Below, one piece after another: positions 1 to 57,106 of a stretch of DNA of 57,106 nt. Source of the stretch: Acholeplasmataceae bacterium (GTDB lineage: Bacteria > Bacillota_I > Bacilli_A > ML615J-28 > CAG-313). Numbering within the stretch: position 1 is the first letter of the stretch; each line of letters starts with the position of its first letter. The stretch spans positions 1-57,106 of the forward strand of contig DUPC01000053.1 in the NCBI GenBank assembly GCA_012838545.1, given 5' to 3'. Made by a program: the position numbers and the translations under genes. The notes under the pieces are model-generated. The model searched no databases. It was not told the origin of the DNA and saw only the letters and a list, made by a program, of their open reading frames with translations.

Positions 1-2
1 AA

Positions 3-173
3 CCAAAAGAAATGGAGAAACTTATGGAACATCAAAATTATATCACAAGTATAAATACTAATCAACCTATTACAACTAGAAAATTCTTTAACCATTTATC
101 TAAGACAGATCGCCAAAACATTGAACGTTTTTTTTCGTTAGCGTTGGGGTCTTACTTAAACACCATCATTTAA
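3..173 (+). CDS. C-terminal fragment of an unrecognised protein
   Basis: A reading frame is open from the window edge (frame starting at base 3) to a TAA at 171-173, giving 56 residues and no internal stop. The fragment is rich in Asn, Thr and Lys and ends with a mixed helical-looking tail containing SKTDRQNIERFF. The start lies outside the window. No family is recognised. About 100 bases of AT-rich sequence with no clear gene follow it before the convergent fic terminator. The other two frames on this strand stop early. It could still be a chance open frame. Confidence 0.4.
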   Translation, partial: PKEMEKLMEHQNYITSINTNQPITTRKFFNHLSKTDRQNIERFFSLALGSYLNTII

Positions 174-276
174 TTTCTGCTTACAACACAATCATAATAG
201 TTACTAACATAATACTTTTAACAGTATTATTTTGTTGCCTTTCTAAATACAATTCCCGATTTTTTTCCTTTTGGAT

Positions 277-302
277 AAAAAAAGACGCTTTTATGAAGCG
301 TC
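277..302 (-). terminator. Terminator of the fic gene
   Basis: On the minus strand, GACGCTT-loop-AAGCGTC (284-290 with 296-302) is followed by a run of seven T. The hairpin overlaps the last codons and stop of the Fic gene, so the coding end doubles as the terminator stem. Confidence 0.75.
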
Positions 303-1028
303 AGGGACAAATTTCTTGATTAAAAAGATTAAGCGATCGTATTCTTTTTCTAATAATTCGCTAATTAAATCAACAAAGAATTGCATATTCTTATTTACTT
401 TATATTCTTCAAGCGCATTAAAATACTGTTTTTGTTTTTTAACCAGAATACTCACCGGCAAATATCCCTTTTTCATCAATTGGAAATTCAACACCAGGCG
501 AGCGGTTCGGCCGTTGCCATCCAAAAACGGATGAATTTTCGCTAATTGCAAATGCGAAAAAGCAGCTAGTTCTATATCAGAACCGGAAAAATTGTTGATA
601 TCATACATGAATCGGTCCATGCGATCGTAGATTTTTAGATAACTTGGGGGAATATGGTTCGAACCTTTAATGCGAATATCGACGTTACGATATAAGCCCC
701 CTTGCATGAAACTACCCATCAACGATTCATGGATATCTTTAATAAAATCTATCGTTAATGCGCGATTATTCTTGGCTTCTTCTGCAACCATTTGAAAGGT
801 TTGATAATGATTGTAAACATTGCGACGCACATCGCCATCTCTTCTTGCCCCTAGGCCTTTCACAATCGAAACAACTTCTTCCAAGGGCAATTCTTTTAAA
901 GGATTTTCCATTGCAACAGAATGTTTTGTAAAAACACAAGCAAAGTTAAACCGATATAGGTCAAGTTCGCTTTGTGGGACCTTATCTAAATATTTTTTTA
1001 CAAAGGCCCTTTTTTCCTCCAACTGCAT
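291..1028 (-). CDS. Fic family protein (predicted AMP transferase) with N-terminal inhibitory motif
   Basis: A Fic-domain protein of about 245 residues. The family mostly transfers AMP from ATP to a hydroxyl side chain of a target protein. The core motif HPFLDGNGRTAR near residue 165 is intact, with the catalytic His, the anion-binding GNGR and the final Arg. An N-terminal segment SVAMEN matches the (S/T)xxxE(G/N) inhibitory helix, so this looks like a self-inhibited class II Fic protein. The ATG at 1028 is preferred over the one at 1034, because the GAGGTG ribosome binding site is too close to the latter. It has its own promoter and terminator and no antitoxin-like neighbour, so it is a stand-alone gene. 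The target is unknown. Confidence 0.9.
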   Translation of the reverse strand: MQLEEKRAFVKKYLDKVPQSELDLYRFNFACVFTKHSVAMENPLKELPLEEVVSIVKGLGARRDGDVRRNVYNHYQTFQMVAEEAKNNRALTIDFIKDIHESLMGSFMQGGLYRNVDIRIKGSNHIPPSYLKIYDRMDRFMYDINNFSGSDIELAAFSHLQLAKIHPFLDGNGRTARLVLNFQLMKKGYLPVSILVKKQKQYFNALEEYKVNKNMQFFVDLISELLEKEYDRLIFLIKKFVPDAS

Positions 1029-1055
1029 ACCCATGCACCTCGACTTTCTGCTTAA

Positions 1056-1064
1056 AGTATATCA
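1056..1064 (-). promoter_or_regulatory. Extended -10 promoter of fic
   Basis: The minus strand reads TGATATACT, an extended -10 element (TGn plus TATACT), about 28-36 bases upstream of the Fic start codon. No good -35 hexamer is present, which is usual for extended -10 promoters. Confidence 0.5.
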
Positions 1065-1112
1065 TAAAAACTCTTTTTGAGCCACAAAGATGAAAAAAAA
1101 TTGGTTATCAAT

Positions 1113-1131
1113 AAGTGATTAAAAGTCACTT
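1113..1131. promoter_or_regulatory. Inverted repeat just upstream of a -35 box
   Basis: AAGTGATTAAAAGTCACTT is an inverted repeat (AAGTGA, 7-base spacer, TCACTT) that ends 3 bases before the -35 hexamer of the rubredoxin-like gene. It lies between the divergent fic and rubredoxin-like promoters, so it could be an operator for either. It does not match the PerR or Fur consensus as known to me. Confidence 0.35.
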
Positions 1132-1134
1132 CTT

Positions 1135-1163
1135 TTGAAATTTGAAACCTTTTTGGTTATAAT
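1135..1163 (+). promoter_or_regulatory. Sigma-A promoter of the rubredoxin-like gene
   Basis: TTGAAA (1135-1140), a 17-base spacer, then a perfect TATAAT (1158-1163). A GGGAGGA ribosome binding site follows at 1184-1190, before the ATG at 1198. Confidence 0.85.
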
Positions 1164-1197
1164 TAAAGTAAAGATAAAATAAAGGGAGGAAATAAAC

Positions 1198-1527
1198 ATG
1201 TTATTTAAATGTTCCGTATGCAATTACACACACGAAGGCGACAGTGCGCCGGATTTTTGTCCTAAATGTGGCGCCCCAAAAGAAAAGTTCAATCAATTAG
1301 ACGAAGCCACCACCAAAAAAGTTTATGCCAGTGACGAAACCAATGATTTATTAATGAAGTTTATTGCCACTTGTCACGATTTATTCCCATTATGCGAAAG
1401 AGGTATTGAAATAAACTTAGATCCTGCTTGTCGCAGTTTCTTCACCAAAGCAAAAGATGCCCTTTGGACTTTGAAACAAAACGCCAAAGCGGAAATTGAA
1501 AACCACATTGGCAAAAACAAATGGTAA
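1198..1527 (+). CDS. Rubredoxin-like zinc-ribbon/iron protein
   Basis: A 109-residue soluble protein. Residues 1-35 form a rubredoxin-like domain with two cysteine pairs, CSVC and CPKC, followed by GAPKEKF, the signature of the C-terminal domain of rubrerythrins. The remaining residues (about 40-109) are mostly helical and carry two further Cys (CHDLFPLC), one more in DPACRSFF, and no obvious di-iron ExxH motif. It probably binds one iron and acts in electron transfer or oxidative-stress defence of an anaerobe, but no partner is encoded next to it. It is transcribed alone from a strong promoter and ends in a strong terminator. A plain zinc ribbon is the alternative. Confidence 0.8.
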   Translation: MLFKCSVCNYTHEGDSAPDFCPKCGAPKEKFNQLDEATTKKVYASDETNDLLMKFIATCHDLFPLCERGIEINLDPACRSFFTKAKDALWTLKQNAKAEIENHIGKNKW

Positions 1528-1549
1528 TTTAAAGAAAAGAAAATGAAAA

Positions 1550-1600
1550 AAAAGAAAGCAAATTTCCGGGAACAAGTTCCGGTTGCTTTCTTTTATTTTT
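1550..1600. terminator. Bidirectional terminator between the rubredoxin-like gene and mutS2
   Basis: A 12-bp outer stem (AAAAGAAAGCAA at 1550-1561 with its complement at 1583-1594) holds an inner CCGGGAAC/GTTCCGG stem. T-rich tracts follow on both strands. The right arm overlaps the mutS2 stop codon. Confidence 0.85.
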
Positions 1601-3956
1601 TCAAGATTACTACGGTTACCCCCATACCGCCTTCGTTGGCGCCCCCATAACGGAAACTATCCACATTTGGGTTTTTGTTTAAGAATGATTGCACAAGTTC
1701 CCGAATAGCTCCCGTACCGAAACCGTGAATAATAGTAAATTGACGGGTTCCCGAATACAAACAGTCATCAAAATATTGGTCCAATCTTTCTTTTGCTTCT
1801 TCGTATCGCATTCCCCGTAAATCTAAAGTCAAGGAAATTGTAGCTTTGGATGCCATCTTTGTAAAACCGCCTCCGCTTTTTTGCGCTTCGGCTTTTTCCT
1901 TGGTTTTGTCTTGTGGCGATTCGATCACTTCCAAATCTACGGTTTTAACTTGGAGGGTGGCATTGCCGACTTGCACCAGCCAAAGATGAGTTTTTAACTG
2001 TTCCAATACGGTTCCGTATTGATCATATTTCACAATCCGTACTGAATCGCCCACTGCAGGTTTTTTGTTAATCACCTTTGGTTTCGGAGTTTCGGTTTGT
2101 TGATCGAGTTCTCCGATTTTTTGCTTAATTTGGACAATTTCGTGATGTTTAATTTCGCGGTTTTTAAGTTGTTTGGCTTCCTCTAAAATCATCAAAGCCT
2201 CTTTTTTTACATTTTCGATGATTTTCAAAGCTTCTTTATTAGCTTCTTTTACGATTTTTTCGCGTTCTCTTTCGATATCGGCTTTTTCTTTCGCGACCTC
2301 GCTTACTAATTTTTGGTAATTATGTTGGGCGATTTCCAAAGAGGCGCGATTTTCTTCCAAACGTTTGGCTTCTTGTTCAAGTTTATTGATGAGGACGCTT
2401 ACTTCCGATTGTTGGGTGGTGGTCATCCTGCGAGCTTCTTCAATGATTTCCTCCGGCAAACCCAAACGCATGGCAATATTATAGGCATTGGAAGCCCCGG
2501 GTCGCCCTAAAATCAAACGATAAGTCGGACTCAAAGTATCCTGGTTAAATTCCATCGAGGCATTAATCACTTTATGATGGCGATAAGCAAAAGCTTTTAA
2601 TTCGGAATAGTGAGTGGTGGTGATAAAGGAAATTTCCCGGTCAAGCAAATATTTCAAAATCGCCAAAGCCAAATTTGATCCTTCAATCGGGTCGGTTCCC
2701 GCGCCGATTTCGTCGAACAACACTAAGGAATTGGGCGTAACCAATCTTAAAATCGCCACAATATTTGTTAAATGGGACGAGAATGTCGAAAGGTTGGTAT
2801 GAATACTTTGGTCGTCGCCGATATCGCAATAAACCTGGTCGTAAACCATGATTTCGCTTTCGGGGTCAGCCGGAATCAACAAACCGCACTTTACCATCAA
2901 AACCAACAATCCCACAGTTTTTAACAAAACAGTTTTACCGCCGGTGTTGGGACCGGTAATAATGATGCCTCGAATGTTTTTGTAGAAATGGACATTGTTG
3001 GGAATAACCCGTTCCACTTTTAACAACGGATGACGGGCATTGATTAAATTAAACCGATGTTGATTGTTTATTTGAGGACGACGCGCTTCTTGTTTTTGGG
3101 CTAATTTTGCTTTGGCAAACAATAAATCGATTGTCACCAAAGTTTGAAAAGATAGCGATAAATCTTCGCTGTTGTTTTCCGTTTCCAAGGTTAAAGCTTT
3201 TAATATTCGGTTTATTTCATCGTTTTCTGCTTTTTCCAGGTCCGTTTTTTGACGCATCAAATCGGCGATGGCGAGCGGTTCAATAAAGTAGGTTTGACCG
3301 CTTGCAGAAACATCGTGTACCATGCCTTTGACGACATTTTTGTATTCGGCTTTGACCGGCAAACAATAGCGGTCTTTCTTTAAGGAAACTACCGCTTGCG
3401 ATAGCTTATCCTGCTCTTTTCGCATGATTTCTTGCAATTTGCTTTTGATGCGTCCGTCCATTTGACGCAATTTCATGCGAATCGAACGCAACTCGTCGCT
3501 TCCCTCATCCAATACATAACCTGTATCGTCAATGGAACGACGCAATCTTTTATCGAACGCTTCATTGATGGTAAGTTGATTTACCATTTCTTGATAATAT
3601 TGGCAATTTATGCGATCTTTGATTAAGTTTGCCAAATGGCGGTAATTCCCTTTGACCGTATCATATAAACGAACCGTCTCGTATAATTCCAAAGGGGCTA
3701 AAATCGCGCCTTTCTGGGCTAAATCAACGATGCGAAAATAATCGCTGCTAATATAAATTGGCGCTCTTCCCAGTCGCATAGTGATAACAAGCGCTTCATC
3801 GGTTGCATCAAGTTCTTGATTGAGGGTAAACAAATCATTTTGCGGTTCTAATTGCCGGGCTTTTTCCCTTGCAAGCGGGATTTGCGCAAATTGCGATAAT
3901 TCTTCCAAAACGGCAGTGAGTTCCAATTTTTGATAATATAATTCATTTTGCTTCAT
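1593..3956 (-). CDS. mutS2: Endonuclease MutS2 / ribosome rescue ATPase
   Basis: A MutS2 protein of 787 residues, the normal length. The N-terminal core and clamp region occupies about residues 1-310. The MutS-type ATPase follows, with Walker A GPNTGGKT near residue 335 and Walker B LVLFDEIGAGTDP near 410. A long charged coiled coil comes next (about 510-640), then a C-terminal Smr nuclease domain with LDLRGMRYEEA and HGFGTGAIR. Family members suppress recombination, and in Bacillus they act on collided ribosomes, with Smr as the nuclease. It is divergent from rnhC with about 130 bases between them, and its stop lies in a bidirectional terminator. No missing key residues were seen. Confidence 0.97.
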   Translation of the reverse strand: MKQNELYYQKLELTAVLEELSQFAQIPLAREKARQLEPQNDLFTLNQELDATDEALVITMRLGRAPIYISSDYFRIVDLAQKGAILAPLELYETVRLYDTVKGNYRHLANLIKDRINCQYYQEMVNQLTINEAFDKRLRRSIDDTGYVLDEGSDELRSIRMKLRQMDGRIKSKLQEIMRKEQDKLSQAVVSLKKDRYCLPVKAEYKNVVKGMVHDVSASGQTYFIEPLAIADLMRQKTDLEKAENDEINRILKALTLETENNSEDLSLSFQTLVTIDLLFAKAKLAQKQEARRPQINNQHRFNLINARHPLLKVERVIPNNVHFYKNIRGIIITGPNTGGKTVLLKTVGLLVLMVKCGLLIPADPESEIMVYDQVYCDIGDDQSIHTNLSTFSSHLTNIVAILRLVTPNSLVLFDEIGAGTDPIEGSNLALAILKYLLDREISFITTTHYSELKAFAYRHHKVINASMEFNQDTLSPTYRLILGRPGASNAYNIAMRLGLPEEIIEEARRMTTTQQSEVSVLINKLEQEAKRLEENRASLEIAQHNYQKLVSEVAKEKADIEREREKIVKEANKEALKIIENVKKEALMILEEAKQLKNREIKHHEIVQIKQKIGELDQQTETPKPKVINKKPAVGDSVRIVKYDQYGTVLEQLKTHLWLVQVGNATLQVKTVDLEVIESPQDKTKEKAEAQKSGGGFTKMASKATISLTLDLRGMRYEEAKERLDQYFDDCLYSGTRQFTIIHGFGTGAIRELVQSFLNKNPNVDSFRYGGANEGGMGVTVVILKK

Positions 3957-4037
3957 AATTAACCTCTGTTGATTTTTATCGATATTTTTAGTTTATAACC
4001 ATTTCGAGAAAAAAATTCCGCGTTTTTCCCCCTTTTT

Positions 4038-4066
4038 TTGCAATTTTGTGATACAATAAATATAAA
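4038..4066 (+). promoter_or_regulatory. Probable promoter of rnhC
   Basis: TTGCAA (4038-4043), a 17-base spacer, then TATAAA (4061-4066). An overlapping alternative is the extended -10 TGATACAAT at 4049-4057. AGGGAGGTGG at 4071-4080 is a strong ribosome binding site for the ATG at 4085. Confidence 0.55.
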
Positions 4067-4084
4067 GAAAAGGGAGGTGGAGCT

Positions 4085-5017
4085 ATGAGCAGAGCCATAA
4101 AAGTCACCACTGAACAAATGAATGCCATGCTTGAATATTATGCCAATTTCTTGCAATACCAAGAAAACTCGCATATTATCGCCCGTGCTCGAACAGAGAA
4201 TGCGGTGATTACTTTTTATTCAACCAATACGGTCCTCTTTCAAGGCATCAGCGAATTATCGGAATATTCCTATTGGGCCGAAAAATGGGGACTTAAAACA
4301 ACCAAAGAAAAAGAGGAAGTCAAATCCCTATATGAAAATTTATCGGCAATTGGTTCCGACGAAGTAGGAACAGGCGATTATTTTGGACCGATTGTGGTTT
4401 GTAGCACATTCGTTTCGGTTAACCAAATCCCCCAATTAAAACAACTGGGTGTAAAAGATTCCAAGTTATTGACTGATAAAGCAATAAACGAAATTGCCTA
4501 CAAAATCAAGGACTTAATTCCTTACTCCTTGTTGGTTCTATCTCCCGAAAAAATCAATGCCTTAAACCAAACCAATCAAGATAATTTCAATTTCATCAAG
4601 GCGTTTCTCCATAATTGTGCCATTAATAGTATACTAAAGAAACTCGATAATGTAAAGTATGACGCGATTATTATTGACGAGTTTACGCCTAAGGAAAAAT
4701 ATTTCCAATATTTAAACAACCACCCTCAAGTAGAAAAAAATATCACAATGGTTCCTAATGGCGAAAAAGCCCATATAGCGGTAGCCGCCGCAAGCATCCT
4801 GGCTAGAGCCGCATTCTTGCAAGAACTGAAAAAAATGTCCCGACAATGGAAAGTAGAGTTCTTGAAAGGCGCAAGCAATATGGTTGATAAACAAGCGATA
4901 GAATTGGTTAAAAAACTCGGTTTTAAATCCTTAAGCAAAGTAGCTAAAATGAAATTCGCCAATACCGAACGTGTTTATGATTTTTTCCATTCCCACAAAA
5001 GTAATATTAATGAGTAA
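4085..5017 (+). CDS. rnhC: Ribonuclease HIII
   Basis: A 310-residue enzyme that cleaves the RNA strand of RNA:DNA hybrids in the cytoplasm. An N-terminal TBP-like substrate-binding domain (about residues 1-75) precedes the RNase H2-type catalytic fold. The signature GSDEVGTGDYFGPIVV near residue 90 supplies the first Asp-Glu pair. IIIDEF near residue 200 and the later AAASILARA helix match the family. The N-terminal domain separates it from RNase HII. It is a single gene with a strong ribosome binding site and its own terminator. mutS2 and rnhC are neighbours in many Bacillota, although here they are divergent. Confidence 0.96.
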   Translation: MSRAIKVTTEQMNAMLEYYANFLQYQENSHIIARARTENAVITFYSTNTVLFQGISELSEYSYWAEKWGLKTTKEKEEVKSLYENLSAIGSDEVGTGDYFGPIVVCSTFVSVNQIPQLKQLGVKDSKLLTDKAINEIAYKIKDLIPYSLLVLSPEKINALNQTNQDNFNFIKAFLHNCAINSILKKLDNVKYDAIIIDEFTPKEKYFQYLNNHPQVEKNITMVPNGEKAHIAVAAASILARAAFLQELKKMSRQWKVEFLKGASNMVDKQAIELVKKLGFKSLSKVAKMKFANTERVYDFFHSHKSNINE

Positions 5018-5057
5018 AAGCCCACTGTCTGCCTTAATCGGCAGATAGTGAGCTTTT
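5017..5057. terminator. Terminator between rnhC and rluD
   Basis: A long stem, AAAGCCCACTGTCTGCC with a near-perfect complement at 5040-5056, followed by a T-rich tract on the plus strand. The minus-strand tail is TTTT only, so it may also end the long hisS operon. Confidence 0.8.
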
Positions 5058-5971
5058 TATTTTTCCGCTTCTTTCTTAAGCTCTTCTAACATTTTTTGGA
5101 AATTTTCCGTAAGTTCGCTATCAAATTCCATCATTTGCTTAGTCCGAGGATGGATGAAGCCCAAGGTTTTGGCATGCAAAAATTGCCCCTTTTCACCAAC
5201 CACTTTTTTCGGGCCGTAGAGCGGATCGCCAAGTAAGGGATGGCCGATATAGGCCATGTGAACTCGGATTTGGTGAGTTCTTCCCGTTTCTAAGGTAAGC
5301 TCAACCAAAGTATGATTTTTAAAACGTTCCAAAACTTTAAAATGGGTAACAGACGGTTTCCCGTTTTCCACCACCGCCATCTTTTGTCTTATCGTCGGAT
5401 GACGGCCGATAGGAGCATCGATACGTCCCAAATTATGGTTGATTACCCCATAACAAATAGCCTGATATTTCCTGGTTGAGGTTTTTTGTTTAAACTGTTC
5501 GCTTAATTGACGATGGGCAACATTGTTTTTGCATACGACCAGAAGGCCGGAAGTATCTTTATCAATCCGATGGACAATTCCCGAGCGGGTTACACCGCCT
5601 AAGTTTGAAAGCGAACCACTATGATACATTAAGGCATTTACCAAGGTTCCCGAAGGGTGTCCAAAAGCAGGGTGCACAACCATACCGCTTGGTTTGTTAA
5701 CCACTAACACATCTTCGTCTTCATACAAAATATCCAAAGGGATATTTTCTTCCTTGATTTCTTTTTCGGGCAGGGGCTTTTCAATCACCTTAACTACATC
5801 GTTCGGTTTGATTTGATAACTTGGTTTAACGACTTGATCATTGACAAGAACCAGTTTTTCCTCAAAGTATTTTTTTAGTTCACTCCGGGAGGTATCAGTA
5901 CAAACGCTTGCCAAAAACTTGTCAATTCTACCTTGTACTTCGGCTACAGTAAAAGTTCTAACTTTATCCAT
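5057..5971 (-). CDS. rluD: RluD-family 23S rRNA pseudouridine synthase
   Basis: A 304-residue RluA/RluD-family enzyme that isomerises uridine to pseudouridine in large-subunit rRNA. An N-terminal S4 RNA-binding domain (about residues 1-65) precedes the catalytic domain. The catalytic motif HRIDKDTSGLLV near residue 132 contains the essential Asp, and the C-terminal GRTHQIRVHM matches the family. The start overlaps the end of lspA by 8 nt, as in many Bacillota where lspA and rluD are adjacent. It is the last gene of the long minus-strand operon. The exact target uridines cannot be assigned from sequence alone. Confidence 0.95.
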   Translation of the reverse strand: MDKVRTFTVAEVQGRIDKFLASVCTDTSRSELKKYFEEKLVLVNDQVVKPSYQIKPNDVVKVIEKPLPEKEIKEENIPLDILYEDEDVLVVNKPSGMVVHPAFGHPSGTLVNALMYHSGSLSNLGGVTRSGIVHRIDKDTSGLLVVCKNNVAHRQLSEQFKQKTSTRKYQAICYGVINHNLGRIDAPIGRHPTIRQKMAVVENGKPSVTHFKVLERFKNHTLVELTLETGRTHQIRVHMAYIGHPLLGDPLYGPKKVVGEKGQFLHAKTLGFIHPRTKQMMEFDSELTENFQKMLEELKKEAEK

Positions 5972-6458
5972 CGTTTCCTACCTCAGTTGCTTTAGGTTTG
6001 TTTTTGCTTTCAAAGAAAACCATATAAACCATCAGTAAAATCACGCCCACCGTTAAGCAACTATCTGCGACATTAAAAATAGCAAATTCCACAAAAGTAA
6101 CTTCGATAAAATCAAAAACGCCTTTTCCGGTAAATAAGCGGTCAATTAAATTGCCCACGGTGCCGCTAAAAATCAACACCATGCTAAAACTGAAAAGCTT
6201 TTTCTTTCTAAAATCCACATCTTTCATAAAATAAGCCAAAACAATTGTCGCTAAGATGCTAATTAGGCTTAGGAGTTGCAATTTTCCGGAGAAAAAACTA
6301 AATGCTGCTCCGGTGTTGTAAGTAGAATGAAAATCCAAAAAACCCGGGATGATGGTAACGGACTGTCCCAAAGGAATCCAGTTCTTAATCAAGATTTTTG
6401 TTATTTGATCAAAAAAGATTAAAACGGCGGAAAGTACATAGGCTAATAATATCATCAT
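5964..6458 (-). CDS. lspA: Lipoprotein signal peptidase (signal peptidase II)
   Basis: A 164-residue integral membrane aspartyl protease with four transmembrane helices. It removes signal peptides from prolipoproteins after lipidation of the Cys. The family motifs are visible: NTGAAFS near residue 48, GNLIDR with the first catalytic Asp near 105, and FNVADS with the second Asp near 128. Several lipoproteins in this window (gerKC, the 5'-nucleotidase, the esterase-like protein, the B12-binding candidate) would be its substrates. It overlaps rluD by 8 nt and lies in the hisS operon. Confidence 0.97.
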   Translation of the reverse strand: MMILLAYVLSAVLIFFDQITKILIKNWIPLGQSVTIIPGFLDFHSTYNTGAAFSFFSGKLQLLSLISILATIVLAYFMKDVDFRKKKLFSFSMVLIFSGTVGNLIDRLFTGKGVFDFIEVTFVEFAIFNVADSCLTVGVILLMVYMVFFESKNKPKATEVGNDG

Positions 6459-6472
6459 AATTCATCACTCCT

Positions 6473-6874
6473 CTATAAAACAAAAAACACAAATGCGAAA
6501 TAACCGAGAATGATGACAAAACTAAAGGGCTGAAGAACTTCCTTAAGAAAATAAGCCCCATAATTAATGTTTTTTAGCTCTTCGACATCTGGGAAATAAA
6601 TGCTCAATAATTTAACGTAAATGACCGCTGATAACCCATAACCAACCAAAATGAGAATGCTGGTGAGGGCAGATAAAACCCAAAAGAACGGCATTACTTT
6701 GGAATAGATAAAATAGCACGAGGCAATAATCAACACAAAAGGAACGGCGATTAAAATAGTCAATAAGAAGGAAAATAATAAGGCCTTCCAAGCTTTCGCC
6801 CCTTTTAATTCCAACTGTTCCAAGGTATCGCTGATACTTGAACCTTTTTGATACAACTTAATCAGTTTTTTCAT
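6473..6874 (-). CDS. Small membrane protein of unknown function
   Basis: A 133-residue protein with a basic, cytoplasm-like N-terminus of about 30 residues, followed by three predicted transmembrane segments (about 33-57, 62-85 and 112-133). The second and third are separated by a short loop containing YFPDVEEL. No family is recognised. It overlaps the preceding PDZ-Lon gene by 17 nt and is followed by lspA after 14 bases, so it is translated within the same operon. A role as partner of the membrane PDZ-Lon proteases is only an inference from the overlap. Confidence 0.75.
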   Translation of the reverse strand: MKKLIKLYQKGSSISDTLEQLELKGAKAWKALLFSFLLTILIAVPFVLIIASCYFIYSKVMPFFWVLSALTSILILVGYGLSAVIYVKLLSIYFPDVEELKNINYGAYFLKEVLQPFSFVIILGYFAFVFFVL

Positions 6875-8075
6875 TTAACCCTCGCAAAAAGTCAATAGCT
6901 TCCTGCAATGTCTTAACCGGAACAATTTGCATGGAAGAATTAATTTCTTTTAACATGGCAAAAGCATCTTTTTCGTTGTTTCCCCCGGCGGGAACAAAGA
7001 AATGTTTAAAACCATGAAGAGAAGCGGATAAAACTTTTTGTTTGATTCCCCCGATTTCTCCGACTATGCCGTCTTTATCGATGGTTCCGGTACCGGTTAT
7101 ACTATATTGATTGACATCCAATTCCAAATCCAAAGCATCGTAAATCGCTAAACTCATCATCAAACCCCCGCTTGGACCAAAGGATGAGTGTTCCTTGGGT
7201 TGGGCGATTGGTGAACCGGTAATCAGATATTTTGGATATAAAGCCAATCCAAGGGCAAAACCGTCCTCATATTCAACGAACAAAGCTTCAATCGTTGTCG
7301 ATACATTGTCCCTAAGGACCGTAAGATTAACCTTTAAGTTATCTTGATTGAGATTTTCCCGCACTGTTTCGTAAAGCGCAAAAAAAGCTGCTTCATCGTT
7401 AAAGGGTTGGGAATTGATTTGAATAATGATATCGCCGATTTCGATCCTGTTACTGGCAGTAGCAATTTTATCCGATACAGCCATACCTTGAAAGGTACTG
7501 GTTAAAGGGATATTGGCTTCCTGATAGGCCGCCATTAAAGCTGCTTCAATGCTTGCGTCTTTGGCGATTTTACCCTTTATCCGTTCGATTTTATCATCCG
7601 CCACCGAACTTTCCCCTAACAAATCAAAATGGGGATCAAACAAAATAAAGTATTTGCCCAGCAAAGTAGTAATCTTTTTGGTATATACCCCGGTCAAATA
7701 GTAATTATCGGTTCCCCCTTCAATATCAAGGGTGGCTTCTACCGGAAAAGGGGGAGCAGGAACAATAACATCGACAGTTTGGGGAATTTGCTTTAAGACA
7801 AACACACCGCAGGTAATCAATCCCAATCCCAAAAAGAATGCCAATTGTTCGAATAGTTTGCTTTTGATTTGTTTTGGTCGCAACAATAAATAAATCAGCC
7901 AAAGCAAAACGAGAATAAACAAAAGCACCCATAAATAAAACCCTTGGGGCAAGAGGGTATAAAACTCTTCATAGAGCGTTTTAACAACCCATAAAATACC
8001 GCCTAGAAAACCGACATTGATTATTACCAAAGTAATAATCAAATTTTTTTTATTGATAATCTTTCGTTTTACCAT
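6858..8075 (-). CDS. Membrane PDZ-Lon (S16) protease, second copy
   Basis: A protein of about 405 residues with two or three N-terminal transmembrane segments (within the first ~100 residues), a PDZ domain (about residues 180-260) and a C-terminal Lon-type S16 protease domain. The catalytic Ser lies in GPSGGLMMSL and the Lys in GEIGGIKQK, so the Ser-Lys dyad is intact. There is no AAA ATPase domain. The architecture matches Bacillus YlbL (DdcP), which degrades a membrane checkpoint protein after DNA damage. The ATG at 8075 is preferred to that at 8102, since it shortens the overlap with the upstream copy to 26 nt, but neither has a strong ribosome binding site. This copy has extra N-terminal membrane segments compared with its neighbour. 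Confidence 0.85.
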   Translation of the reverse strand: MVKRKIINKKNLIITLVIINVGFLGGILWVVKTLYEEFYTLLPQGFYLWVLLFILVLLWLIYLLLRPKQIKSKLFEQLAFFLGLGLITCGVFVLKQIPQTVDVIVPAPPFPVEATLDIEGGTDNYYLTGVYTKKITTLLGKYFILFDPHFDLLGESSVADDKIERIKGKIAKDASIEAALMAAYQEANIPLTSTFQGMAVSDKIATASNRIEIGDIIIQINSQPFNDEAAFFALYETVRENLNQDNLKVNLTVLRDNVSTTIEALFVEYEDGFALGLALYPKYLITGSPIAQPKEHSSFGPSGGLMMSLAIYDALDLELDVNQYSITGTGTIDKDGIVGEIGGIKQKVLSASLHGFKHFFVPAGGNNEKDAFAMLKEINSSMQIVPVKTLQEAIDFLRGLNEKTD

Positions 8076-9129
8076 AATCAACCAACCATCCAATCGCTTC
8101 ATTTAAGGTTTCTACGGGAACAAGTTGCATTTTTGTCCTTCCCAAAGCATCATGAGCTTCTTTGGCTTCTACATAATTGTCACTTGCATCTAAGTTAATA
8201 ACGCCATTGGTTCTAATAACAGGCACGAAAAAAACATCGGCCCCGGATAGATGGGCGGTAATGACTTTTTGTCTGACTCCGCCAATAGATCCGACATTGC
8301 CATGGGAATCGATGGTCCCCGTTCCGGCAACCCGTAAGCCATAAGTAATATCGTCAGCGGTAATCGCATTGTAAATCGACAAAGCTTGCATTAAACCGCC
8401 GCTGGGGCCCAAAGTCCTTGTTTTATGAAGAGTATAGCCGGGATTGGCTTCCGTTATCGTGTAGTATTCGTATAGGTACAAACCAAAATAGGGATTGCCT
8501 TCATCGTTTGCCTTTTTAGGGGTAACTTCCACTATTCTTTTTTCATATTGTTCATCGTTATTTGGTCTTAAAACAACTGCTTGATAACTTTTACCCATGA
8601 CAAAAGGAGTATTGGCAATCAAATTTCTTAAAGTATCGCCATTGGTGATGGGGTTCCCTTCCCATTCGGTGATAATGTCGCCAATGTAAAGTCCATCTGC
8701 TTTGTCAACTGAAGTAGTATGAATGATCATGCCTTGAAAAACAGTTATAATTTCTTTGCCCGCGGAACGGTAAGCAGCAATCAATGAGTTGGTAATACTG
8801 ACGTTTTTCTGAATAGTCCCGGAACGATAATTTTCTTTATTCGATAGCTGAATATAAGGGATTGATTCCTCAACAGCAATCCGAGGATTTAATTTCGCGA
8901 TTAAATAAGTTAAAAGGGTAGTCCGGTCATTAGTGAAAACAGAAACCGTATTAAAGGAACCTTTTTGGTCATAATTAGTTTCAACCGAAATGACTTCCCT
9001 TACCTCGTTTAAATCTCCGGGAGCAGTAATATCGTAATCAACCCGAATTATCGATGCAACAACAACAAATAAATAAGGAAGCGCAACAACCAATAATAAC
9101 TTGCGATACTCTTTCAACAAGGTTTTCAT
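8050..9129 (-). CDS. Membrane PDZ-Lon (S16) protease, first copy (YlbL/DdcP-like)
   Basis: A protein of about 359 residues: one N-terminal transmembrane segment (about residues 10-30), an extracytoplasmic region, a PDZ domain (about 125-200) and a Lon-type S16 domain. The catalytic Ser is in LGPSGGLMQAL and the Lys in GSIGGVRQK. It is closer than its neighbour to the single-span YlbL/DdcP layout. The ATG at 9129 overlaps the stop of the deaminase gene as ATGA, which supports this start over an upstream one. It lies in tandem with a second PDZ-Lon gene; the pair looks like an old duplication. The substrate is unknown here. Confidence 0.87.
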   Translation of the reverse strand: MKTLLKEYRKLLLVVALPYLFVVVASIIRVDYDITAPGDLNEVREVISVETNYDQKGSFNTVSVFTNDRTTLLTYLIAKLNPRIAVEESIPYIQLSNKENYRSGTIQKNVSITNSLIAAYRSAGKEIITVFQGMIIHTTSVDKADGLYIGDIITEWEGNPITNGDTLRNLIANTPFVMGKSYQAVVLRPNNDEQYEKRIVEVTPKKANDEGNPYFGLYLYEYYTITEANPGYTLHKTRTLGPSGGLMQALSIYNAITADDITYGLRVAGTGTIDSHGNVGSIGGVRQKVITAHLSGADVFFVPVIRTNGVINLDASDNYVEAKEAHDALGRTKMQLVPVETLNEAIGWLVDYGKTKDYQ

Positions 9130-9608
9130 TGTGCTACTGTTATATTGATTTCTTCCATTTGGCGACACTTTACGTTAGCCGAAGCAAGCATCCGTTTTCC
9201 CGCAATACTCGACTCCGTACCCGCATACTTATCGCTCATATAAACAATTTCTTTAATTCCGCTTTGAATGATTAGTTTTACGCATTCGTGACAGGGAAAA
9301 AGCGTAACATAAAGGGTTGCACCTTCTAAAGTGGTTGTTGCATTAAGAATTGCATTCGGCTCTGCATGCACCACATAAGGATACTTGGAATCCAGAAAGC
9401 TTCCTTCACGACCCCAAGGATACTCGTCGTCGCTACAGCCATAAGGAAGTCCATTATAGCCAATGCCAATAATGCGTTTGCTTTGATTGACAATGCAGGC
9501 ACCTACTTTGGTATTAGGGTCTTTACTGCGCATGCTGGAAAGCAAGGCAACGCCCATAAAATAATTGTCCCAGCTTAGATAATTGGTATCCTTCGTTACT
9601 TTACTCAT
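9126..9608 (-). CDS. comEB: Deoxycytidylate (dCMP) deaminase
   Basis: A 160-residue zinc-dependent deaminase that converts dCMP to dUMP for thymidylate synthesis. The zinc site is clear: HAEPNAI near residue 75 (His ligand and catalytic Glu) and PCHEC near 100 (two Cys ligands). The ATG at 9608 follows GAGG by about seven bases and is preferred over a TTG two codons upstream. It overlaps the upstream membrane protein gene by 8 nt and the downstream PDZ-Lon gene by 4 nt. Despite the comE-derived symbol used in Bacillus, no competence genes adjoin it. Confidence 0.93.
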   Translation of the reverse strand: MSKVTKDTNYLSWDNYFMGVALLSSMRSKDPNTKVGACIVNQSKRIIGIGYNGLPYGCSDDEYPWGREGSFLDSKYPYVVHAEPNAILNATTTLEGATLYVTLFPCHECVKLIIQSGIKEIVYMSDKYAGTESSIAGKRMLASANVKCRQMEEINITVAQ

Positions 9609-9828
9609 TTTCAACCTCTTCCTTTTCCTTTTCTAAACATTCCCGTAATTCTTTTATTACGGTTTCTTTATCTTTGGCGTCTTTCACGGAACAAAAAGGA
9701 TTGGAGCATCCTAGGCACTCCTCTGGAATTTCCGTACCTTCAGGAACTTTTATGCGCCGGTTTAGGAAAAACGTTCCGAAGAAAAGCGTTAAAGCACCCA
9801 ATAAGATTAAGATTTCTTTCCAAAACAT
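9601..9828 (-). CDS. Small membrane protein with a cysteine cluster
   Basis: A 75-residue protein with one N-terminal transmembrane helix (about residues 3-22), a short linker, a cysteine cluster ECLGCSNPFCSV (Cys at about 38, 41 and 46), and a highly charged helical tail with another Cys. The three closely spaced Cys could bind a metal or an iron-sulfur cluster, or form disulfides. It resembles in layout, but not clearly in sequence, the small Cys-rich membrane proteins that accompany iron transporters. It is co-translated with dCMP deaminase (8-nt overlap). The function is unknown. Confidence 0.7.
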   Translation of the reverse strand: MFWKEILILLGALTLFFGTFFLNRRIKVPEGTEIPEECLGCSNPFCSVKDAKDKETVIKELRECLEKEKEEVENE

Positions 9829-9837
9829 TTTTAGTCC

Positions 9838-10521
9838 TCATTTCGTTAATTGTTTAAGTACGAAATCCGCAGCCACCACACCCGCAGTAAAGGTTACCGG
9901 CATGTAGGAACCGAGGATTCCCTCCCGTTTTTCTCGGGGTTTTTCGGTTGATGCAACAACCCAAAAATGAAGGGATACTTCTTCGCTACGCAAACGGTTG
10001 CGCAGCATGCGGGCAAGGGGATCTGTGGTTGTTTGGTTCATCTTGATGATTTTTATTTGCGTTAAATCAGTTTTTAATGCCATACCCATCGAACTGATAA
10101 AGGGAATATTTTTTTCTTGACAATATTTGATTAACGCACATTTGGCATCAAGCGAATCAATTGCATCGATTAAATAATCGAGATCATTGGGGATGACGGA
10201 AGCAATATTATCGGTGGTCAATTTGACACTGTTTAATATTACTTCTGCCTTAGGGTTGATATCTTGTACGCGGTTCTTAAAAACTTCGGTTTTTAATTGA
10301 TTATGGGTTGAAGTTAAGGCAATTATTTGACGATTGGTATTGGAGGATTGAACTATGTCAAAATCGATTAAAGTTAGTTTTCCGACGCCGCTTCGAGCGA
10401 GTACTTCCACCGCTGCGCCGCCTACGCCCCCCAGTCCCACTACAACCACATGTGAGGTTTGTAATTTTGTTAGTCCTTCTGTCCCGATAATCGGTAATAA
10501 GCGTTCAAAATAGTTATTCAT
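9838..10521 (-). CDS. tcdA: tRNA threonylcarbamoyladenosine dehydratase (TcdA, E1/ThiF fold)
   Basis: A 227-residue ThiF/E1-like ATP-dependent enzyme, which cyclises the threonylcarbamoyl group of t6A at position 37 of tRNAs to ct6A. The nucleotide-binding GLGGVGGAAVEVLARSG lies near residue 30, followed by the acidic IDFD and NTNRQ motifs typical of E1-like adenylating enzymes. DAIDSLDAK near residue 110 also fits. The ATG at 10521 overlaps the aspS stop by 8 nt. tcdA commonly follows aspS in Bacillota, which supports the TcdA assignment over a ThiF or MoeB role. No thiamine or molybdopterin genes are nearby. Confidence 0.9.
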   Translation of the reverse strand: MNNYFERLLPIIGTEGLTKLQTSHVVVVGLGGVGGAAVEVLARSGVGKLTLIDFDIVQSSNTNRQIIALTSTHNQLKTEVFKNRVQDINPKAEVILNSVKLTTDNIASVIPNDLDYLIDAIDSLDAKCALIKYCQEKNIPFISSMGMALKTDLTQIKIIKMNQTTTDPLARMLRNRLRSEEVSLHFWVVASTEKPREKREGILGSYMPVTFTAGVVAADFVLKQLTK

Positions 10522-12259
10522 CAATTTTAATTCCTAACTCCTTCAATTGGCGTTCCGATACCCTAGACGGTGCATCGCTCATCAAGCAGCGGGCACTGGC
10601 AGCTTTCGGGAACGCGATTACTTCTCTAAGAGAGGTATTGTAAGTTAACAACATGGCAATCCGGTCAAACCCTAAAGCAATGCCCCCGTGAGGAGGGGTA
10701 CCGTATTTTAAAGCGTCCGTAAAGAATGAGAATTGTTGTTCTATTTCTTCATCAAGCATGCCGATTGCTTTAAACATCCGGTTTTGGATTTCCTGATTAT
10801 GAATTCGGATACTTCCTCCTCCCAACTCATAACCGTTTAAAACAACGTCATAAGCTTTAGCCAACACTTTTTCTGGAGCGGTAAGCATCAAATATACTTG
10901 ATCGTCCTTTGGGGAAGTAAATGGATGGTGCGCAGCGACATACCTCTTCTCTTCTTCGGAATATTCGAAAAGCGGCCAATCGACAACCCAAAGGAAATTA
11001 AATTGCTTTTGATCGATTAAATTCATTTCCTTGGCAACTTGAAGTCTTAAAGCGCCTAAAGCAAAGTTAGCATTTTCCCAACTATCTGCCACCACCAACA
11101 CTAAGTCATGGTTTTTTAAAGATAATTGGTTGCTAAGTTTTTGGGAATTTTCTTCATTGATATATTTAACAAACGATCCGGATAAACCGTTTTCGCCAAC
11201 CTTAAGCCAAGCAAGACCGGAAGCATGGTATTTTTTGGCAATTTCCGTTAAGCGGTCGATTTCTTTTCGGGAGTATTTTTCCGCGCCGAAAGGAACAACA
11301 ATAGCTTTGACGACGCCACCTTTGTTAAGAGCGGAATCAAAAACCGGGAAGTTTAACCCTTTGGCCCAACAACTTATATCCTGCAAAAAGAGTTCAAAAC
11401 GGGTATCCGGTTTATCGGTACCGTATTTATTCATGGCTTCATGGTAGGTGATTCTTGGGAACGGGGTTGGAATATCGATATTAAGGGTATCTTTCCAAAC
11501 TCGTTTCAGCATTCCTTCGACCACTTCTTGGATATCTTCCTCATCGATAAAGCTCATTTCAATGTCGACTTGCGTAAACTCAAGTTGACGATCCGCCCGT
11601 AAATCTTCATCGCGAAAACATTTGACGAGCTGATAGTACTTCTCAAGACCGGCAATCATCAAAAGCTGCTTATACATTTGCGGGGATTGCGGAAGAGCAT
11701 AAAAAGAACCCGGATAAACCCGGGAAGGGACCAAGAAGTCTCGGGCTCCTTCGGGGGTTGATTTTCCCAATAACGGTGTTTCAACTTCGATGAAATCAAG
11801 CGCATCCAGGTAATTGCGGATGGACATTGCAACTTTGTGACGCATGATGATATTCTTTTGCATCACTGGACGGCGTAAATCCAAATAGCGATAACGCATT
11901 CTGACTTCTTCCAAAGCATCGGTTTGATCTTGGATTAATAACGGAGGGTTCTCCGCGGTATTTAAAATCACTAAATCATCCACCAAGACTTCAATATCGC
12001 CTGTCGGTAGATTAGGGTTTTTGTTGCTTCTTTCCACGACTTTACCGGTCGCTTTTAAAACATACTCGTTTTTTACCTCCAAAGCTTTGGCATAATTTTT
12101 GTTATGAGGTTCAATAACTAATTGCGTAATGCCGTAGCGGTCGCGTAAATCAAGGAAAACCAAACCGCCAAGATCGCGTTTTTTATTGCACCATCCCACT
12201 AAGGTAACTGTTTCTCCCACATTTGTTAAACGTAATTCATTGTTATTTTTGGTACGCAT
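10514..12259 (-). CDS. aspS: Aspartyl-tRNA synthetase
   Basis: A class II synthetase of about 581 residues with the bacterial-type layout: an N-terminal OB-fold anticodon-binding domain (about 1-105), the catalytic core with motif 2 (FRDEDLRADRQLEFTQ) near 215, the large bacterial insertion (about 290-415), and motif 3 (GFDRIAMLL) near 535. The ATG at 12259 follows AAGGAG by 5 bases and is preferred over an upstream ATG without a site. It overlaps hisS by 17 nt. The operon leader is a T-box that appears tuned to tRNA-Asp, so this gene is probably induced when tRNA-Asp is uncharged. The large insertion marks it as the bacterial AspRS form. Confidence 0.98.
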   Translation of the reverse strand: MRTKNNNELRLTNVGETVTLVGWCNKKRDLGGLVFLDLRDRYGITQLVIEPHNKNYAKALEVKNEYVLKATGKVVERSNKNPNLPTGDIEVLVDDLVILNTAENPPLLIQDQTDALEEVRMRYRYLDLRRPVMQKNIIMRHKVAMSIRNYLDALDFIEVETPLLGKSTPEGARDFLVPSRVYPGSFYALPQSPQMYKQLLMIAGLEKYYQLVKCFRDEDLRADRQLEFTQVDIEMSFIDEEDIQEVVEGMLKRVWKDTLNIDIPTPFPRITYHEAMNKYGTDKPDTRFELFLQDISCWAKGLNFPVFDSALNKGGVVKAIVVPFGAEKYSRKEIDRLTEIAKKYHASGLAWLKVGENGLSGSFVKYINEENSQKLSNQLSLKNHDLVLVVADSWENANFALGALRLQVAKEMNLIDQKQFNFLWVVDWPLFEYSEEEKRYVAAHHPFTSPKDDQVYLMLTAPEKVLAKAYDVVLNGYELGGGSIRIHNQEIQNRMFKAIGMLDEEIEQQFSFFTDALKYGTPPHGGIALGFDRIAMLLTYNTSLREVIAFPKAASARCLMSDAPSRVSERQLKELGIKIDE

Positions 12260-13532
12260 ATTTTTCTCCTTCAATTCCAAAAAATGCTGTTAATTCTGGA
12301 ACCGGAATTAGTATTTCGGTTTTTTCCCAAGAATCCTTTATTCTGATTTGATTGTTTTCAAATTCATCCAAACCGATTATAATAATGTAACGCGAACCGG
12401 TTCGGTCGGCTAATTTAAACTGTGGTTTCAAATTGTGGCTTTGATAATCGATTTCGACTCTTTTACCTTTGAGGCGCAAGTATTGGGTTAAAAGCAATCC
12501 TTGCTTTTTCATCTTTTCCCCTAAGGTAATAACGGTTATTGTATCGTCTTTAGTTTCGGATACGGTTATGTCCAGTTCGTCCATCACCATCATAAGGCGT
12601 TCAATGCCCATTGCAAAACCGATGGCAGGGTAATCCGGTCCGTCAAAATCGCGCGTTAAGCTATTATATCTTCCCCCTGCGCTTAAAGCTAAATTATTAA
12701 GCGGGGAATTTGGGTCGTCATAAACGATTTCAAATACCGTATTTGTATAATAATCCAAACCCCGCACCAAGCGATCGCTTTTTTCGAACGGAATGCCAAA
12801 AAAATTCAAAGCGGACATGACATCTTGGAAATATTTCAAGTCTTCTTCCGGTAGATAATTGCTGACGAGGGGCGCACTTTGCATAATTGGACTATGGCAA
12901 TCGACTTTACAATCCAACATGCGAAGTGGATTCTTTTGATATCGTTGCTTGCAATCCTCGCATAATGTGGATAAATGCGGTTCAAAATGTAGTTTTAAAG
13001 CTTCTACATAGTTTTCCCGGGCCTTGCCACTGCCAATCGTATTTATCAAAACTTTTATGTTTTTTATGCCAATGGCTTGCAGGATTTGATAATTTAAATT
13101 AATTAAGTCTGCGTCCAAATTTGGATGTTCCCCGCCAAACGCTTCCACGCCAAATTGGGTAAATTGGCGAAGCCTGCCTGCTTGGGGCCGTTCATAACGA
13201 AACATCGGACCGAAATAATAAAATTTATGAATTCCCGGAATGGCATATAATTTATTTTCAACAAAAGCCCTTGTTACCGGAGCGGTTCCTTCGGGACGTA
13301 AAGTAATACTGCGATCTCCGCGGTCGATAAAAGTGTACATTTCTTTATTGACAATATCGCTTCCTTCACCCACCGAACGGACAAATACTTCGGTCGCTTC
13401 AAAAATTGGGGTAATCATTTCCCGAAAGCCAAACGATTCCGCTACGCCAGAAGCTATTCTTTGCAAATAACGATACTTCTTTGCGTCATATTGATAAAAA
13501 TCTAATGTTCCTTTTATTTTGTTTACTTTCAT
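12243..13532 (-). CDS. hisS: Histidyl-tRNA synthetase
   Basis: A class II synthetase of 429 residues that charges tRNA-His. The first residues KIKGTLDFY replace the usual KGTxD. Motif 2 appears as FRYERPQAGRLRQFTQFG near residue 115, and the HisA-like motif LVRGLDYYTNTVFE near 260. A C-terminal anticodon-binding domain ends the protein. A longer open frame extends upstream to 13610, but that part encodes the T-box leader. The ATG at 13532 has an AAGGAG site at the right spacing, so it is the true start. It is the first gene of an apparent ten-gene operon. Confidence 0.98.
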   Translation of the reverse strand: MKVNKIKGTLDFYQYDAKKYRYLQRIASGVAESFGFREMITPIFEATEVFVRSVGEGSDIVNKEMYTFIDRGDRSITLRPEGTAPVTRAFVENKLYAIPGIHKFYYFGPMFRYERPQAGRLRQFTQFGVEAFGGEHPNLDADLINLNYQILQAIGIKNIKVLINTIGSGKARENYVEALKLHFEPHLSTLCEDCKQRYQKNPLRMLDCKVDCHSPIMQSAPLVSNYLPEEDLKYFQDVMSALNFFGIPFEKSDRLVRGLDYYTNTVFEIVYDDPNSPLNNLALSAGGRYNSLTRDFDGPDYPAIGFAMGIERLMMVMDELDITVSETKDDTITVITLGEKMKKQGLLLTQYLRLKGKRVEIDYQSHNLKPQFKLADRTGSRYIIIIGLDEFENNQIRIKDSWEKTEILIPVPELTAFFGIEGEKYAYQK

Positions 13533-13565
13533 AATTTGCTCCTTAAATGAAAAAATGAGGAAAGA

Positions 13566-13708
13566 AAAACCATCATCTAGGGACGAACCCCTTTTGGTCC
13601 GCGGTGCCACCCTAGTTTAGACATTGTCTACCCTCTTCTAACCATGTTAACGCTATCGATTATGCGTTTTTCTCCGAAGTTGTCAGCTTCCTCAACGAAA
13701 AATCATTT
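13566..13708 (-). promoter_or_regulatory. Compact T-box leader of hisS-aspS, predicted to read tRNA-Asp
   Basis: The minus strand carries the T-box sequence AGGGTGGCACCGCGG (13599-13613), followed by the terminator arm CCCTAG (13577-13582, pairing with CTAGGG at 13610-13615) and a T5 run. Upstream there is room for only about 95 nt. A hairpin GAAG-CTGACAA-CTTC (13676-13690) shows GAC, an Asp codon, in its loop, inside an outer TTTTTC/GAAAAA stem. Two more small stems follow (AACGC/GCGTT and TAGAC/GTCTA). The T-box bulge TGGC would pair with a GCCA end, that is a G73 discriminator, as in tRNA-Asp. Uncharged tRNA would favour the antiterminator and read-through into the operon. Confidence 0.9.
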
Positions 13709-13714
13709 TTATAT

Positions 13715-13743
13715 ATTATACTAAAGATTTATCGAGATTTCAA
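13715..13743 (-). promoter_or_regulatory. Sigma-A promoter of the hisS operon
   Basis: On the minus strand, TTGAAA (13738-13743), a 17-base spacer and a perfect TATAAT (13715-13720). Transcription would start near 13708, defining the short T-box leader. Confidence 0.9.
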
Positions 13744-13780
13744 GAAAAGCGATTGAGGAATTGTCATTTTAGGTTTTTCT

Positions 13781-13807
13781 GAAGTAAAAGGCGACCGAAG
13801 TCGCCTT
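13781..13807 (-). terminator. Terminator of the gltS operon
   Basis: On the minus strand AAGGCGAC-TTCG-GTCGCCTT forms a perfect 8-bp stem with a stable UUCG tetraloop, followed by TTTTACTTC. It starts just past the transporter stop codon. Confidence 0.85.
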
Positions 13808-13812
13808 ATGCT

Positions 13813-15219
13813 TTAAGCTTTACGTTTAATGCCAAACATTAAAAAATTATATAAGGCAAAGAAGAATGCCATGATTCCTAAAGCAATAAACAAGTACAGA
13901 AAATTTGTCGTTTTGGCAACCGCAATAATCAATAAGAGCGGTGCGCCAAGTAAAGCTGCCGAACCTGAACCCGTAACAAGATTTTCTGCCGCCGGTGTTT
14001 CAAACTTCGGATCTATTTCGCGGAGCAAGGCAATACCGGTACTGGCTGTTCCGGTTAACATACCGTACATACTGACCATACCCTCATGTTCATATTCAGG
14101 ATATAGCCTCTTAGCCGCAAACTTAATATACAATAAAGTAAGAACGCCACCCACCGTAGAGATAATCAACAGTGCCAAAATTAACTCCCAAGAGTAAAGC
14201 ATCCTAATATCGATGGCGATGATGCTGCTGATAATCATTATATCAAAAGCAACCCCCGCAATCCGGTTTAACATATAATCGTTCGTATAAACCCGTTTCA
14301 TTATCTGCTTTTTCCGGAGTAGTACCAAGACGCGTTTGACAATCATGGTGGTAAAAATACCGAATAGGAAATTAAAACCCCAAATTAGCGGAATTACATT
14401 GTCAATTAGAAACTTGTTTTTGGAAACGTTAATTAAAGAGGTAACGCCAAAAATAATCAAGAAGGTGAGCAAATAGGATAAAAAGACAAAGGCAATTTGA
14501 ATTGTCAATTTATCAACCGATTCCACTAAAGGAATTTCGCCGGTACCTTCCACAGTGGTCGAAGAGTTTTCAGTGACTGAATCTTCATATACCCGTTTTA
14601 ATTGATTTTTCTTTTGAAGTTTATTCAAATACCAAACCCCTGGAATACAGCCCCAAATGAACCCTAAAGTCGAAACACTTAAACCAAAGGTTTGACCGCC
14701 CGGGAATAAACCGGTTGTTTCAAACATATAACCGATATTGTTGGCTTGGCCTGGCCCTTGTCCAAATCCCATCGGCAACAATAATCCGGAGAATGGGGCG
14801 ACATCTTTAAGACCCAGGAATAAAAGCATCGTAATCGCCATGCCGAAAATACCTTGCATTAGGTAAGTGCTAACGATTAGTAAACCACTTTTAAAACCCT
14901 CGGGCTTTTTTTTATACTTTTTAACTGCTACAAGCCCCATCGCAATAAAACCTATGGCGATGGTATGGTAAGTAATCATTTCAAAGAAATCGTTGGATAA
15001 AATGTCTTGTCCGTCAATTTGGATACCCCAATTTTTGACAATTTCTTTAATTATTAAGCCGATAAAACCACCGATTACCGCCGTAGGAAGCAAGCTCCGA
15101 CGAATAAACGGCACTTTTCTCCTTATTGTATTGCCAAGCAATAACATTAAACATACAAAACCAAATTGAAACATCGAATTCCATATTTTAAAGTCCGAGA
15201 ATGTCGCTAGTAATTTCAT
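13813..15219 (-). CDS. GltS-type sodium/glutamate symporter-like transporter
   Basis: A 468-residue polytopic membrane protein with about ten to twelve predicted helices in two halves joined by a polar loop (about residues 195-240, rich in Glu, Ser and Thr). The N-terminal half contains LLLGNTIRRKVPFI and the re-entrant-like GFGQGPGQANNIG. The C-terminal half contains the matching GMLTGTASTGIALLRE and a glycine-rich GSGSAALLGAP stretch. This paired pattern is typical of ESS/GltS symporters, which import glutamate with sodium. The ATG at 15219 follows AAGGAGG. It overlaps the acyltransferase gene by 32 nt and is the last gene of the dinB operon. Substrate identity is inferred from the family only. 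Confidence 0.85.
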   Translation of the reverse strand: MKLLATFSDFKIWNSMFQFGFVCLMLLLGNTIRRKVPFIRRSLLPTAVIGGFIGLIIKEIVKNWGIQIDGQDILSNDFFEMITYHTIAIGFIAMGLVAVKKYKKKPEGFKSGLLIVSTYLMQGIFGMAITMLLFLGLKDVAPFSGLLLPMGFGQGPGQANNIGYMFETTGLFPGGQTFGLSVSTLGFIWGCIPGVWYLNKLQKKNQLKRVYEDSVTENSSTTVEGTGEIPLVESVDKLTIQIAFVFLSYLLTFLIIFGVTSLINVSKNKFLIDNVIPLIWGFNFLFGIFTTMIVKRVLVLLRKKQIMKRVYTNDYMLNRIAGVAFDIMIISSIIAIDIRMLYSWELILALLIISTVGGVLTLLYIKFAAKRLYPEYEHEGMVSMYGMLTGTASTGIALLREIDPKFETPAAENLVTGSGSAALLGAPLLLIIAVAKTTNFLYLFIALGIMAFFFALYNFLMFGIKRKA

Positions 15220-16441
15220 GCTTAAAACCTCCTTCAGATTGAAGATATTTATAGTATTGGAACGTTAACAAATATAAATAGGGAGAAAAAGATTTTGGAT
15301 TAGTTTTAGTCAATCCGTCAAACAATAACCTACCACCGTTTTTGAGATAAATAATGATTTTGTGTTTGCCTTGGATTGATACTTGTTGAATTTCTTCATA
15401 GGAATAGGCTTTCACTTCATTTTTTAAGACAAATCGGATTCCATGATTGGTAAGTATCGCATCGCAATAACCGATTTTGGTTTTAGGGCTTGAAAGCGAA
15501 TTCCAAAGCAAACCCGGATTGGTACTGATTACGGTATCAGTTTTTAAGTTTTGTAAATAATTGATTAAAATGTCCTTCAATTTTCGATCAATTTCAATCA
15601 AAGTATCATCAAATTCTTTGCTTTCAATTAATCCCGTTTCCAAATATGTCCCCTGAGCCTGACAAGCGGTACATCTAATCTCATTGTCTTTGGTGGTTAT
15701 CGCATGCATTTGATGACACTTAGGGCAGGCAAAAATTAAACGTTCTAAACCTTCGGCCCGTTTTTTGCCTTTATAAAGATATTGGTATTTCTTTTGAACT
15801 TCATACGCGTTAACGTATAATTCGTCGATTACCAATTGAGCTAATTCCTCATCGGTTAACTTGGCGATTTCCGTAGGGAATAAAATCCGCTTTATTTCTC
15901 CCCAAGCATACCCTTTTTTGCGATAAACCGACCAACGAGGATCGGTAAAATACAATCCCCGCATCTGATAAAAAATTACCGGCACTTGTAAATGTCTGAT
16001 TAATTTTCCAATGGCACGCGGTGTTCGAGGGTTTTCGCCGGTATAAGTGACATTACCTTCGACAAACATCCCGACACTGCCGCCTTCTTTTAACGTTTGT
16101 TTGATTTCTTTAATCGTACCGATATCTGCTACTGACTTGGCTTTTTTTAAAGGATGTACTAAAAAGCGCAAGATTTTGGTTGCAAAACCTAAATTGAAAA
16201 TCTGTTCGGAACTGACAAAATATATCGGGAAATCAAAGGCATAGGACAACAAAATCGGGTCAATCATGCAAGTATGATTGCCTAAGATTAAATAAGGTCC
16301 ATCTTTCTTTAAGCGATGTCTTTGATAATGATATCGATAAGGCCAAATAAAAATCGGCAAAAAGACAAATCGAAAAAAACTAAAGACTAGCCGGTGACGA
16401 AAACGAACAATTCGCTTTTTTGGTTTTTGGGCTTTTTTCAT
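15188..16441 (-). CDS. PlsC-like acyltransferase with C-terminal zinc ribbon
   Basis: A protein of about 417 residues. The N-terminal half is a lysophosphatidate acyltransferase-like domain with NHTCMID (the HxxxxD catalytic motif) near residue 60 and FVEGNVTYTGE, a variant of the FPEGTRS motif, near 125. An unusual C-terminal half follows: a four-Cys zinc ribbon (CPKC...CTAC) near 240-265, a helical segment, and a beta-rich module near 320-385. The ATG at 16441 follows GGTGAT and is preferred over an upstream TTG. It is not accompanied by other phospholipid genes; it sits between dinB and gltS. The normal role would be acylation of 1-acyl-glycerol-3-phosphate at the membrane. Confidence 0.85.
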   Translation of the reverse strand: MKKAQKPKKRIVRFRHRLVFSFFRFVFLPIFIWPYRYHYQRHRLKKDGPYLILGNHTCMIDPILLSYAFDFPIYFVSSEQIFNLGFATKILRFLVHPLKKAKSVADIGTIKEIKQTLKEGGSVGMFVEGNVTYTGENPRTPRAIGKLIRHLQVPVIFYQMRGLYFTDPRWSVYRKKGYAWGEIKRILFPTEIAKLTDEELAQLVIDELYVNAYEVQKKYQYLYKGKKRAEGLERLIFACPKCHQMHAITTKDNEIRCTACQAQGTYLETGLIESKEFDDTLIEIDRKLKDILINYLQNLKTDTVISTNPGLLWNSLSSPKTKIGYCDAILTNHGIRFVLKNEVKAYSYEEIQQVSIQGKHKIIIYLKNGGRLLFDGLTKTNPKSFSPYLYLLTFQYYKYLQSEGGFKHEITSDILGL

Positions 16442-16494
16442 AATATCACCAACAACATTATACAATAATTTGCATAATTTGTCGCCCAATTAAT

Positions 16495-17706
16495 TTATTT
16501 ATCAGGAATTTTTGGCTTTTTTGAATGGGTTAAACCCTTATTAATAACATTTTCGCCAAACGATTCTTGTAAAGATGCTACTAATTTATTCACGGAATGG
16601 TGCTTTTCTTCTTCATCGCAATCGTCAAAAATCGACAATTGTCTGACCTCTTCTTGGGCTTTGATTAACTTGCTTGACCCAACGCCAAGTAGCCGCACGG
16701 GTGTTTCCCCATCGTAAAGTGAATCAAACAAAGCGCTGATAACCCGATTGATTTCATGGTCGTTATTAGTGGGATTGTCAAGCGTTCTGGTTTTGGATAC
16801 CGTCTTAAAATCGTAATAACGGATTTGCACCGTAAAAGTATAAGCCTTTAAGTTCCTTTTTTCTAAACGGTTCGCCACGCTATTGGCCAATATTTTTAAG
16901 GTCATTTTCATATTGGGTATCAAATATTCATCATGGTCAAAAGTTTGGGAATTACTGACAGAACTGACTTCTTGGTGGCTGTTTAAATCGATTTCTTTTG
17001 AACCCTCGCCGTGGGCATGGGCATATAAGGCTTTCGCGTTAGTTGGACCTACGGTTTCTTCCAACATTTTCATATCCTGGTAATTCGCTAAATCGCCTAT
17101 TGTCTTAATGCCAATCATTTCCAGTAAGGGAAAGGTTTTTTTACCAACACCAAACATTGCAGAAATAGGCAACGGCCACATTTTTTCTGCAATTTCCCTT
17201 TTCCTTAAAACCGTGATTCCCATCGGTTTTTTCATATCAGAAGCCATTTTTGCCAAAAATTTATTCGGTCCGATGCCGATGCTGACGGGTAAATGGAGTT
17301 GATTCCAAATATCTTGTTGAATTCTTTCCGCAAGTTCCAAAGCGTTTTCCGTTTCGCATCGTTCCGTAACATCCAAATAACCCTCATCAATACTGCCTGG
17401 TTCCACCAAAGGGGTAACGGTATATAAGAACTCAAAAAAGAGGGAAGAATATGACTGGTATAATTCCATGTGCGGTGGGATAATATAAAGGTTGGGACAT
17501 AGTCTTAATGCTTCTTCAAGCGGCATCGCCGATCTCACACCGTACTTGCGCGCTTCATAACTGGCGGTGAGAATGATGCTGTGGCGACGGATTTGCGAAT
17601 TAGCTATTACTAAAGGAAGCCCTTTTAACTCAGGATTTTCCGCAATCTCACAACTGGCAAAAAAGCAATTGAGGTCTATGTGGAAAATAATGCAATTTTT
17701 TTTAAT
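16495..17706 (-). CDS. dinB: DNA polymerase IV (Y family), apparent ATT start
   Basis: A translesion polymerase of about 403 residues. The active site begins with FHIDLNCFFASCE near residue 8, followed by SYEARKYGV and RSAMPLEEA, then SIDEGYLDVT near 105 with the catalytic Asp-Glu. The little-finger domain occupies the last third. The frame containing the essential N-terminus has no ATG, GTG or TTG upstream. The best start is ATT at 17704-17706, behind AAGGAAGTGAT, a near-complete Shine-Dalgarno. Alternatively one A is missing from the A8 run at about 17696-17703, which would join a GTG at 17712-17714 to the gene. A start at the internal GTG near 17538 would delete catalytic residues. No LexA-like box was seen. 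Confidence 0.88.
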   Translation of the reverse strand: MKKNCIIFHIDLNCFFASCEIAENPELKGLPLVIANSQIRRHSIILTASYEARKYGVRSAMPLEEALRLCPNLYIIPPHMELYQSYSSLFFEFLYTVTPLVEPGSIDEGYLDVTERCETENALELAERIQQDIWNQLHLPVSIGIGPNKFLAKMASDMKKPMGITVLRKREIAEKMWPLPISAMFGVGKKTFPLLEMIGIKTIGDLANYQDMKMLEETVGPTNAKALYAHAHGEGSKEIDLNSHQEVSSVSNSQTFDHDEYLIPNMKMTLKILANSVANRLEKRNLKAYTFTVQIRYYDFKTVSKTRTLDNPTNNDHEINRVISALFDSLYDGETPVRLLGVGSSKLIKAQEEVRQLSIFDDCDEEEKHHSVNKLVASLQESFGENVINKGLTHSKKPKIPDK

Positions 17707-17734
17707 GATATCACTTCCTTTTTTTAAAAAAATA

Positions 17735-17743
17735 TGATATACT
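17735..17743 (+). promoter_or_regulatory. Extended -10 promoter of the small basic membrane protein gene
   Basis: TGATATACT, an extended -10 element (TG at 17735-17736, TATACT at 17738-17743), lies 45 bases upstream of the ATG at 17789. AAAAGGAG precedes the ATG as ribosome binding site. Confidence 0.5.
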
Positions 17744-17788
17744 ATTAATACTTATGATATTATTATAAATGATTAAAAGGAGTTTACC

Positions 17789-17983
17789 ATGAAAAAAGAT
17801 AAAAAAGATAAAAAACAAAAAAGAAAATTTATTGAAAAAACAACAAGAGCCGATAAAACGAATGAATTTATCGTCAGGGACACTCCTACAAAAACATGGT
17901 GGGGAAAATTAATTTTAATAATCATCCTCGTTGGATTTGTCCTCCTTCCATTTATCGGATTATTGTTTTTGCTTTTTAACTAA
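17789..17983 (+). CDS. Small tail-anchored basic protein
   Basis: A 64-residue protein. Its first 20 residues are almost all Lys, Asp, Gln and Arg, then comes a polar stretch and a single hydrophobic C-terminal helix (about residues 41-63). It would be a tail-anchored inner-membrane protein with a positively charged cytoplasmic part. The layout recalls SecE, but no SecE family sequence signature is visible, and no secE neighbours (rpmG, nusG) are present. It is transcribed alone, divergently from dinB, with a good ribosome binding site and a strong terminator. The function is unknown. Confidence 0.75.
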   Translation: MKKDKKDKKQKRKFIEKTTRADKTNEFIVRDTPTKTWWGKLILIIILVGFVLLPFIGLLFLLFN

Positions 17984-17985
17984 TT

Positions 17986-18025
17986 AAAAGGGACTAAAGT
18001 TTTCCAGAACTTTAATCCCTTTTTT
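17986..18025. terminator. Bidirectional terminator between the small basic protein gene and spo0A
   Basis: AAAAGGGACTAAAGTT pairs with AACTTTAATCCCTTTT around a six-base loop (one mismatch). T7 follows on the plus strand, and TTTTAATT on the minus strand. Confidence 0.85.
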
Positions 18026-18030
18026 TACTT

Positions 18031-18825
18031 TTATGCTACCATGCGTAATTTTTTTAATTTCTTATGTTTTAACCTCAACCTATCCGAAATCATCGCCACA
18101 AATTCCGAATTGGTCGGTTTGGATTTATTGTAGCTTATGGTGTAACTGAAAATATCACTGATAGCTTCAACATTTCCTCTCACCCATGCTACTTCAATTG
18201 CATGACGAATTGCCCTTTCAACCCGGGATGCGGTGGTGTAATAACGGTGCGCAATTTCTGGATAAAGCGTTTTGGTTATTGAACCCAGCAACTCGACATT
18301 ATTATATACCATCGTGATTGCTTCACGTAAATACAAATATCCTTTAATATGGGCGGGTACACCAACTTCGTGCAAGATATCGGTAATTTCAGAATCAAGA
18401 TCGATATTGTCATATTCGAATTGTTGTTTTGGCAAACGGTCTTCCATTTGTGTTAATCCTACAACTAATTGGTAAAAATTATCCATATTAATTGGTTTCA
18501 TGATGACATAATCCACATTTAGTTGACTGAGCTTTGAAGTAATAAAGTTACTAGTGAATTGGGTCATAACCACAATTCTTTTTGGTTGAATGTAACGGTC
18601 TTTTTTTGTCCGTAACTCTTCAATTACTTTCATTCCATCACAGTAAGGCATAAACAAATCAACAAGCAGGACATCAGTCTCAGTAACCCTCAAGGCATTC
18701 AAGAGACTGGTCCCGTCAGTGTGAGTACTGATTATTTGGACATCTTCTTGATTCTTAAAATATTCTTTAAATGCATCAATCCGATCTTGCCCTTCATCAG
18801 CTACCATAATCCTTAATTTTTGCAT
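18031..18825 (-). CDS. spo0A: Sporulation master response regulator Spo0A
   Basis: A 264-residue response regulator. Residues 1-120 are a receiver domain with the acidic pair in MVADEG, the phosphorylated Asp in LLVDLFMP near 57, a Thr in VVMTQF and the Lys in VIMKPI. The C-terminal effector domain matches Spo0A closely: [19 protein letters not shown], then the recognition helix region [15 protein letters not shown], and [17 protein letters not shown] at the end. It binds 0A boxes (TGTCGAA) and commits the cell to sporulation. It lies directly downstream of spoIVB and recN, the order conserved in endospore formers. One small change: the acidic pocket has DE where Bacillus has DD, and the following NRE is not kept. 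Confidence 0.97.
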
Positions 18826-18974
18826 CTCAAAACCCCCATTTCAAAATAATTTTATCATTATTGATTTTTGTTTGCAAACCAATAATTAAAATATTTTGTT
18901 AACCTTTATTAATGATTGACAAAAACGGGGGGTTTTTTGCCAATTTCTGCTGTTTTTTTTCGAAGTTACATCAA

Positions 18975-18996
18975 TTTTTGTCAAATTTTGTCGATT
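18975..18996. promoter_or_regulatory. Tandem 0A-box-like heptads upstream of spo0A
   Basis: Two copies of a TTTTGTC(A/G)A pattern lie exactly 10 bp apart: TGTCAAA at 18979-18985 and TGTCGAT at 18989-18995 (plus strand). A third TTTTTGTCAAT lies nearby on the minus strand at about 18912-18922. The consensus 0A box is TGTCGAA. The sites overlap the end of spoIVB, about 150-170 bases before spo0A, consistent with autoregulation of spo0A. Confidence 0.4.
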
Positions 18997-20018
18997 TGCG
19001 CAAGTTCTTTCAGCATCCATTCAATGTGAATGGCATACCCAACAAGCGGATTATCTACTGTTACATGGGATATAGCGCCGACGATTTTACCGTCCTGAAT
19101 GATGGGACTGCCGCTCATCCCCTGGACTATTCCTCCAGTCGCTTCAATTAATTTTTCATCGGTTATTTTGACTTTGATACCTTTGACATCCGTCTCTTCT
19201 TGCCTTTTCACCGAAATTATCTCGAGCGAAAATTTCTCAACTCTTCCGCCCTCGATGACTGTCATAAAATAAGCCTTGCCTTGATGGACTTCATCTTGGG
19301 TTGCAACTTCCATTGGCTTTTTGCTTAAAATTGATGGTTGATGCATGATTCCAAAAAGACCGGTAACACTATTAAGGGAGAATTTACCCCATTCTTCCTT
19401 TTTTAAAACAGCTCTTTTTTCACCAGGTGTGCCGGGAATGGCACGTTTAACCGATTCCACCGATGAGGATAGTACCGTTCCTGTGACTTTACCAAGCGAT
19501 ATAGTGGCATCAAAAACACCATGACCGAGAGCACCAAACTTTTTTGTGGCAGGATCAATAAAGGTTAAGGTACCAATCCCCAGAATCCGGTCCTTAATAT
19601 ATAATCCAATTGATTTTTCCTGCCTTGTGGTAGTATAAACCATAATCATTGTGGTATGTACTACCCCATTTCTTTCTATAATCAATTCTACCGAATTTCT
19701 TTCGCAAATCTGCAAATAATTGATTAAATCTTGGTTGGAACGAACCGGTTTACCGTCAAAGACCATGATTCGATCGCCTGGTTCGATATTGCTGTTTTTC
19801 CACGGCATCATTTTTCCCGATTGTGTTTCCACTTGATATTTTCCTGCTACGTAAACACCCGTGTCAAGTCTGATTCCGATGGTTTCGCCCCCGGGAAGCA
19901 AAGTATAATTGGTGGCACTTAAGGATAAATGGGGTTGGGTAAATAGAAAAGTTGCAAAAAAAATTAAAATGAGGGCAATTTTGACAAAAAGCAATCTTTT
20001 TAGACTAAACCATTTCAA
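18981..20018 (-). CDS. spoIVB: SpoIVB intercompartmental signalling serine protease
   Basis: A protein of about 345 residues. An N-terminal signal/transmembrane segment (about 8-30) is followed by a PDZ domain (about 75-145) with DRIMVFDGKPV, and an S55 peptidase domain (about 150-345). The catalytic His is in GALGHGVFD and the Ser in VQGMSGSPIIQDGKIVGA. In sporulating cells it is secreted from the forespore and triggers activation of pro-sigma-K by cleaving SpoIVFA. It starts with TTG at 20018, seven bases after AAAGGAGG. The position between recN and spo0A is the conserved one. No obvious sigma-G promoter was found upstream; an 18-bp palindrome lies there instead. Confidence 0.96.
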   Translation of the reverse strand: MKWFSLKRLLFVKIALILIFFATFLFTQPHLSLSATNYTLLPGGETIGIRLDTGVYVAGKYQVETQSGKMMPWKNSNIEPGDRIMVFDGKPVRSNQDLINYLQICERNSVELIIERNGVVHTTMIMVYTTTRQEKSIGLYIKDRILGIGTLTFIDPATKKFGALGHGVFDATISLGKVTGTVLSSSVESVKRAIPGTPGEKRAVLKKEEWGKFSLNSVTGLFGIMHQPSILSKKPMEVATQDEVHQGKAYFMTVIEGGRVEKFSLEIISVKRQEETDVKGIKVKITDEKLIEATGGIVQGMSGSPIIQDGKIVGAISHVTVDNPLVGYAIHIEWMLKELAQIDKI

Positions 20019-20072
20019 TCTAATACCTCCTTTTGTGTCCGATTAAAAAATAAAAATTTTTTTTTATTTTTT

Positions 20073-20090
20073 GACACAATATATTGTTTC
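20073..20090. promoter_or_regulatory. 18-bp near-palindrome in the spoIVB upstream region
   Basis: GACACAATATATTGTTTC is palindromic apart from one mismatched pair, with a perfect 12-bp core ACAATATATTGT (20076-20087). It lies between the recN terminator and the spoIVB start. It is overlapped on the plus strand by a TTGACA hexamer. It has no T run and is too AT-rich to be a terminator, so it may be an operator. Confidence 0.35.
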
Positions 20091-20098
20091 CTATTTTA

Positions 20099-20138
20099 TA
20101 AAAAAAAGTATCTAAAGATATTGGTACTTTAGACACTT
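20099..20138 (-). terminator. Terminator of the nusB-recN operon
   Basis: On the minus strand AAGTGTCTAAAG pairs with CTTTAGATACTT around a nine-base loop and is followed by a run of about eight T. It separates recN from spoIVB, so the sporulation genes form their own unit. Confidence 0.85.
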
Positions 20139-20167
20139 TTTTATTTTTTTTAAAATTTTTAACAAAT

Positions 20168-21847
20168 TTATTTCCAATGATTGATCATGTCTTTAGCTAA
20201 TGCTAAAACGGAATCATCCTGTACATCCGGGGATAGCATTTGGGCAATTTCTTGGATTCTTCTTTCCATCGTTAATTCTTCCAAAACGGTGACAGTGCGA
20301 CCACCGATGGTTTTTTTGGAAATGAAAATATGATGGTCAGCACTGGATGCAACAATCGGCAAATGAGTAATTGCCAAAACCTGAGTATCTTTACTGATGG
20401 TTATTAGTTTTTTGGCAATGGCGCTTGCGACGGCACCGCTTACACCTTGATCGATTTCATCAAAAATCATCGTAGCTAATTTCATATTTTTCAACAGATG
20501 CGTTTTTAAAGCCAACATAATCCGGGACATTTCCCCGCCCGAGGCAACTTTTGTGATATCGCGAAGTGGTTCTCCAACGTTGAAGCTGATTAGGATTTCC
20601 AGATTATCCGTTCCATGAGAATGAAAAACAGCGCTATTAAACATATCGCTAAAAACAACATCTTTAAAACAGATTTCCATTTGCACATGGACCAAATATA
20701 GTTCCGCAAGGGTATCTTTAATCGCTTGTTCTAACTTTAGGGCATTTTCTTTGCGTTTACTTGATAAAGCAATAGCGACTTCCACCAACTTATCGTAAGC
20801 AATCTTAACATCCTTTTCCGCATCCACCAAAAAATCATCCAATTGAGCAAATTCGTTGATTCGGTTCGATAATTCGGTTTGGAAACCAATCAATTCCGGA
20901 ATTGTTTTTCGATAGCGGCGTTTTAAATCCTTTAAAAATTGCAAACGTTCATTGATTTGATTCAAACGTTTTTCATCAAATGATAAATGCGATAACTCCG
21001 AAGAAATAAATCCGGCAAAATCGTCGATTTCATAATAAGCGTTGTCGATTTGGGTGACATGTTCAGAAAAGCGATTGTCGATTTTGGATAATTTTTGCAA
21101 TATCGAACCGATTTCAAAAAGCGAACCAGTAATATTATTTTCTTCAAGTAGCTTTTTAATAGATGCTAAATTTTTGAAAATATTTTCAAAATTATTTAAA
21201 ATGTATAATTCTTGTTCCAAATCCGTTTCTTCGTTTTCCGATAATTTGGCGTTGATTAATTCAGTGACTTGAAAACGCATGAATTCCAATTGATTGGCAT
21301 CTTCCGCAGCTCTTTTTTTAAGACTCCGGTAGCGTTTCAAAGCTTCAAGATATTTGGATAATAGGTTTTGGTATTCCCGCAAAATTTGTTTAGATTCTTC
21401 CGTTTCGATGAAATCAAGATAATGGATTGTCTGAAACATCTTCTTCGTATCATCTTGCGTATGGATATCCGCTAGCAACCCCGCAATCGCGTTTAATTCA
21501 TTGACCGTAACCAAGATACCGTTGATTCGGGTCGTTGTTTTGCCGGTAAGAGCAATTTCTTTACGGATGGTTAGTTCCCGGTCAGGGGTTTTGTCGATGC
21601 CAAAACTTTGAAGCAATTCGGATATCTTATCGCTGTAATCGGAAAAAACTCCTTCAATTATCGCTTTTTGATATCCGGACCGAACCATCGTGGATGATGC
21701 GCGATCGCCCAATAGGAGTCCAATCGCATCAATTATGAGCGATTTACCGGCTCCTGTTTCCCCGGTTAAAATGGTTAACCCCGGCTTAAAATCAATCTCG
21801 ATATTGTCGATAATAGCAAAATTTTGTACTGTTAACATCGAAAGCAT
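20168..21847 (-). CDS. recN: DNA repair protein RecN
   Basis: A 559-residue SMC-like ATPase that acts at double-strand breaks. Walker A is GETGAGKSLIIDAIG near residue 30, the ABC signature is VASGGEMSRIMLALK near 430, and Walker B is TMIFDEIDQGVSG near 465. The middle (about 150-370) is coiled coil. It starts six bases after the dxs stop, with a GGAG site. The recN-spoIVB-spo0A order is typical of spore-forming Bacillota, though the argR gene usually found before recN is absent here. Confidence 0.97.
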   Translation of the reverse strand: MLSMLTVQNFAIIDNIEIDFKPGLTILTGETGAGKSLIIDAIGLLLGDRASSTMVRSGYQKAIIEGVFSDYSDKISELLQSFGIDKTPDRELTIRKEIALTGKTTTRINGILVTVNELNAIAGLLADIHTQDDTKKMFQTIHYLDFIETEESKQILREYQNLLSKYLEALKRYRSLKKRAAEDANQLEFMRFQVTELINAKLSENEETDLEQELYILNNFENIFKNLASIKKLLEENNITGSLFEIGSILQKLSKIDNRFSEHVTQIDNAYYEIDDFAGFISSELSHLSFDEKRLNQINERLQFLKDLKRRYRKTIPELIGFQTELSNRINEFAQLDDFLVDAEKDVKIAYDKLVEVAIALSSKRKENALKLEQAIKDTLAELYLVHVQMEICFKDVVFSDMFNSAVFHSHGTDNLEILISFNVGEPLRDITKVASGGEMSRIMLALKTHLLKNMKLATMIFDEIDQGVSGAVASAIAKKLITISKDTQVLAITHLPIVASSADHHIFISKKTIGGRTVTVLEELTMERRIQEIAQMLSPDVQDDSVLALAKDMINHWK

Positions 21848-21853
21848 AGGCCT

Positions 21854-23683
21854 TTACTCCTTTAATACTTTGATTAAGTCCGAATATGTAATATGGTGTA
21901 GTGCTTTCAGTTCTTCTACTTTTCCGGTATCTAAAAAGGTTTCCGGCAAAGCGATAGAAGTTAAAGAAATATCTGGCATGGCGCTTTTTATCATTGTTGC
22001 CAGCGATGAACTTTCAATCACTTGTTCATAAACAAAAAGGTGAATATTTTGTTGGCCGATTGTTTTCAACATTTGATAGTCCACCGGTTTGATAAACCGG
22101 GCATTTATTAACCCTATAGAGTCCTTAAGTCCGGCTTGTTCTAAAGCCTCTTTAACTCCCAAAACATCAGGTCCGTAGGTAACAACGGTTTTAGGTTTTA
22201 AAGGAAAAATAATATCCCAAGTTCCATAGGTAATTTCTTTTACTTGCATTGGCGGCAAATCGACAAACGATTGCTTCGGATATCTTAAAAAGAACGGCCC
22301 TTCTTGATGGTTTAGCGCTACCTCCATTATGGAAACAGCTTCTTGAGGATCCATTGGCATTGCTATCGTAACATGGGGAATGCTTGATAGAAAGGCAATG
22401 TCATAAATACCTTGATGGGTATCACCGTCATCGGGAACGATGCCGCTTCTGTCCACGCAAAAAACAACCGGCGTTTTTGTCCGTGCCACATCATGGACAA
22501 TTTGATCATAGGCGCGTTGCAAAAAGGTCGAATACATAAAGACTATCGGCATTAAGCCTGCTTGCTGCATCGCACTCGCCATAACCACTGCGCTTTCTTC
22601 CGCAATACCTACATCGATAAAACGATTGGGAAATCGATGTTTGAATTGTTGCAATCCCGATCCCAAGGCCATAGCAGGGGTGATGACCGTGATTAAAGGA
22701 TTTTCGCGACATTTGTCCATTAAATAATCGGCAATAATTTCCCCGTACATTTTTTTGTTTGGATGGCCTTTAACGATTCCCGATGCAATATCAAACGGTC
22801 CCACGCCGTGCCAAATTCCCGTATTATCTTCCTCTGCAAACCCGTAACCTTTCCCTTTTTGCGTCTTTACGTGCAAAACTACCGAATGTTTGGCTTTTTT
22901 TGCGTATTTAAAAAAGGTTTCCAGTTGAGCAATGTTGTGTCCGTCAATCCCTTCAAAATATTGAAACCCCAGGGAAGAAAAAAACTGATTGTCATAAACA
23001 TATGATTTGACGCTCATTTTAAAACGGTTCAAAAAACGGCCCAAAAACTTCGGCCTGTTCGGCGATTGCCTTCTAACCCGAATTCGATTGAATGTTTTTC
23101 CCAGCGAGCCAATGTTTTTGGATATGCTCATCTCATTATCGTTGATTATGATAATCAATTTATATTGGTGATTTTGACCCAAAAAATTCAAAGCTTCAAA
23201 GGCCAAGCCATTGGCAACAGATGCATCGCCTACCACAACCACAATTTCTCCGATGTCGCTTGCGTCCTGATGTTTGGCAATCGCAAATCCAAGACCGGCA
23301 GAAAGGGATGTGGAACTATGTCCGGCTTCGAAAATATCGTGAATGCTTTCACTTTTTTTGGCAAATCCGCTTAATCCGTTCATTTTACGTAAATTTGGAA
23401 AATCTTTCCCTCGACCTGTTAAGATTTTATGGGCATAGGTTTGGTGGGAAACGTCAAAAATTATTTTATCAAGCGGACTGTCAAAAACCCGATGCAAGGC
23501 AATCGTGAGTTCCACTGCCCCCAAATTGGAAGCTAAATGGCCGCCATTTTGACTGACAACCTCTAGAATTCTTTTTCTTATGGCTTCAGCTAAAGATAAA
23601 AGTTCGTCTTTTTTCAGCGTTTTTAAAGTGGCCAAAGAAAAATGATCTAAATCAATCAATTGGGTTATTGGTTTTTTAGGCAT
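21854..23683 (-). CDS. dxs: 1-deoxy-D-xylulose-5-phosphate synthase
   Basis: A 609-residue thiamine-diphosphate enzyme that condenses pyruvate and glyceraldehyde-3-phosphate, the first step of the MEP isoprenoid pathway. The N-terminal part has the ThDP-binding GDASVANGLAFEALNFLG (about 155) ending in the NDNEMSIS motif, and DVSHQTYAHKILTGR near 80. The central pyrimidine-binding domain contains DVGIAEESAVVMASAM and DRSGIVPDDGDTHQG. The C-terminal transketolase domain is complete. The length is near the family norm of about 620. It sits between xseB and recN; ispA, which often lies between xseB and dxs, is missing here. Confidence 0.97.
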   Translation of the reverse strand: MPKKPITQLIDLDHFSLATLKTLKKDELLSLAEAIRKRILEVVSQNGGHLASNLGAVELTIALHRVFDSPLDKIIFDVSHQTYAHKILTGRGKDFPNLRKMNGLSGFAKKSESIHDIFEAGHSSTSLSAGLGFAIAKHQDASDIGEIVVVVGDASVANGLAFEALNFLGQNHQYKLIIIINDNEMSISKNIGSLGKTFNRIRVRRQSPNRPKFLGRFLNRFKMSVKSYVYDNQFFSSLGFQYFEGIDGHNIAQLETFFKYAKKAKHSVVLHVKTQKGKGYGFAEEDNTGIWHGVGPFDIASGIVKGHPNKKMYGEIIADYLMDKCRENPLITVITPAMALGSGLQQFKHRFPNRFIDVGIAEESAVVMASAMQQAGLMPIVFMYSTFLQRAYDQIVHDVARTKTPVVFCVDRSGIVPDDGDTHQGIYDIAFLSSIPHVTIAMPMDPQEAVSIMEVALNHQEGPFFLRYPKQSFVDLPPMQVKEITYGTWDIIFPLKPKTVVTYGPDVLGVKEALEQAGLKDSIGLINARFIKPVDYQMLKTIGQQNIHLFVYEQVIESSSLATMIKSAMPDISLTSIALPETFLDTGKVEELKALHHITYSDLIKVLKE

Positions 23684-23714
23684 GTATTATCCGCCTTTCT
23701 TTTTAATTAGGGTG

Positions 23715-23933
23715 TTATTTGAGTGGTACCTCACCGCTAGGGGTCATTTTATTGATTACTACTTCCTTGGCTTCATCCAAGCGTTTTTTGCATTCGGCAC
23801 TTAAGGCTATGCCTTGTTGGTATTTTTCCACTGATTCTTCCAAACTCAAAGTGCCGCTTTCCAAAGCTTCCACAATAGAGCTGAGTTGAGTCAATAATTG
23901 TTCAAAAGTTAAATTGGCAAAATCATTCTTCAT
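23715..23933 (-). CDS. xseB: Exodeoxyribonuclease VII small subunit
   Basis: A 72-residue all-helical protein with the family pattern FEQLLTQLSSIVEALESGTLSLEESVEKYQQG (in two parts: FEQLLTQLSSIVEALE and SLEESVEKYQQG). Several small subunits coat one XseA subunit to form the single-strand-specific exonuclease. It lies 51 bases after xseA and 31 before dxs. Confidence 0.95.
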   Translation of the reverse strand: MKNDFANLTFEQLLTQLSSIVEALESGTLSLEESVEKYQQGIALSAECKKRLDEAKEVVINKMTPSGEVPLK

Positions 23934-23984
23934 AGATTTTTATCTCCTTTATTTTTCGTTAAGAAAACTTAATTAAACCTTTTC

Positions 23985-25433
23985 TTAAGAGTTTTTTTGG
24001 TTTTCGTTTTTGACGATTTTGAAAATATTGGCATCAACATGACCGTCTATCATCCGTACCTTTATCGGAAGTCGGGGATCAAGCCCCGCAACCGAACTTT
24101 TAACCATTTCGTTTTGGTAGACGATGCTGTAGCCTTTTTTCATTAAGTTCAAAGGGTTTAGAATAATCGTTTTTTCGATTAGGGTATTAAGCCTTTTTTC
24201 GTTATTATCCAGTAGCGAAAATATTCTTGTTTTGATGGTTTGGTTGAAACCCTCAATTTGTTTGTGATAATTAACAATACGCTCGATTATTATCTCTTTG
24301 CGTAAACGCTTGGTGCTGGTGGTTAAATTTAAGCTAAATTTATCCAAACGATTTTTCAAGGCAATATCCAAACGATTACGATACTGAGTTAAATGTTTTT
24401 CCGTTTCCGCCATCTTATAAAGCGGCGAGGAAGTTTGTAATCGGTGATGAACGGCCTCATAATGGCGAACAATTCCTTGCAAAAGATCGAAGAAATTGGC
24501 TAATCCATAAGAAGATGATAATTTTTGCCAAGCAGCTTGTTTCTTCTCCACTCCGGAAACCGTTGCTTGAAACAAACGTTGTTGCATATGTTTTACGTGA
24601 TTTTCCACGTCCTCACGCGACTTGGAAAGGAGGATAGCGGCAGCGGTTGGGGTAGCGGCACGTTCTGAGGCAACAAAGTCGCAAATTGTGACGTCTCCCT
24701 CATGTCCCACTGCGGAAACAGTTGGAATAGGCGAAGCAAACAAAGTACGAGCCAACGCTTCATCGTTAAAGCAAGCTAAATCTTCAAAACTTCCGCCCCC
24801 TCGACCGATTATCAAAACATCATGGGTTTTATTGGCATAAACTTCTTTCAAAGCTCTGATTAAGTCTGCGGGTGCATCCCTTCCTTGCACAAGGGCAGGG
24901 TATAAGGTTATCTTGGCAAAGCTTAAACGGCGACTGAAAGTGGTTATCATGTCATTGATGGCTTCTCCGGTGGAAGCAGTTATTATCGCTATGCTTTTTG
25001 GGTATTCCGGTAAAGGAAGTTTTTTGGCCGGGTCAAACAAACCTTCTTTCTGTAATTGGTCTTTTAGTTCTAAAAACTGTTGATACAACAGACCTATACC
25101 CGCTTCGGCCATTTTTCGAACATTGATGGAATAAATCCCCCGCTTTTCGTAGATTTGCACTTTTCCCACAACCTGAACCATCATACCGTCACGCGGCGTG
25201 AACTTTAAACTTTGGTTATAAGACGCAAACATCGTAGCGCTGATTTCTGCATTCTCATCTTTTAAAGAAAAATAATAGTGCCTGCCCGATTGTTTAAAAT
25301 TGGAAATTTCCCCCTGTAAATATACTTCTTGCAAGTGTTCATCCATTTCGAACTTGTAACTTAAGTATCTGGTAAGGGCAGTAACACTTAAAAAGCGAAC
25401 ATCTTTAAACAATTGCTCATTTGTCATTTTCAT
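23985..25433 (-). CDS. xseA: Exodeoxyribonuclease VII large subunit
   Basis: A 482-residue catalytic subunit of exonuclease VII, which degrades single-stranded DNA in both directions. An N-terminal OB fold (about 15-110), with VYLQGEISNFKQSGRHYYFSLKD, binds DNA. The catalytic domain has IGRGGGSFEDLACFNDE near 205 and SAVGHEGDVTICDFVASERAATPTA (given in pieces: SAVGHEGD and DFVASERAATPTAAA) near 240. A long coiled coil follows. The start overlaps the nusB stop (ATGA). Confidence 0.96.
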   Translation of the reverse strand: MKMTNEQLFKDVRFLSVTALTRYLSYKFEMDEHLQEVYLQGEISNFKQSGRHYYFSLKDENAEISATMFASYNQSLKFTPRDGMMVQVVGKVQIYEKRGIYSINVRKMAEAGIGLLYQQFLELKDQLQKEGLFDPAKKLPLPEYPKSIAIITASTGEAINDMITTFSRRLSFAKITLYPALVQGRDAPADLIRALKEVYANKTHDVLIIGRGGGSFEDLACFNDEALARTLFASPIPTVSAVGHEGDVTICDFVASERAATPTAAAILLSKSREDVENHVKHMQQRLFQATVSGVEKKQAAWQKLSSSYGLANFFDLLQGIVRHYEAVHHRLQTSSPLYKMAETEKHLTQYRNRLDIALKNRLDKFSLNLTTSTKRLRKEIIIERIVNYHKQIEGFNQTIKTRIFSLLDNNEKRLNTLIEKTIILNPLNLMKKGYSIVYQNEMVKSSVAGLDPRLPIKVRMIDGHVDANIFKIVKNENQKNS

Positions 25434-25858
25434 TTACCGATTCCTGCATTTTCTTTAATCGTGTCCAATAAACGATTGTTGAATTTTACTTGCGCTTCCT
25501 CCACATCAACGCAAAAATATTTCGTTATTTCTACGGCTTCATTGATGACAATCGGTGCGGGAGTGTTGGCAAACAACAATTCAAATGTCGCAAGACGGAT
25601 TATCGCCCGATCGACATACGACAAACGGTCGATAGTCCATTTAAACAGACTCTGTTTAATTACTTCGTCGATTTGATCCAAATGTTTAATAGTACCCTCA
25701 TATAGTTCTTGACAAAAGGAAAGAATGTCGGACTCTACTTTCAATTCATAGTAATCTTCGACAAGTTCAATCGCTTGTTCAAAACCGATTTGATCGTTAT
25801 TGATATCGTTTTGATAGAGGGCGATGATAGATAAAAGGCGTGCTTGATGTCTTTTCAT
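25430..25858 (-). CDS. nusB: Transcription antitermination protein NusB
   Basis: A 142-residue all-helical RNA-binding protein that joins NusE (S10) in the rRNA antitermination complex. It starts with the typical MKRHQARLLSIIALYQ. The C-terminal half has the conserved DRLSYVDRAIIRLATFELL, and NEAVEITKYF with the CVDVEEAQVKFNNRLLD ending. It overlaps xseA by 4 nt. Confidence 0.94.
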   Translation of the reverse strand: MKRHQARLLSIIALYQNDINNDQIGFEQAIELVEDYYELKVESDILSFCQELYEGTIKHLDQIDEVIKQSLFKWTIDRLSYVDRAIIRLATFELLFANTPAPIVINEAVEITKYFCVDVEEAQVKFNNRLLDTIKENAGIGK

Positions 25859-25867
25859 AACTTTTCC

Positions 25868-27412
25868 TTATGCTAGGGGGATTAGGAACGGTACAACCGC
25901 CACCCCGTATTGACTATATAGATTGCTGGAGACAATATTGGATTCCCATGCATAGGTGATTTTTCCTAAAGCCACATCCGATTCGGTTGACCAAGTAATA
26001 ATTAACCATTCTTGATTAATCTCATAGGAAATGGTAATTTCTTCGCCGTCTTCATCAAACAATTGTAAAGAATTAATAATATCAACTTCTTGTAACGGCG
26101 AACTAAAGGCAATCTTGACCATAGAAGGACTGATGACAATATTCGTGTAGTTTGGCGCTAAATAATTATTCCGTTCATGGTATGTTTTGGTGCGGGTAGC
26201 AAGGACCACCCGGTTTGCCACTTGTAGAATGTCAACCGGTGCCAAAGGTTCAATTGTTTCGTTTTCTTGTGCTTTATCCAGCATTCCTTTTTCAAGAGAA
26301 ACATCATCAGAGGAAGTATCGTGCAAATCATAAGTTGTAACTATCGTAGTATAGGTATAAAAATACGATCCCCTTGCTTGGGCTTGCCTTAATCCTACTA
26401 TATCTGCATCTTCAAAATCGTTTGGATTGTAAGAAGGTTCTTGGATGATATAGATATCGACTTCATCGTCCAGTTGTCGGTAAAAATCATTCAATAAATA
26501 AGTTAACGTTTTACTGTAGAGAGTTAAGTATTGATTTTTGGTTTCGACTTCAAAGGTATTTAGTTCCTTCAAATCGCTTAAACCTTGGTACCATAAAATT
26601 CCTTGAAAACGCATTTTTAATAACGGACGAATTTTGCTTTCAAACAAAAAGCCCATTTGGTCGTATACTTCTTCGGTTCCGGTTATTTCCTCTTTAAAAC
26701 GGTTGGTCATAGAAGAAAAGGTGCGAACCGTATTTTTTGTAGAAATCAATTCGGGGCTAACCCAGGCATCCAAATGCGATTCTTCCACTTGAGCTAATAC
26801 TACCGCAATCGGAATTTCCAATTTTTGCGCCAGTCCCAAAGCAAAATAATAGGCAAAGGCGCTAACTTGATTGGAAAACTCCGAACTTTCCGGGTCTATC
26901 CACTCGCCATCGTTAAAACCTTGTTTGTAGAAACCCACTACCGAAACAAAACCCTGGGCGGTCTTTTCCAAAACTTGTTCCATATCATCACTAAGCGGAT
27001 TATTGATAAACCCCTCCCCTGCAAGCAACCACACATCGCCAAAGCGAATATCGGAGATTTGCTCTTGATGGACGGAATCATCGATAATTAAATAATACTT
27101 TTTATAACTGGCGCTCGGGGACTTCAATTCGATTTTCCACAGACCGGAATCCATGACATAGGTGTAATTTTGATCAATTAAACGGTTATTTTCATCGTAT
27201 AAAGTTGCGACAATTACAACCCCTTCTTCGGATGACCCGCTGATAGTGAGGTTTTCTTTTTGTTGAAAAAACGCACCATCGGTCAAATATTGATCATGCA
27301 AAGTAAACGGCTTGGTTGGTTGCTTCCCGATTGGGTTTTCCGTCGGAGGGATGCAACCAACTAAAAGCAAAACTACGATAAGAAAACATAAAATAAAGAA
27401 AAATCGTCTCAT
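25868..27412 (-). CDS. Sialate O-acetylesterase-like lipoprotein lacking the nucleophile
   Basis: A lipoprotein of about 514 residues. The ATG at 27412, behind AGAGGTGA, gives a signal peptide ending in the lipobox LLVGC. The body resembles SASA-family SGNH acetylesterases: an N-terminal beta domain, then GDVWLLAGEGFI where the family has the nucleophile motif GQSNM, then GILWYQG (family GxIWYQGESN) and GLRQAQ, then TYDLHD at the catalytic Asp-His block. The motif Ser is replaced by Gly, so hydrolysis is unlikely; carbohydrate binding is one possibility. It lies 10 bases upstream of nusB, so the two may be co-transcribed, although the function is unrelated. I am sure of the fold family, less so of inactivity. 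Confidence 0.75.
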   Translation of the reverse strand: MRRFFFILCFLIVVLLLVGCIPPTENPIGKQPTKPFTLHDQYLTDGAFFQQKENLTISGSSEEGVVIVATLYDENNRLIDQNYTYVMDSGLWKIELKSPSASYKKYYLIIDDSVHQEQISDIRFGDVWLLAGEGFINNPLSDDMEQVLEKTAQGFVSVVGFYKQGFNDGEWIDPESSEFSNQVSAFAYYFALGLAQKLEIPIAVVLAQVEESHLDAWVSPELISTKNTVRTFSSMTNRFKEEITGTEEVYDQMGFLFESKIRPLLKMRFQGILWYQGLSDLKELNTFEVETKNQYLTLYSKTLTYLLNDFYRQLDDEVDIYIIQEPSYNPNDFEDADIVGLRQAQARGSYFYTYTTIVTTYDLHDTSSDDVSLEKGMLDKAQENETIEPLAPVDILQVANRVVLATRTKTYHERNNYLAPNYTNIVISPSMVKIAFSSPLQEVDIINSLQLFDEDGEEITISYEINQEWLIITWSTESDVALGKITYAWESNIVSSNLYSQYGVAVVPFLIPLA

Positions 27413-27511
27413 AAAGTCACCTCTAATTACAAAAACATTATACACTATTCAGCCGTTTTTTTCAAGCAGAATCGCCTTAATGGCCCTTCGAAATATTTGG
27501 GAAAAAGGAAT

Positions 27512-27560
27512 AAAAAAAGTTGATAAATGTTCAATATCCTTTTCAAACACTTATTCAACT
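27512..27560 (-). terminator. Terminator overlapping the end of queH
   Basis: On the minus strand AGTTGAATAAGTGTT pairs with AACATTTATCAACT, with two mismatches, followed by T7. The 5' arm overlaps the queH stop codon. Confidence 0.75.
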
Positions 27561-28837
27561 GATTTTTTATGAAATTCTTTTAAAGAAAACTCACATCCAC
27601 AATAATCTTGGCGATAAAGTTTAAATTGTTTGGATAAGGCCACCGATTGTTGGTAACCGTTATTTAGTTTAAAATTGGAATACAAAAAAAGTATCCCGAA
27701 TTGCTTTTCTAAAGCAATGCCTATTTCATTAATCTTTTTGGCATTCTTATACGGACTTATCGATAAAGTGGTTGTAAAAAAGTCAAAACCATGCCTTTTT
27801 GCATATTCTGCCGCCTTTTTCATTCGCAAAGCATAACAGGCGAAACACCGTTTATCCCCTTCCGGTAAGTTTTCCACCCCCTTGATTTTCATCAAATATT
27901 CCTGGTGATTGTAAGGTGGGACAATTAAAGGAATGTTTAATTGTAAATATTCAATTATTTTGCCTTGTTCTTGAAGTCGCAAATGATATTCTGCTTCCGG
28001 AAAAATATTCGGGTTGTAATAATAAATCGATATCTCGAAATAATTCGCCAATTTCTTTAAAACAGCACTGCTGCACGGGCCGCAACAGCTGTGAAGCAAT
28101 AACTTTGGTTTTATTTTTCGAGATTTTAATTCCCATAATTTATTTTCGAAGGCTTTTTGGTCATGGATTTCTAACCTTGAACCCCCCCGCAAAACATGCC
28201 ATAAGGTTTCGTTTTGAAACCCTAAGGATTTTAGAAGGGTTAAATCGACATTATTCTCTTCTAATAAAATGGTAACAAACGATACTTGTTTTTGAAGCAA
28301 AGACAATAGGATTAGAAAAAAACCGCCAAAAAGACCGTCAACATTTGGATGAATCTGGTATTTTTGAATAAAAGCTTCTTTTTCGCAAAGGATTAGTTCC
28401 ACCTTCAAAAAAGCAATATGATTAAGAGCCTTTATTTCTATTATTTGTGTTTTGGCAGTATGCTCGATATTAACCCGATATTCAAAACGGGGAGGATCAA
28501 ATTTTTCTATTTGTTGAAAATATTTAACTAGTTTATAATACCTGGTGTCTTGATACAAAAAAGGGCATCGTTTGCTTAATTGGAGTTTGTGAAAAGCATC
28601 ATCGTTTACGATTATTTGATCAAACCAAGTTTGGTAAGGAAACTTTGGTTTTCCAAAGGCATGATAGTAATGAATGGCTTCTTGACTGACAAGAGAATAT
28701 TGAAAAAGGGCTTGGGAATTGCCTTCAGTATGCAAAATAACTTCTTTATCGCTAGCCAAAGTTAATAATTCTTTTAGCGAATTCATAAAACTGGTTGTTG
28801 GATTTGCCAAATAATGTTTAAATAAAAAATCTTTCAT
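27551..28837 (-). CDS. queH: QueH-type epoxyqueuosine reductase with an extra N-terminal domain
   Basis: A 428-residue protein. The C-terminal half (about 225-425) is QueH (DUF208), which reduces epoxyqueuosine to queuosine in tRNA. It has LLLHSCCGPCSSAVL with the adjacent Cys pair, GDKRCFACYALRM with CxxC, TTLSISPYKN, and a late DYCGCEFSLKE. QueH alone is about 200 residues. The extra N-terminal half (about 1-220) is unusual; its end, LLKSLGFQNETLWHVL, looks like the last strand-helix of a GNAT acetyltransferase fold, but no clear acetyl-CoA motif is seen. No other queuosine genes are in the window. Confidence 0.88.
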   Translation of the reverse strand: MKDFLFKHYLANPTTSFMNSLKELLTLASDKEVILHTEGNSQALFQYSLVSQEAIHYYHAFGKPKFPYQTWFDQIIVNDDAFHKLQLSKRCPFLYQDTRYYKLVKYFQQIEKFDPPRFEYRVNIEHTAKTQIIEIKALNHIAFLKVELILCEKEAFIQKYQIHPNVDGLFGGFFLILLSLLQKQVSFVTILLEENNVDLTLLKSLGFQNETLWHVLRGGSRLEIHDQKAFENKLWELKSRKIKPKLLLHSCCGPCSSAVLKKLANYFEISIYYYNPNIFPEAEYHLRLQEQGKIIEYLQLNIPLIVPPYNHQEYLMKIKGVENLPEGDKRCFACYALRMKKAAEYAKRHGFDFFTTTLSISPYKNAKKINEIGIALEKQFGILFLYSNFKLNNGYQQSVALSKQFKLYRQDYCGCEFSLKEFHKKSVE

Positions 28838-28885
28838 GATACCTTCACCTTTAAATTATTATATCACGAAAGACCCTACTGTTTG

Positions 28886-30022
28886 TTATAAATTACAATT
28901 TTCTTTATCTCTTCCAAGTTTTGTTATAACGATTTCTTCAAATCGGGTACGTAAACTCTTAACAATCTTTTGCATAACGGTTAACTTTTGCCAAATATCG
29001 TTGGCTAAGGAAAGTTGGTTTTTGGCCCTCACCAAATTGTGTTTTGGATACCGCGTCAAAAAGTATTTATCTCCCAACAAATAATCCGTTAAAAAGCGCA
29101 TCCCGCATTCCATCGTAATAATATAAACACTTTCTGAAAGCATGTCTCCTTCTTTGTCGCTCAACCATTCATTCGCTTGCAACAAATACCCCGCTGAAAA
29201 GGCAATAAAACGGGTAATATCGAAAGCAATATGTTTGAACTCTTTGTCATCTTCCGGTTTTGTGGAAGCCCCGACACGCAAAGCATCGCCAAAATCAAAA
29301 AGCACACTTCCAGGCATAACCGTATCAAGGTCAATCAAACACAACGCACGATTTGTCAATTGATCAAACATTACATTGTTTAGTTTGGTGTCGTTATGGG
29401 TCACCCGCAGAGGAATTTCCTTTTGGTCCAAAGCGGTTTGAACACGACTTAAAAAAGATTTTTTATCCAAAAAGTTTTGAATTTCGTTTTTAGTTTCTTT
29501 AATCCTTTCCTTGATACCAACTTTCGCGGCTTTTTTTAAGGCTTTTATTCGTTTGGGGGTATTATGAAAATCCGGAATCACTTCATAAAGGAGTTTAACG
29601 GGAAAATCTTGCAAGTGATTCTGAAAAATTCCGATTGCTCTACCTACTTCTTTGAATTGGCGGAGATCCTGTAGTTGTTGATAGTTATGAGCATTTTCCA
29701 AATAATGATAACAGCGATAGCAACCGCTAGCGTCTTCAACCAAGGTTTTGCCCTCAGAGCTCATGATTACATGCAAGGTTTGGTTGTGTTCCTCTTTACT
29801 GGCAATATGACGGGTAACATGAACAATATTTTCCATTAATCGATGAGGATTGGGAAAAACATACGTATTGATTTTTTGAATGATATAGTCGTAGTAACCG
29901 TTAGCGTCTTGGGTGCGTACAAGAAAGGTCTTATTGACCAAGCCATTGAAATGGCTGTCAACATCAACAACATCGCCTTTAATTAAAAAATGACCAGCAA
30001 TACGCTTGATGATCGAATTCAT
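28886..30022 (-). CDS. APH-fold kinase, NahK-like (N-acetylhexosamine 1-kinase type)
   Basis: A 378-residue protein of the aminoglycoside phosphotransferase/choline kinase fold. The catalytic loop is THNDTKLNNVMFD near residue 205 (His-x-Asp and Asn), and the metal-binding segment is CLIDLDTVMPGSVLFDFGDALR near 230. The N-terminal lobe includes FLVRTQDANGYYDYIIQKIN. The HNDTK.NN motif and overall length match NahK-type kinases, which phosphorylate N-acetylhexosamines at C1, better than antibiotic-resistance kinases. It is a single gene next to a convergent-sized spacer, with no sugar genes beside it. Confidence 0.8.
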   Translation of the reverse strand: MNSIIKRIAGHFLIKGDVVDVDSHFNGLVNKTFLVRTQDANGYYDYIIQKINTYVFPNPHRLMENIVHVTRHIASKEEHNQTLHVIMSSEGKTLVEDASGCYRCYHYLENAHNYQQLQDLRQFKEVGRAIGIFQNHLQDFPVKLLYEVIPDFHNTPKRIKALKKAAKVGIKERIKETKNEIQNFLDKKSFLSRVQTALDQKEIPLRVTHNDTKLNNVMFDQLTNRALCLIDLDTVMPGSVLFDFGDALRVGASTKPEDDKEFKHIAFDITRFIAFSAGYLLQANEWLSDKEGDMLSESVYIITMECGMRFLTDYLLGDKYFLTRYPKHNLVRAKNQLSLANDIWQKLTVMQKIVKSLRTRFEEIVITKLGRDKENCNL

Positions 30023-30145
30023 TGTAAAACCCCTAACCTATATTATATTCATATCCTACTTATGTATATGCCTAAATAAGGTTATTGGTTACTTTTGGGT
30101 TTTTGTTAATTCATTATTAATATATGGCAAAATCCTTTAAGGGTG

Positions 30146-30172
30146 AAAAAAAGAGGAAACGAAGTTCCCCTC
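30146..30172 (-). terminator. Terminator of the 15-residue-repeat protein gene
   Basis: On the minus strand GAGGGGAAC-TTC-GTTTCCTC is followed by T7. It lies 23 bases past the stop codon. The remaining gap to the kinase start (about 30023-30145) has only AT-rich sequence and the TATAAT -10 of the kinase gene. Confidence 0.75.
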
Positions 30173-30194
30173 ATTTCCTCCATCGATGGTCAAG

Positions 30195-30623
30195 TTATTT
30201 TTTATTCGACGTTGACGCTCGACTATTTGGTTTGGCTACACTGGAACGGCCGGACTTGAGATTGGTCCGTTCTTGAAGTTTCATGGCGCTTTCATCTTTG
30301 CCAAATTCCACTTCGTTGTATTCCTTTGGAATCTCTCGCTCCTTGGCAAACTCTACCTGGTTTGCTTTTTTCTTGGTTTCTTCCTCTTTGGCAAATTCCA
30401 CTTGATTGACATTCGGAACTGTTTCGCCGTATAGATGGTCATAACGTTCCCTGGCATCAACATAAGTTCCCAATTCGATATCATGCGCGTAGTCATGATT
30501 AGGGTCAAGCGGAGTTGTCAAAAGGTCGTTGGCCATTTGATTGGCATTGCGCGTAGCCTGATTGCGCTTTTTGGCTTGTTCTTGATCTTGACGATTCGAA
30601 CGATTATTTTTTTCTTGTCTCAT
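30195..30623 (-). CDS. Hydrophilic protein with three 15-residue repeats, possible spore protein
   Basis: A 142-residue, highly charged protein with no signal peptide and no hydrophobic core. The N-terminal 30 residues are rich in Asn, Gln, Lys and Arg. Three exact-length repeats of 15 residues follow (residues 73-87, 88-102, 103-117), each starting N(Q/E)VEF(A/G)K. The tail is Ser-, Lys- and Asn-rich. The layout and the EFA element recall gamma-type small acid-soluble spore proteins (repeats with TEFASE), but the match is not good enough to name it so. It is monocistronic, with an AATGGAGG site. About 23 bases upstream lies CATAATA, which fits the sigma-G/sigma-F -10 pattern, with only a weak -35. 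Confidence 0.75.
   Translation of the reverse strand: MRQEKNNRSNRQDQEQAKKRNQATRNANQMANDLLTTPLDPNHDYAHDIELGTYVDARERYDHLYGETVPNVNQVEFAKEEETKKKANQVEFAKEREIPKEYNEVEFGKDESAMKLQERTNLKSGRSSVAKPNSRASTSNKK
30273..30407 (-). repeat. Three tandem 45-bp coding repeats
   Basis: Three in-frame units of 45 bp encode NQVEFAKEEETKKKA, NQVEFAKEREIPKEY and NEVEFGKDESAMKLQ. The first nine bases of each unit and the VEF(A/G)K codons are best conserved; the ends have drifted. Confidence 0.9.
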
Positions 30624-30674
30624 AAAAAACCTCCATTGACATTGTTATTATGTCTTAATTTTGGTTTTTTATAA

Positions 30675-31193
30675 TCATTTTAACAAAAAATCTTTGCCTT
30701 TTAATGTTTCTGGTTCAAAACGATCTAAATCGTTGTAATCCTGTTGTCGAAGCGCTTCGAAGATGACGATTGCGGCGACGTTGCTGATGTTCAAGGAACG
30801 AATATTATCATTAATCGGCAAACGAATGCATTTATCCAAATTGGCTTTTAAAATATCTTTGGGAATTCCCGTCGATTCTTTGCCAATAATAAAATAATAA
30901 TTGCCGTTTTTTTCGCTTAAGTCCATTTCATGGGGTGTTTTTAAGCCATAACGGGTCAGGAAGTAAAAAATCCCTTGATTTTGCTTAACAAAATTTTCCC
31001 AATTTTCATAAATTTTGTAATGCACATGTGGCAAATAGTTGACTGCCGAGCGTTTCATATGAGCATCGTCTATTTTAAACCCCAAAGGTTTAATCAAGTG
31101 TAAAAAGGTATTTGTCCCCGCGCAAGTGCGCATAATATTTCCCGTATTTTGGGGAATTTCCGGTTCAAACAACACGATATGATTGGTTGCCAT
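30675..31193 (-). CDS. trmL: tRNA (cytidine/uridine-34 2'-O)-methyltransferase TrmL
   Basis: A 172-residue SPOUT-family methyltransferase, which methylates the ribose of nucleotide 34 in tRNA-Leu. The N-terminus FEPEIPQNTGNIMRTC is the TrmL signature, and the C-terminal knot contains FIIGKESTGIPKDIL and IRLPINDNIRSLNISNVAAI, with the SAM-binding NxSN. The length is normal. The ATG at 31193 lies two bases after the stop of the MATE gene, behind GGAGAG, so the two are translationally coupled. The MATE gene has no functional link to it. Confidence 0.96.
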   Translation of the reverse strand: MATNHIVLFEPEIPQNTGNIMRTCAGTNTFLHLIKPLGFKIDDAHMKRSAVNYLPHVHYKIYENWENFVKQNQGIFYFLTRYGLKTPHEMDLSEKNGNYYFIIGKESTGIPKDILKANLDKCIRLPINDNIRSLNISNVAAIVIFEALRQQDYNDLDRFEPETLKGKDFLLK

Positions 31194-31195
31194 AA

Positions 31196-32605
31196 TCACT
31201 CTCCTGCTAATTCTTCTCTACCAATAATTCGGTCTTTTTTTCGCATTTTGAAATCAACAAACTGATAAAGAATGAATCCCAAAATCGAAGCCCCAACATT
31301 TCCGATGATCATTGCGTGCCAAACGCTGCGATCTCCAACATTGAAAACATAAAGAAATAAAAACAATGAGGGAACGCGCATTATCCAAAGACGCGAAGTG
31401 GAAAGGAACAACACCAAATCGGTTCGACCTGTGCCTTGGAAAACCCCGATAAAGTTTTGGAAAATTGCCATGAGCGGCAAATTGCATAACAAAAAGAGCA
31501 AATACTTTGAAGCAAGCTCAATAGCCGACTCCTCCTGCAAGAAAACCGAAACCAAAAAGCGTCTAAAGGGAATCAGTATAAGCGTTCCCACCGTGGTGAT
31601 GGATAAAACCATCCACAGGGAAATGAAAAACCCTTGTTTAGCGCGGGCCGGGTTTTTCGCTCCGACGTTTTGCCCCACAAAAGTGGCTAACACCCCGCCT
31701 ATTCCAAAGGCCGGGAACAAAACAAGCGAATTTATGCGGTTTCCCACACCAATACCCGCAAACATACTTTGATCATAGCCTGCAATCATACTATTCACAA
31801 TAACAAAACCTAGAGCGGTGAAGGATTGGCTGATTGCAGCGGGCCATCCGAGCGAAAAGATTCGGCCTAAGACTTTTGAGTCCAATTTAAACGAATCCCA
31901 ATCGAGGTTCATATGATGGCGATCGTCCCTTCGCAAGAACCCTATACAAAATGGGATGATAATCATATTTCCGATTACGGTTCCCCAAGCAGCACCGGTT
32001 AAATCAAAACCGAGAACTAAAACAAATAACATGGTTAGAATAATGTTAATGATAATCGAAATAATATTAAAGATTACCGGGGATAATGTATCACCCATCG
32101 ATTGTCTGGTTGCCTGGAAAGCAAAGAAAATAAATAAACCCGACAATTCAAACGATCTTACACGCACATAGCGCACGGAATAAATAAACAATTCTTCTTC
32201 CGCATTCATCATCCTAATAATATTTGGAGCCAAAATATAAAGCAAAATATTAAAAAGGATACCAATAAACACGCATAGCAACATCAGCTGACCGCTTATT
32301 CGTTTCGCTTTGGCGTACTGTTTGGCACCAATATTTTGACTCATTAAAGCGGTACCTGCTATCATCAACCCCATGGCTAAACCTTGTACAACCGAAATTA
32401 TCGGGGTTGTAAAAGATATCGCCGCAACCTGCGCATCAACAATCGGTTTAGCGTCTTTAATGTTGGCTACAACATACATGTCTACCATATCGTGAGCAGT
32501 TTTAATTATGCTGCTAAACATTATCGGTAAGGCTAAAATTAAAAAGGTTTTTACAATATTTTTACCGTAAAGGATGGCATCCTTTTTGGCCTCTACATCA
32601 ATCAT
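31196..32605 (-). CDS. MATE-family efflux transporter
   Basis: A 469-residue membrane protein with twelve predicted helices, typical of MatE family multidrug/toxin exporters driven by Na+ or H+. Paired half-domains are seen: LPIMFSSIIKTAHDMVDMYVV near the start and GWPAAISQSFTALGFVIVNSMIAGYD in the middle. The ATG at 32605, after AAGGTGAA, is preferred over an upstream start at 32662. It is translated with trmL. The substrate is unknown. The upstream 143 bases are shared with the divergent MFS gene and hold no clear riboswitch or operator. Confidence 0.92.
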   Translation of the reverse strand: MIDVEAKKDAILYGKNIVKTFLILALPIMFSSIIKTAHDMVDMYVVANIKDAKPIVDAQVAAISFTTPIISVVQGLAMGLMIAGTALMSQNIGAKQYAKAKRISGQLMLLCVFIGILFNILLYILAPNIIRMMNAEEELFIYSVRYVRVRSFELSGLFIFFAFQATRQSMGDTLSPVIFNIISIIINIILTMLFVLVLGFDLTGAAWGTVIGNMIIIPFCIGFLRRDDRHHMNLDWDSFKLDSKVLGRIFSLGWPAAISQSFTALGFVIVNSMIAGYDQSMFAGIGVGNRINSLVLFPAFGIGGVLATFVGQNVGAKNPARAKQGFFISLWMVLSITTVGTLILIPFRRFLVSVFLQEESAIELASKYLLFLLCNLPLMAIFQNFIGVFQGTGRTDLVLFLSTSRLWIMRVPSLFLFLYVFNVGDRSVWHAMIIGNVGASILGFILYQFVDFKMRKKDRIIGREELAGE

Positions 32606-32748
32606 GGTATTCACCTTCAGTCCTAATAACATAATTATACGAAAAATCGCAATTTTTCGCAACTAAACTATCTTATTACTTTTTTTCATGCTTTACTGGG
32701 CGTTTTATGGTAAAATGTTTAAGAAATCTAATCTGTTGAGGTGCAATT

Positions 32749-34167
32749 ATGAATAACAACTTCTCCAAAACCCCTGAATTGAAACTTAATTATAAACGAA
32801 CTTTCTACATTGGGCTTGCCTTCTTTTCGATTTTAATGATTTGGCAATTGTACAATCATTATTGTCCAATAATCTTAGAACATTTGCTTGCTCAAAAATT
32901 CCCCCAACAAGAGGAAAACTCTCTCTTTTATATTGTGGGTGTCATTATGGCTGCCGATAACTTATTGGCGATCTTTATGTTGCCAATTTTTGGCACCTTA
33001 TCTGACAAAACCAAAACCAAATGGGGACGCCGCATGCCATACATTATCTCTGGAATGCTTGCCAGCGTCATTTTGTTTCCGTTCATTTCGGTAATGTTTA
33101 TTATAAATTCGCTTGTGGGCGTCATTGTCATGATGGGATTAATCCTTATCGTCATGAATATTTATCGCAATCCTGCAGTTGCTTTAATGCCAGACATTAC
33201 CCCAAAACCCTTGCGCTCAAAAGCAAATGGAATCATTAACTTTACGGGGTATTTAGGGGCGATATTTGCAGGGGGACTAGCAATTGTATTCCCAGTTGGT
33301 GAATTTGGAAAAGAAAATTGGAATCCAAGAAATGCCTTTATTGCCTTTTTAATTGGCAGTATCTTGATGTTCATTGTCATGATTTTGCTTTTTGTCAAAA
33401 TTAAAGAAAACAAACTGGTGGAAGAAACAAAGGAAGAAATGTCTCTTGGAGAACAATTAAGCCAAACGCACGAAAAAATAGAAGAAAACAAACCGTTAAG
33501 TTCCGTTGACAAACGTAATATCTTTATTCTGTTGTTCTCTGTTCTCTTTTGGTTTGTATCGTTTAATGCGATGGAAACCTTTAACAGCCTCTTTTGCAAA
33601 GTAATATTTAATGATGAAAAAATAAACGGCATAGTGGTTATTGTTTTAACAGTCTCTTCTATCCTTACTTTTCTGGCTTCCATGAATTTGTCGTTTAAAA
33701 TCGGCCGGAAAAATTGCATTTTGTTAGGACTATTGCTCGTTATCCTAGGCTTTTTGGGAATAATCTTTCTGCTAACCTCCCAAGGAGTATTTAAGGAAAG
33801 CGTAACAGAAATTACCTTGCCTTCTCCACTATTTATTCTCTACTTGGCGATGATTGCCGTCTGCGGGGTTGGTTGGGCCTTGATTAACGCCAACTCCTAT
33901 CCAATCATGGTGGAAATGTCTTCAAAAAACAATGTCGGCAAATATACCGGTTATTACTATACTTTCTCGATGGTTGCCCAATCGGTTACTCCGATTGTGG
34001 TCGGATTAATCATGTCCTTTAATAACCGCGGTTTGAAATTGCTCTATCCTTATTCCTTCGTTACCATGGTTTTTGCCTTATTAATATTTGTCTTCTTTAA
34101 AGAAAACAAAAGAGCGGTCAACCAAATTAAACGTGGTTTTGAAGGTTTAGCGGGCGACGACGATTAA
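32749..34167 (+). CDS. MFS transporter (SLC45/sugar-permease-like)
   Basis: A 472-residue major facilitator with about twelve helices. The loop 2-3 signature GTLSDKTKTKWGRRMPYI is the classic MFS motif and matches glycoside-pentoside-hexuronide/SLC45-type sugar carriers best. A polar central loop (about 225-255, rich in Glu) separates the halves. An extended -10 (TGGTAAAAT, about 32709-32717) and AGGTG precede the ATG. It is transcribed alone, divergent from the MATE gene, and ends in a bidirectional terminator. The sugar cannot be inferred; no catabolic gene is adjacent. Confidence 0.88.
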   Translation: MNNNFSKTPELKLNYKRTFYIGLAFFSILMIWQLYNHYCPIILEHLLAQKFPQQEENSLFYIVGVIMAADNLLAIFMLPIFGTLSDKTKTKWGRRMPYIISGMLASVILFPFISVMFIINSLVGVIVMMGLILIVMNIYRNPAVALMPDITPKPLRSKANGIINFTGYLGAIFAGGLAIVFPVGEFGKENWNPRNAFIAFLIGSILMFIVMILLFVKIKENKLVEETKEEMSLGEQLSQTHEKIEENKPLSSVDKRNIFILLFSVLFWFVSFNAMETFNSLFCKVIFNDEKINGIVVIVLTVSSILTFLASMNLSFKIGRKNCILLGLLLVILGFLGIIFLLTSQGVFKESVTEITLPSPLFILYLAMIAVCGVGWALINANSYPIMVEMSSKNNVGKYTGYYYTFSMVAQSVTPIVVGLIMSFNNRGLKLLYPYSFVTMVFALLIFVFFKENKRAVNQIKRGFEGLAGDDD

Positions 34168-34172
34168 CTTAC

Positions 34173-34206
34173 AAAAGACCAAGCTTTTACGCTTGGCCTT
34201 TTTTTT
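34173..34206. terminator. Bidirectional terminator between the MFS gene and the U32 peptidase gene
   Basis: AAAAGACCAAGC pairs with GCTTGGCCTTTT around TTTTAC, with T8 on the plus strand and AAAA on the other arm, giving a T-tail for the minus strand too. Confidence 0.85.
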
Positions 34207-36511
34207 AGCCCACTCGTTCCTTGAGATGGCCGATTGTGCTTTGAGGGATTGTAATAAATCCTATTTCTCCATTGATTACTTTTTGAAAGCCAGTAATTAT
34301 CCTTTCGGTTTCTTCACCGGTTTCATCAGAAAATATTAACAAATAGTTTACAATTCCCGCTTGATTTAAATCGCCCAAATAGCCACTCAAATTGATAACC
34401 TTGTGACTTAAAATTCGCACCCGGCAATCCGGTGTAGTAATTAATGGCATTTTGTTTTGGAATTCATCTTGGAGATGATATCGCATACGACAACCCGTTT
34501 GACAATATTTATGGTCAAAACCCAAGGCTTTAGCAATCAGGCAATGACTTGTAATCATGGTATCATAACGTCCGTAACAAACATAACCGAGTGATAAATT
34601 ATCTGGTTTAGTTTTTGCGATTAATTGGATTTCTTCCAAAGAGTTTTCAATCGACAAATAAGCTTTAGTTACCCCATATTTTTTTACAAACGCTAAACTA
34701 TCTGAATTTACAATATTTAAATAGGGGGAAACTATCGGTTGAACTGTTTTTGACAGTTGGGATAGATTGTGAATCAGGGCTATAGGGTATTGGTTTTCAT
34801 TATCGTCGCCAATCCTTTGCAACACTGGAATATTTTGCGAGAAATCATCATCAAAATAATTGGGGATATCATAATATATGGTTTTTATTCCTAACTTTCT
34901 GGCTATATGTAACTGTTCCTCCGTAGAAACCAAAACTTCAAGACCTTTGTTTTGGTTAGGGTTTTGGTTTTCTTTCTTGAAGGTAGAATACGATAGGTAT
35001 TTTCGGTTTGTTTGCTTACCTCGAAGGTGCGCAAGTTTATCCAAAGCATCACGTCTTAATTGATTTAACGCTTGCACCGAAATATAATAATCATCATCGA
35101 TATCAAATTTAATTTCGGAAAAGTTAAACGGGGTGTCACCGGTTTTTTTAATTTGCGTCAAAAAACGTTCAATCGATTGCTTTTTATTTGCTTTTTCGAT
35201 TACTTTTGGTCCCAAGGTTTCTACCTTGTGCAAACCATCGCTGACGGTTAAGGATAAATATTCATCGGGTTTAATGCGTAAAAACCCGCTAATAGAAATA
35301 AAACGGTTAGTCGATTCGACTCTATCCCCTATTTGCCTGTCTAAAGTTTTTAAAACGGTTGCTCCTATAGAGGTAACCGGATTCACATTAAGAGTAACCA
35401 AATCGCCTTGCTTCGCTTCCTTTACAGGTTCTCCTTTTACCAGCATTTTAGTTACGGTAAAGCCGAAACTATTCTGGTCATCGACAATCCGAATACCGTC
35501 TTGTAAACTGAGCGAATCGGTTAAACTGACAACCACCGAATTCCTTGTTTGCTTAAAAACTTTCCCAATTGTTATTCCTTGGTGATTGACTTTGGAGGTA
35601 TTGGTCAAAAGGTGATTAGCTTCGCCGAACAGATATCCTTTAGTGAATTCGCGGTTAAAGCTAACTCTTAGTTTTTTTAGCATCGTTTCGTTAACTTCCG
35701 GTTGTTTGTTTTCGAGTATTTGATCAATTACTTTTCGATAGTTTGAAACCACGGTAAAGACATAATCAGGGCGCTTCATGCGTCCTTCAATTTTAAAGGA
35801 AGTGACTCCCGCTTGGATTAACTCAGTCATATACTCTATCGTCATTAAATCTTTCATGGATAAAAGAGCTTGATATTCGCCGATTTGTCTGTTTCCTTTA
35901 TAAAGCTGATAAGTTTTCCGGCATGGTTGCGCACATTGACCGCGATTTCCGCTTCTTGTCCCTATGCTTGAACTTAATAAACAATTGCCGGAATGCGAAA
36001 AGCAAAGCGCACCATGAACAAAGACTTCAATTTCAATATTTTCTTTTGCCATTTCTTTTACTAAGTCGATATCAATTTCTCGTGCCAATATGACGCGTTC
36101 AAATCCCAAGCGTACTAATTCTTTGACCCCTGCCAAGGTATGGATATTCATTTGGGTTGAGGCATGAAGGGGAAAATCAGGATAATTACCCCGAACATAA
36201 TGGGCGACACCCAAATCCTGGACAATTAGGGCGTCACACCCCGCTTGATATAACTCATCGATATATTGTCTTAAATTATCCCATTCTGAGGAAAAAATAA
36301 GCGTATTAATGGTAACATAAACTTTTACACCTCTGATATGGGCATAATTGACTAGATCTTTAATGGTTGATAAATCCATGTTTTGGGCGAACATTCTGGC
36401 ATTAAAGGCTGTTCCTCCCAAGTACACTGCATCCGCTCCTGCCTCGATTGCTGAATAAAAAGCCTCAATCGACCCGCACGGAGCCAATAATTCCAGTTTT
36501 CCCAAAGTCAT
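34205..36511 (-). CDS. U32-family peptidase-like protein (RlhA/YhbU type)
   Basis: A protein of about 768 residues. The N-terminal U32 domain has KLELLAPCGSIEAFYSAIEAGADAVYLGG (in parts: ELLAPCGS and GADAVYLGG), EVFVHGALCFSHSGNC near 170 and RSGNRGQCAQPCRKTY near 190 with its cluster of Cys. A C-terminal DUF3656-like part follows and holds more conserved Cys (CYGRYD, CQTGCRMRY). Relatives such as E. coli RlhA hydroxylate a cytidine of 23S rRNA and other members take part in tRNA modification; protease activity is doubtful. An ATG at 36511 or a TTG six bases downstream may be the start, since the GAGGTG site overlaps the ATG region. Confidence 0.88.
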   Translation of the reverse strand: MTLGKLELLAPCGSIEAFYSAIEAGADAVYLGGTAFNARMFAQNMDLSTIKDLVNYAHIRGVKVYVTINTLIFSSEWDNLRQYIDELYQAGCDALIVQDLGVAHYVRGNYPDFPLHASTQMNIHTLAGVKELVRLGFERVILAREIDIDLVKEMAKENIEIEVFVHGALCFSHSGNCLLSSSIGTRSGNRGQCAQPCRKTYQLYKGNRQIGEYQALLSMKDLMTIEYMTELIQAGVTSFKIEGRMKRPDYVFTVVSNYRKVIDQILENKQPEVNETMLKKLRVSFNREFTKGYLFGEANHLLTNTSKVNHQGITIGKVFKQTRNSVVVSLTDSLSLQDGIRIVDDQNSFGFTVTKMLVKGEPVKEAKQGDLVTLNVNPVTSIGATVLKTLDRQIGDRVESTNRFISISGFLRIKPDEYLSLTVSDGLHKVETLGPKVIEKANKKQSIERFLTQIKKTGDTPFNFSEIKFDIDDDYYISVQALNQLRRDALDKLAHLRGKQTNRKYLSYSTFKKENQNPNQNKGLEVLVSTEEQLHIARKLGIKTIYYDIPNYFDDDFSQNIPVLQRIGDDNENQYPIALIHNLSQLSKTVQPIVSPYLNIVNSDSLAFVKKYGVTKAYLSIENSLEEIQLIAKTKPDNLSLGYVCYGRYDTMITSHCLIAKALGFDHKYCQTGCRMRYHLQDEFQNKMPLITTPDCRVRILSHKVINLSGYLGDLNQAGIVNYLLIFSDETGEETERIITGFQKVINGEIGFITIPQSTIGHLKERVG

Positions 36512-36519
36512 CACCTCAC

Positions 36520-36551
36520 AAATGGAAAAGCCAAAGAGTACTTTGGCTTTA
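36520..36551 (-). terminator. Terminator of the degV gene
   Basis: On the minus strand AAAGCCAAAG-TACT-CTTTGGCTTT forms a perfect 10-bp stem, followed by TTTCC. It lies just past the degV stop and 9 bases before the U32 start. Confidence 0.8.
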
Positions 36552-36555
36552 CTGA

Positions 36556-37446
36556 CTATAATTGATTTTCAGGAACATCTTCGGTCATTATATACAAGAT
36601 ACCTATCGTGCCTTGTCCACAATGGCTGGCGATGACACATCCTGCTTCTGTATGAAATAAATTTTTAATTTGTTTGGTTTCTGGTAATTCTTGCATTTTT
36701 TCTTCTAAATACCGATAACTTTTGTCGGCAGCAGTACTGGTGATAAAGACGAACTCCGGATCGATTTTCGGAAAATCACGCAGGAATAATTTTAACATTT
36801 CATTCAACGACTTTTTCATGGAACCAAAAACCGATTTACCGACATCCATGCGTCCTCCGCGAACGACAATCATCGGTTTAATCCTAAACATCGCTCCTAA
36901 GAAACGTTTAGAAGTCGAACAACGGCCCCCTTTATGAAGATATTCAAGCGATTCAACTACAAATTGCGTTTTAACTTTTGGAACTATCTTTTCAATCTCC
37001 TCGGCTATTTCTTTTGCGCTTTTGCCGAGGTCTCGCAATTTGGCTGCTTTAAGAAACAAAAGAGCGGTTCCTGATGATAAGTTTTTGCCATCGACTAAGA
37101 AAACCCGTTCTTTTAATTCATCATCAAGTTCATTGCGAGCCAAAAAAGCATTTTGATACGTGCTCGAAAAATTGTAACCCAGAGAAATATGAACCACATC
37201 GCAACCTTGATTAAGAAACTTTAAATAATGTTCTTTATAATCCAAAGGAGTGCGGGCAGCGGTTTTCGGAAGCATTTTTTTCTCATCCACTTTTTTGTAC
37301 AACTCATCAGGAGATATGGTTACACCGTCAAAATAGGTTTCTTCTTCAAAATTGACGATTAATGGTATAATTTCTATTTGGTACTTTGCAACTAATTCTG
37401 GCGGAATGTCGATTGTGCTTTCGCTGAATAGTATTACTTTGTTCAT
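36556..37446 (-). CDS. DegV family fatty acid-binding protein
   Basis: A 296-residue cytoplasmic protein of the DegV/FakB fold. These proteins bind a fatty acid and, with the FakA kinase, feed exogenous fatty acids into phospholipid synthesis. The N-terminus ILFSESTIDIPPELV matches DegV, and SLGYNFSSTYQNA near 90 and ESLEYLHKGGRC near 165 are the fatty-acid pocket segments. No fakA gene is in the window. It is followed by its own terminator and starts 16 bases from the 5'-nucleotidase stop, so it could be transcribed with it. Confidence 0.93.
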   Translation of the reverse strand: MNKVILFSESTIDIPPELVAKYQIEIIPLIVNFEEETYFDGVTISPDELYKKVDEKKMLPKTAARTPLDYKEHYLKFLNQGCDVVHISLGYNFSSTYQNAFLARNELDDELKERVFLVDGKNLSSGTALLFLKAAKLRDLGKSAKEIAEEIEKIVPKVKTQFVVESLEYLHKGGRCSTSKRFLGAMFRIKPMIVVRGGRMDVGKSVFGSMKKSLNEMLKLFLRDFPKIDPEFVFITSTAADKSYRYLEEKMQELPETKQIKNLFHTEAGCVIASHCGQGTIGILYIMTEDVPENQL

Positions 37447-37461
37447 ATTATTCCTCCGTTT

Positions 37462-39021
37462 TTATGGTATCCATTCTTGGTTTTCTTCGGTCAATTTTTC
37501 AATTGCTTTTATCAAAACATCGCGGAATAACAAACCGTCTGCTTCAATATTGGTACCATTCAAGAATGGGTATTGTGGCTGGTCAAATACATAATCGATA
37601 GATGCAACCCGATAGGTATAATTATCCACCAATGGTTCCCCATTAAGGGTAACCGAACTGCCTATTGCCACCAAATTGGAACTTGAACTCAAACCGAAGA
37701 ATAATATTTCCCGAATTTGCGCTCCGGTTAATGTGACGGTTTTTACGGTATTGTCAAAAGGCATTATTTTATAAAGATGCGCAACTGTCACTTCAGTTCC
37801 TTTGGAAATGGGGAAGGCGTCGCCACGAATACCCCCGGAATTAATAAAGGCGACAGCGGTTTCGGTATGCGCTCTTAAAGCATTGGCTGCCCAAGTAACC
37901 GTCGGATATTTGGTGATATCGGTACCGGCTATCCCAATTACCCGCGAAAAGAGCGGTGAAGTAGCTTCGATTAAAGAATTAATGTAATTTTCAATGCTGG
38001 CATGTTTTGTTCGGGAACTGCTCATCCTTACGGAGGATGATGTGACACCGGTTACCTTTTTGGTTGTCGGATTAATATTTAAAGTAATATCACCTACATA
38101 TTCACCGGAAGAACCAGCTTGAATAATCGGAATTTCCCGATTATCAGCGGAATAAATGGTTTGAGGCTTGTTTAAATGATGGTGTCCGTTTACAATCGCA
38201 TCAACCGCTTGGTATCCTGTTAAGTTGGCAAGCATGTTGTTGGTGGTATCACTGCCGTCGTGGCCAAGAGCAATTATGATATCAACTTCCTTGTTTTTGC
38301 GCAAATCTTCGATGATTGGCGCAATCGTGGTAGGAATTGATTCAAACTTATAATCTTTTACCATTCCCACGGCAATATCGCTTTCCAAACCATAGCCGAT
38401 ATAACCAACAATACCCACTTTTAAGTGGCCTTTGTTGATAATTGTATAGGCTTGGGTATTCGGCAATATTTGTTTATTGGTTTTTTGAAAAATATTGGCC
38501 CCTAAAAGCGGAAAATCAGCTTCGCCATTTGTTAAATCGCCATCGCGGTATTTAAGGATTTCCTCAATTCCCCAGTCAAATTCATGATTTCCAATTGCCA
38601 TCGCATCAAATTTAACTGCATTCATCCACTTAATTACATCAAGTCCCCGACGGTAATTGGAAATACCGGTTCCTTGGAACATATCGCCTGCGGAAAGCAC
38701 AATGGTTTCATTAGGGTTTAAATTGCGTTGGTCAATCAAATATTTGCCCATCCGAGCTGCTCCGGCTTCGCCATCGGTCTCCGCTAAAGCCCCGTGAAAG
38801 TCATTGACCGTAAGAATTCTCAGGAAATCAATTTCATCGTCTGTTTCGGGAACAAAGGAGACATCGATGGTTAATTGATCAACAGCTTTGAGATTCTTAT
38901 TTACCTCTGCAATCACTTCTGCTTCGGTTTTTGGTTTATTCGGATTAGGGTTTGTTTGAACACATCCGACTGTCAAAGTAATTATCCAAAGCAATAACAA
39001 TATCCTAAAGGTCTTTTTCAT
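37462..39021 (-). CDS. 5'-nucleotidase/UshA-type metallophosphoesterase lipoprotein
   Basis: A 519-residue surface lipoprotein. The signal peptide ends in the lipobox LTVGC near residue 20. The metallophosphoesterase domain (about 65-320) has all metal motifs: NDFHG, SAGDMFQG, GNHEFDWG, GHDG and NGHHH. The C-terminal nucleotidase domain (about 345-500) has INSGGIRGD and a substrate-binding aromatic region. Members hydrolyse extracellular nucleotides or related phosphate esters. It has its own extended -10 promoter and a GAAACAGGAT leader. It precedes degV and is downstream of the gerK operon. Confidence 0.92.
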   Translation of the reverse strand: MKKTFRILLLLWIITLTVGCVQTNPNPNKPKTEAEVIAEVNKNLKAVDQLTIDVSFVPETDDEIDFLRILTVNDFHGALAETDGEAGAARMGKYLIDQRNLNPNETIVLSAGDMFQGTGISNYRRGLDVIKWMNAVKFDAMAIGNHEFDWGIEEILKYRDGDLTNGEADFPLLGANIFQKTNKQILPNTQAYTIINKGHLKVGIVGYIGYGLESDIAVGMVKDYKFESIPTTIAPIIEDLRKNKEVDIIIALGHDGSDTTNNMLANLTGYQAVDAIVNGHHHLNKPQTIYSADNREIPIIQAGSSGEYVGDITLNINPTTKKVTGVTSSSVRMSSSRTKHASIENYINSLIEATSPLFSRVIGIAGTDITKYPTVTWAANALRAHTETAVAFINSGGIRGDAFPISKGTEVTVAHLYKIMPFDNTVKTVTLTGAQIREILFFGLSSSSNLVAIGSSVTLNGEPLVDNYTYRVASIDYVFDQPQYPFLNGTNIEADGLLFRDVLIKAIEKLTEENQEWIP

Positions 39022-39054
39022 ATCCTGTTTCTCTTCTTTCTATTATTTATGTAC

Positions 39055-39063
39055 ATTATACCA
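39055..39063 (-). promoter_or_regulatory. Extended -10 promoter of the 5'-nucleotidase gene
   Basis: The minus strand reads TGGTATAAT (perfect TATAAT at 39055-39060 with TG one base upstream), 34 bases before the ATG at 39021. No strong -35 is seen. Confidence 0.6.
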
Positions 39064-39110
39064 TTTTTTTGGAGATATTACTTGTTTTTTACTTTAAAAA
39101 GACTCCATGA

Positions 39111-40247
39111 TTAATGCAGTATTACTTTGGGTTTATTTTCCTCTTCATTTAAAGATTCAGGAAACGCATTTTTAAAAATGACTTTTTTGACAAATACAAC
39201 AATTAACAAAATAAACGGAATACCTATTTGCCAGATGACTTTAAACCAAATGTAACGTTCTTTAAAAATACGCAAGGATTCAAAATTCGGGAAAAGCAAA
39301 TAGGATAAACCAAGAATTACCAATAATACCCAAGCAATAAAGGTGTTTCGATTTCCTTTGGGAAAAAGTTTCATTAGTCCTTCGATGGCAAACACGAGCG
39401 CAAGCAGCACCTTTAACAGGATAGCATTAATAAAGACGCTTGAAAGCAAAACTTGAATGCGCGTGATAAACTGAGCTACGTCAATTAGGGCTATAGCTGA
39501 ATTAGTGGGAAAAACTAACAAATTGGCTAAAGACTCATTAAAAACAAACAACTGCACCAAGATAGCTATCAAATATATCAAACCTCCGCCAACAATGCCT
39601 TTGCCAAATGTTTTCCAATATTTTACTTTGGGAATTATGATTATCCCTAAACCCGTGACAAGAATGGTGTCCCCAAAGGATACTGCCCAAAAGGAGAAAG
39701 AAGATTTAGCGATTTGTTTTACTGGCGTCTTTAGCAATGGAAAAAGGTGCAAAAAATGGTATTCAGGATAAAGTAGCAATAAAGAAATAATAAATAGACC
39801 CATAAAAAGCGGAAAAATTATAACGAATAATTGAATCATCGCTTTTATTCCTGAGCGAAGCAGAAAATAAATTGCCAAAAGAACAATTAAAGCAATGAAC
39901 AAATAGGGGGTATTGCCGAAGGATAAAATCCTGATAAAGGAATTGAATTGATAAAAAGAACAGGTAGCAACAAGCAAACCATACCAAATATATAGAAAAA
40001 CGATTACTTTGCCAACGATTTTTCCAAACGCTTGCTCAATTATCGAAAATAAATTACCTTGAGGAAAAAGGATTAATAAAAAATAATAACAAGAAACCAA
40101 AAGCAATGATCCAATTATGGTCACGATTAAAGCAAACCAAGTATCTCGCCCGGCATTCACATTTCCATAGGTAACCATGATTTCGCATGATACTAGCATT
40201 GCAAGGATTATCCCTATTTTGGAAGAAGAAATTTGTGCTTGTTTCAC
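39111..40247 (-). CDS. gerKB: Spore germination protein GerKB (permease subunit)
   Basis: A 378-residue GerAB/GerKB-family permease with about ten predicted transmembrane helices. This subunit of the germinant receptor is the likely ligand-binding one and lies in the spore inner membrane. The N-terminus with ISSSKIGIILAMLVSCEIMVTY and NAGRDTWFALIV matches the family. It starts 12 bases after the gerKC stop. No terminator is visible after it, and the next gene on this strand has its own promoter. Confidence 0.94.
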   Translation of the reverse strand: MKQAQISSSKIGIILAMLVSCEIMVTYGNVNAGRDTWFALIVTIIGSLLLVSCYYFLLILFPQGNLFSIIEQAFGKIVGKVIVFLYIWYGLLVATCSFYQFNSFIRILSFGNTPYLFIALIVLLAIYFLLRSGIKAMIQLFVIIFPLFMGLFIISLLLLYPEYHFLHLFPLLKTPVKQIAKSSFSFWAVSFGDTILVTGLGIIIIPKVKYWKTFGKGIVGGGLIYLIAILVQLFVFNESLANLLVFPTNSAIALIDVAQFITRIQVLLSSVFINAILLKVLLALVFAIEGLMKLFPKGNRNTFIAWVLLVILGLSYLLFPNFESLRIFKERYIWFKVIWQIGIPFILLIVVFVKKVIFKNAFPESLNEEENKPKVILH

Positions 40248-40259
40248 GAATCCACATCC

Positions 40260-41381
40260 TTACTGTATAACTATTCCTGAGTGTTTAATCGAAGCTTTTA
40301 CTTTTACTTGGATGTCAAGTTGTTCCAGAAAAGGCGTGCTGTTTTGGGATAACTCAAGCCATTGCTTATATTGCTTTTGAAAGTATAGTTTTTCGAACCC
40401 ACAGATATCGCTTTTGATTTGATTTTTGAGCTTTTCGAAAAAGTCCTCCAGTTTGTTCTTAAGCCAAGATTCCAACATGCGTTGATAATCTTTAGTTGTA
40501 AATTGTTTAGAATATATTATTTGGTTGGTGCCAATGAAAGTATCGATTTTTACCTCCAAATTTAACAAAAGATTTTCACCTTTTTCATATTGTAAAGCGG
40601 TTTGGCAGCCTTGTATCTCATATACAATATAATGATTGGAGTTTTCCGGAATGGGAATATTAAAAACCCCGCCTTTTAGTTCACCCAAAAACATTAAAAG
40701 AAATTTGATATCATCGGGTTCAATATACCCTTCCAATTTGTCATCTTTAAAATAGAAAACGCCTTCCATTGTGAAGGTTTGGTTTTCATCCATCTGTTTG
40801 ATTTCCACAACCGGTAAAGTCAGGTCAATGCCTTCATCCAAGAGTTCCATTAACACTTCATAAAGCAATTTGTTTTTTGATAAAGAGGAATATTTTTCGT
40901 CATTGCGCACCAAACGTTCCAATTCATAGGAGGCAATTTGATGAATCAAGGCGGAATCTTTCAAAGTTTTCTTTGCTTCAACCCCTTTGGCGACAAACAC
41001 GAGTAAAGTCATGCGTAGTTCATGGTCACGCACAAAGAAATCCAAATGTTGTTGGATACCTTCCTTGGCAACTTCTTCGCTGAAAATAATAGCTTTACAG
41101 TGGCCGATGTATAACCGTTTACCGGTAACCGACACCGCATTCCTCAAACCTTCGAAAATAGTATCGCCTTCGGTTTCCACAAGTTTTACGGAAATGTTGA
41201 ATTCCGCAGAGGGTTTGAAAACTACTGTTTCGAAAGTAAATTTAAATTTCTTCTCCTCACCTTTGTCAATCGCAACCCCCGCAACATTCGTCACATTTTT
41301 GATTTCCTGATAATCCCAACACCCCGCCAAAACAAAACAGACAACCATGATTAACAAAGTTAAACTGATTTTTTTACCCAT
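40260..41381 (-). CDS. gerKC: Spore germination protein GerKC (lipoprotein subunit)
   Basis: A 373-residue GerAC-type lipoprotein. The signal peptide ends in FVLAGC, and the mature protein starts CWDYQEI, the typical family N-terminus. It is anchored at the outer face of the spore inner membrane and is needed for receptor assembly. Three mixed alpha/beta domains follow. The start overlaps the gerKA stop by 8 nt. It lacks membrane spans apart from the signal. Confidence 0.95.
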   Translation of the reverse strand: MGKKISLTLLIMVVCFVLAGCWDYQEIKNVTNVAGVAIDKGEEKKFKFTFETVVFKPSAEFNISVKLVETEGDTIFEGLRNAVSVTGKRLYIGHCKAIIFSEEVAKEGIQQHLDFFVRDHELRMTLLVFVAKGVEAKKTLKDSALIHQIASYELERLVRNDEKYSSLSKNKLLYEVLMELLDEGIDLTLPVVEIKQMDENQTFTMEGVFYFKDDKLEGYIEPDDIKFLLMFLGELKGGVFNIPIPENSNHYIVYEIQGCQTALQYEKGENLLLNLEVKIDTFIGTNQIIYSKQFTTKDYQRMLESWLKNKLEDFFEKLKNQIKSDICGFEKLYFQKQYKQWLELSQNSTPFLEQLDIQVKVKASIKHSGIVIQ

Positions 41382-42813
41382 GTTCTTGTTCTCCTTGATG
41401 ATAAATGTTTTTTTTAGGCATCCTGGTAAAGGAATCTTTAAGGTTTTGCTTAGTTAACGGCCAAAAATTGGCAATATAACTGACATTGAAAGATTTTAGC
41501 CCGGTAATATGGGCAATTAAAAGCAAAACTCCCAAAGCCATGCCAAATAATCCCAACAAAAACGCCATAATTAAAAAGAAAATTCGCGTTACAATAACCA
41601 ATCCTTTTAGTTTGGTATTGATTAAACCGGTGATAGCGGTAAGCGAAATAACGATTACCATCGGGGAACTGACTAAGCGAGCCTGAACTGCTGCTTGACC
41701 AATGACAATGGCACCCACGATACTTAAAGCCTGTCCGATTCCGATAGGAGTTCTTAACCCCGTTTCCCGAATCAGCTCGAAAATTATCAACATCACAATA
41801 CATTCCAAAATTGTTGGAAGGGGAATATCTTGTTGGGAGTGCGCAATTGTCAAAGCCATTGGGGAAGGAATTATTTCCCAATGATGCGTAGAAATCGCAA
41901 TATATAAAGCCGGAGTCAAGACTGATACCAAAAAACCAATCATTCTTAGGATTCGGCCAAAGGAGGCAAAATAAACATTTAGGTAATAATCGTCCGGTGA
42001 ATAAAAATTATCAATAAAAAGATATGGCATCGATAAAGCAACCGGAGTACCGTCCGCGATTATTCCTACTTTACCTTCCAAAATTTTCCCTGCAAACACA
42101 TCAGGCCTTTCCGTTACGCCGATGGTTTTAAAAGGAGTGTATTTGGCGTCTTTAATTTTTTCATTAATGATATTGGTATCAAGAATTCCATCAAAATTGA
42201 TTCGGGAAAGCCTTGCCTTAACAATCGGAACCAGCTCGGGGCTTACCAAGTTTTTCATATAACAAAGGCAAATCCGTGTTTTGGTTTCTTTACCGATAAC
42301 TTGATAATCCAAATGTAAATCGGTGGATACAATGCGACGACGAATCAACTGAATATTGAAATCAAGCGATTCCACAAAACTTTCGCGCGGGCCTCGAAGC
42401 ACCTTTTCATTATCGGGTTCCTGAGGAGAGCGTATTACCCGATTGTTGGTTTCAATTAACAAACATTCCGAACTTTTATTTAACAGCAAAACAGTCATTC
42501 CGGTTAATAGTCCGGTAAACAATTCCTCCATTAAATTAGTCAATTTAATGTGTGAAGAAACAATAATATTATCCTTCAACACTTCGCTTAAAGGTTCATG
42601 CGAGGAGCGGTTATGATAAAACAACATTATCGGGAAAACAATTCCCTCATTTACGATTTGTTTTTCCACCATATTGCGTAAATAAACCACACAGAAGGTT
42701 TCTTTTGGGTTGTTGGGGGGAGAAAAAAAGCGCGTTGTCAACAAATCATCACACACCGTCGATTTGATATGATTTACATTATCTACAATATCGGAAAATA
42801 AAAAACGCCTCAC
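41374..42813 (-). CDS. gerKA: Spore germination protein GerKA
   Basis: A protein of about 479 residues of the GerAA family. An N-terminal soluble half (about 1-285) is followed by about five transmembrane helices, with ELIRETGLRTPIGIGQALSIVGAIVIGQAAV (in parts: ELIRETGLRTPIGIGQ and GAIVIGQAAV) as family hallmark. With GerKC and GerKB it forms the receptor that triggers germination. The order A-C-B matches gerK of Bacillus subtilis rather than gerA. A GTG at 42813, nine bases after AAGGA, is the probable start; a TTG at 42822 is too close to it. It is the only Ger receptor in the window. Confidence 0.95.
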   Translation of the reverse strand: MRRFLFSDIVDNVNHIKSTVCDDLLTTRFFSPPNNPKETFCVVYLRNMVEKQIVNEGIVFPIMLFYHNRSSHEPLSEVLKDNIIVSSHIKLTNLMEELFTGLLTGMTVLLLNKSSECLLIETNNRVIRSPQEPDNEKVLRGPRESFVESLDFNIQLIRRRIVSTDLHLDYQVIGKETKTRICLCYMKNLVSPELVPIVKARLSRINFDGILDTNIINEKIKDAKYTPFKTIGVTERPDVFAGKILEGKVGIIADGTPVALSMPYLFIDNFYSPDDYYLNVYFASFGRILRMIGFLVSVLTPALYIAISTHHWEIIPSPMALTIAHSQQDIPLPTILECIVMLIIFELIRETGLRTPIGIGQALSIVGAIVIGQAAVQARLVSSPMVIVISLTAITGLINTKLKGLVIVTRIFFLIMAFLLGLFGMALGVLLLIAHITGLKSFNVSYIANFWPLTKQNLKDSFTRMPKKNIYHQGEQEHG

Positions 42814-42892
42814 GTAAACCAATCCTTCCTTTGTCCAAATTTAACATACGTATTTTTTGGCGAAATGACTGATTTTATGCAAAGCGTTTAGA

Positions 42893-42933
42893 AGCAAAGA
42901 AAGATGGTCCTGCATTAACCATCTTACTTTGCT
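42893..42933 (-). terminator. Hairpin downstream of the nitroreductase gene
   Basis: AGCAAAG-AAAGATGGT pairs with ACCATCTT-A-CTTTGCT around a nine-base loop. There is no proper T run on the minus strand (only TTCTAAAC), so it could be a processed 3' end. The spacer between this hairpin and gerKA (42814-42892) holds nothing else recognised. Confidence 0.55.
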
Positions 42934-42944
42934 GTTTTCATTAT

Positions 42945-43544
42945 TCATTTATACACACGAACGCGTTCTTCAATAGGTAGAAAACTTTTTTCTCCGGCAG
43001 GTTTGGTGATAGAACCAAATGGCATTTGAGCCACTAAACGCCACTCTAGAGGAAGGTTAAAAGTTTTCTTTACTTCGTCGTCGATTAACGGATTATAGTG
43101 TTGAAGCGATGCTCCCATGTTTTGTTCCGCAAGATAAGTCCAAATCGCAAATTGCAACATGCCGTTAGCATGATCCGCCCAACTGTCAAAATGTTGTTTA
43201 TAAAGCGGAAACTTGGCTTTTAAGTCTTCCACGCTTGGGGTATTATCGAAAAAGAGAATGGTTCCGTAGCCTGCTTCAAATGATTGAATTTTGGCTTCGG
43301 TTTGGGGAAAACTTGCTTCTGGAACAATTTTTCGTAAAGTTTCCAATACGATGTTCCAAAATGTATGGTGATTTCCACCTAATAAAATAACTACCCGTCC
43401 GCTTTGAATGTTAAAAGGCGATGGTACAGTTTGAGTTATCGCTTGAATTTGATCAATCAATTGTTGATCGGAAATGGTCGATTGATTATTAAGATGATAA
43501 ATAGTTCTTCTTAATTTAATCGCATCGATAAAATTTGATTGCAT
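42945..43544 (-). CDS. Nitroreductase family protein
   Basis: A 199-residue FMN-binding oxidoreductase. The N-terminus FIDAIKLRRTIYHL is the R-R-T motif of FMN binding, followed by PSPFNIQSGRVVIL, which corresponds to the usual N.QPW. The C-terminal GSITKPAGEKSFLPIEERV is typical of the subgroup near yfkO/YdgI. It may reduce nitro compounds or quinones with NAD(P)H. The ATG at 43544 follows AGGAGG and is preferred over an upstream start. It is transcribed as one gene and separated by a terminator from the next operon. Confidence 0.9.
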   Translation of the reverse strand: MQSNFIDAIKLRRTIYHLNNQSTISDQQLIDQIQAITQTVPSPFNIQSGRVVILLGGNHHTFWNIVLETLRKIVPEASFPQTEAKIQSFEAGYGTILFFDNTPSVEDLKAKFPLYKQHFDSWADHANGMLQFAIWTYLAEQNMGASLQHYNPLIDDEVKKTFNLPLEWRLVAQMPFGSITKPAGEKSFLPIEERVRVYK

Positions 43545-43613
43545 TAAATTCCTCCTTATTGCGAATATTGTAGCACACAAAGCTATTATTACCAAATCAT
43601 TTGCTTTATTACG

Positions 43614-43641
43614 AAAAAAAGAAACTTTTATACAAAGTTTC
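43614..43641 (-). terminator. Terminator of the DUF1538/PII module
   Basis: On the minus strand GAAACTTT-loop-AAAGTTTC is followed by T7. It lies right after the stop of the YebE-like gene and thus ends the whole module. Confidence 0.85.
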
Positions 43642-43642
43642 C

Positions 43643-44206
43643 TTACTTAATGAAACCGCGGGTAGCGGAAATATAACCGCCTTGCAAAGTGGTAACATCA
43701 TTACTGATAATCATTGCGGTTTCATCGATATCGTGAATAAGTTTAATGAGTTGTTCTTTACCTTTGCGATTGGTGTATATCATTAATACTGTCCGTTCGG
43801 TATCCTTACCTTTTGCTTGAATCGTAGTCACTCCATAACCATTACTTCGCAACTCCTCTGCAAGCTTGGACCCCTTATCGGCTGAAGTAATCGTTTGAAT
43901 CAAAACTTTTCCGAAAGCCAGATAATTTTCAATTTTTGAACCGACAAAAACACCGGTGGCAAACCCTAAACTGTAAATTATTCCTTTAATCGGTTGTTCG
44001 GAGATTCCCCCAATAACACGGGATGCCACAAAAACCCAAATAGTTACTTCAAAGAAAGCCAAAATAACTCCTTGTTTGCGATAACCTTTATTGATTAAGA
44101 TAATGCGAAGGGTTCCCATCGATACTTCTATAATCCGCGAACAAAAAATCAACAACAATTCCCACCAAGGGATAGTAAGGAATGCATCAACTATTTTTTC
44201 CCACAT
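43643..44206 (-). CDS. UPF0316/YebE-like (DUF2179) membrane protein
   Basis: A protein of about 187 residues with three predicted transmembrane helices (about 12-33, 36-57 and 62-85) and a C-terminal DUF2179-like soluble domain (about 100-175). The sequence EVSMGTLRIILINKGYRKQG and the end VTTLQGGYIS are characteristic of UPF0316. The function is unknown. The ATG at 44206 after GGTGAAA is preferred; upstream starts lack a site. It is the last gene of the module with DUF1538 and PII-like proteins. Confidence 0.88.
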   Translation of the reverse strand: MWEKIVDAFLTIPWWELLLIFCSRIIEVSMGTLRIILINKGYRKQGVILAFFEVTIWVFVASRVIGGISEQPIKGIIYSLGFATGVFVGSKIENYLAFGKVLIQTITSADKGSKLAEELRSNGYGVTTIQAKGKDTERTVLMIYTNRKGKEQLIKLIHDIDETAMIISNDVTTLQGGYISATRGFIK

Positions 44207-44225
44207 ATTTTCACCTTTTATTACT

Positions 44226-45098
44226 TTAATTATTATTAGTTTCTTTGCGACGCAAAATACTAATGATTGGCATGGATGACAAAGTAAAGTTCGAGGATGT
44301 GATATTGTAGGTGTTGGAACCATCCCCTTCTTTTTGTTCCGGATTGGTGAAATACAATTCCGCTACTCCACGAACCTCAACACCAAGTAAACTGGTTATT
44401 AAAATGTTCATTTTTATCTTTGAGAACACATTGATTTGATCCGGAAAAAAGAAATCGCTATATCCCGGAACCACTAAATTAACAATTACATTTTGGCGTT
44501 TGGTATTTTCATTGTATAAAAGATAGGCTCGGGTATCGGATTTTGTGTCTCCGGAAACAAAGATAAAAGAAACACCCGAACGCTCAAATTTCAATTGTTC
44601 AAAATAAATACTCGCAACTACTTTTCCTTCCACCACTTTAAAAGGGATTTTTAAGGATAGGTAGCGGTAATTTTGGGGATTGGCAAGAACATCTTCTACG
44701 TTGATGGTACTATCGAACATATGAAATTCAATATTTTGTTTATGAATATACTTTTCGATATAGCGGGGAGATTCCTCATAAATCAACATTCGGTCCATAA
44801 ATTCAATAATCGAATAGTTATCAGAAGCAAATTGCAATTCGCGAAACATCTCCGCGCGCATGTTGGCATCAAGATTTGCTTTGTTTACGGATTTATTGTG
44901 TAAGTATACTAAATAGCTAAAACTGGTGGTTGAGCAAAAAGAAGCAAAAGCAACAAAAACCGTAGCTAAGCGAACCCCGATTTCATATGAATCATCCATT
45001 AATTCCTTGCCAAAGACAATCAATGAACAAGCAAGCAAGAAGATAATCGCACTGATGATAAGAATGATGATAAAGATATGCGATTTGTTTTTTTTCAC
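44226..45098 (-). CDS. Membrane protein of unknown function with a large C-terminal region
   Basis: A protein of about 290 residues with two predicted transmembrane helices near the N-terminus (about 5-25 and 40-65). The rest (about 75-290) is soluble, likely cytoplasmic, and beta-rich. No known family is recognised. The GTG at 45098, after GGGTGAT, is more likely than the TTG at 45110. It lies 5 bases after the second PII-like gene, and 20 bases before the YebE-like gene, so it belongs to the module. Confidence 0.75.
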   Translation of the reverse strand: MKKNKSHIFIIILIISAIIFLLACSLIVFGKELMDDSYEIGVRLATVFVAFASFCSTTSFSYLVYLHNKSVNKANLDANMRAEMFRELQFASDNYSIIEFMDRMLIYEESPRYIEKYIHKQNIEFHMFDSTINVEDVLANPQNYRYLSLKIPFKVVEGKVVASIYFEQLKFERSGVSFIFVSGDTKSDTRAYLLYNENTKRQNVIVNLVVPGYSDFFFPDQINVFSKIKMNILITSLLGVEVRGVAELYFTNPEQKEGDGSNTYNITSSNFTLSSMPIISILRRKETNNN

Positions 45099-45115
45099 AT
45101 AATCACCCAAATTTT

Positions 45116-45436
45116 TTACATGTTGGAGCCAAAATTAAAGCCAACCGCTTCATCAACCGGTAAAGACAAACAAATGGCATGTGGTTCTTTATTGATTCCA
45201 TGATCTAAATTAATTGCTTGCATAATTGGGCTTGTGTATTGTTCTTCAACAACAATCAAAATAATATCTTTTTCGGGAGAGATGGTAATGCCAAAAAATT
45301 TCTTTACTTCATGCGCGGCCGTTCCACGACCATGCATTATGGTACCGCCTCTAGCCCCTTGGGATTTTGCGGTTTCCATAACCTCTTCCGAAAATCCGTG
45401 ATTACATATTACTATAATAAGATCGTATTTACTCAT
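45116..45436 (-). CDS. PII-like signalling protein, second copy
   Basis: A 106-residue ferredoxin-like protein of the GlnB/PII superfamily. It has the beta-alpha-beta pattern: YDLIIVICNHGFSEEVMETAKSQGARGGTIMHGRGT. GARGGTIMHGRG is the position of the start of the PII T-loop, but the T-loop Tyr of GlnB is absent, so uridylylation is not expected. The pair of PII-like genes next to a transporter suggests a regulator of that transporter by ATP/ADP or another small ligand. It overlaps the first copy by 8 nt. Confidence 0.8.
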   Translation of the reverse strand: MSKYDLIIVICNHGFSEEVMETAKSQGARGGTIMHGRGTAAHEVKKFFGITISPEKDIILIVVEEQYTSPIMQAINLDHGINKEPHAICLSLPVDEAVGFNFGSNM

Positions 45437-45764
45437 TTTTTTCCTCCATTTTTTCTCCTCTTAAAAGACTAAGGGTTTTCTTACCAATGCTTTTTATCGG
45501 TATTGTAAAAGCCACACCAGTTCCTCGTCTCGAAAATTCAAAAAGTTCAAAAATATTTTCCAAAATTTCCGGTGCATCTTTTTTGGAAACAATGCTGAAG
45601 ATTACACTTTTTTCGGTTTCTGCTAACCCAAAATACTGAAGCAATTCAGAGTTTGCGGAACCTTTTCCGTGAAGGATGGTATTGAAATTTACCTTTAATT
45701 CTTCAAACATTTTTAAAACACGGGGACACATTTTTCGGTCAATTATCGTTATCAGTATTTTCAT
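45429..45764 (-). CDS. PII-like signalling protein, first copy
   Basis: A 111-residue protein with the same fold as its neighbour: ILITIIDRKMCPRVLKMFEEL, then NTILHGKGSANSELLQYFGL, and a final beta strand with GVAFTIPIKS. The two share the TI(L/M)HG(K/R)G(S/T) segment and FG(L/I) but differ elsewhere, so they are likely to form a heteromer or to be alternative regulators. The start overlaps the stop of the DUF1538 gene by 4 nt. Confidence 0.78.
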   Translation of the reverse strand: MKILITIIDRKMCPRVLKMFEELKVNFNTILHGKGSANSELLQYFGLAETEKSVIFSIVSKKDAPEILENIFELFEFSRRGTGVAFTIPIKSIGKKTLSLLRGEKMEEKNE

Positions 45765-47239
45765 TTTTCTACCTCATCTAAAAGAATAATTTCATCATCG
45801 CCTGAATCGTCGATTTTTTCTTTCAACTTAATATGATAGATTAACCCCATCACCTGAATCGTAACCAAAGGCGCCATCGCGACAAATGCTACCAAACCGA
45901 ATGCATCGGTAAGAACATTGGTGCCTAAGATGGTTGCGGCTCCTATAACAAACGGAACCAAGAATGTCGAAGTCATCGCCCCCGATACGGCTCCTCCTGA
46001 GTCAAAAGCAATGGCCGAGAATACTTGCGGAACAAAGAAAAGCAAAATTAAGGCGATACCATAGGCTGGAACCAAGAACCATAGAATATTAATTCCTGTT
46101 AATACACGGATACAAGCAAGACCTATTGCCATGGACACACCCACTGACATACTAATCATCATGGCACGACGAGAAATTGCACCGCTGGTAACTTCTTCAA
46201 CTTGTTTATTCAAAACTATTACCGAAGGTTCCGCCAAAACAATTACTGCTCCGAATAACATACCCGCAGGAACTAATAACCAATTATTTTTTAATTCGCC
46301 AAAAGCTTTGCCCAAATAATCTCCAATTGATACAAAACCAGCATTTGCACCCGCTAAAAAGAGAGCTAGGCCAATATAGGTATAAAGAAAACTTATGAGA
46401 ATGCGAATAACTTTCTTTTTCGGAAAATGAAAAACTAAAAAATTAAAAATGAAAAAGAAAATCAAGAACGGTATGATGGCAATTCCAACTTCGATTAGGT
46501 ACTTGCCTAAAAAACCCCAAAGTGTAAACGTTTCGGAAGGACTTTCCGTGGGTGTTGATAGAAATAACCCTGAAATCATTATGGCAAGGATTGGGCCGAT
46601 TGACGCAACTCCTACAAGACCGAAACTATCGTCTTCAGAACGGCTATCCCCACGGGATAGCGATACCCCTAACCCTAATGCCATAATAAATGGCACAGCC
46701 ATTGGTCCGGTGGTCGCACCCCCTGAATCAAACGCTACAGGCACATAGGAAGGATTGACAAAATTAAGAACAAAAGCAATTATAAAAATAAGGGAATAAA
46801 AACCTATAAAAATATAAGATAATTTTATTTGGAAAATAATTCTCAGCAACGCCACAACAACAAAGATACCTACGCCAAAAGCAACTATCAAAATAAAAAT
46901 AAGAGGGGATTCTTTGTTAAATTGTTCAGAAAGAACGAGAATTGCCGGTTCAGAAATCGTAATCATAAAACCGATGAGAAAACCAATTAAAATCAAAAAC
47001 CACAATTTGCGTTTTCTTGTAATATAACTCCCAATGTTTTCTGCAAGCGGCATCATCGATCCGGTCGCACCAAGTGTAAACAAGATTAAACCGATAATCA
47101 ACATAAAGGCTCCGATAAGGAATTCCCCAATATCGGAGGCTTGTGTCCCAAAGATGAGACAGATGATAAGGATAATAATCGTCATTGGTAGGATACTTTG
47201 CAAGGAATCTTTTATTTTTTCTAGTAGTATTTTATTCAA
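45761..47239 (-). CDS. Duplicated DUF1538 membrane protein (candidate transporter)
   Basis: A 492-residue polytopic membrane protein with about 12-14 helices and a clear internal duplication. SEPAILVLSEQFN (about 93-106) matches AEPSVIVLNKQVEE (about 336-350), and FDSGGATTGPMAVPF (about 168) matches FDSGGAVSGAMTSTF (about 410). Repeats with conserved EP and DSGG in the membrane are typical of two-fold pseudo-symmetric transporters. DUF1538 has no established substrate known to me. It starts with TTG at 47239 behind AGGAGG. It leads a five-gene operon with two PII-like proteins, which suggests PII control of transport. Confidence 0.85.
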   Translation of the reverse strand: MNKILLEKIKDSLQSILPMTIIILIICLIFGTQASDIGEFLIGAFMLIIGLILFTLGATGSMMPLAENIGSYITRKRKLWFLILIGFLIGFMITISEPAILVLSEQFNKESPLIFILIVAFGVGIFVVVALLRIIFQIKLSYIFIGFYSLIFIIAFVLNFVNPSYVPVAFDSGGATTGPMAVPFIMALGLGVSLSRGDSRSEDDSFGLVGVASIGPILAIMISGLFLSTPTESPSETFTLWGFLGKYLIEVGIAIIPFLIFFFIFNFLVFHFPKKKVIRILISFLYTYIGLALFLAGANAGFVSIGDYLGKAFGELKNNWLLVPAGMLFGAVIVLAEPSVIVLNKQVEEVTSGAISRRAMMISMSVGVSMAIGLACIRVLTGINILWFLVPAYGIALILLFFVPQVFSAIAFDSGGAVSGAMTSTFLVPFVIGAATILGTNVLTDAFGLVAFVAMAPLVTIQVMGLIYHIKLKEKIDDSGDDEIILLDEVEK

Positions 47240-47281
47240 ATATTTATCCTCCTGTCACAGAATTCATTTATTATATTCCTT

Positions 47282-47310
47282 ATTATATCATTTAAATGCT
47301 ATGATGTAAA
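47282..47310 (-). promoter_or_regulatory. Sigma-A promoter of the DUF1538/PII operon
   Basis: On the minus strand TTTACA (47305-47310), a 17-base spacer, and a perfect TATAAT (47282-47287). The rest of the gap 47311-47455 is AT-rich with no other signal seen. Confidence 0.85.
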
Positions 47311-47455
47311 GCCAAATGAAAATGATAAAATTCTCATACACAATAGCATGTCCCATCATACCTGAAAATATAATATTGACAAAATAAGTCAAATATTTTC
47401 TCTTTAAGTTTATCTTCGCTTGCATATTCTATAAGATGTTTTTTCAAATTGTGTT

Positions 47456-47484
47456 AAAAAATGATCCAAATTAATGGATCATTT
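47456..47484 (-). terminator. Terminator of the hut operon
   Basis: On the minus strand AAATGATCC pairs with GGATCATTT around an eight-base loop, followed by a T run. It lies directly after the fchA stop. Confidence 0.85.
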
Positions 47485-47488
47485 GTTA

Positions 47489-48133
47489 CTATTTGGATAA
47501 TAACCGATTTACTTCCTGAATTCCTTGGTTAAATAGTTTATCCGCTTCTTCTTTTAAACGGAAAACACTGTTTAGGAAGTCATCCTTGGTGGTTTGGTCG
47601 GAAAAATCTTTCATATTAGTTTTGACATTAAAGGTAGCGCCCTCAAAGCCCGCTTTAATTAACAATAGTCCTACTCCAAAGTCGGAGATTGCGGTTTTAT
47701 TGGCATATTTTAGCATTGGGATTGCTAATCTTAAAGCTGACAATGCAATTTCTGCGGTTAGGTGAGGTACCTTCGTGGCAAGGATGGTTGCTTTATTTAG
47801 TTGCTTTTCGCGAATCTTTTGTTCCTTTGGGGTATTTTTAGGAAGTTGCAAGCTATCCATAATGAAGTTGAAAGCGTCCGTATCGCTGTCAACTAATCCA
47901 ATTGCCAAGTTCTTGTGTTGATCTAGTTCCTCGAAAGCCTTTAAATATTCGGTTTTTATTTCCCCGGGGAGCTCTTTAAATTTCTTTTTCCCAATAGTCA
48001 AATGTGCTACCATCCGAATTAGGCTAATGCCTTGGGCCACTGAAAGGGCGGCTACACTTCCCCCGCCCGGAGTTGGGGTTGGAGCATCCACCACTTGCAT
48101 AAATTCCTTGCATGATAGTTCAACTAATTTCAT
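47489..48133 (-). CDS. fchA: Formimidoyltetrahydrofolate cyclodeaminase
   Basis: A 214-residue all-helical protein of the FTCD_C family that converts 5-formimino-THF to 5,10-methenyl-THF plus ammonia. The N-terminus has VVDAPTPTPGGGSVAALSVAQG, the conserved PGGGSVAA stretch of the active site. It is the stand-alone form of the domain fused to formiminotransferase in animals. The ATG at 48133 follows AGGTG and lies one base after the hutI stop. It closes the hut operon. Confidence 0.94.
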   Translation of the reverse strand: MKLVELSCKEFMQVVDAPTPTPGGGSVAALSVAQGISLIRMVAHLTIGKKKFKELPGEIKTEYLKAFEELDQHKNLAIGLVDSDTDAFNFIMDSLQLPKNTPKEQKIREKQLNKATILATKVPHLTAEIALSALRLAIPMLKYANKTAISDFGVGLLLIKAGFEGATFNVKTNMKDFSDQTTKDDFLNSVFRLKEEADKLFNQGIQEVNRLLSK

Positions 48134-48134
48134 T

Positions 48135-49394
48135 TCATACACCTATTATTCTTCCTTGACTTACAACTTGTTTACCGCCGATATAAACATCTTCCACATG
48201 GTTAATGCCAAAACGGTAAATTAAATAATCTAGATTTGGGCAGTCAAAAATAACGAAATCTGCATCCTTTCCCCCTTCAATCGTCCCTTTTGTTTCATCA
48301 AGTCCCAAACTCACAGCCGCATTAATCGTCGTAGCTGTAATTACCTCTTTCGGGGTCATTTTCATCTTCAAACAAGCCACTTGCATGGCGAGCTGAAGGT
48401 TTTCGCAAGGGGAACTTCCGGGATTGTAATCAGTCGCAATTGCCACTCCACAACCTTTCTTTATCATCAAACGAGCGTTGGCGTAATTGCTGTTTAAGTA
48501 AAACGATGTCAATGGCAATAAATTGGCAACAACCCGACCTTTAGCAAGTTGGTCCATATCGCTTTCTTTGGTTGCCATTAAGTGATCAGCAGAAATACAC
48601 CCCAATTCTTGGGCAAGACTTGCTCCTCCCATGGAGACAATCTCATCTGCATGCATCTTTATTCCATACCCAAGTGATTTGGCGAAGGTTAAAAATTCCC
48701 TTGTCTCCTCAAGCGAAAAAACACCGTCTTCGCAAAAGACATCGCAAAACTTTGCTAGGTTTTGCTTTTTTATTTCCTTTATCATTTCTTTCAATAAAGC
48801 AATGAACTTTGGACGGTTATCTTTATATTGAGGGGGTATCGCATGTGCTCCCATGAAAGTATTGATAATCTTTATAGGATGCCTTTGGTCTAAAGTTTTG
48901 GCCACTTCTAATTGTTTTAATTCAGTGGATAGTTCCAAACCATAACCGCTTTTTGCTTCAACCACAGTTGTACCATGTAAAAGCATTCGGTTAAGCGTTT
49001 TTTGGGATTGGTTTAATAAATCATTAAAGGAGGCTTGAGTGGTTTGGGCAACCGTATCAAAGATTCCTCCGCCTTGCTTCAAAATATCCAGATAAGTATA
49101 TCCAGCCAATTTCATCGCCAATTCATGTTCCCGTGACCCAGCATGCACTAAATGGGTATGCGAATCGATTAACCCCGGGGTAATGAGTTTTCCCTGCGCA
49201 TCGATAATTAACGCTGAAGCCTGATATTTTTGATAACCCAATCCGGTACCAACTTCGGTAAACTTACCGTTTTCTACAACAAAATAAGCATTTTTTAATA
49301 TTTGAGCTTCATTCATGTCTTTTCCGGTCCGTAACCCTTTTGAACCTTTTAAAGTTACCAATTCGCCGATGTTTTTAACTACTATGTAACGCAA
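48135..49394 (-). CDS. hutI: Imidazolonepropionase
   Basis: A 419-residue amidohydrolase that opens the imidazolone ring to give N-formimino-L-glutamate. The metal site is intact: PGLIDSHTHLVHAGSREHE near 72, and HADEIVSMGGASLA near 240, with DYNPGSSPC near 320. The TTG at 49394, after AAGGATG, is the apparent start. It comes directly after ftcD. Confidence 0.96.
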   Translation of the reverse strand: MRYIVVKNIGELVTLKGSKGLRTGKDMNEAQILKNAYFVVENGKFTEVGTGLGYQKYQASALIIDAQGKLITPGLIDSHTHLVHAGSREHELAMKLAGYTYLDILKQGGGIFDTVAQTTQASFNDLLNQSQKTLNRMLLHGTTVVEAKSGYGLELSTELKQLEVAKTLDQRHPIKIINTFMGAHAIPPQYKDNRPKFIALLKEMIKEIKKQNLAKFCDVFCEDGVFSLEETREFLTFAKSLGYGIKMHADEIVSMGGASLAQELGCISADHLMATKESDMDQLAKGRVVANLLPLTSFYLNSNYANARLMIKKGCGVAIATDYNPGSSPCENLQLAMQVACLKMKMTPKEVITATTINAAVSLGLDETKGTIEGGKDADFVIFDCPNLDYLIYRFGINHVEDVYIGGKQVVSQGRIIGV

Positions 49395-49396
49395 GG

Positions 49397-50299
49397 CTAT
49401 TCATCCTTCTTTATTAAATGGTATTCAAGGACTTTGTCAACAGATAAATTGCTTAACCCCAAATAATACTCCATCGATTGCGTTAATGCTTCAAGCGGTA
49501 TCATCCCCACGATTTCGCTGCCAATGACGCTAACACCGTAACGGGTAGCTTCCATTTTTACCATTTCAAAAACGCGATAAATACTGTTTTTTTGATAATT
49601 GGTGATATTCATTGTAACTTGAACAATGCCCTTTTCTTTAATTTCGACGGCACCAGCTTTAATATACCTTAAACCTCCGCTGGAATGGCGAATTGTTTTA
49701 GCGATATTTTGTGCTATTTCTTTATTGTCGGTATTTAAACTGATATTATAAGCAATCAAAGGCATTCGTGCCCCTACCGCTACCGCACCGGCTGTAGGAT
49801 GAATTTCTGGTTTTCCAAAATCTGGGTGCCAAAGGGGATTCTTAATTTTGGTTTTCATTCCTTCAAATTCTCCTTTTCGGATATCCGCCAAATTAACCCG
49901 TTGTTCATCAGTGGCTGCTTCTTCATATAAAAAGACCGGCAACCCAAAACGTTCGTAAAGGGCTTGACCTAATCTTTTAGCATAAGAAACGCATTCTTTC
50001 ATTTTGATATTCTGAATCGGCACAAATGGGATAACATCGATAGCGCCCATCCTTGGATGCTCACCTTGATGGTGATTTAAATCAATTAATTCAATTGTTT
50101 TTTCCACCATCGCAAGCAATGGTTCTATCATTGCTTCCGGATCGCCCAGTAAAGTTACAACCGTACGATTGTAACTGGCATCCGGTTCCACGCTTAATAA
50201 TTTGAAACCAGGTTGATTGCGTAATACCGAAACGATTTTTTCGACGGTTTCAAGATTACAACCATCGGAAAAATTCGGAACGCATTGAACTACTTTCAT
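49397..50299 (-). CDS. ftcD: Glutamate formimidoyltransferase
   Basis: A 300-residue enzyme that moves the formimino group of formiminoglutamate to tetrahydrofolate, yielding glutamate. It begins VVQCVPNFSDGCN and has HHQGEHPRMGAIDVIPFVP near 80, the folate and substrate site with the catalytic His. The fold is FTCD_N plus FTCD. It lies between hutU and hutI, with 2-base gaps. Together with fchA it routes histidine carbon into C1 units instead of releasing formamide. Confidence 0.96.
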   Translation of the reverse strand: MKVVQCVPNFSDGCNLETVEKIVSVLRNQPGFKLLSVEPDASYNRTVVTLLGDPEAMIEPLLAMVEKTIELIDLNHHQGEHPRMGAIDVIPFVPIQNIKMKECVSYAKRLGQALYERFGLPVFLYEEAATDEQRVNLADIRKGEFEGMKTKIKNPLWHPDFGKPEIHPTAGAVAVGARMPLIAYNISLNTDNKEIAQNIAKTIRHSSGGLRYIKAGAVEIKEKGIVQVTMNITNYQKNSIYRVFEMVKMEATRYGVSVIGSEIVGMIPLEALTQSMEYYLGLSNLSVDKVLEYHLIKKDE

Positions 50300-50300
50300 G

Positions 50301-52319
50301 TTATTTTCCTCCTTGGGATAATTTGGCTTGGACTAAGGAGCGCAAATAATCCTTATCACAAAAATTTGGTAAAGTTATATGGTTATCAGAACTGTTTTCA
50401 TTAAACTTCGTAGCTGTTTCGATGGATGCGCTATTTCTTGCCCAAGCGCGTCGGGCAACACCCGCCATTACATCCCAGGTAATGGCACTTTTGAGAATCT
50501 CATCGACCTGTTTGCTGCCGTCAAGCAGTAAACCGAAACCGCCATTGATGGCTTTTCCGATTCCGACACCCCCGCCATTGTGAAGGGCAACATAAGTCAT
50601 ACCTCTTGCGGCATTCCCCGCAAACACTTGCGTTGCCATCTCAGCCATAATATTGGAACCGTCTTTAATATTGGCGGTTTCCCTAAATGGCGAATCGGTT
50701 CCGCCCGTATCGTGGTGATCGCGTCCCAGCATGACCGGTCCAATTGTGCCTTCCCTAACCATTTCATTAAACTTTAAGGCTATTTTAACCCGACCAATCG
50801 CATCTTGGTATAAAATCCGCGCTTTGGTGCCCACGACTAAATTATTCTCTTTGGCGTTTTTGATCCAATTATAGTTGTCCAAGTCCTGGAAACGGCGTCC
50901 TGGGTCAATGCATTGCATAGCTGCTTGGTCGGTAGCGTCCAAGTCTTCTTCTTTTCCGCTTAAAACTACCCAACGGAACGGACCATACCCATAGTCAAAA
51001 AGTAATGGTCCCATAATATCTTCCACATAACTTGGCCAGATGAAACCGTCCAAGGGATTTTCGCCGTTTTTGCAAATTTCCTTTATGCCGGAGTCAAAAA
51101 CAGCTTTCATGAAACTATTGCCATAGTCAAAGAAATACGTTCCTCTTTCCACCAATGACTTGATTGCTTGATAGTGCCGGGAAAGTGATGCATCCACCTT
51201 TTGTTTAAATGTTTCGGGATTAGTTTGCAAAAGGAGCGTCCGTTCTTCAAAAGATATTCCTGCCGGACAATAGCCGCCCTCGTAGGCATTGTGACAGGAA
51301 GTTTGGTCGCTTAATAAATCAATTTCTATTTTCGCTTTAACCGCAAACTCCAATAAATCAATGATGTTGCCATAAAAAGCAATGGCAGCCGGTTTTTTAT
51401 CCCTAACGAATTGATTAGCTATTTCAAAGGCTTCTTTCGGAGTCTTGACCACAAAATCAATCCAACCTTGGTCCAAGCGAGTTTGAATGCGCGAATAATC
51501 TACCTCGGCTATCACACCTACTCCCCCCGCAATCCGACAAGCTTTTCCTTGGGCACCGCTCATGCCACCCAAACCGCTGCTGACAAAAAGATGCCCAGCT
51601 AAATCTTTATCCTTGGGGATTCCCAGTTTTGCCCTTCCGGCATTTAACAAGGTGGAGTATGTGCCATGGACAATACCTTGAGGACCGATATACATCCAAC
51701 CTCCGGCAGTCATTTGCCCATATGAAGCAACACCAAGGCTAGCCGCTCGGTTCCAATTGGATAAATCATCATATAAACCGACCATCAACCCGTTGGTAAT
51801 CACTACCCTTGGGGCATTGGGATGTGAGGAAAAAAGCCCCAGTGGATGACCTGACATGACAACCAAAGTTTGGTCTTCTTCCATGATTTGCAAATAACGT
51901 TTAACCAAATGATATTGCATCCAATTCTGCATTACCGCTCCGGTTTCACCGTAAGTGATAAGTTCATAAGGATACAATGCCACATCAAAAGCCAGATTAT
52001 TGTCTATCATCACTTGAATTGCCTTCCCCGCAAGCGTCCTCCCTAAATATTGATCAATCGGCAATCCTTTTGGGGGATTCTTCGGATAAAAACGATAGCC
52101 ATAGATTCGGCCGCGAGTCAATAATTCATCCAAAAACTCCGGCGCGAGCACTTGGTGCCACTTTTGGGGAATATATCTTAAGGCATTTTCCAGGGCTAAT
52201 TCAATTTCCCTTTCCGTTAAAGTAAGTTGACGTTTAGGAGCTCTGCGAATGCCCGTTGGAAAAACCGGGTATTCCGGAAGTTCTGGAAATATTTCTTCTA
52301 AAGTAATATTTATTTTCAT
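50301..52319 (-). CDS. hutU: Urocanate hydratase (long form)
   Basis: A 672-residue NAD+-dependent enzyme that adds water to urocanate to give imidazolonepropionate. The length is over 100 residues more than the Bacillus type (about 550); such longer forms exist in some Bacteroidota and Clostridia, as far as I know. The core has MQNWMQYHLVKRYL, SSGLGGMSGAQGKA (NAD-binding) and GRDHHDTGGTDSPFRETANI, a clear HutU hallmark. The catalytic Cys in QTSCHNAYEGGYCPAG is present. It starts after AGGAGG and lies between hutH and ftcD. Confidence 0.96.
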   Translation of the reverse strand: MKINITLEEIFPELPEYPVFPTGIRRAPKRQLTLTEREIELALENALRYIPQKWHQVLAPEFLDELLTRGRIYGYRFYPKNPPKGLPIDQYLGRTLAGKAIQVMIDNNLAFDVALYPYELITYGETGAVMQNWMQYHLVKRYLQIMEEDQTLVVMSGHPLGLFSSHPNAPRVVITNGLMVGLYDDLSNWNRAASLGVASYGQMTAGGWMYIGPQGIVHGTYSTLLNAGRAKLGIPKDKDLAGHLFVSSGLGGMSGAQGKACRIAGGVGVIAEVDYSRIQTRLDQGWIDFVVKTPKEAFEIANQFVRDKKPAAIAFYGNIIDLLEFAVKAKIEIDLLSDQTSCHNAYEGGYCPAGISFEERTLLLQTNPETFKQKVDASLSRHYQAIKSLVERGTYFFDYGNSFMKAVFDSGIKEICKNGENPLDGFIWPSYVEDIMGPLLFDYGYGPFRWVVLSGKEEDLDATDQAAMQCIDPGRRFQDLDNYNWIKNAKENNLVVGTKARILYQDAIGRVKIALKFNEMVREGTIGPVMLGRDHHDTGGTDSPFRETANIKDGSNIMAEMATQVFAGNAARGMTYVALHNGGGVGIGKAINGGFGLLLDGSKQVDEILKSAITWDVMAGVARRAWARNSASIETATKFNENSSDNHITLPNFCDKDYLRSLVQAKLSQGGK

Positions 52320-52333
52320 ACCAATTAATCCTC

Positions 52334-53857
52334 CTAATGCAATTGACCGATGGTCTTTTCGACTTCATCGACAATTGTGTTGTTTTCCACAAGGTCTGTG
52401 GCTTGATTGATTAATGGATACATGATTTCATCTTCTTTTAAATAAGGAATGTACTTCCTAATGGTTTGATAAGCAGCTTTTGTACCGACTCCCAAATCGG
52501 AAGGATTTCGGAAATCTAGCGCTTGACAAGCGGTAAATAATTCCATTGCCAATACCTTTTGGGCGTTTTTCAAGATTTGTCGTGCAGTTAAAGCAGAGAT
52601 GCTACCCATGGAAACATGGTCTTCCTGGTTGGCAGATGATGGGATTGAATCGACAACTGCCGGATGAGCCAAAATCTTATTCTCGCTGACTAAAGAAGCA
52701 GCTACATATTGAACAATCATGAAACCGGAATTTAAACCTGGATGAGCCACTAAGAATGCGGGCAATCCTTCGCTTAAAGCAGGATTAACCAAACGTTCGA
52801 TTCTTCTTTCACTGATGCTTGCCAGTTCCGCAATCGCTATTTTTAAAAAATCAAATGCCAAGGCGATAGGTTGTCCATGGAAATTCCCGCCGGAAATTAT
52901 TTCCTCCTCATTTAAAATTAACGGATTGTCTGTTGCCGCGTTCATTTCCAATTCCACGATTTTTAAAACATATTCCAAAGCATCTTTAGTTGCCCCGTGA
53001 ACTTGAGCCATACAGCGAAGCGAATAAGCGTCTTGAACCCGCAGTTCACCTTGATGGGTTATTAGTTGGCTTTTTTGAGTTAGTCTACGGATATTAGCGG
53101 CTGAGAATTGTTGGCCCATTTGCCCGCGGACAAAATGGATGCGTTCATCAAAAGCAGCGATAATTCCCCGCAACGCTTCTAAACTAACCCCTCCTGCAAT
53201 ATCCGCTACTTTTGCCAAATTGATAGCATCATATAAAACAAGCGCCCCAACTGAGGTCATAACCTGCGTACCATTGATTAACGATAAGCCTTCTTTGGCT
53301 TCCAGATGACTTAAAGGTTCAATCTTGGCAAGTTCCAAAGCTTGTTTGGTTGTCATTAATTTTCCTTGATAATAAACTTCCCCAAGCCCAAGTAAAGGCA
53401 ACGCCATATGGGATAGCGGTGCTAAATCACCGCTGGCCCCAAGAGAACCTTTTTCGGGAATAGCGGGAATTAGGTCGTTATTTAGGAACTCAATGATTTT
53501 TTCCACCAATTCTAATCTAATTCCGGAATAACCTTTGGCAAGGACATTGATCCTTAAAGTCATAATTCCCCGAACGGTAGGGATATCAAAATGGGGTCCC
53601 ACCCCACAAGCATGCGATTTCAATAAATTGACTTGCAATTGTTGCAAATCCTGGCTTGAGATAGTTTTTTCAGATAGTATTCCAAAACCCGTATTAATTC
53701 CGTAGGCCACCTTTTTGTTATTAATGAGGTTTTTTATACTTAAATGGGAATCGTTAATTTTTTTTATGGCATCGTCGGCAAGTTTAACTTTTGCTTTGCC
53801 CTGGGCAATTTGGTAAAAATCCAATAAATTTAAATGGTATCCGTTTACTTCAATCAT
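52334..53857 (-). CDS. hutH: Histidine ammonia-lyase
   Basis: A 507-residue lyase that removes ammonia from histidine to form urocanate. The MIO prosthetic group forms from the Ala-Ser-Gly in GSLGASGDLAPLSHMALPLLG near 143. The Tyr in YGINTGFG near 50 is also present. It follows pilT by 24 bases without a terminator; an AGAGGTGG site precedes the ATG. It is the first gene of the hut operon. Confidence 0.97.
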   Translation of the reverse strand: MIEVNGYHLNLLDFYQIAQGKAKVKLADDAIKKINDSHLSIKNLINNKKVAYGINTGFGILSEKTISSQDLQQLQVNLLKSHACGVGPHFDIPTVRGIMTLRINVLAKGYSGIRLELVEKIIEFLNNDLIPAIPEKGSLGASGDLAPLSHMALPLLGLGEVYYQGKLMTTKQALELAKIEPLSHLEAKEGLSLINGTQVMTSVGALVLYDAINLAKVADIAGGVSLEALRGIIAAFDERIHFVRGQMGQQFSAANIRRLTQKSQLITHQGELRVQDAYSLRCMAQVHGATKDALEYVLKIVELEMNAATDNPLILNEEEIISGGNFHGQPIALAFDFLKIAIAELASISERRIERLVNPALSEGLPAFLVAHPGLNSGFMIVQYVAASLVSENKILAHPAVVDSIPSSANQEDHVSMGSISALTARQILKNAQKVLAMELFTACQALDFRNPSDLGVGTKAAYQTIRKYIPYLKEDEIMYPLINQATDLVENNTIVDEVEKTIGQLH

Positions 53858-53881
53858 TTGCCACCTCTGTTATCGTTTATC

Positions 53882-54946
53882 CTAATTATTTAAATAAGAA
53901 TCAAAAACCGCTTTGTTTTGCACGCGGCTTAACGCTTCTTCTTTGGCGATTACTTTATTTTTAACTAGTTGCGCTAAACTTTCGTCCATGGTTATCATGC
54001 CATGGGATTTGCCTGTTTGTACTGCCGAATATAGTTGCGATGATTTTCCGTCGCGAATCAGTGATAAAACGCCCGGAGTTGGAAGCATAATCTCCACCGC
54101 GCAAGCCAGACCTTTACCGTCAGTTCGGGGAATTAAATGTTGGGAAATGATTCCTCGAACATTTCCCGCTAGCTTAGAAGCAATTAACGGATGTTCATAA
54201 GCTTGGAAATTACTTAAAATTCGCTCGATGGTAGTGGAAGTTGAGTTGGTATGCAAAGTCGATAATACCAAATGTCCCGTGTCCGCCGCAATCAACGCTG
54301 TCTCGATAGTTTCCTTATCGCGCATTTCTCCCACCAAAATGATGTCAGGATCCTGACGCAAAGCTGAGCGCAAACCGCTCGAAAAATCAGCGCAATCTCT
54401 GCCAATTTCTCTTTGGGAAATCAGCGATAGACCTTTGGGATAACGGTATTCGATAGGGTCTTCAATCGTAATGATATGTTTGCGTTGTGTTAAGTTCACT
54501 TCATTGATTAAACTGGCTAATGTGGTAGACTTACCGTTACTGGTGGCACCGGTAATTAAAATGATACCGTTTTTGTATTTAATTAACTCTTTCATTTGCA
54601 TCGGCAGATGTAAATCTTCAAATCTTGGCACTGTTCGCGGTAAAATCCGTACCGATAAAGCCAGTTTGCCTAATTGGCGATAGAAATTTAAACGGAAAAA
54701 ACCTAAATCGGAATCTTCCAAACTAATATCAATTGCCCCCATATGGTCAAAGAGTTGTTTCTGTAAAGAGGTAGTAACAACTTCTTGAAAAAGGGCGGAT
54801 AAATCTTCTTCTGTTGTTTTGCCAAAATCATTTAAAGGTTTAAAATAAGTATTTACCCGAAGGAACGGATATTCATTGCTTACTAAATGAACATCGGTTG
54901 CTTTTTCGTTAATAGCTTGCTTTAAGATTTGGGTGAATTTTTCCAT
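53882..54946 (-). CDS. pilT: PilT-type twitching ATPase
   Basis: A 354-residue secretion ATPase of the PilT family, which drives retraction of type IV pili. N-terminal PAS-like region to about 100, then Walker A GATSNGKST near 135, the Asp box IEDPIEY near 165, Walker B PDIILVGEMRD near 210 and the His box HLVLSTLHTN near 235. AIRNLIRE-like motif of retraction ATPases is not obvious. No other pilus genes occur in the window, so it is an orphan. It has a perfect promoter and is upstream of hutH in the same direction, with no terminator between them. Confidence 0.9.
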   Translation of the reverse strand: MEKFTQILKQAINEKATDVHLVSNEYPFLRVNTYFKPLNDFGKTTEEDLSALFQEVVTTSLQKQLFDHMGAIDISLEDSDLGFFRLNFYRQLGKLALSVRILPRTVPRFEDLHLPMQMKELIKYKNGIILITGATSNGKSTTLASLINEVNLTQRKHIITIEDPIEYRYPKGLSLISQREIGRDCADFSSGLRSALRQDPDIILVGEMRDKETIETALIAADTGHLVLSTLHTNSTSTTIERILSNFQAYEHPLIASKLAGNVRGIISQHLIPRTDGKGLACAVEIMLPTPGVLSLIRDGKSSQLYSAVQTGKSHGMITMDESLAQLVKNKVIAKEEALSRVQNKAVFDSYLNN

Positions 54947-54978
54947 ATAGTCCTCTTTTCTTTTTTGTTTATACTTTC

Positions 54979-55007
54979 ATTATACCTGAAAACGGTATCA
55001 TTTTCAA
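54979..55007 (-). promoter_or_regulatory. Sigma-A promoter of pilT-hut
   Basis: On the minus strand TTGAAA (55002-55007), 17 bases and TATAAT (54979-54984), a perfect spacing. It is the only clear promoter upstream of the hut genes. Confidence 0.9.
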
Positions 55008-55031
55008 CTAAATCATGAATTATCAAAGAAG

Positions 55032-55060
55032 AAAAAACCCCTTCCCCAGAGGAAAGAGGT
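55032..55060 (-). terminator. Terminator of the B12-binding operon
   Basis: On the minus strand ACCTCTTTCC pairs with GGGAAGGGGT around a short loop, with G-U pairs, followed by TTTTTTCTTC. It lies between the S-component stop and the pilT promoter. Confidence 0.7.
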
Positions 55061-55072
55061 CAATGCCCATAA

Positions 55073-55576
55073 TTATTTCAGAATTTGTTTTAATACTTTT
55101 ATGCTTGGTTGGTATAACCAAAGTATCGTTAAGAAACTGCTCAAAGCAAGCATTATTTCAAAAGGAATGTCAGCTACCCAATAAGCATATAAATCCACTT
55201 CTGTTAGGAAAACTTGGGGAATTAACATAATCCAGGAATACAAAAAGGCAAACAGGATTCCCAGAAAAGCTAAAGGAAAGTTATCATTAACCCTTTTAAA
55301 AAGGGTTTTTAAAAGCAGAGGGATTGCCATCCAACCTATCATCATGAAGGGTAGATAAACAAAGTTAAACGAACCCATCAATAAATTATCCAAAATAACA
55401 TGAATAAAAATAATTATAAGTGAATGGGACAATTTTAAACTTTTTGCATAGACAAAAAGCAAAAAAACCGTCAGTTGAATGTTTGGCAAAATGGAAAGCA
55501 ATTGTTCCTGCACAAATAGAATCGAGGTGAGGATTCCGATAATAGCGATATCCTTGATAAGCATTTTTTGCTTCAT
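55073..55576 (-). CDS. ECF-type transporter S component-like membrane protein
   Basis: A 167-residue membrane protein with about five or six predicted helices, the size and hydrophobicity of substrate-specific S components of energy-coupling factor transporters. The N-terminal helix with IKDIAIIGILTSILFVQEQLLSILPNIQLTVFL (in parts: IAIIGILTSILFVQE and NIQLTVFLLF) has the small-residue face seen in S components. It is translated from an ATGA overlap with the DUF4430 gene. Its place in a cobalamin riboswitch operon suggests corrinoid as substrate. The ECF ATPases and EcfT are not in the window and are probably shared. Confidence 0.7.
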   Translation of the reverse strand: MKQKMLIKDIAIIGILTSILFVQEQLLSILPNIQLTVFLLFVYAKSLKLSHSLIIIFIHVILDNLLMGSFNFVYLPFMMIGWMAIPLLLKTLFKRVNDNFPLAFLGILFAFLYSWIMLIPQVFLTEVDLYAYWVADIPFEIMLALSSFLTILWLYQPSIKVLKQILK

Positions 55577-55968
55577 GATTGACCACCAGCTACCTTGGTA
55601 TAAACGAACCGAATTTCCGCCTTATCCTTTAAAGCGATTTGCTCGATTCCCATTCGGGCGGGGCTTCCATTGATATAAATCATTATAAAAGCATTTAAAA
55701 AGTCCGTTTCCAAATTTTCAATTCTCAAGAGTTTTCCGTTCTCGATGGTTATTTCAAAATGCTTTTGCAAAACTCCGACTAAAGTGTCGTTTTCTTGAAA
55801 AGATATTTTTTGCGATTTTTCTCCTCCCATTTCATCAACTATAACGACGGTAATCGTGCCTTCTTGTTTGGCCTTTTCTAGCTTTTTGATTAAAAAGTAA
55901 CTGCCGATCATCAATCCCAAGGCCAATATCGAAACGATGATTTTAACTGTTGTTTTATTCATAATCAT
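55573..55968 (-). CDS. Membrane-anchored DUF4430 protein (transcobalamin-like C-terminal domain)
   Basis: A 131-residue protein with one N-terminal transmembrane helix (about 8-27) and an extracytoplasmic domain (about 38-128). The domain has VVIVDEMGGEKSQKISFQENDTLVGVLQKHF, and later FLNAFIMIYINGSPA and FVYTKVAGG; this is the DUF4430 pattern, which corresponds to the beta domain of animal intrinsic factor and transcobalamin. It would face outside and help hold the cobalamin. It overlaps both neighbours with ATGA, so the three proteins are probably made in a fixed ratio. Confidence 0.8.
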   Translation of the reverse strand: MIMNKTTVKIIVSILALGLMIGSYFLIKKLEKAKQEGTITVVIVDEMGGEKSQKISFQENDTLVGVLQKHFEITIENGKLLRIENLETDFLNAFIMIYINGSPARMGIEQIALKDKAEIRFVYTKVAGGQS

Positions 55969-56825
55969 TGAAACAGGATGAATTGCGTCTTGGTGCGAAC
56001 AAATTCCCGATAGGCGACCAAAGCCGCAAAACTTTGCGGGGTGGAATAATCTAAATCTGTTTCGCCCTCAGCACTATATTTAAATGATCCGTCCCCCAAA
56101 TGAAAGTTCAACAAAGCTTCTACCAAATTGATGTTTTCAACAGTGAATTCAGCGCTTGTGGGATTAATATTGCTTGCCACAAGACCCATAATTGCGTAAG
56201 CGGTGGTGCAGGCGTTTGCGGTACCCCAAGAAAGAACCCCTTGAGGTGTTAAGTTTTCTTTGATTAGGTTAACTAAGGGCGTTTTATCTATTTCATGGTC
56301 GAAAAGAGCCATTAAGGCTGCTCCCGCATAATCCGCATCCTTTCCTTCGACATTTAATATGTCGCTCATTATCGCTTGCTTTAATGAAACGTTGCTGGAA
56401 GTGAAATTTAAAGCCATCAAAACATAAGACATATTCCAAGGGTCAAAGGTTGTTAATTCGGTAAGAAATTGTTTTGCGTTAGGACTTTCTAGACCAAAAG
56501 CCCGGGCAATAACCAAAGCAATAAAGGCTTCGGTTCCCTGTTTGATTTGACGGTTTTCTAAATCCAATTCCACCTTGTCTGAGGTAAGATAATCCTCCAA
56601 GCTAATGTCATAACCGCTGTTTTCCAAAACTTTAACTCCGGCAACCACATGATATTCAAGCGTCAGTCCCGTCGCGCTTTCTGTTAAGTACCGAGTTGCA
56701 TAGTTTGCGATAAAATGGTCGATTGCTGAATCGACGCGATCAATGAGAGTTTCGGTTTGGTTACCTTTACAGCTTGTTGCACCAGCAAGCATCAAAAGAA
56801 CCACCAAAAGTAATAATTTCTTCAT
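55965..56825 (-). CDS. Alpha/alpha-toroid lipoprotein, intrinsic-factor-like cobalamin binder (candidate)
   Basis: A 286-residue lipoprotein. The signal peptide has the (weak) lipobox ATSC at residues 16-19. The rest is built from helical repeats of the squalene-cyclase/prenyltransferase alpha/alpha barrel: YVLMALNF, DYAGAALMALF, ACTTAYAIMGLVA and STPQSFAALVAYREF. These aromatic/small-residue stretches repeat about every 50 residues, as in the alpha domain of intrinsic factor and transcobalamin. It is directly behind a cobalamin riboswitch and is followed by a DUF4430 gene, the other domain of those proteins. The ATG at 56825, after GGAAG, is preferred over an upstream start that lies within the riboswitch. 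Confidence 0.8.
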   Translation of the reverse strand: MKKLLLLVVLLMLAGATSCKGNQTETLIDRVDSAIDHFIANYATRYLTESATGLTLEYHVVAGVKVLENSGYDISLEDYLTSDKVELDLENRQIKQGTEAFIALVIARAFGLESPNAKQFLTELTTFDPWNMSYVLMALNFTSSNVSLKQAIMSDILNVEGKDADYAGAALMALFDHEIDKTPLVNLIKENLTPQGVLSWGTANACTTAYAIMGLVASNINPTSAEFTVENINLVEALLNFHLGDGSFKYSAEGETDLDYSTPQSFAALVAYREFVRTKTQFILFQ

Positions 56826-56854
56826 ACTTCTTCCTTTCTTTCTATTTATATATT

Positions 56855-56984
56855 GATGATAAGTATCCTGACTCCACTTCATCCTCCATGCGCCTTCCCG
56901 AATAATCTTTCAGTGGCTTATTGCATTTCGTCCGTGTTACAGTTGCTGGGACAGTTCAAGTTTCACACTTGATTCCTTATCACC
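56855..56984 (-). promoter_or_regulatory. Cobalamin (B12) riboswitch
   Basis: The minus strand carries the conserved elements in order: CCCAGCAACTGTAA (family CCCGCAACTGTAA), AAGCCACTG, CGGGAAGGC and GAGTCAGGATAC (the B12-box region). The ends GGTGATAAG (56976-56984) and CTTATCATC (56855-56863) pair over 9 bp (one G-U) to form P1. No T-run terminator follows, and the lipoprotein start is about 30 bases after P1, so translation control of the GGAAG site is likely. High cobalamin would lower expression. Confidence 0.92.
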
Positions 56985-56991
56985 TATCTAT

Positions 56992-57020
56992 ATTATACCA
57001 ATTAATCGGTTCAAAAGCAA
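56992..57020 (-). promoter_or_regulatory. Promoter of the B12-binding operon
   Basis: On the minus strand TTGCTT (57015-57020), 17 bases and a perfect TATAAT (56992-56997). Transcription would start a few bases before the riboswitch P1. Confidence 0.75.
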
Positions 57021-57036
57021 TTGAATGGAAAAATAT

Positions 57037-57064
57037 AAAAAAAGGGCGCAAATAATGACGCCCT
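57037..57064 (-). terminator. Terminator of the gene entering from the right edge
   Basis: On the minus strand AGGGCG-loop-CGCCCT is followed by T7. It overlaps the stop of the truncated gene. Confidence 0.8.
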
Positions 57065-57106
57065 ATAGATAAATTTTGACAATTTCGCCATCTGCGCTTT
57101 CCACAG
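57063..57106 (-). CDS. Last codons of an unidentified minus-strand gene
   Basis: The minus-strand frame reads VESADGEIVKIYL and then TAG at 57063-57065, immediately before a terminator hairpin. The rest lies beyond the window. The 13 residues are too few to name a family. Confidence 0.45.
   Translation of the reverse strand, partial: VESADGEIVKIYL

Follow-up and report, generated by a model that had tools for sequence, protein, structure and literature searches.

The window analyzed in this work, a stretch of 57,106 nucleotides that forms contig DUPC01000053.1 of an Acholeplasmataceae bacterium (GCA_012838545.1), contains five genes on the minus strand, at positions 43643-47239, which an original prediction, made from the sequence alone, had placed in one operon between a promoter and a terminator. 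All five open reading frames are present, and both flanking signals were found. In the direction of transcription, the region begins with a sigma-70-type promoter, TTTACA-17-TATAAT with an extended -10 TG (47282..47310, minus strand, as are all features described here), which has 11 of 12 consensus matches and is the best in the region. A ribosome-binding site, AGGAGG (47248..47253), can be read in the sequence ahead of the TTG start codon of gene 1, which codes for a DUF1538 membrane protein (45761..47239). Two genes for PII-like proteins follow, PII1 (45429..45764, 111 aa) and PII2 (45116..45436, 106 aa), and the first two junctions are indeed overlaps, of 4 nt (ATGA, 45761-45764) and of 8 nt (45429-45436). 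According to our reading of the sequence, gene 4 (44226..45110) starts 5 nt past PII2 and gene 5 (43643..44206) about 19 nt past gene 4. The former, whose start codon is either a TTG or an internal GTG, encodes a membrane protein (about 290 aa) for which no Pfam family was matched; the latter encodes a UPF0316-like membrane protein, in which both DUF5698 and DUF2179 score above their cut-offs, while the match to NF003191 (E 5.5e-46) remains below the cut-off of that model. The stop codon of gene 5 marks the start of an intrinsic terminator, composed of an 11-bp hairpin and a U run (43613..43644, dG -9.7 kcal/mol, z -3.95); it was overlooked by a consensus scan because its stem is poor in G-C pairs. 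A single transcript spanning the five genes is plausible in this genome.

The DUF1538 protein is internally duplicated, as had been claimed. PF07556 (DUF1538) matches it twice, with 219.7 and 204.6 bits against a cut-off of 22.6 (E 5.5e-124 for the whole protein, 8.5e-61 or better for either half), and the EP motif (E97/P98, E337/P338) as well as the aspartate of the DSGG type (D171, D413) occur once in each repeat and are essentially invariant among the relatives. The accompanying statement that the substrate is not known is, however, outdated, as DUF1538 already has one characterized member, UmpAB of Halomonas zhaodongensis, for which growth rescue and vesicle assays indicated a Na+(Li+,K+)/H+ antiporter composed of two homologous subunits that act as a heterodimer; the paper makes no mention of PII (PMC5484666). 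Among the NCBIfam models, the N-terminal half is closest to UmpA and the C-terminal half to UmpB (E 7e-40 and 1e-35 for the whole protein), but the scores are far from the equivalog cut-offs of NF041627 and NF041628 (136.8 vs. 490 and 123.2 vs. 500 bits), so that, judged by sequence, the window protein and UmpAB are members of the same family and different equivalogs. The conserved acidic residues of UmpAB are one Glu and two Asp (PMC5484666), and by motif count E97/D171/D204 in the first half and E337/D413/D445 in the second fit this set. Thus, the window protein shares with UmpAB the family, the two homologous halves and the same kind of conserved acidic residues, whereas it differs in being fused rather than split into separate subunits and in having PII genes behind it. 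We regard gene 1 as coding for a putative fused UmpAB-type protein, whose own antiport is predicted from one assayed relative. The KNabc rescue screen, which was used for this sole assayed DUF1538 protein, is reported to have yielded other unexpected families as well.

The AlphaFold2 model of the DUF1538 protein (mean pLDDT 90.5, pTM 0.88) comprises 14 predicted transmembrane segments, with helices broken at the EP and DSGG motifs and with the conserved Asp motifs, DSGG and D(S/A)FG, near the helix breaks. For the loops defined from this model, the density of Lys and Arg is 0.172 per residue inside vs. 0.028 outside, the inner and outer labels being our own assignment and not that of a program. 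Because these values fit the positive-inside rule, they support an arrangement of 7+7 segments, in which the two halves would be inverted with respect to each other and both termini would be cytoplasmic, including the acidic C-terminal tail DDEIILL. A Foldseek search of the PDB with the model revealed no match at E<=0.001, SbtA included, and sequence searches of the PDB, for which the window proteins were used one by one and the DUF1538 profile as well, revealed no convincing template.

Both PII-like proteins of the window fall just below the Pfam gathering cut-off for P-II of 25 bits (PII1: 24.6 bits, E 3.3e-5; PII2: 20.1 bits, E 8.2e-4), while homologs score above it. Their fold was assessed with the aid of a natural PII-PII fusion (L094), whose model contains two PII domains (pLDDT 86.2) and retrieves GlnK1 from Foldseek with E 1.4e-6 and probability 1.00, along with further PII structures at about 1e-6, among 204 hits at E<=0.001; the PII fold of the original prediction is thereby upheld. 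In the alignment with E. coli GlnB and GlnK, the T-loop of the window proteins is shorter and the equivalents of Gln39, Tyr51, Arg101 and Arg103 are missing, which makes uridylylation and 2-oxoglutarate sensing of the classical kind unlikely. The GlnB residues that contact the adenine nucleotide (the Lys of GDGK, R101/R103) are also not conserved in PII1 and PII2, so that the adenine nucleotide proposed below is a candidate ligand. The PIIs instead conserve G-[RK]-G-[TS], located at the base of the T-loop, and an E-K pair behind it, and the B-loop of PII1 carries the conserved G-x-G-[IV]-A-F. The genome, which is 96% complete, contains no match to the ammonium transporter family (PF00909), no canonical PII and no further P-II protein. 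It encodes a diadenylate cyclase (c-di-AMP synthase), and the window proteins do not match the PstA/DarA family of c-di-AMP receptors up to E = 1.

PII-like genes adjoin DUF1538 in 170 of the 176 loci that we compared, i.e. the window, 54 loci of its relatives, 80 from named contigs, 16 from the phylum, 20 Clostridial loci that carry split or single DUF1538 genes, and 5 from annotated plasmids; at least two of these loci are counted twice, as their records occur in two collections (L049/L088, L086/L202). All six loci without a PII (L072, L083, L084, L085, L104 and L143) reach the end of their contig on the PII side; in L072 this end lies upstream, which is also the PII side in L067 and L078, where the PIIs come first. 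In 96 of 99 relatives, DUF1538 and PII2 are either found together (47) or jointly missing (49), the exceptions being G030, with a contig end, G023 and G047; the Fisher test on this co-occurrence ignores relatedness and is not taken here as a probability. The best named match is Peloplasma aerotolerans (Mollicutes), with 57% identity, and the proteobacterial sample consists of two plasmid-bearing genera, Chelativorans and Methylocystis, in addition to the published UmpAB of Halomonas. Judged by the refuting condition that accompanied it, the original grouping of all five genes into one module does not hold: only the first three are conserved together, and among the loci examined the co-occurrence of all five families in one neighborhood was seen in the window alone.

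The arrangement of the conserved genes forms a graded series. One lone DUF1538 with one PII is found in two Clostridial loci (L256, L258); split UmpA and UmpB with one PII are found in L241, L254 and L257 and on the Chelativorans and Methylocystis plasmids; and the remaining split loci have two PIIs, either separate or fused. The relatives of the window usually possess fused UmpAB with two separate PIIs, and the Clostridia among the named matches mostly fused UmpAB with a PII-PII fusion. Exactly two PII domains occur in 124 of the 129 loci with PII hits, and in 80 of those 124 both reside in one protein; the change between the fused and the separate state occurred at least two times. In a tree calculated from few alignment columns, the PIIs of the first and of the second position form two separate groups (support 84/90). 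The sole PII of the proteobacterial loci is similar to the one in second position, i.e. PII2 of the window, and therefore we consider PII1 to be the diverged partner. PII pairs without an adjoining DUF1538 occur in G047 and in a second locus of G095, which adjoins a FetAB-like ABC pair with UPF0014; the pair in G047 suggests that the PIIs may have other targets. These data bear out that two PII-like proteins of divergent sequence are encoded next to a single transporter, and the heteromeric regulator suggested for them is plausible: the frequent fusions, the two tree groups and the survival of the pair without DUF1538 point to PII1 and PII2 operating as a pair, probably in physical contact.

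We propose, with a probability slightly better than even (about 0.55), that the first three genes constitute a unit, in which a cation/H+ antiporter is gated from the cytoplasm by a PII complex that is heteromeric and probably senses a nucleotide. According to this scenario, the fused UmpAB-type protein, with its two inverted halves, would exchange cations for H+. PII1 and PII2 would assemble as a mixed trimer or as stacked trimers and bind a small ligand at the subunit clefts, for which an adenine nucleotide (ATP, ADP, AMP, cAMP or c-di-AMP) is the likeliest candidate. Docked to the antiporter from its cytoplasmic side, they would close or open it according to the nucleotide bound. We propose docking and gating because of the analogy with SbtA-SbtB and AmtB-GlnK. 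In the former case, the T-loop of the PII-like SbtB enters the cytoplasmic cleft of the transporter (PMC8352866). SbtA, the cyanobacterial sodium/bicarbonate transporter, is likewise built of inverted repeats and has an operon partner of the PII fold; however, there is one PII-like protein in that system and two in the window, the model of the window transporter is unlike the SbtA fold, and the CGPxGC motif is absent from both window PIIs. AmtB-GlnK resembles the proposed unit in combining a transporter with an adjacently encoded PII that docks from the cytoplasm, but the window genome has no ammonium transporter and its PIIs lack the four GlnB/GlnK residues mentioned above. Paired PII regulators are known from nitrogenase, where the genes for NifI1 and NifI2, which differ but are both of the PII type, adjoin each other as those for PII1 and PII2 do in the window; the target proposed for the window pair, on the other hand, is a transporter.

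The acidic C-terminal tail of the antiporter could provide the docking site for PII1. A motif of this type (e.g. DDEIIEL) ends most fused antiporters; with a loose pattern it was counted in 104 of 124 vs. about 20 after shuffling of the tails, a comparison that is descriptive, as the motif was defined after the tails had been viewed. None of the split forms examined has the tail, and it is also missing from one clade of fused antiporters, in which the first PII shows the least divergence. The association of the tail with a diverged PII1 (102 of 118 vs. 0 of 6) essentially amounts to one deep split of the tree, and independent pairs are not significant. As the co-occurrence follows this one split, we treat the tail as a candidate docking site in the lineage of the window and as a lead only, which may be a coincidence.

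Several other scenarios have to be weighed against the PII-gated antiporter. DUF1538 could move a substrate other than monovalent cations, e.g. a sodium-coupled metabolite or bicarbonate, with the PIIs tying its uptake to the energy or carbon state of the cell and with the antiport of UmpAB as a partial or secondary activity. PIIs usually guard nutrient uptake, as in the case of AmtB and SbtA, a sodium-coupled transporter could likewise make use of the Glu and Asp residues at the helix breaks, and the DUF1538 model matches no known antiporter fold. Nonetheless, we find this scenario rather unlikely, since antiport of Na+, Li+ and K+ against H+, measured in vesicles, constitutes the sole functional data (PMC5484666), and since a model that predicts growth pH has DUF1538 within its top 20 Pfam features, alongside Mrp and K+ transport families (PMC13255231). 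Alternatively, DUF1538 could anchor the PIIs at the membrane or act as a sink for them; soluble enzymes would then be their real targets, and the effect on transport would be minor. AmtB sequesters GlnK, and the PII pairs that lack DUF1538 in G047, or lie beside the FetAB-like ABC pair in G095, would agree with such a role; yet the near-complete linkage to DUF1538, with copy numbers and fusions that vary on both sides, renders it improbable.

It is very improbable that the five gene products form one complex, with the proteins encoded by genes 4 and 5 as extra subunits of the three-gene unit. The common strand, the short gaps and the location of the terminator, which is found only behind gene 5, would be expected in such a case. 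Moreover, PII1 weakly matches DUF2179 (E 8.7e-4). A likeness between DUF2179 and PII has been noted for BB0017 of Borrelia (PMC6516651), so that gene 5 may encode a third PII-like domain. However, homologs of gene 4 are present in 3 of 59 relatives (54-55% identity) and those of gene 5 in 16 of 59 (two of them marginal), and none was found beside DUF1538 or this PII pair in the other loci examined; as far as seen, the linkage of genes 4 and 5 to the trio is private to this genome. Gene-5-like reading frames near DUF1538 in L040, L075 and L147 were not counted, as with 107-118 residues they are too short for UPF0316.

Pairs of transporters with PIIs are already known as a kind, and a function has been published for DUF1538 (PMC5484666). 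We found no published description of the DUF1538-PII pairing in the open-access papers searched, of which only five mention DUF1538; the pairing, the series in which its genes are duplicated and fused, and the membrane fold without a match all appear to be undescribed there. It is tempting to consider these systems as a widespread class of PII-gated cation/H+ antiporters that has so far escaped description, with a fold new to the PDB, with parallel duplication, divergence and fusion of antiporter and PII, and with a heteromeric sensor that would link ion and pH balance to the nucleotide state, although we hold this broader view with somewhat more doubt than confidence. PII proteins are textbook sensors of nitrogen and carbon; if the view is correct, their association with a cation/H+ antiporter in Clostridia, Mollicutes and some Proteobacteria would add the homeostasis of ions and pH to PII signaling. 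DUF1538 would also lend itself to the determination of a new transporter structure, and the many proteins annotated as "DUF1538" and "P-II family nitrogen regulator" would gain a common, testable hypothesis. RefSeq annotations already place DUF1538 and P-II genes side by side.

The gene at 44226-45110 of the window, downstream of the trio formed by the fused UmpA-UmpB antiporter gene (DUF1538) and the two PII genes, encodes a membrane protein, about 290 aa long and bearing hydrophobic helices at the N-terminus, for which no Pfam family was found and whose homologues (54-55% identity) are confined to 3 of the 59 relatives. UPF0316-like (DUF2179) genes are paired in tandem at L178 and L180, loci of two genomes from the same taxonomic order. 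Within 41374-50299, the trio is flanked on one side by genes for a GerA spore germination protein and a nitroreductase, and on the opposite side by a cyclodeaminase gene (FTCD_C) and two genes whose likely products are an imidazolonepropionase and a formiminotransferase.

PII pairs are also found away from DUF1538. A second pair in genome G095 (L223, 4692-6791), which has no DUF1538 gene beside it, lies immediately upstream of two FetAB-like genes, one for an ABC ATPase and the other for a UPF0014 permease, an arrangement which hints that pairs of this type may serve other transporters. Genome G047 carries a PII1-PII2 pair (L221, 5343-6054) and yielded no match to DUF1538.

Among the DUF1538 loci, L256 and L258 comprise only one single-repeat DUF1538 gene and one PII gene, possibly the ancestral, homodimeric form. 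The contig labelled Methanoculleus sp. UBA77 (L164) bears a UmpAB/PII-PII locus of the typical Clostridial kind, which is likely to represent bin contamination. Three consecutive PII genes adjoin DUF1538 at L067, L070 and L078, and at L067 and L078 they precede split UmpA/UmpB genes.
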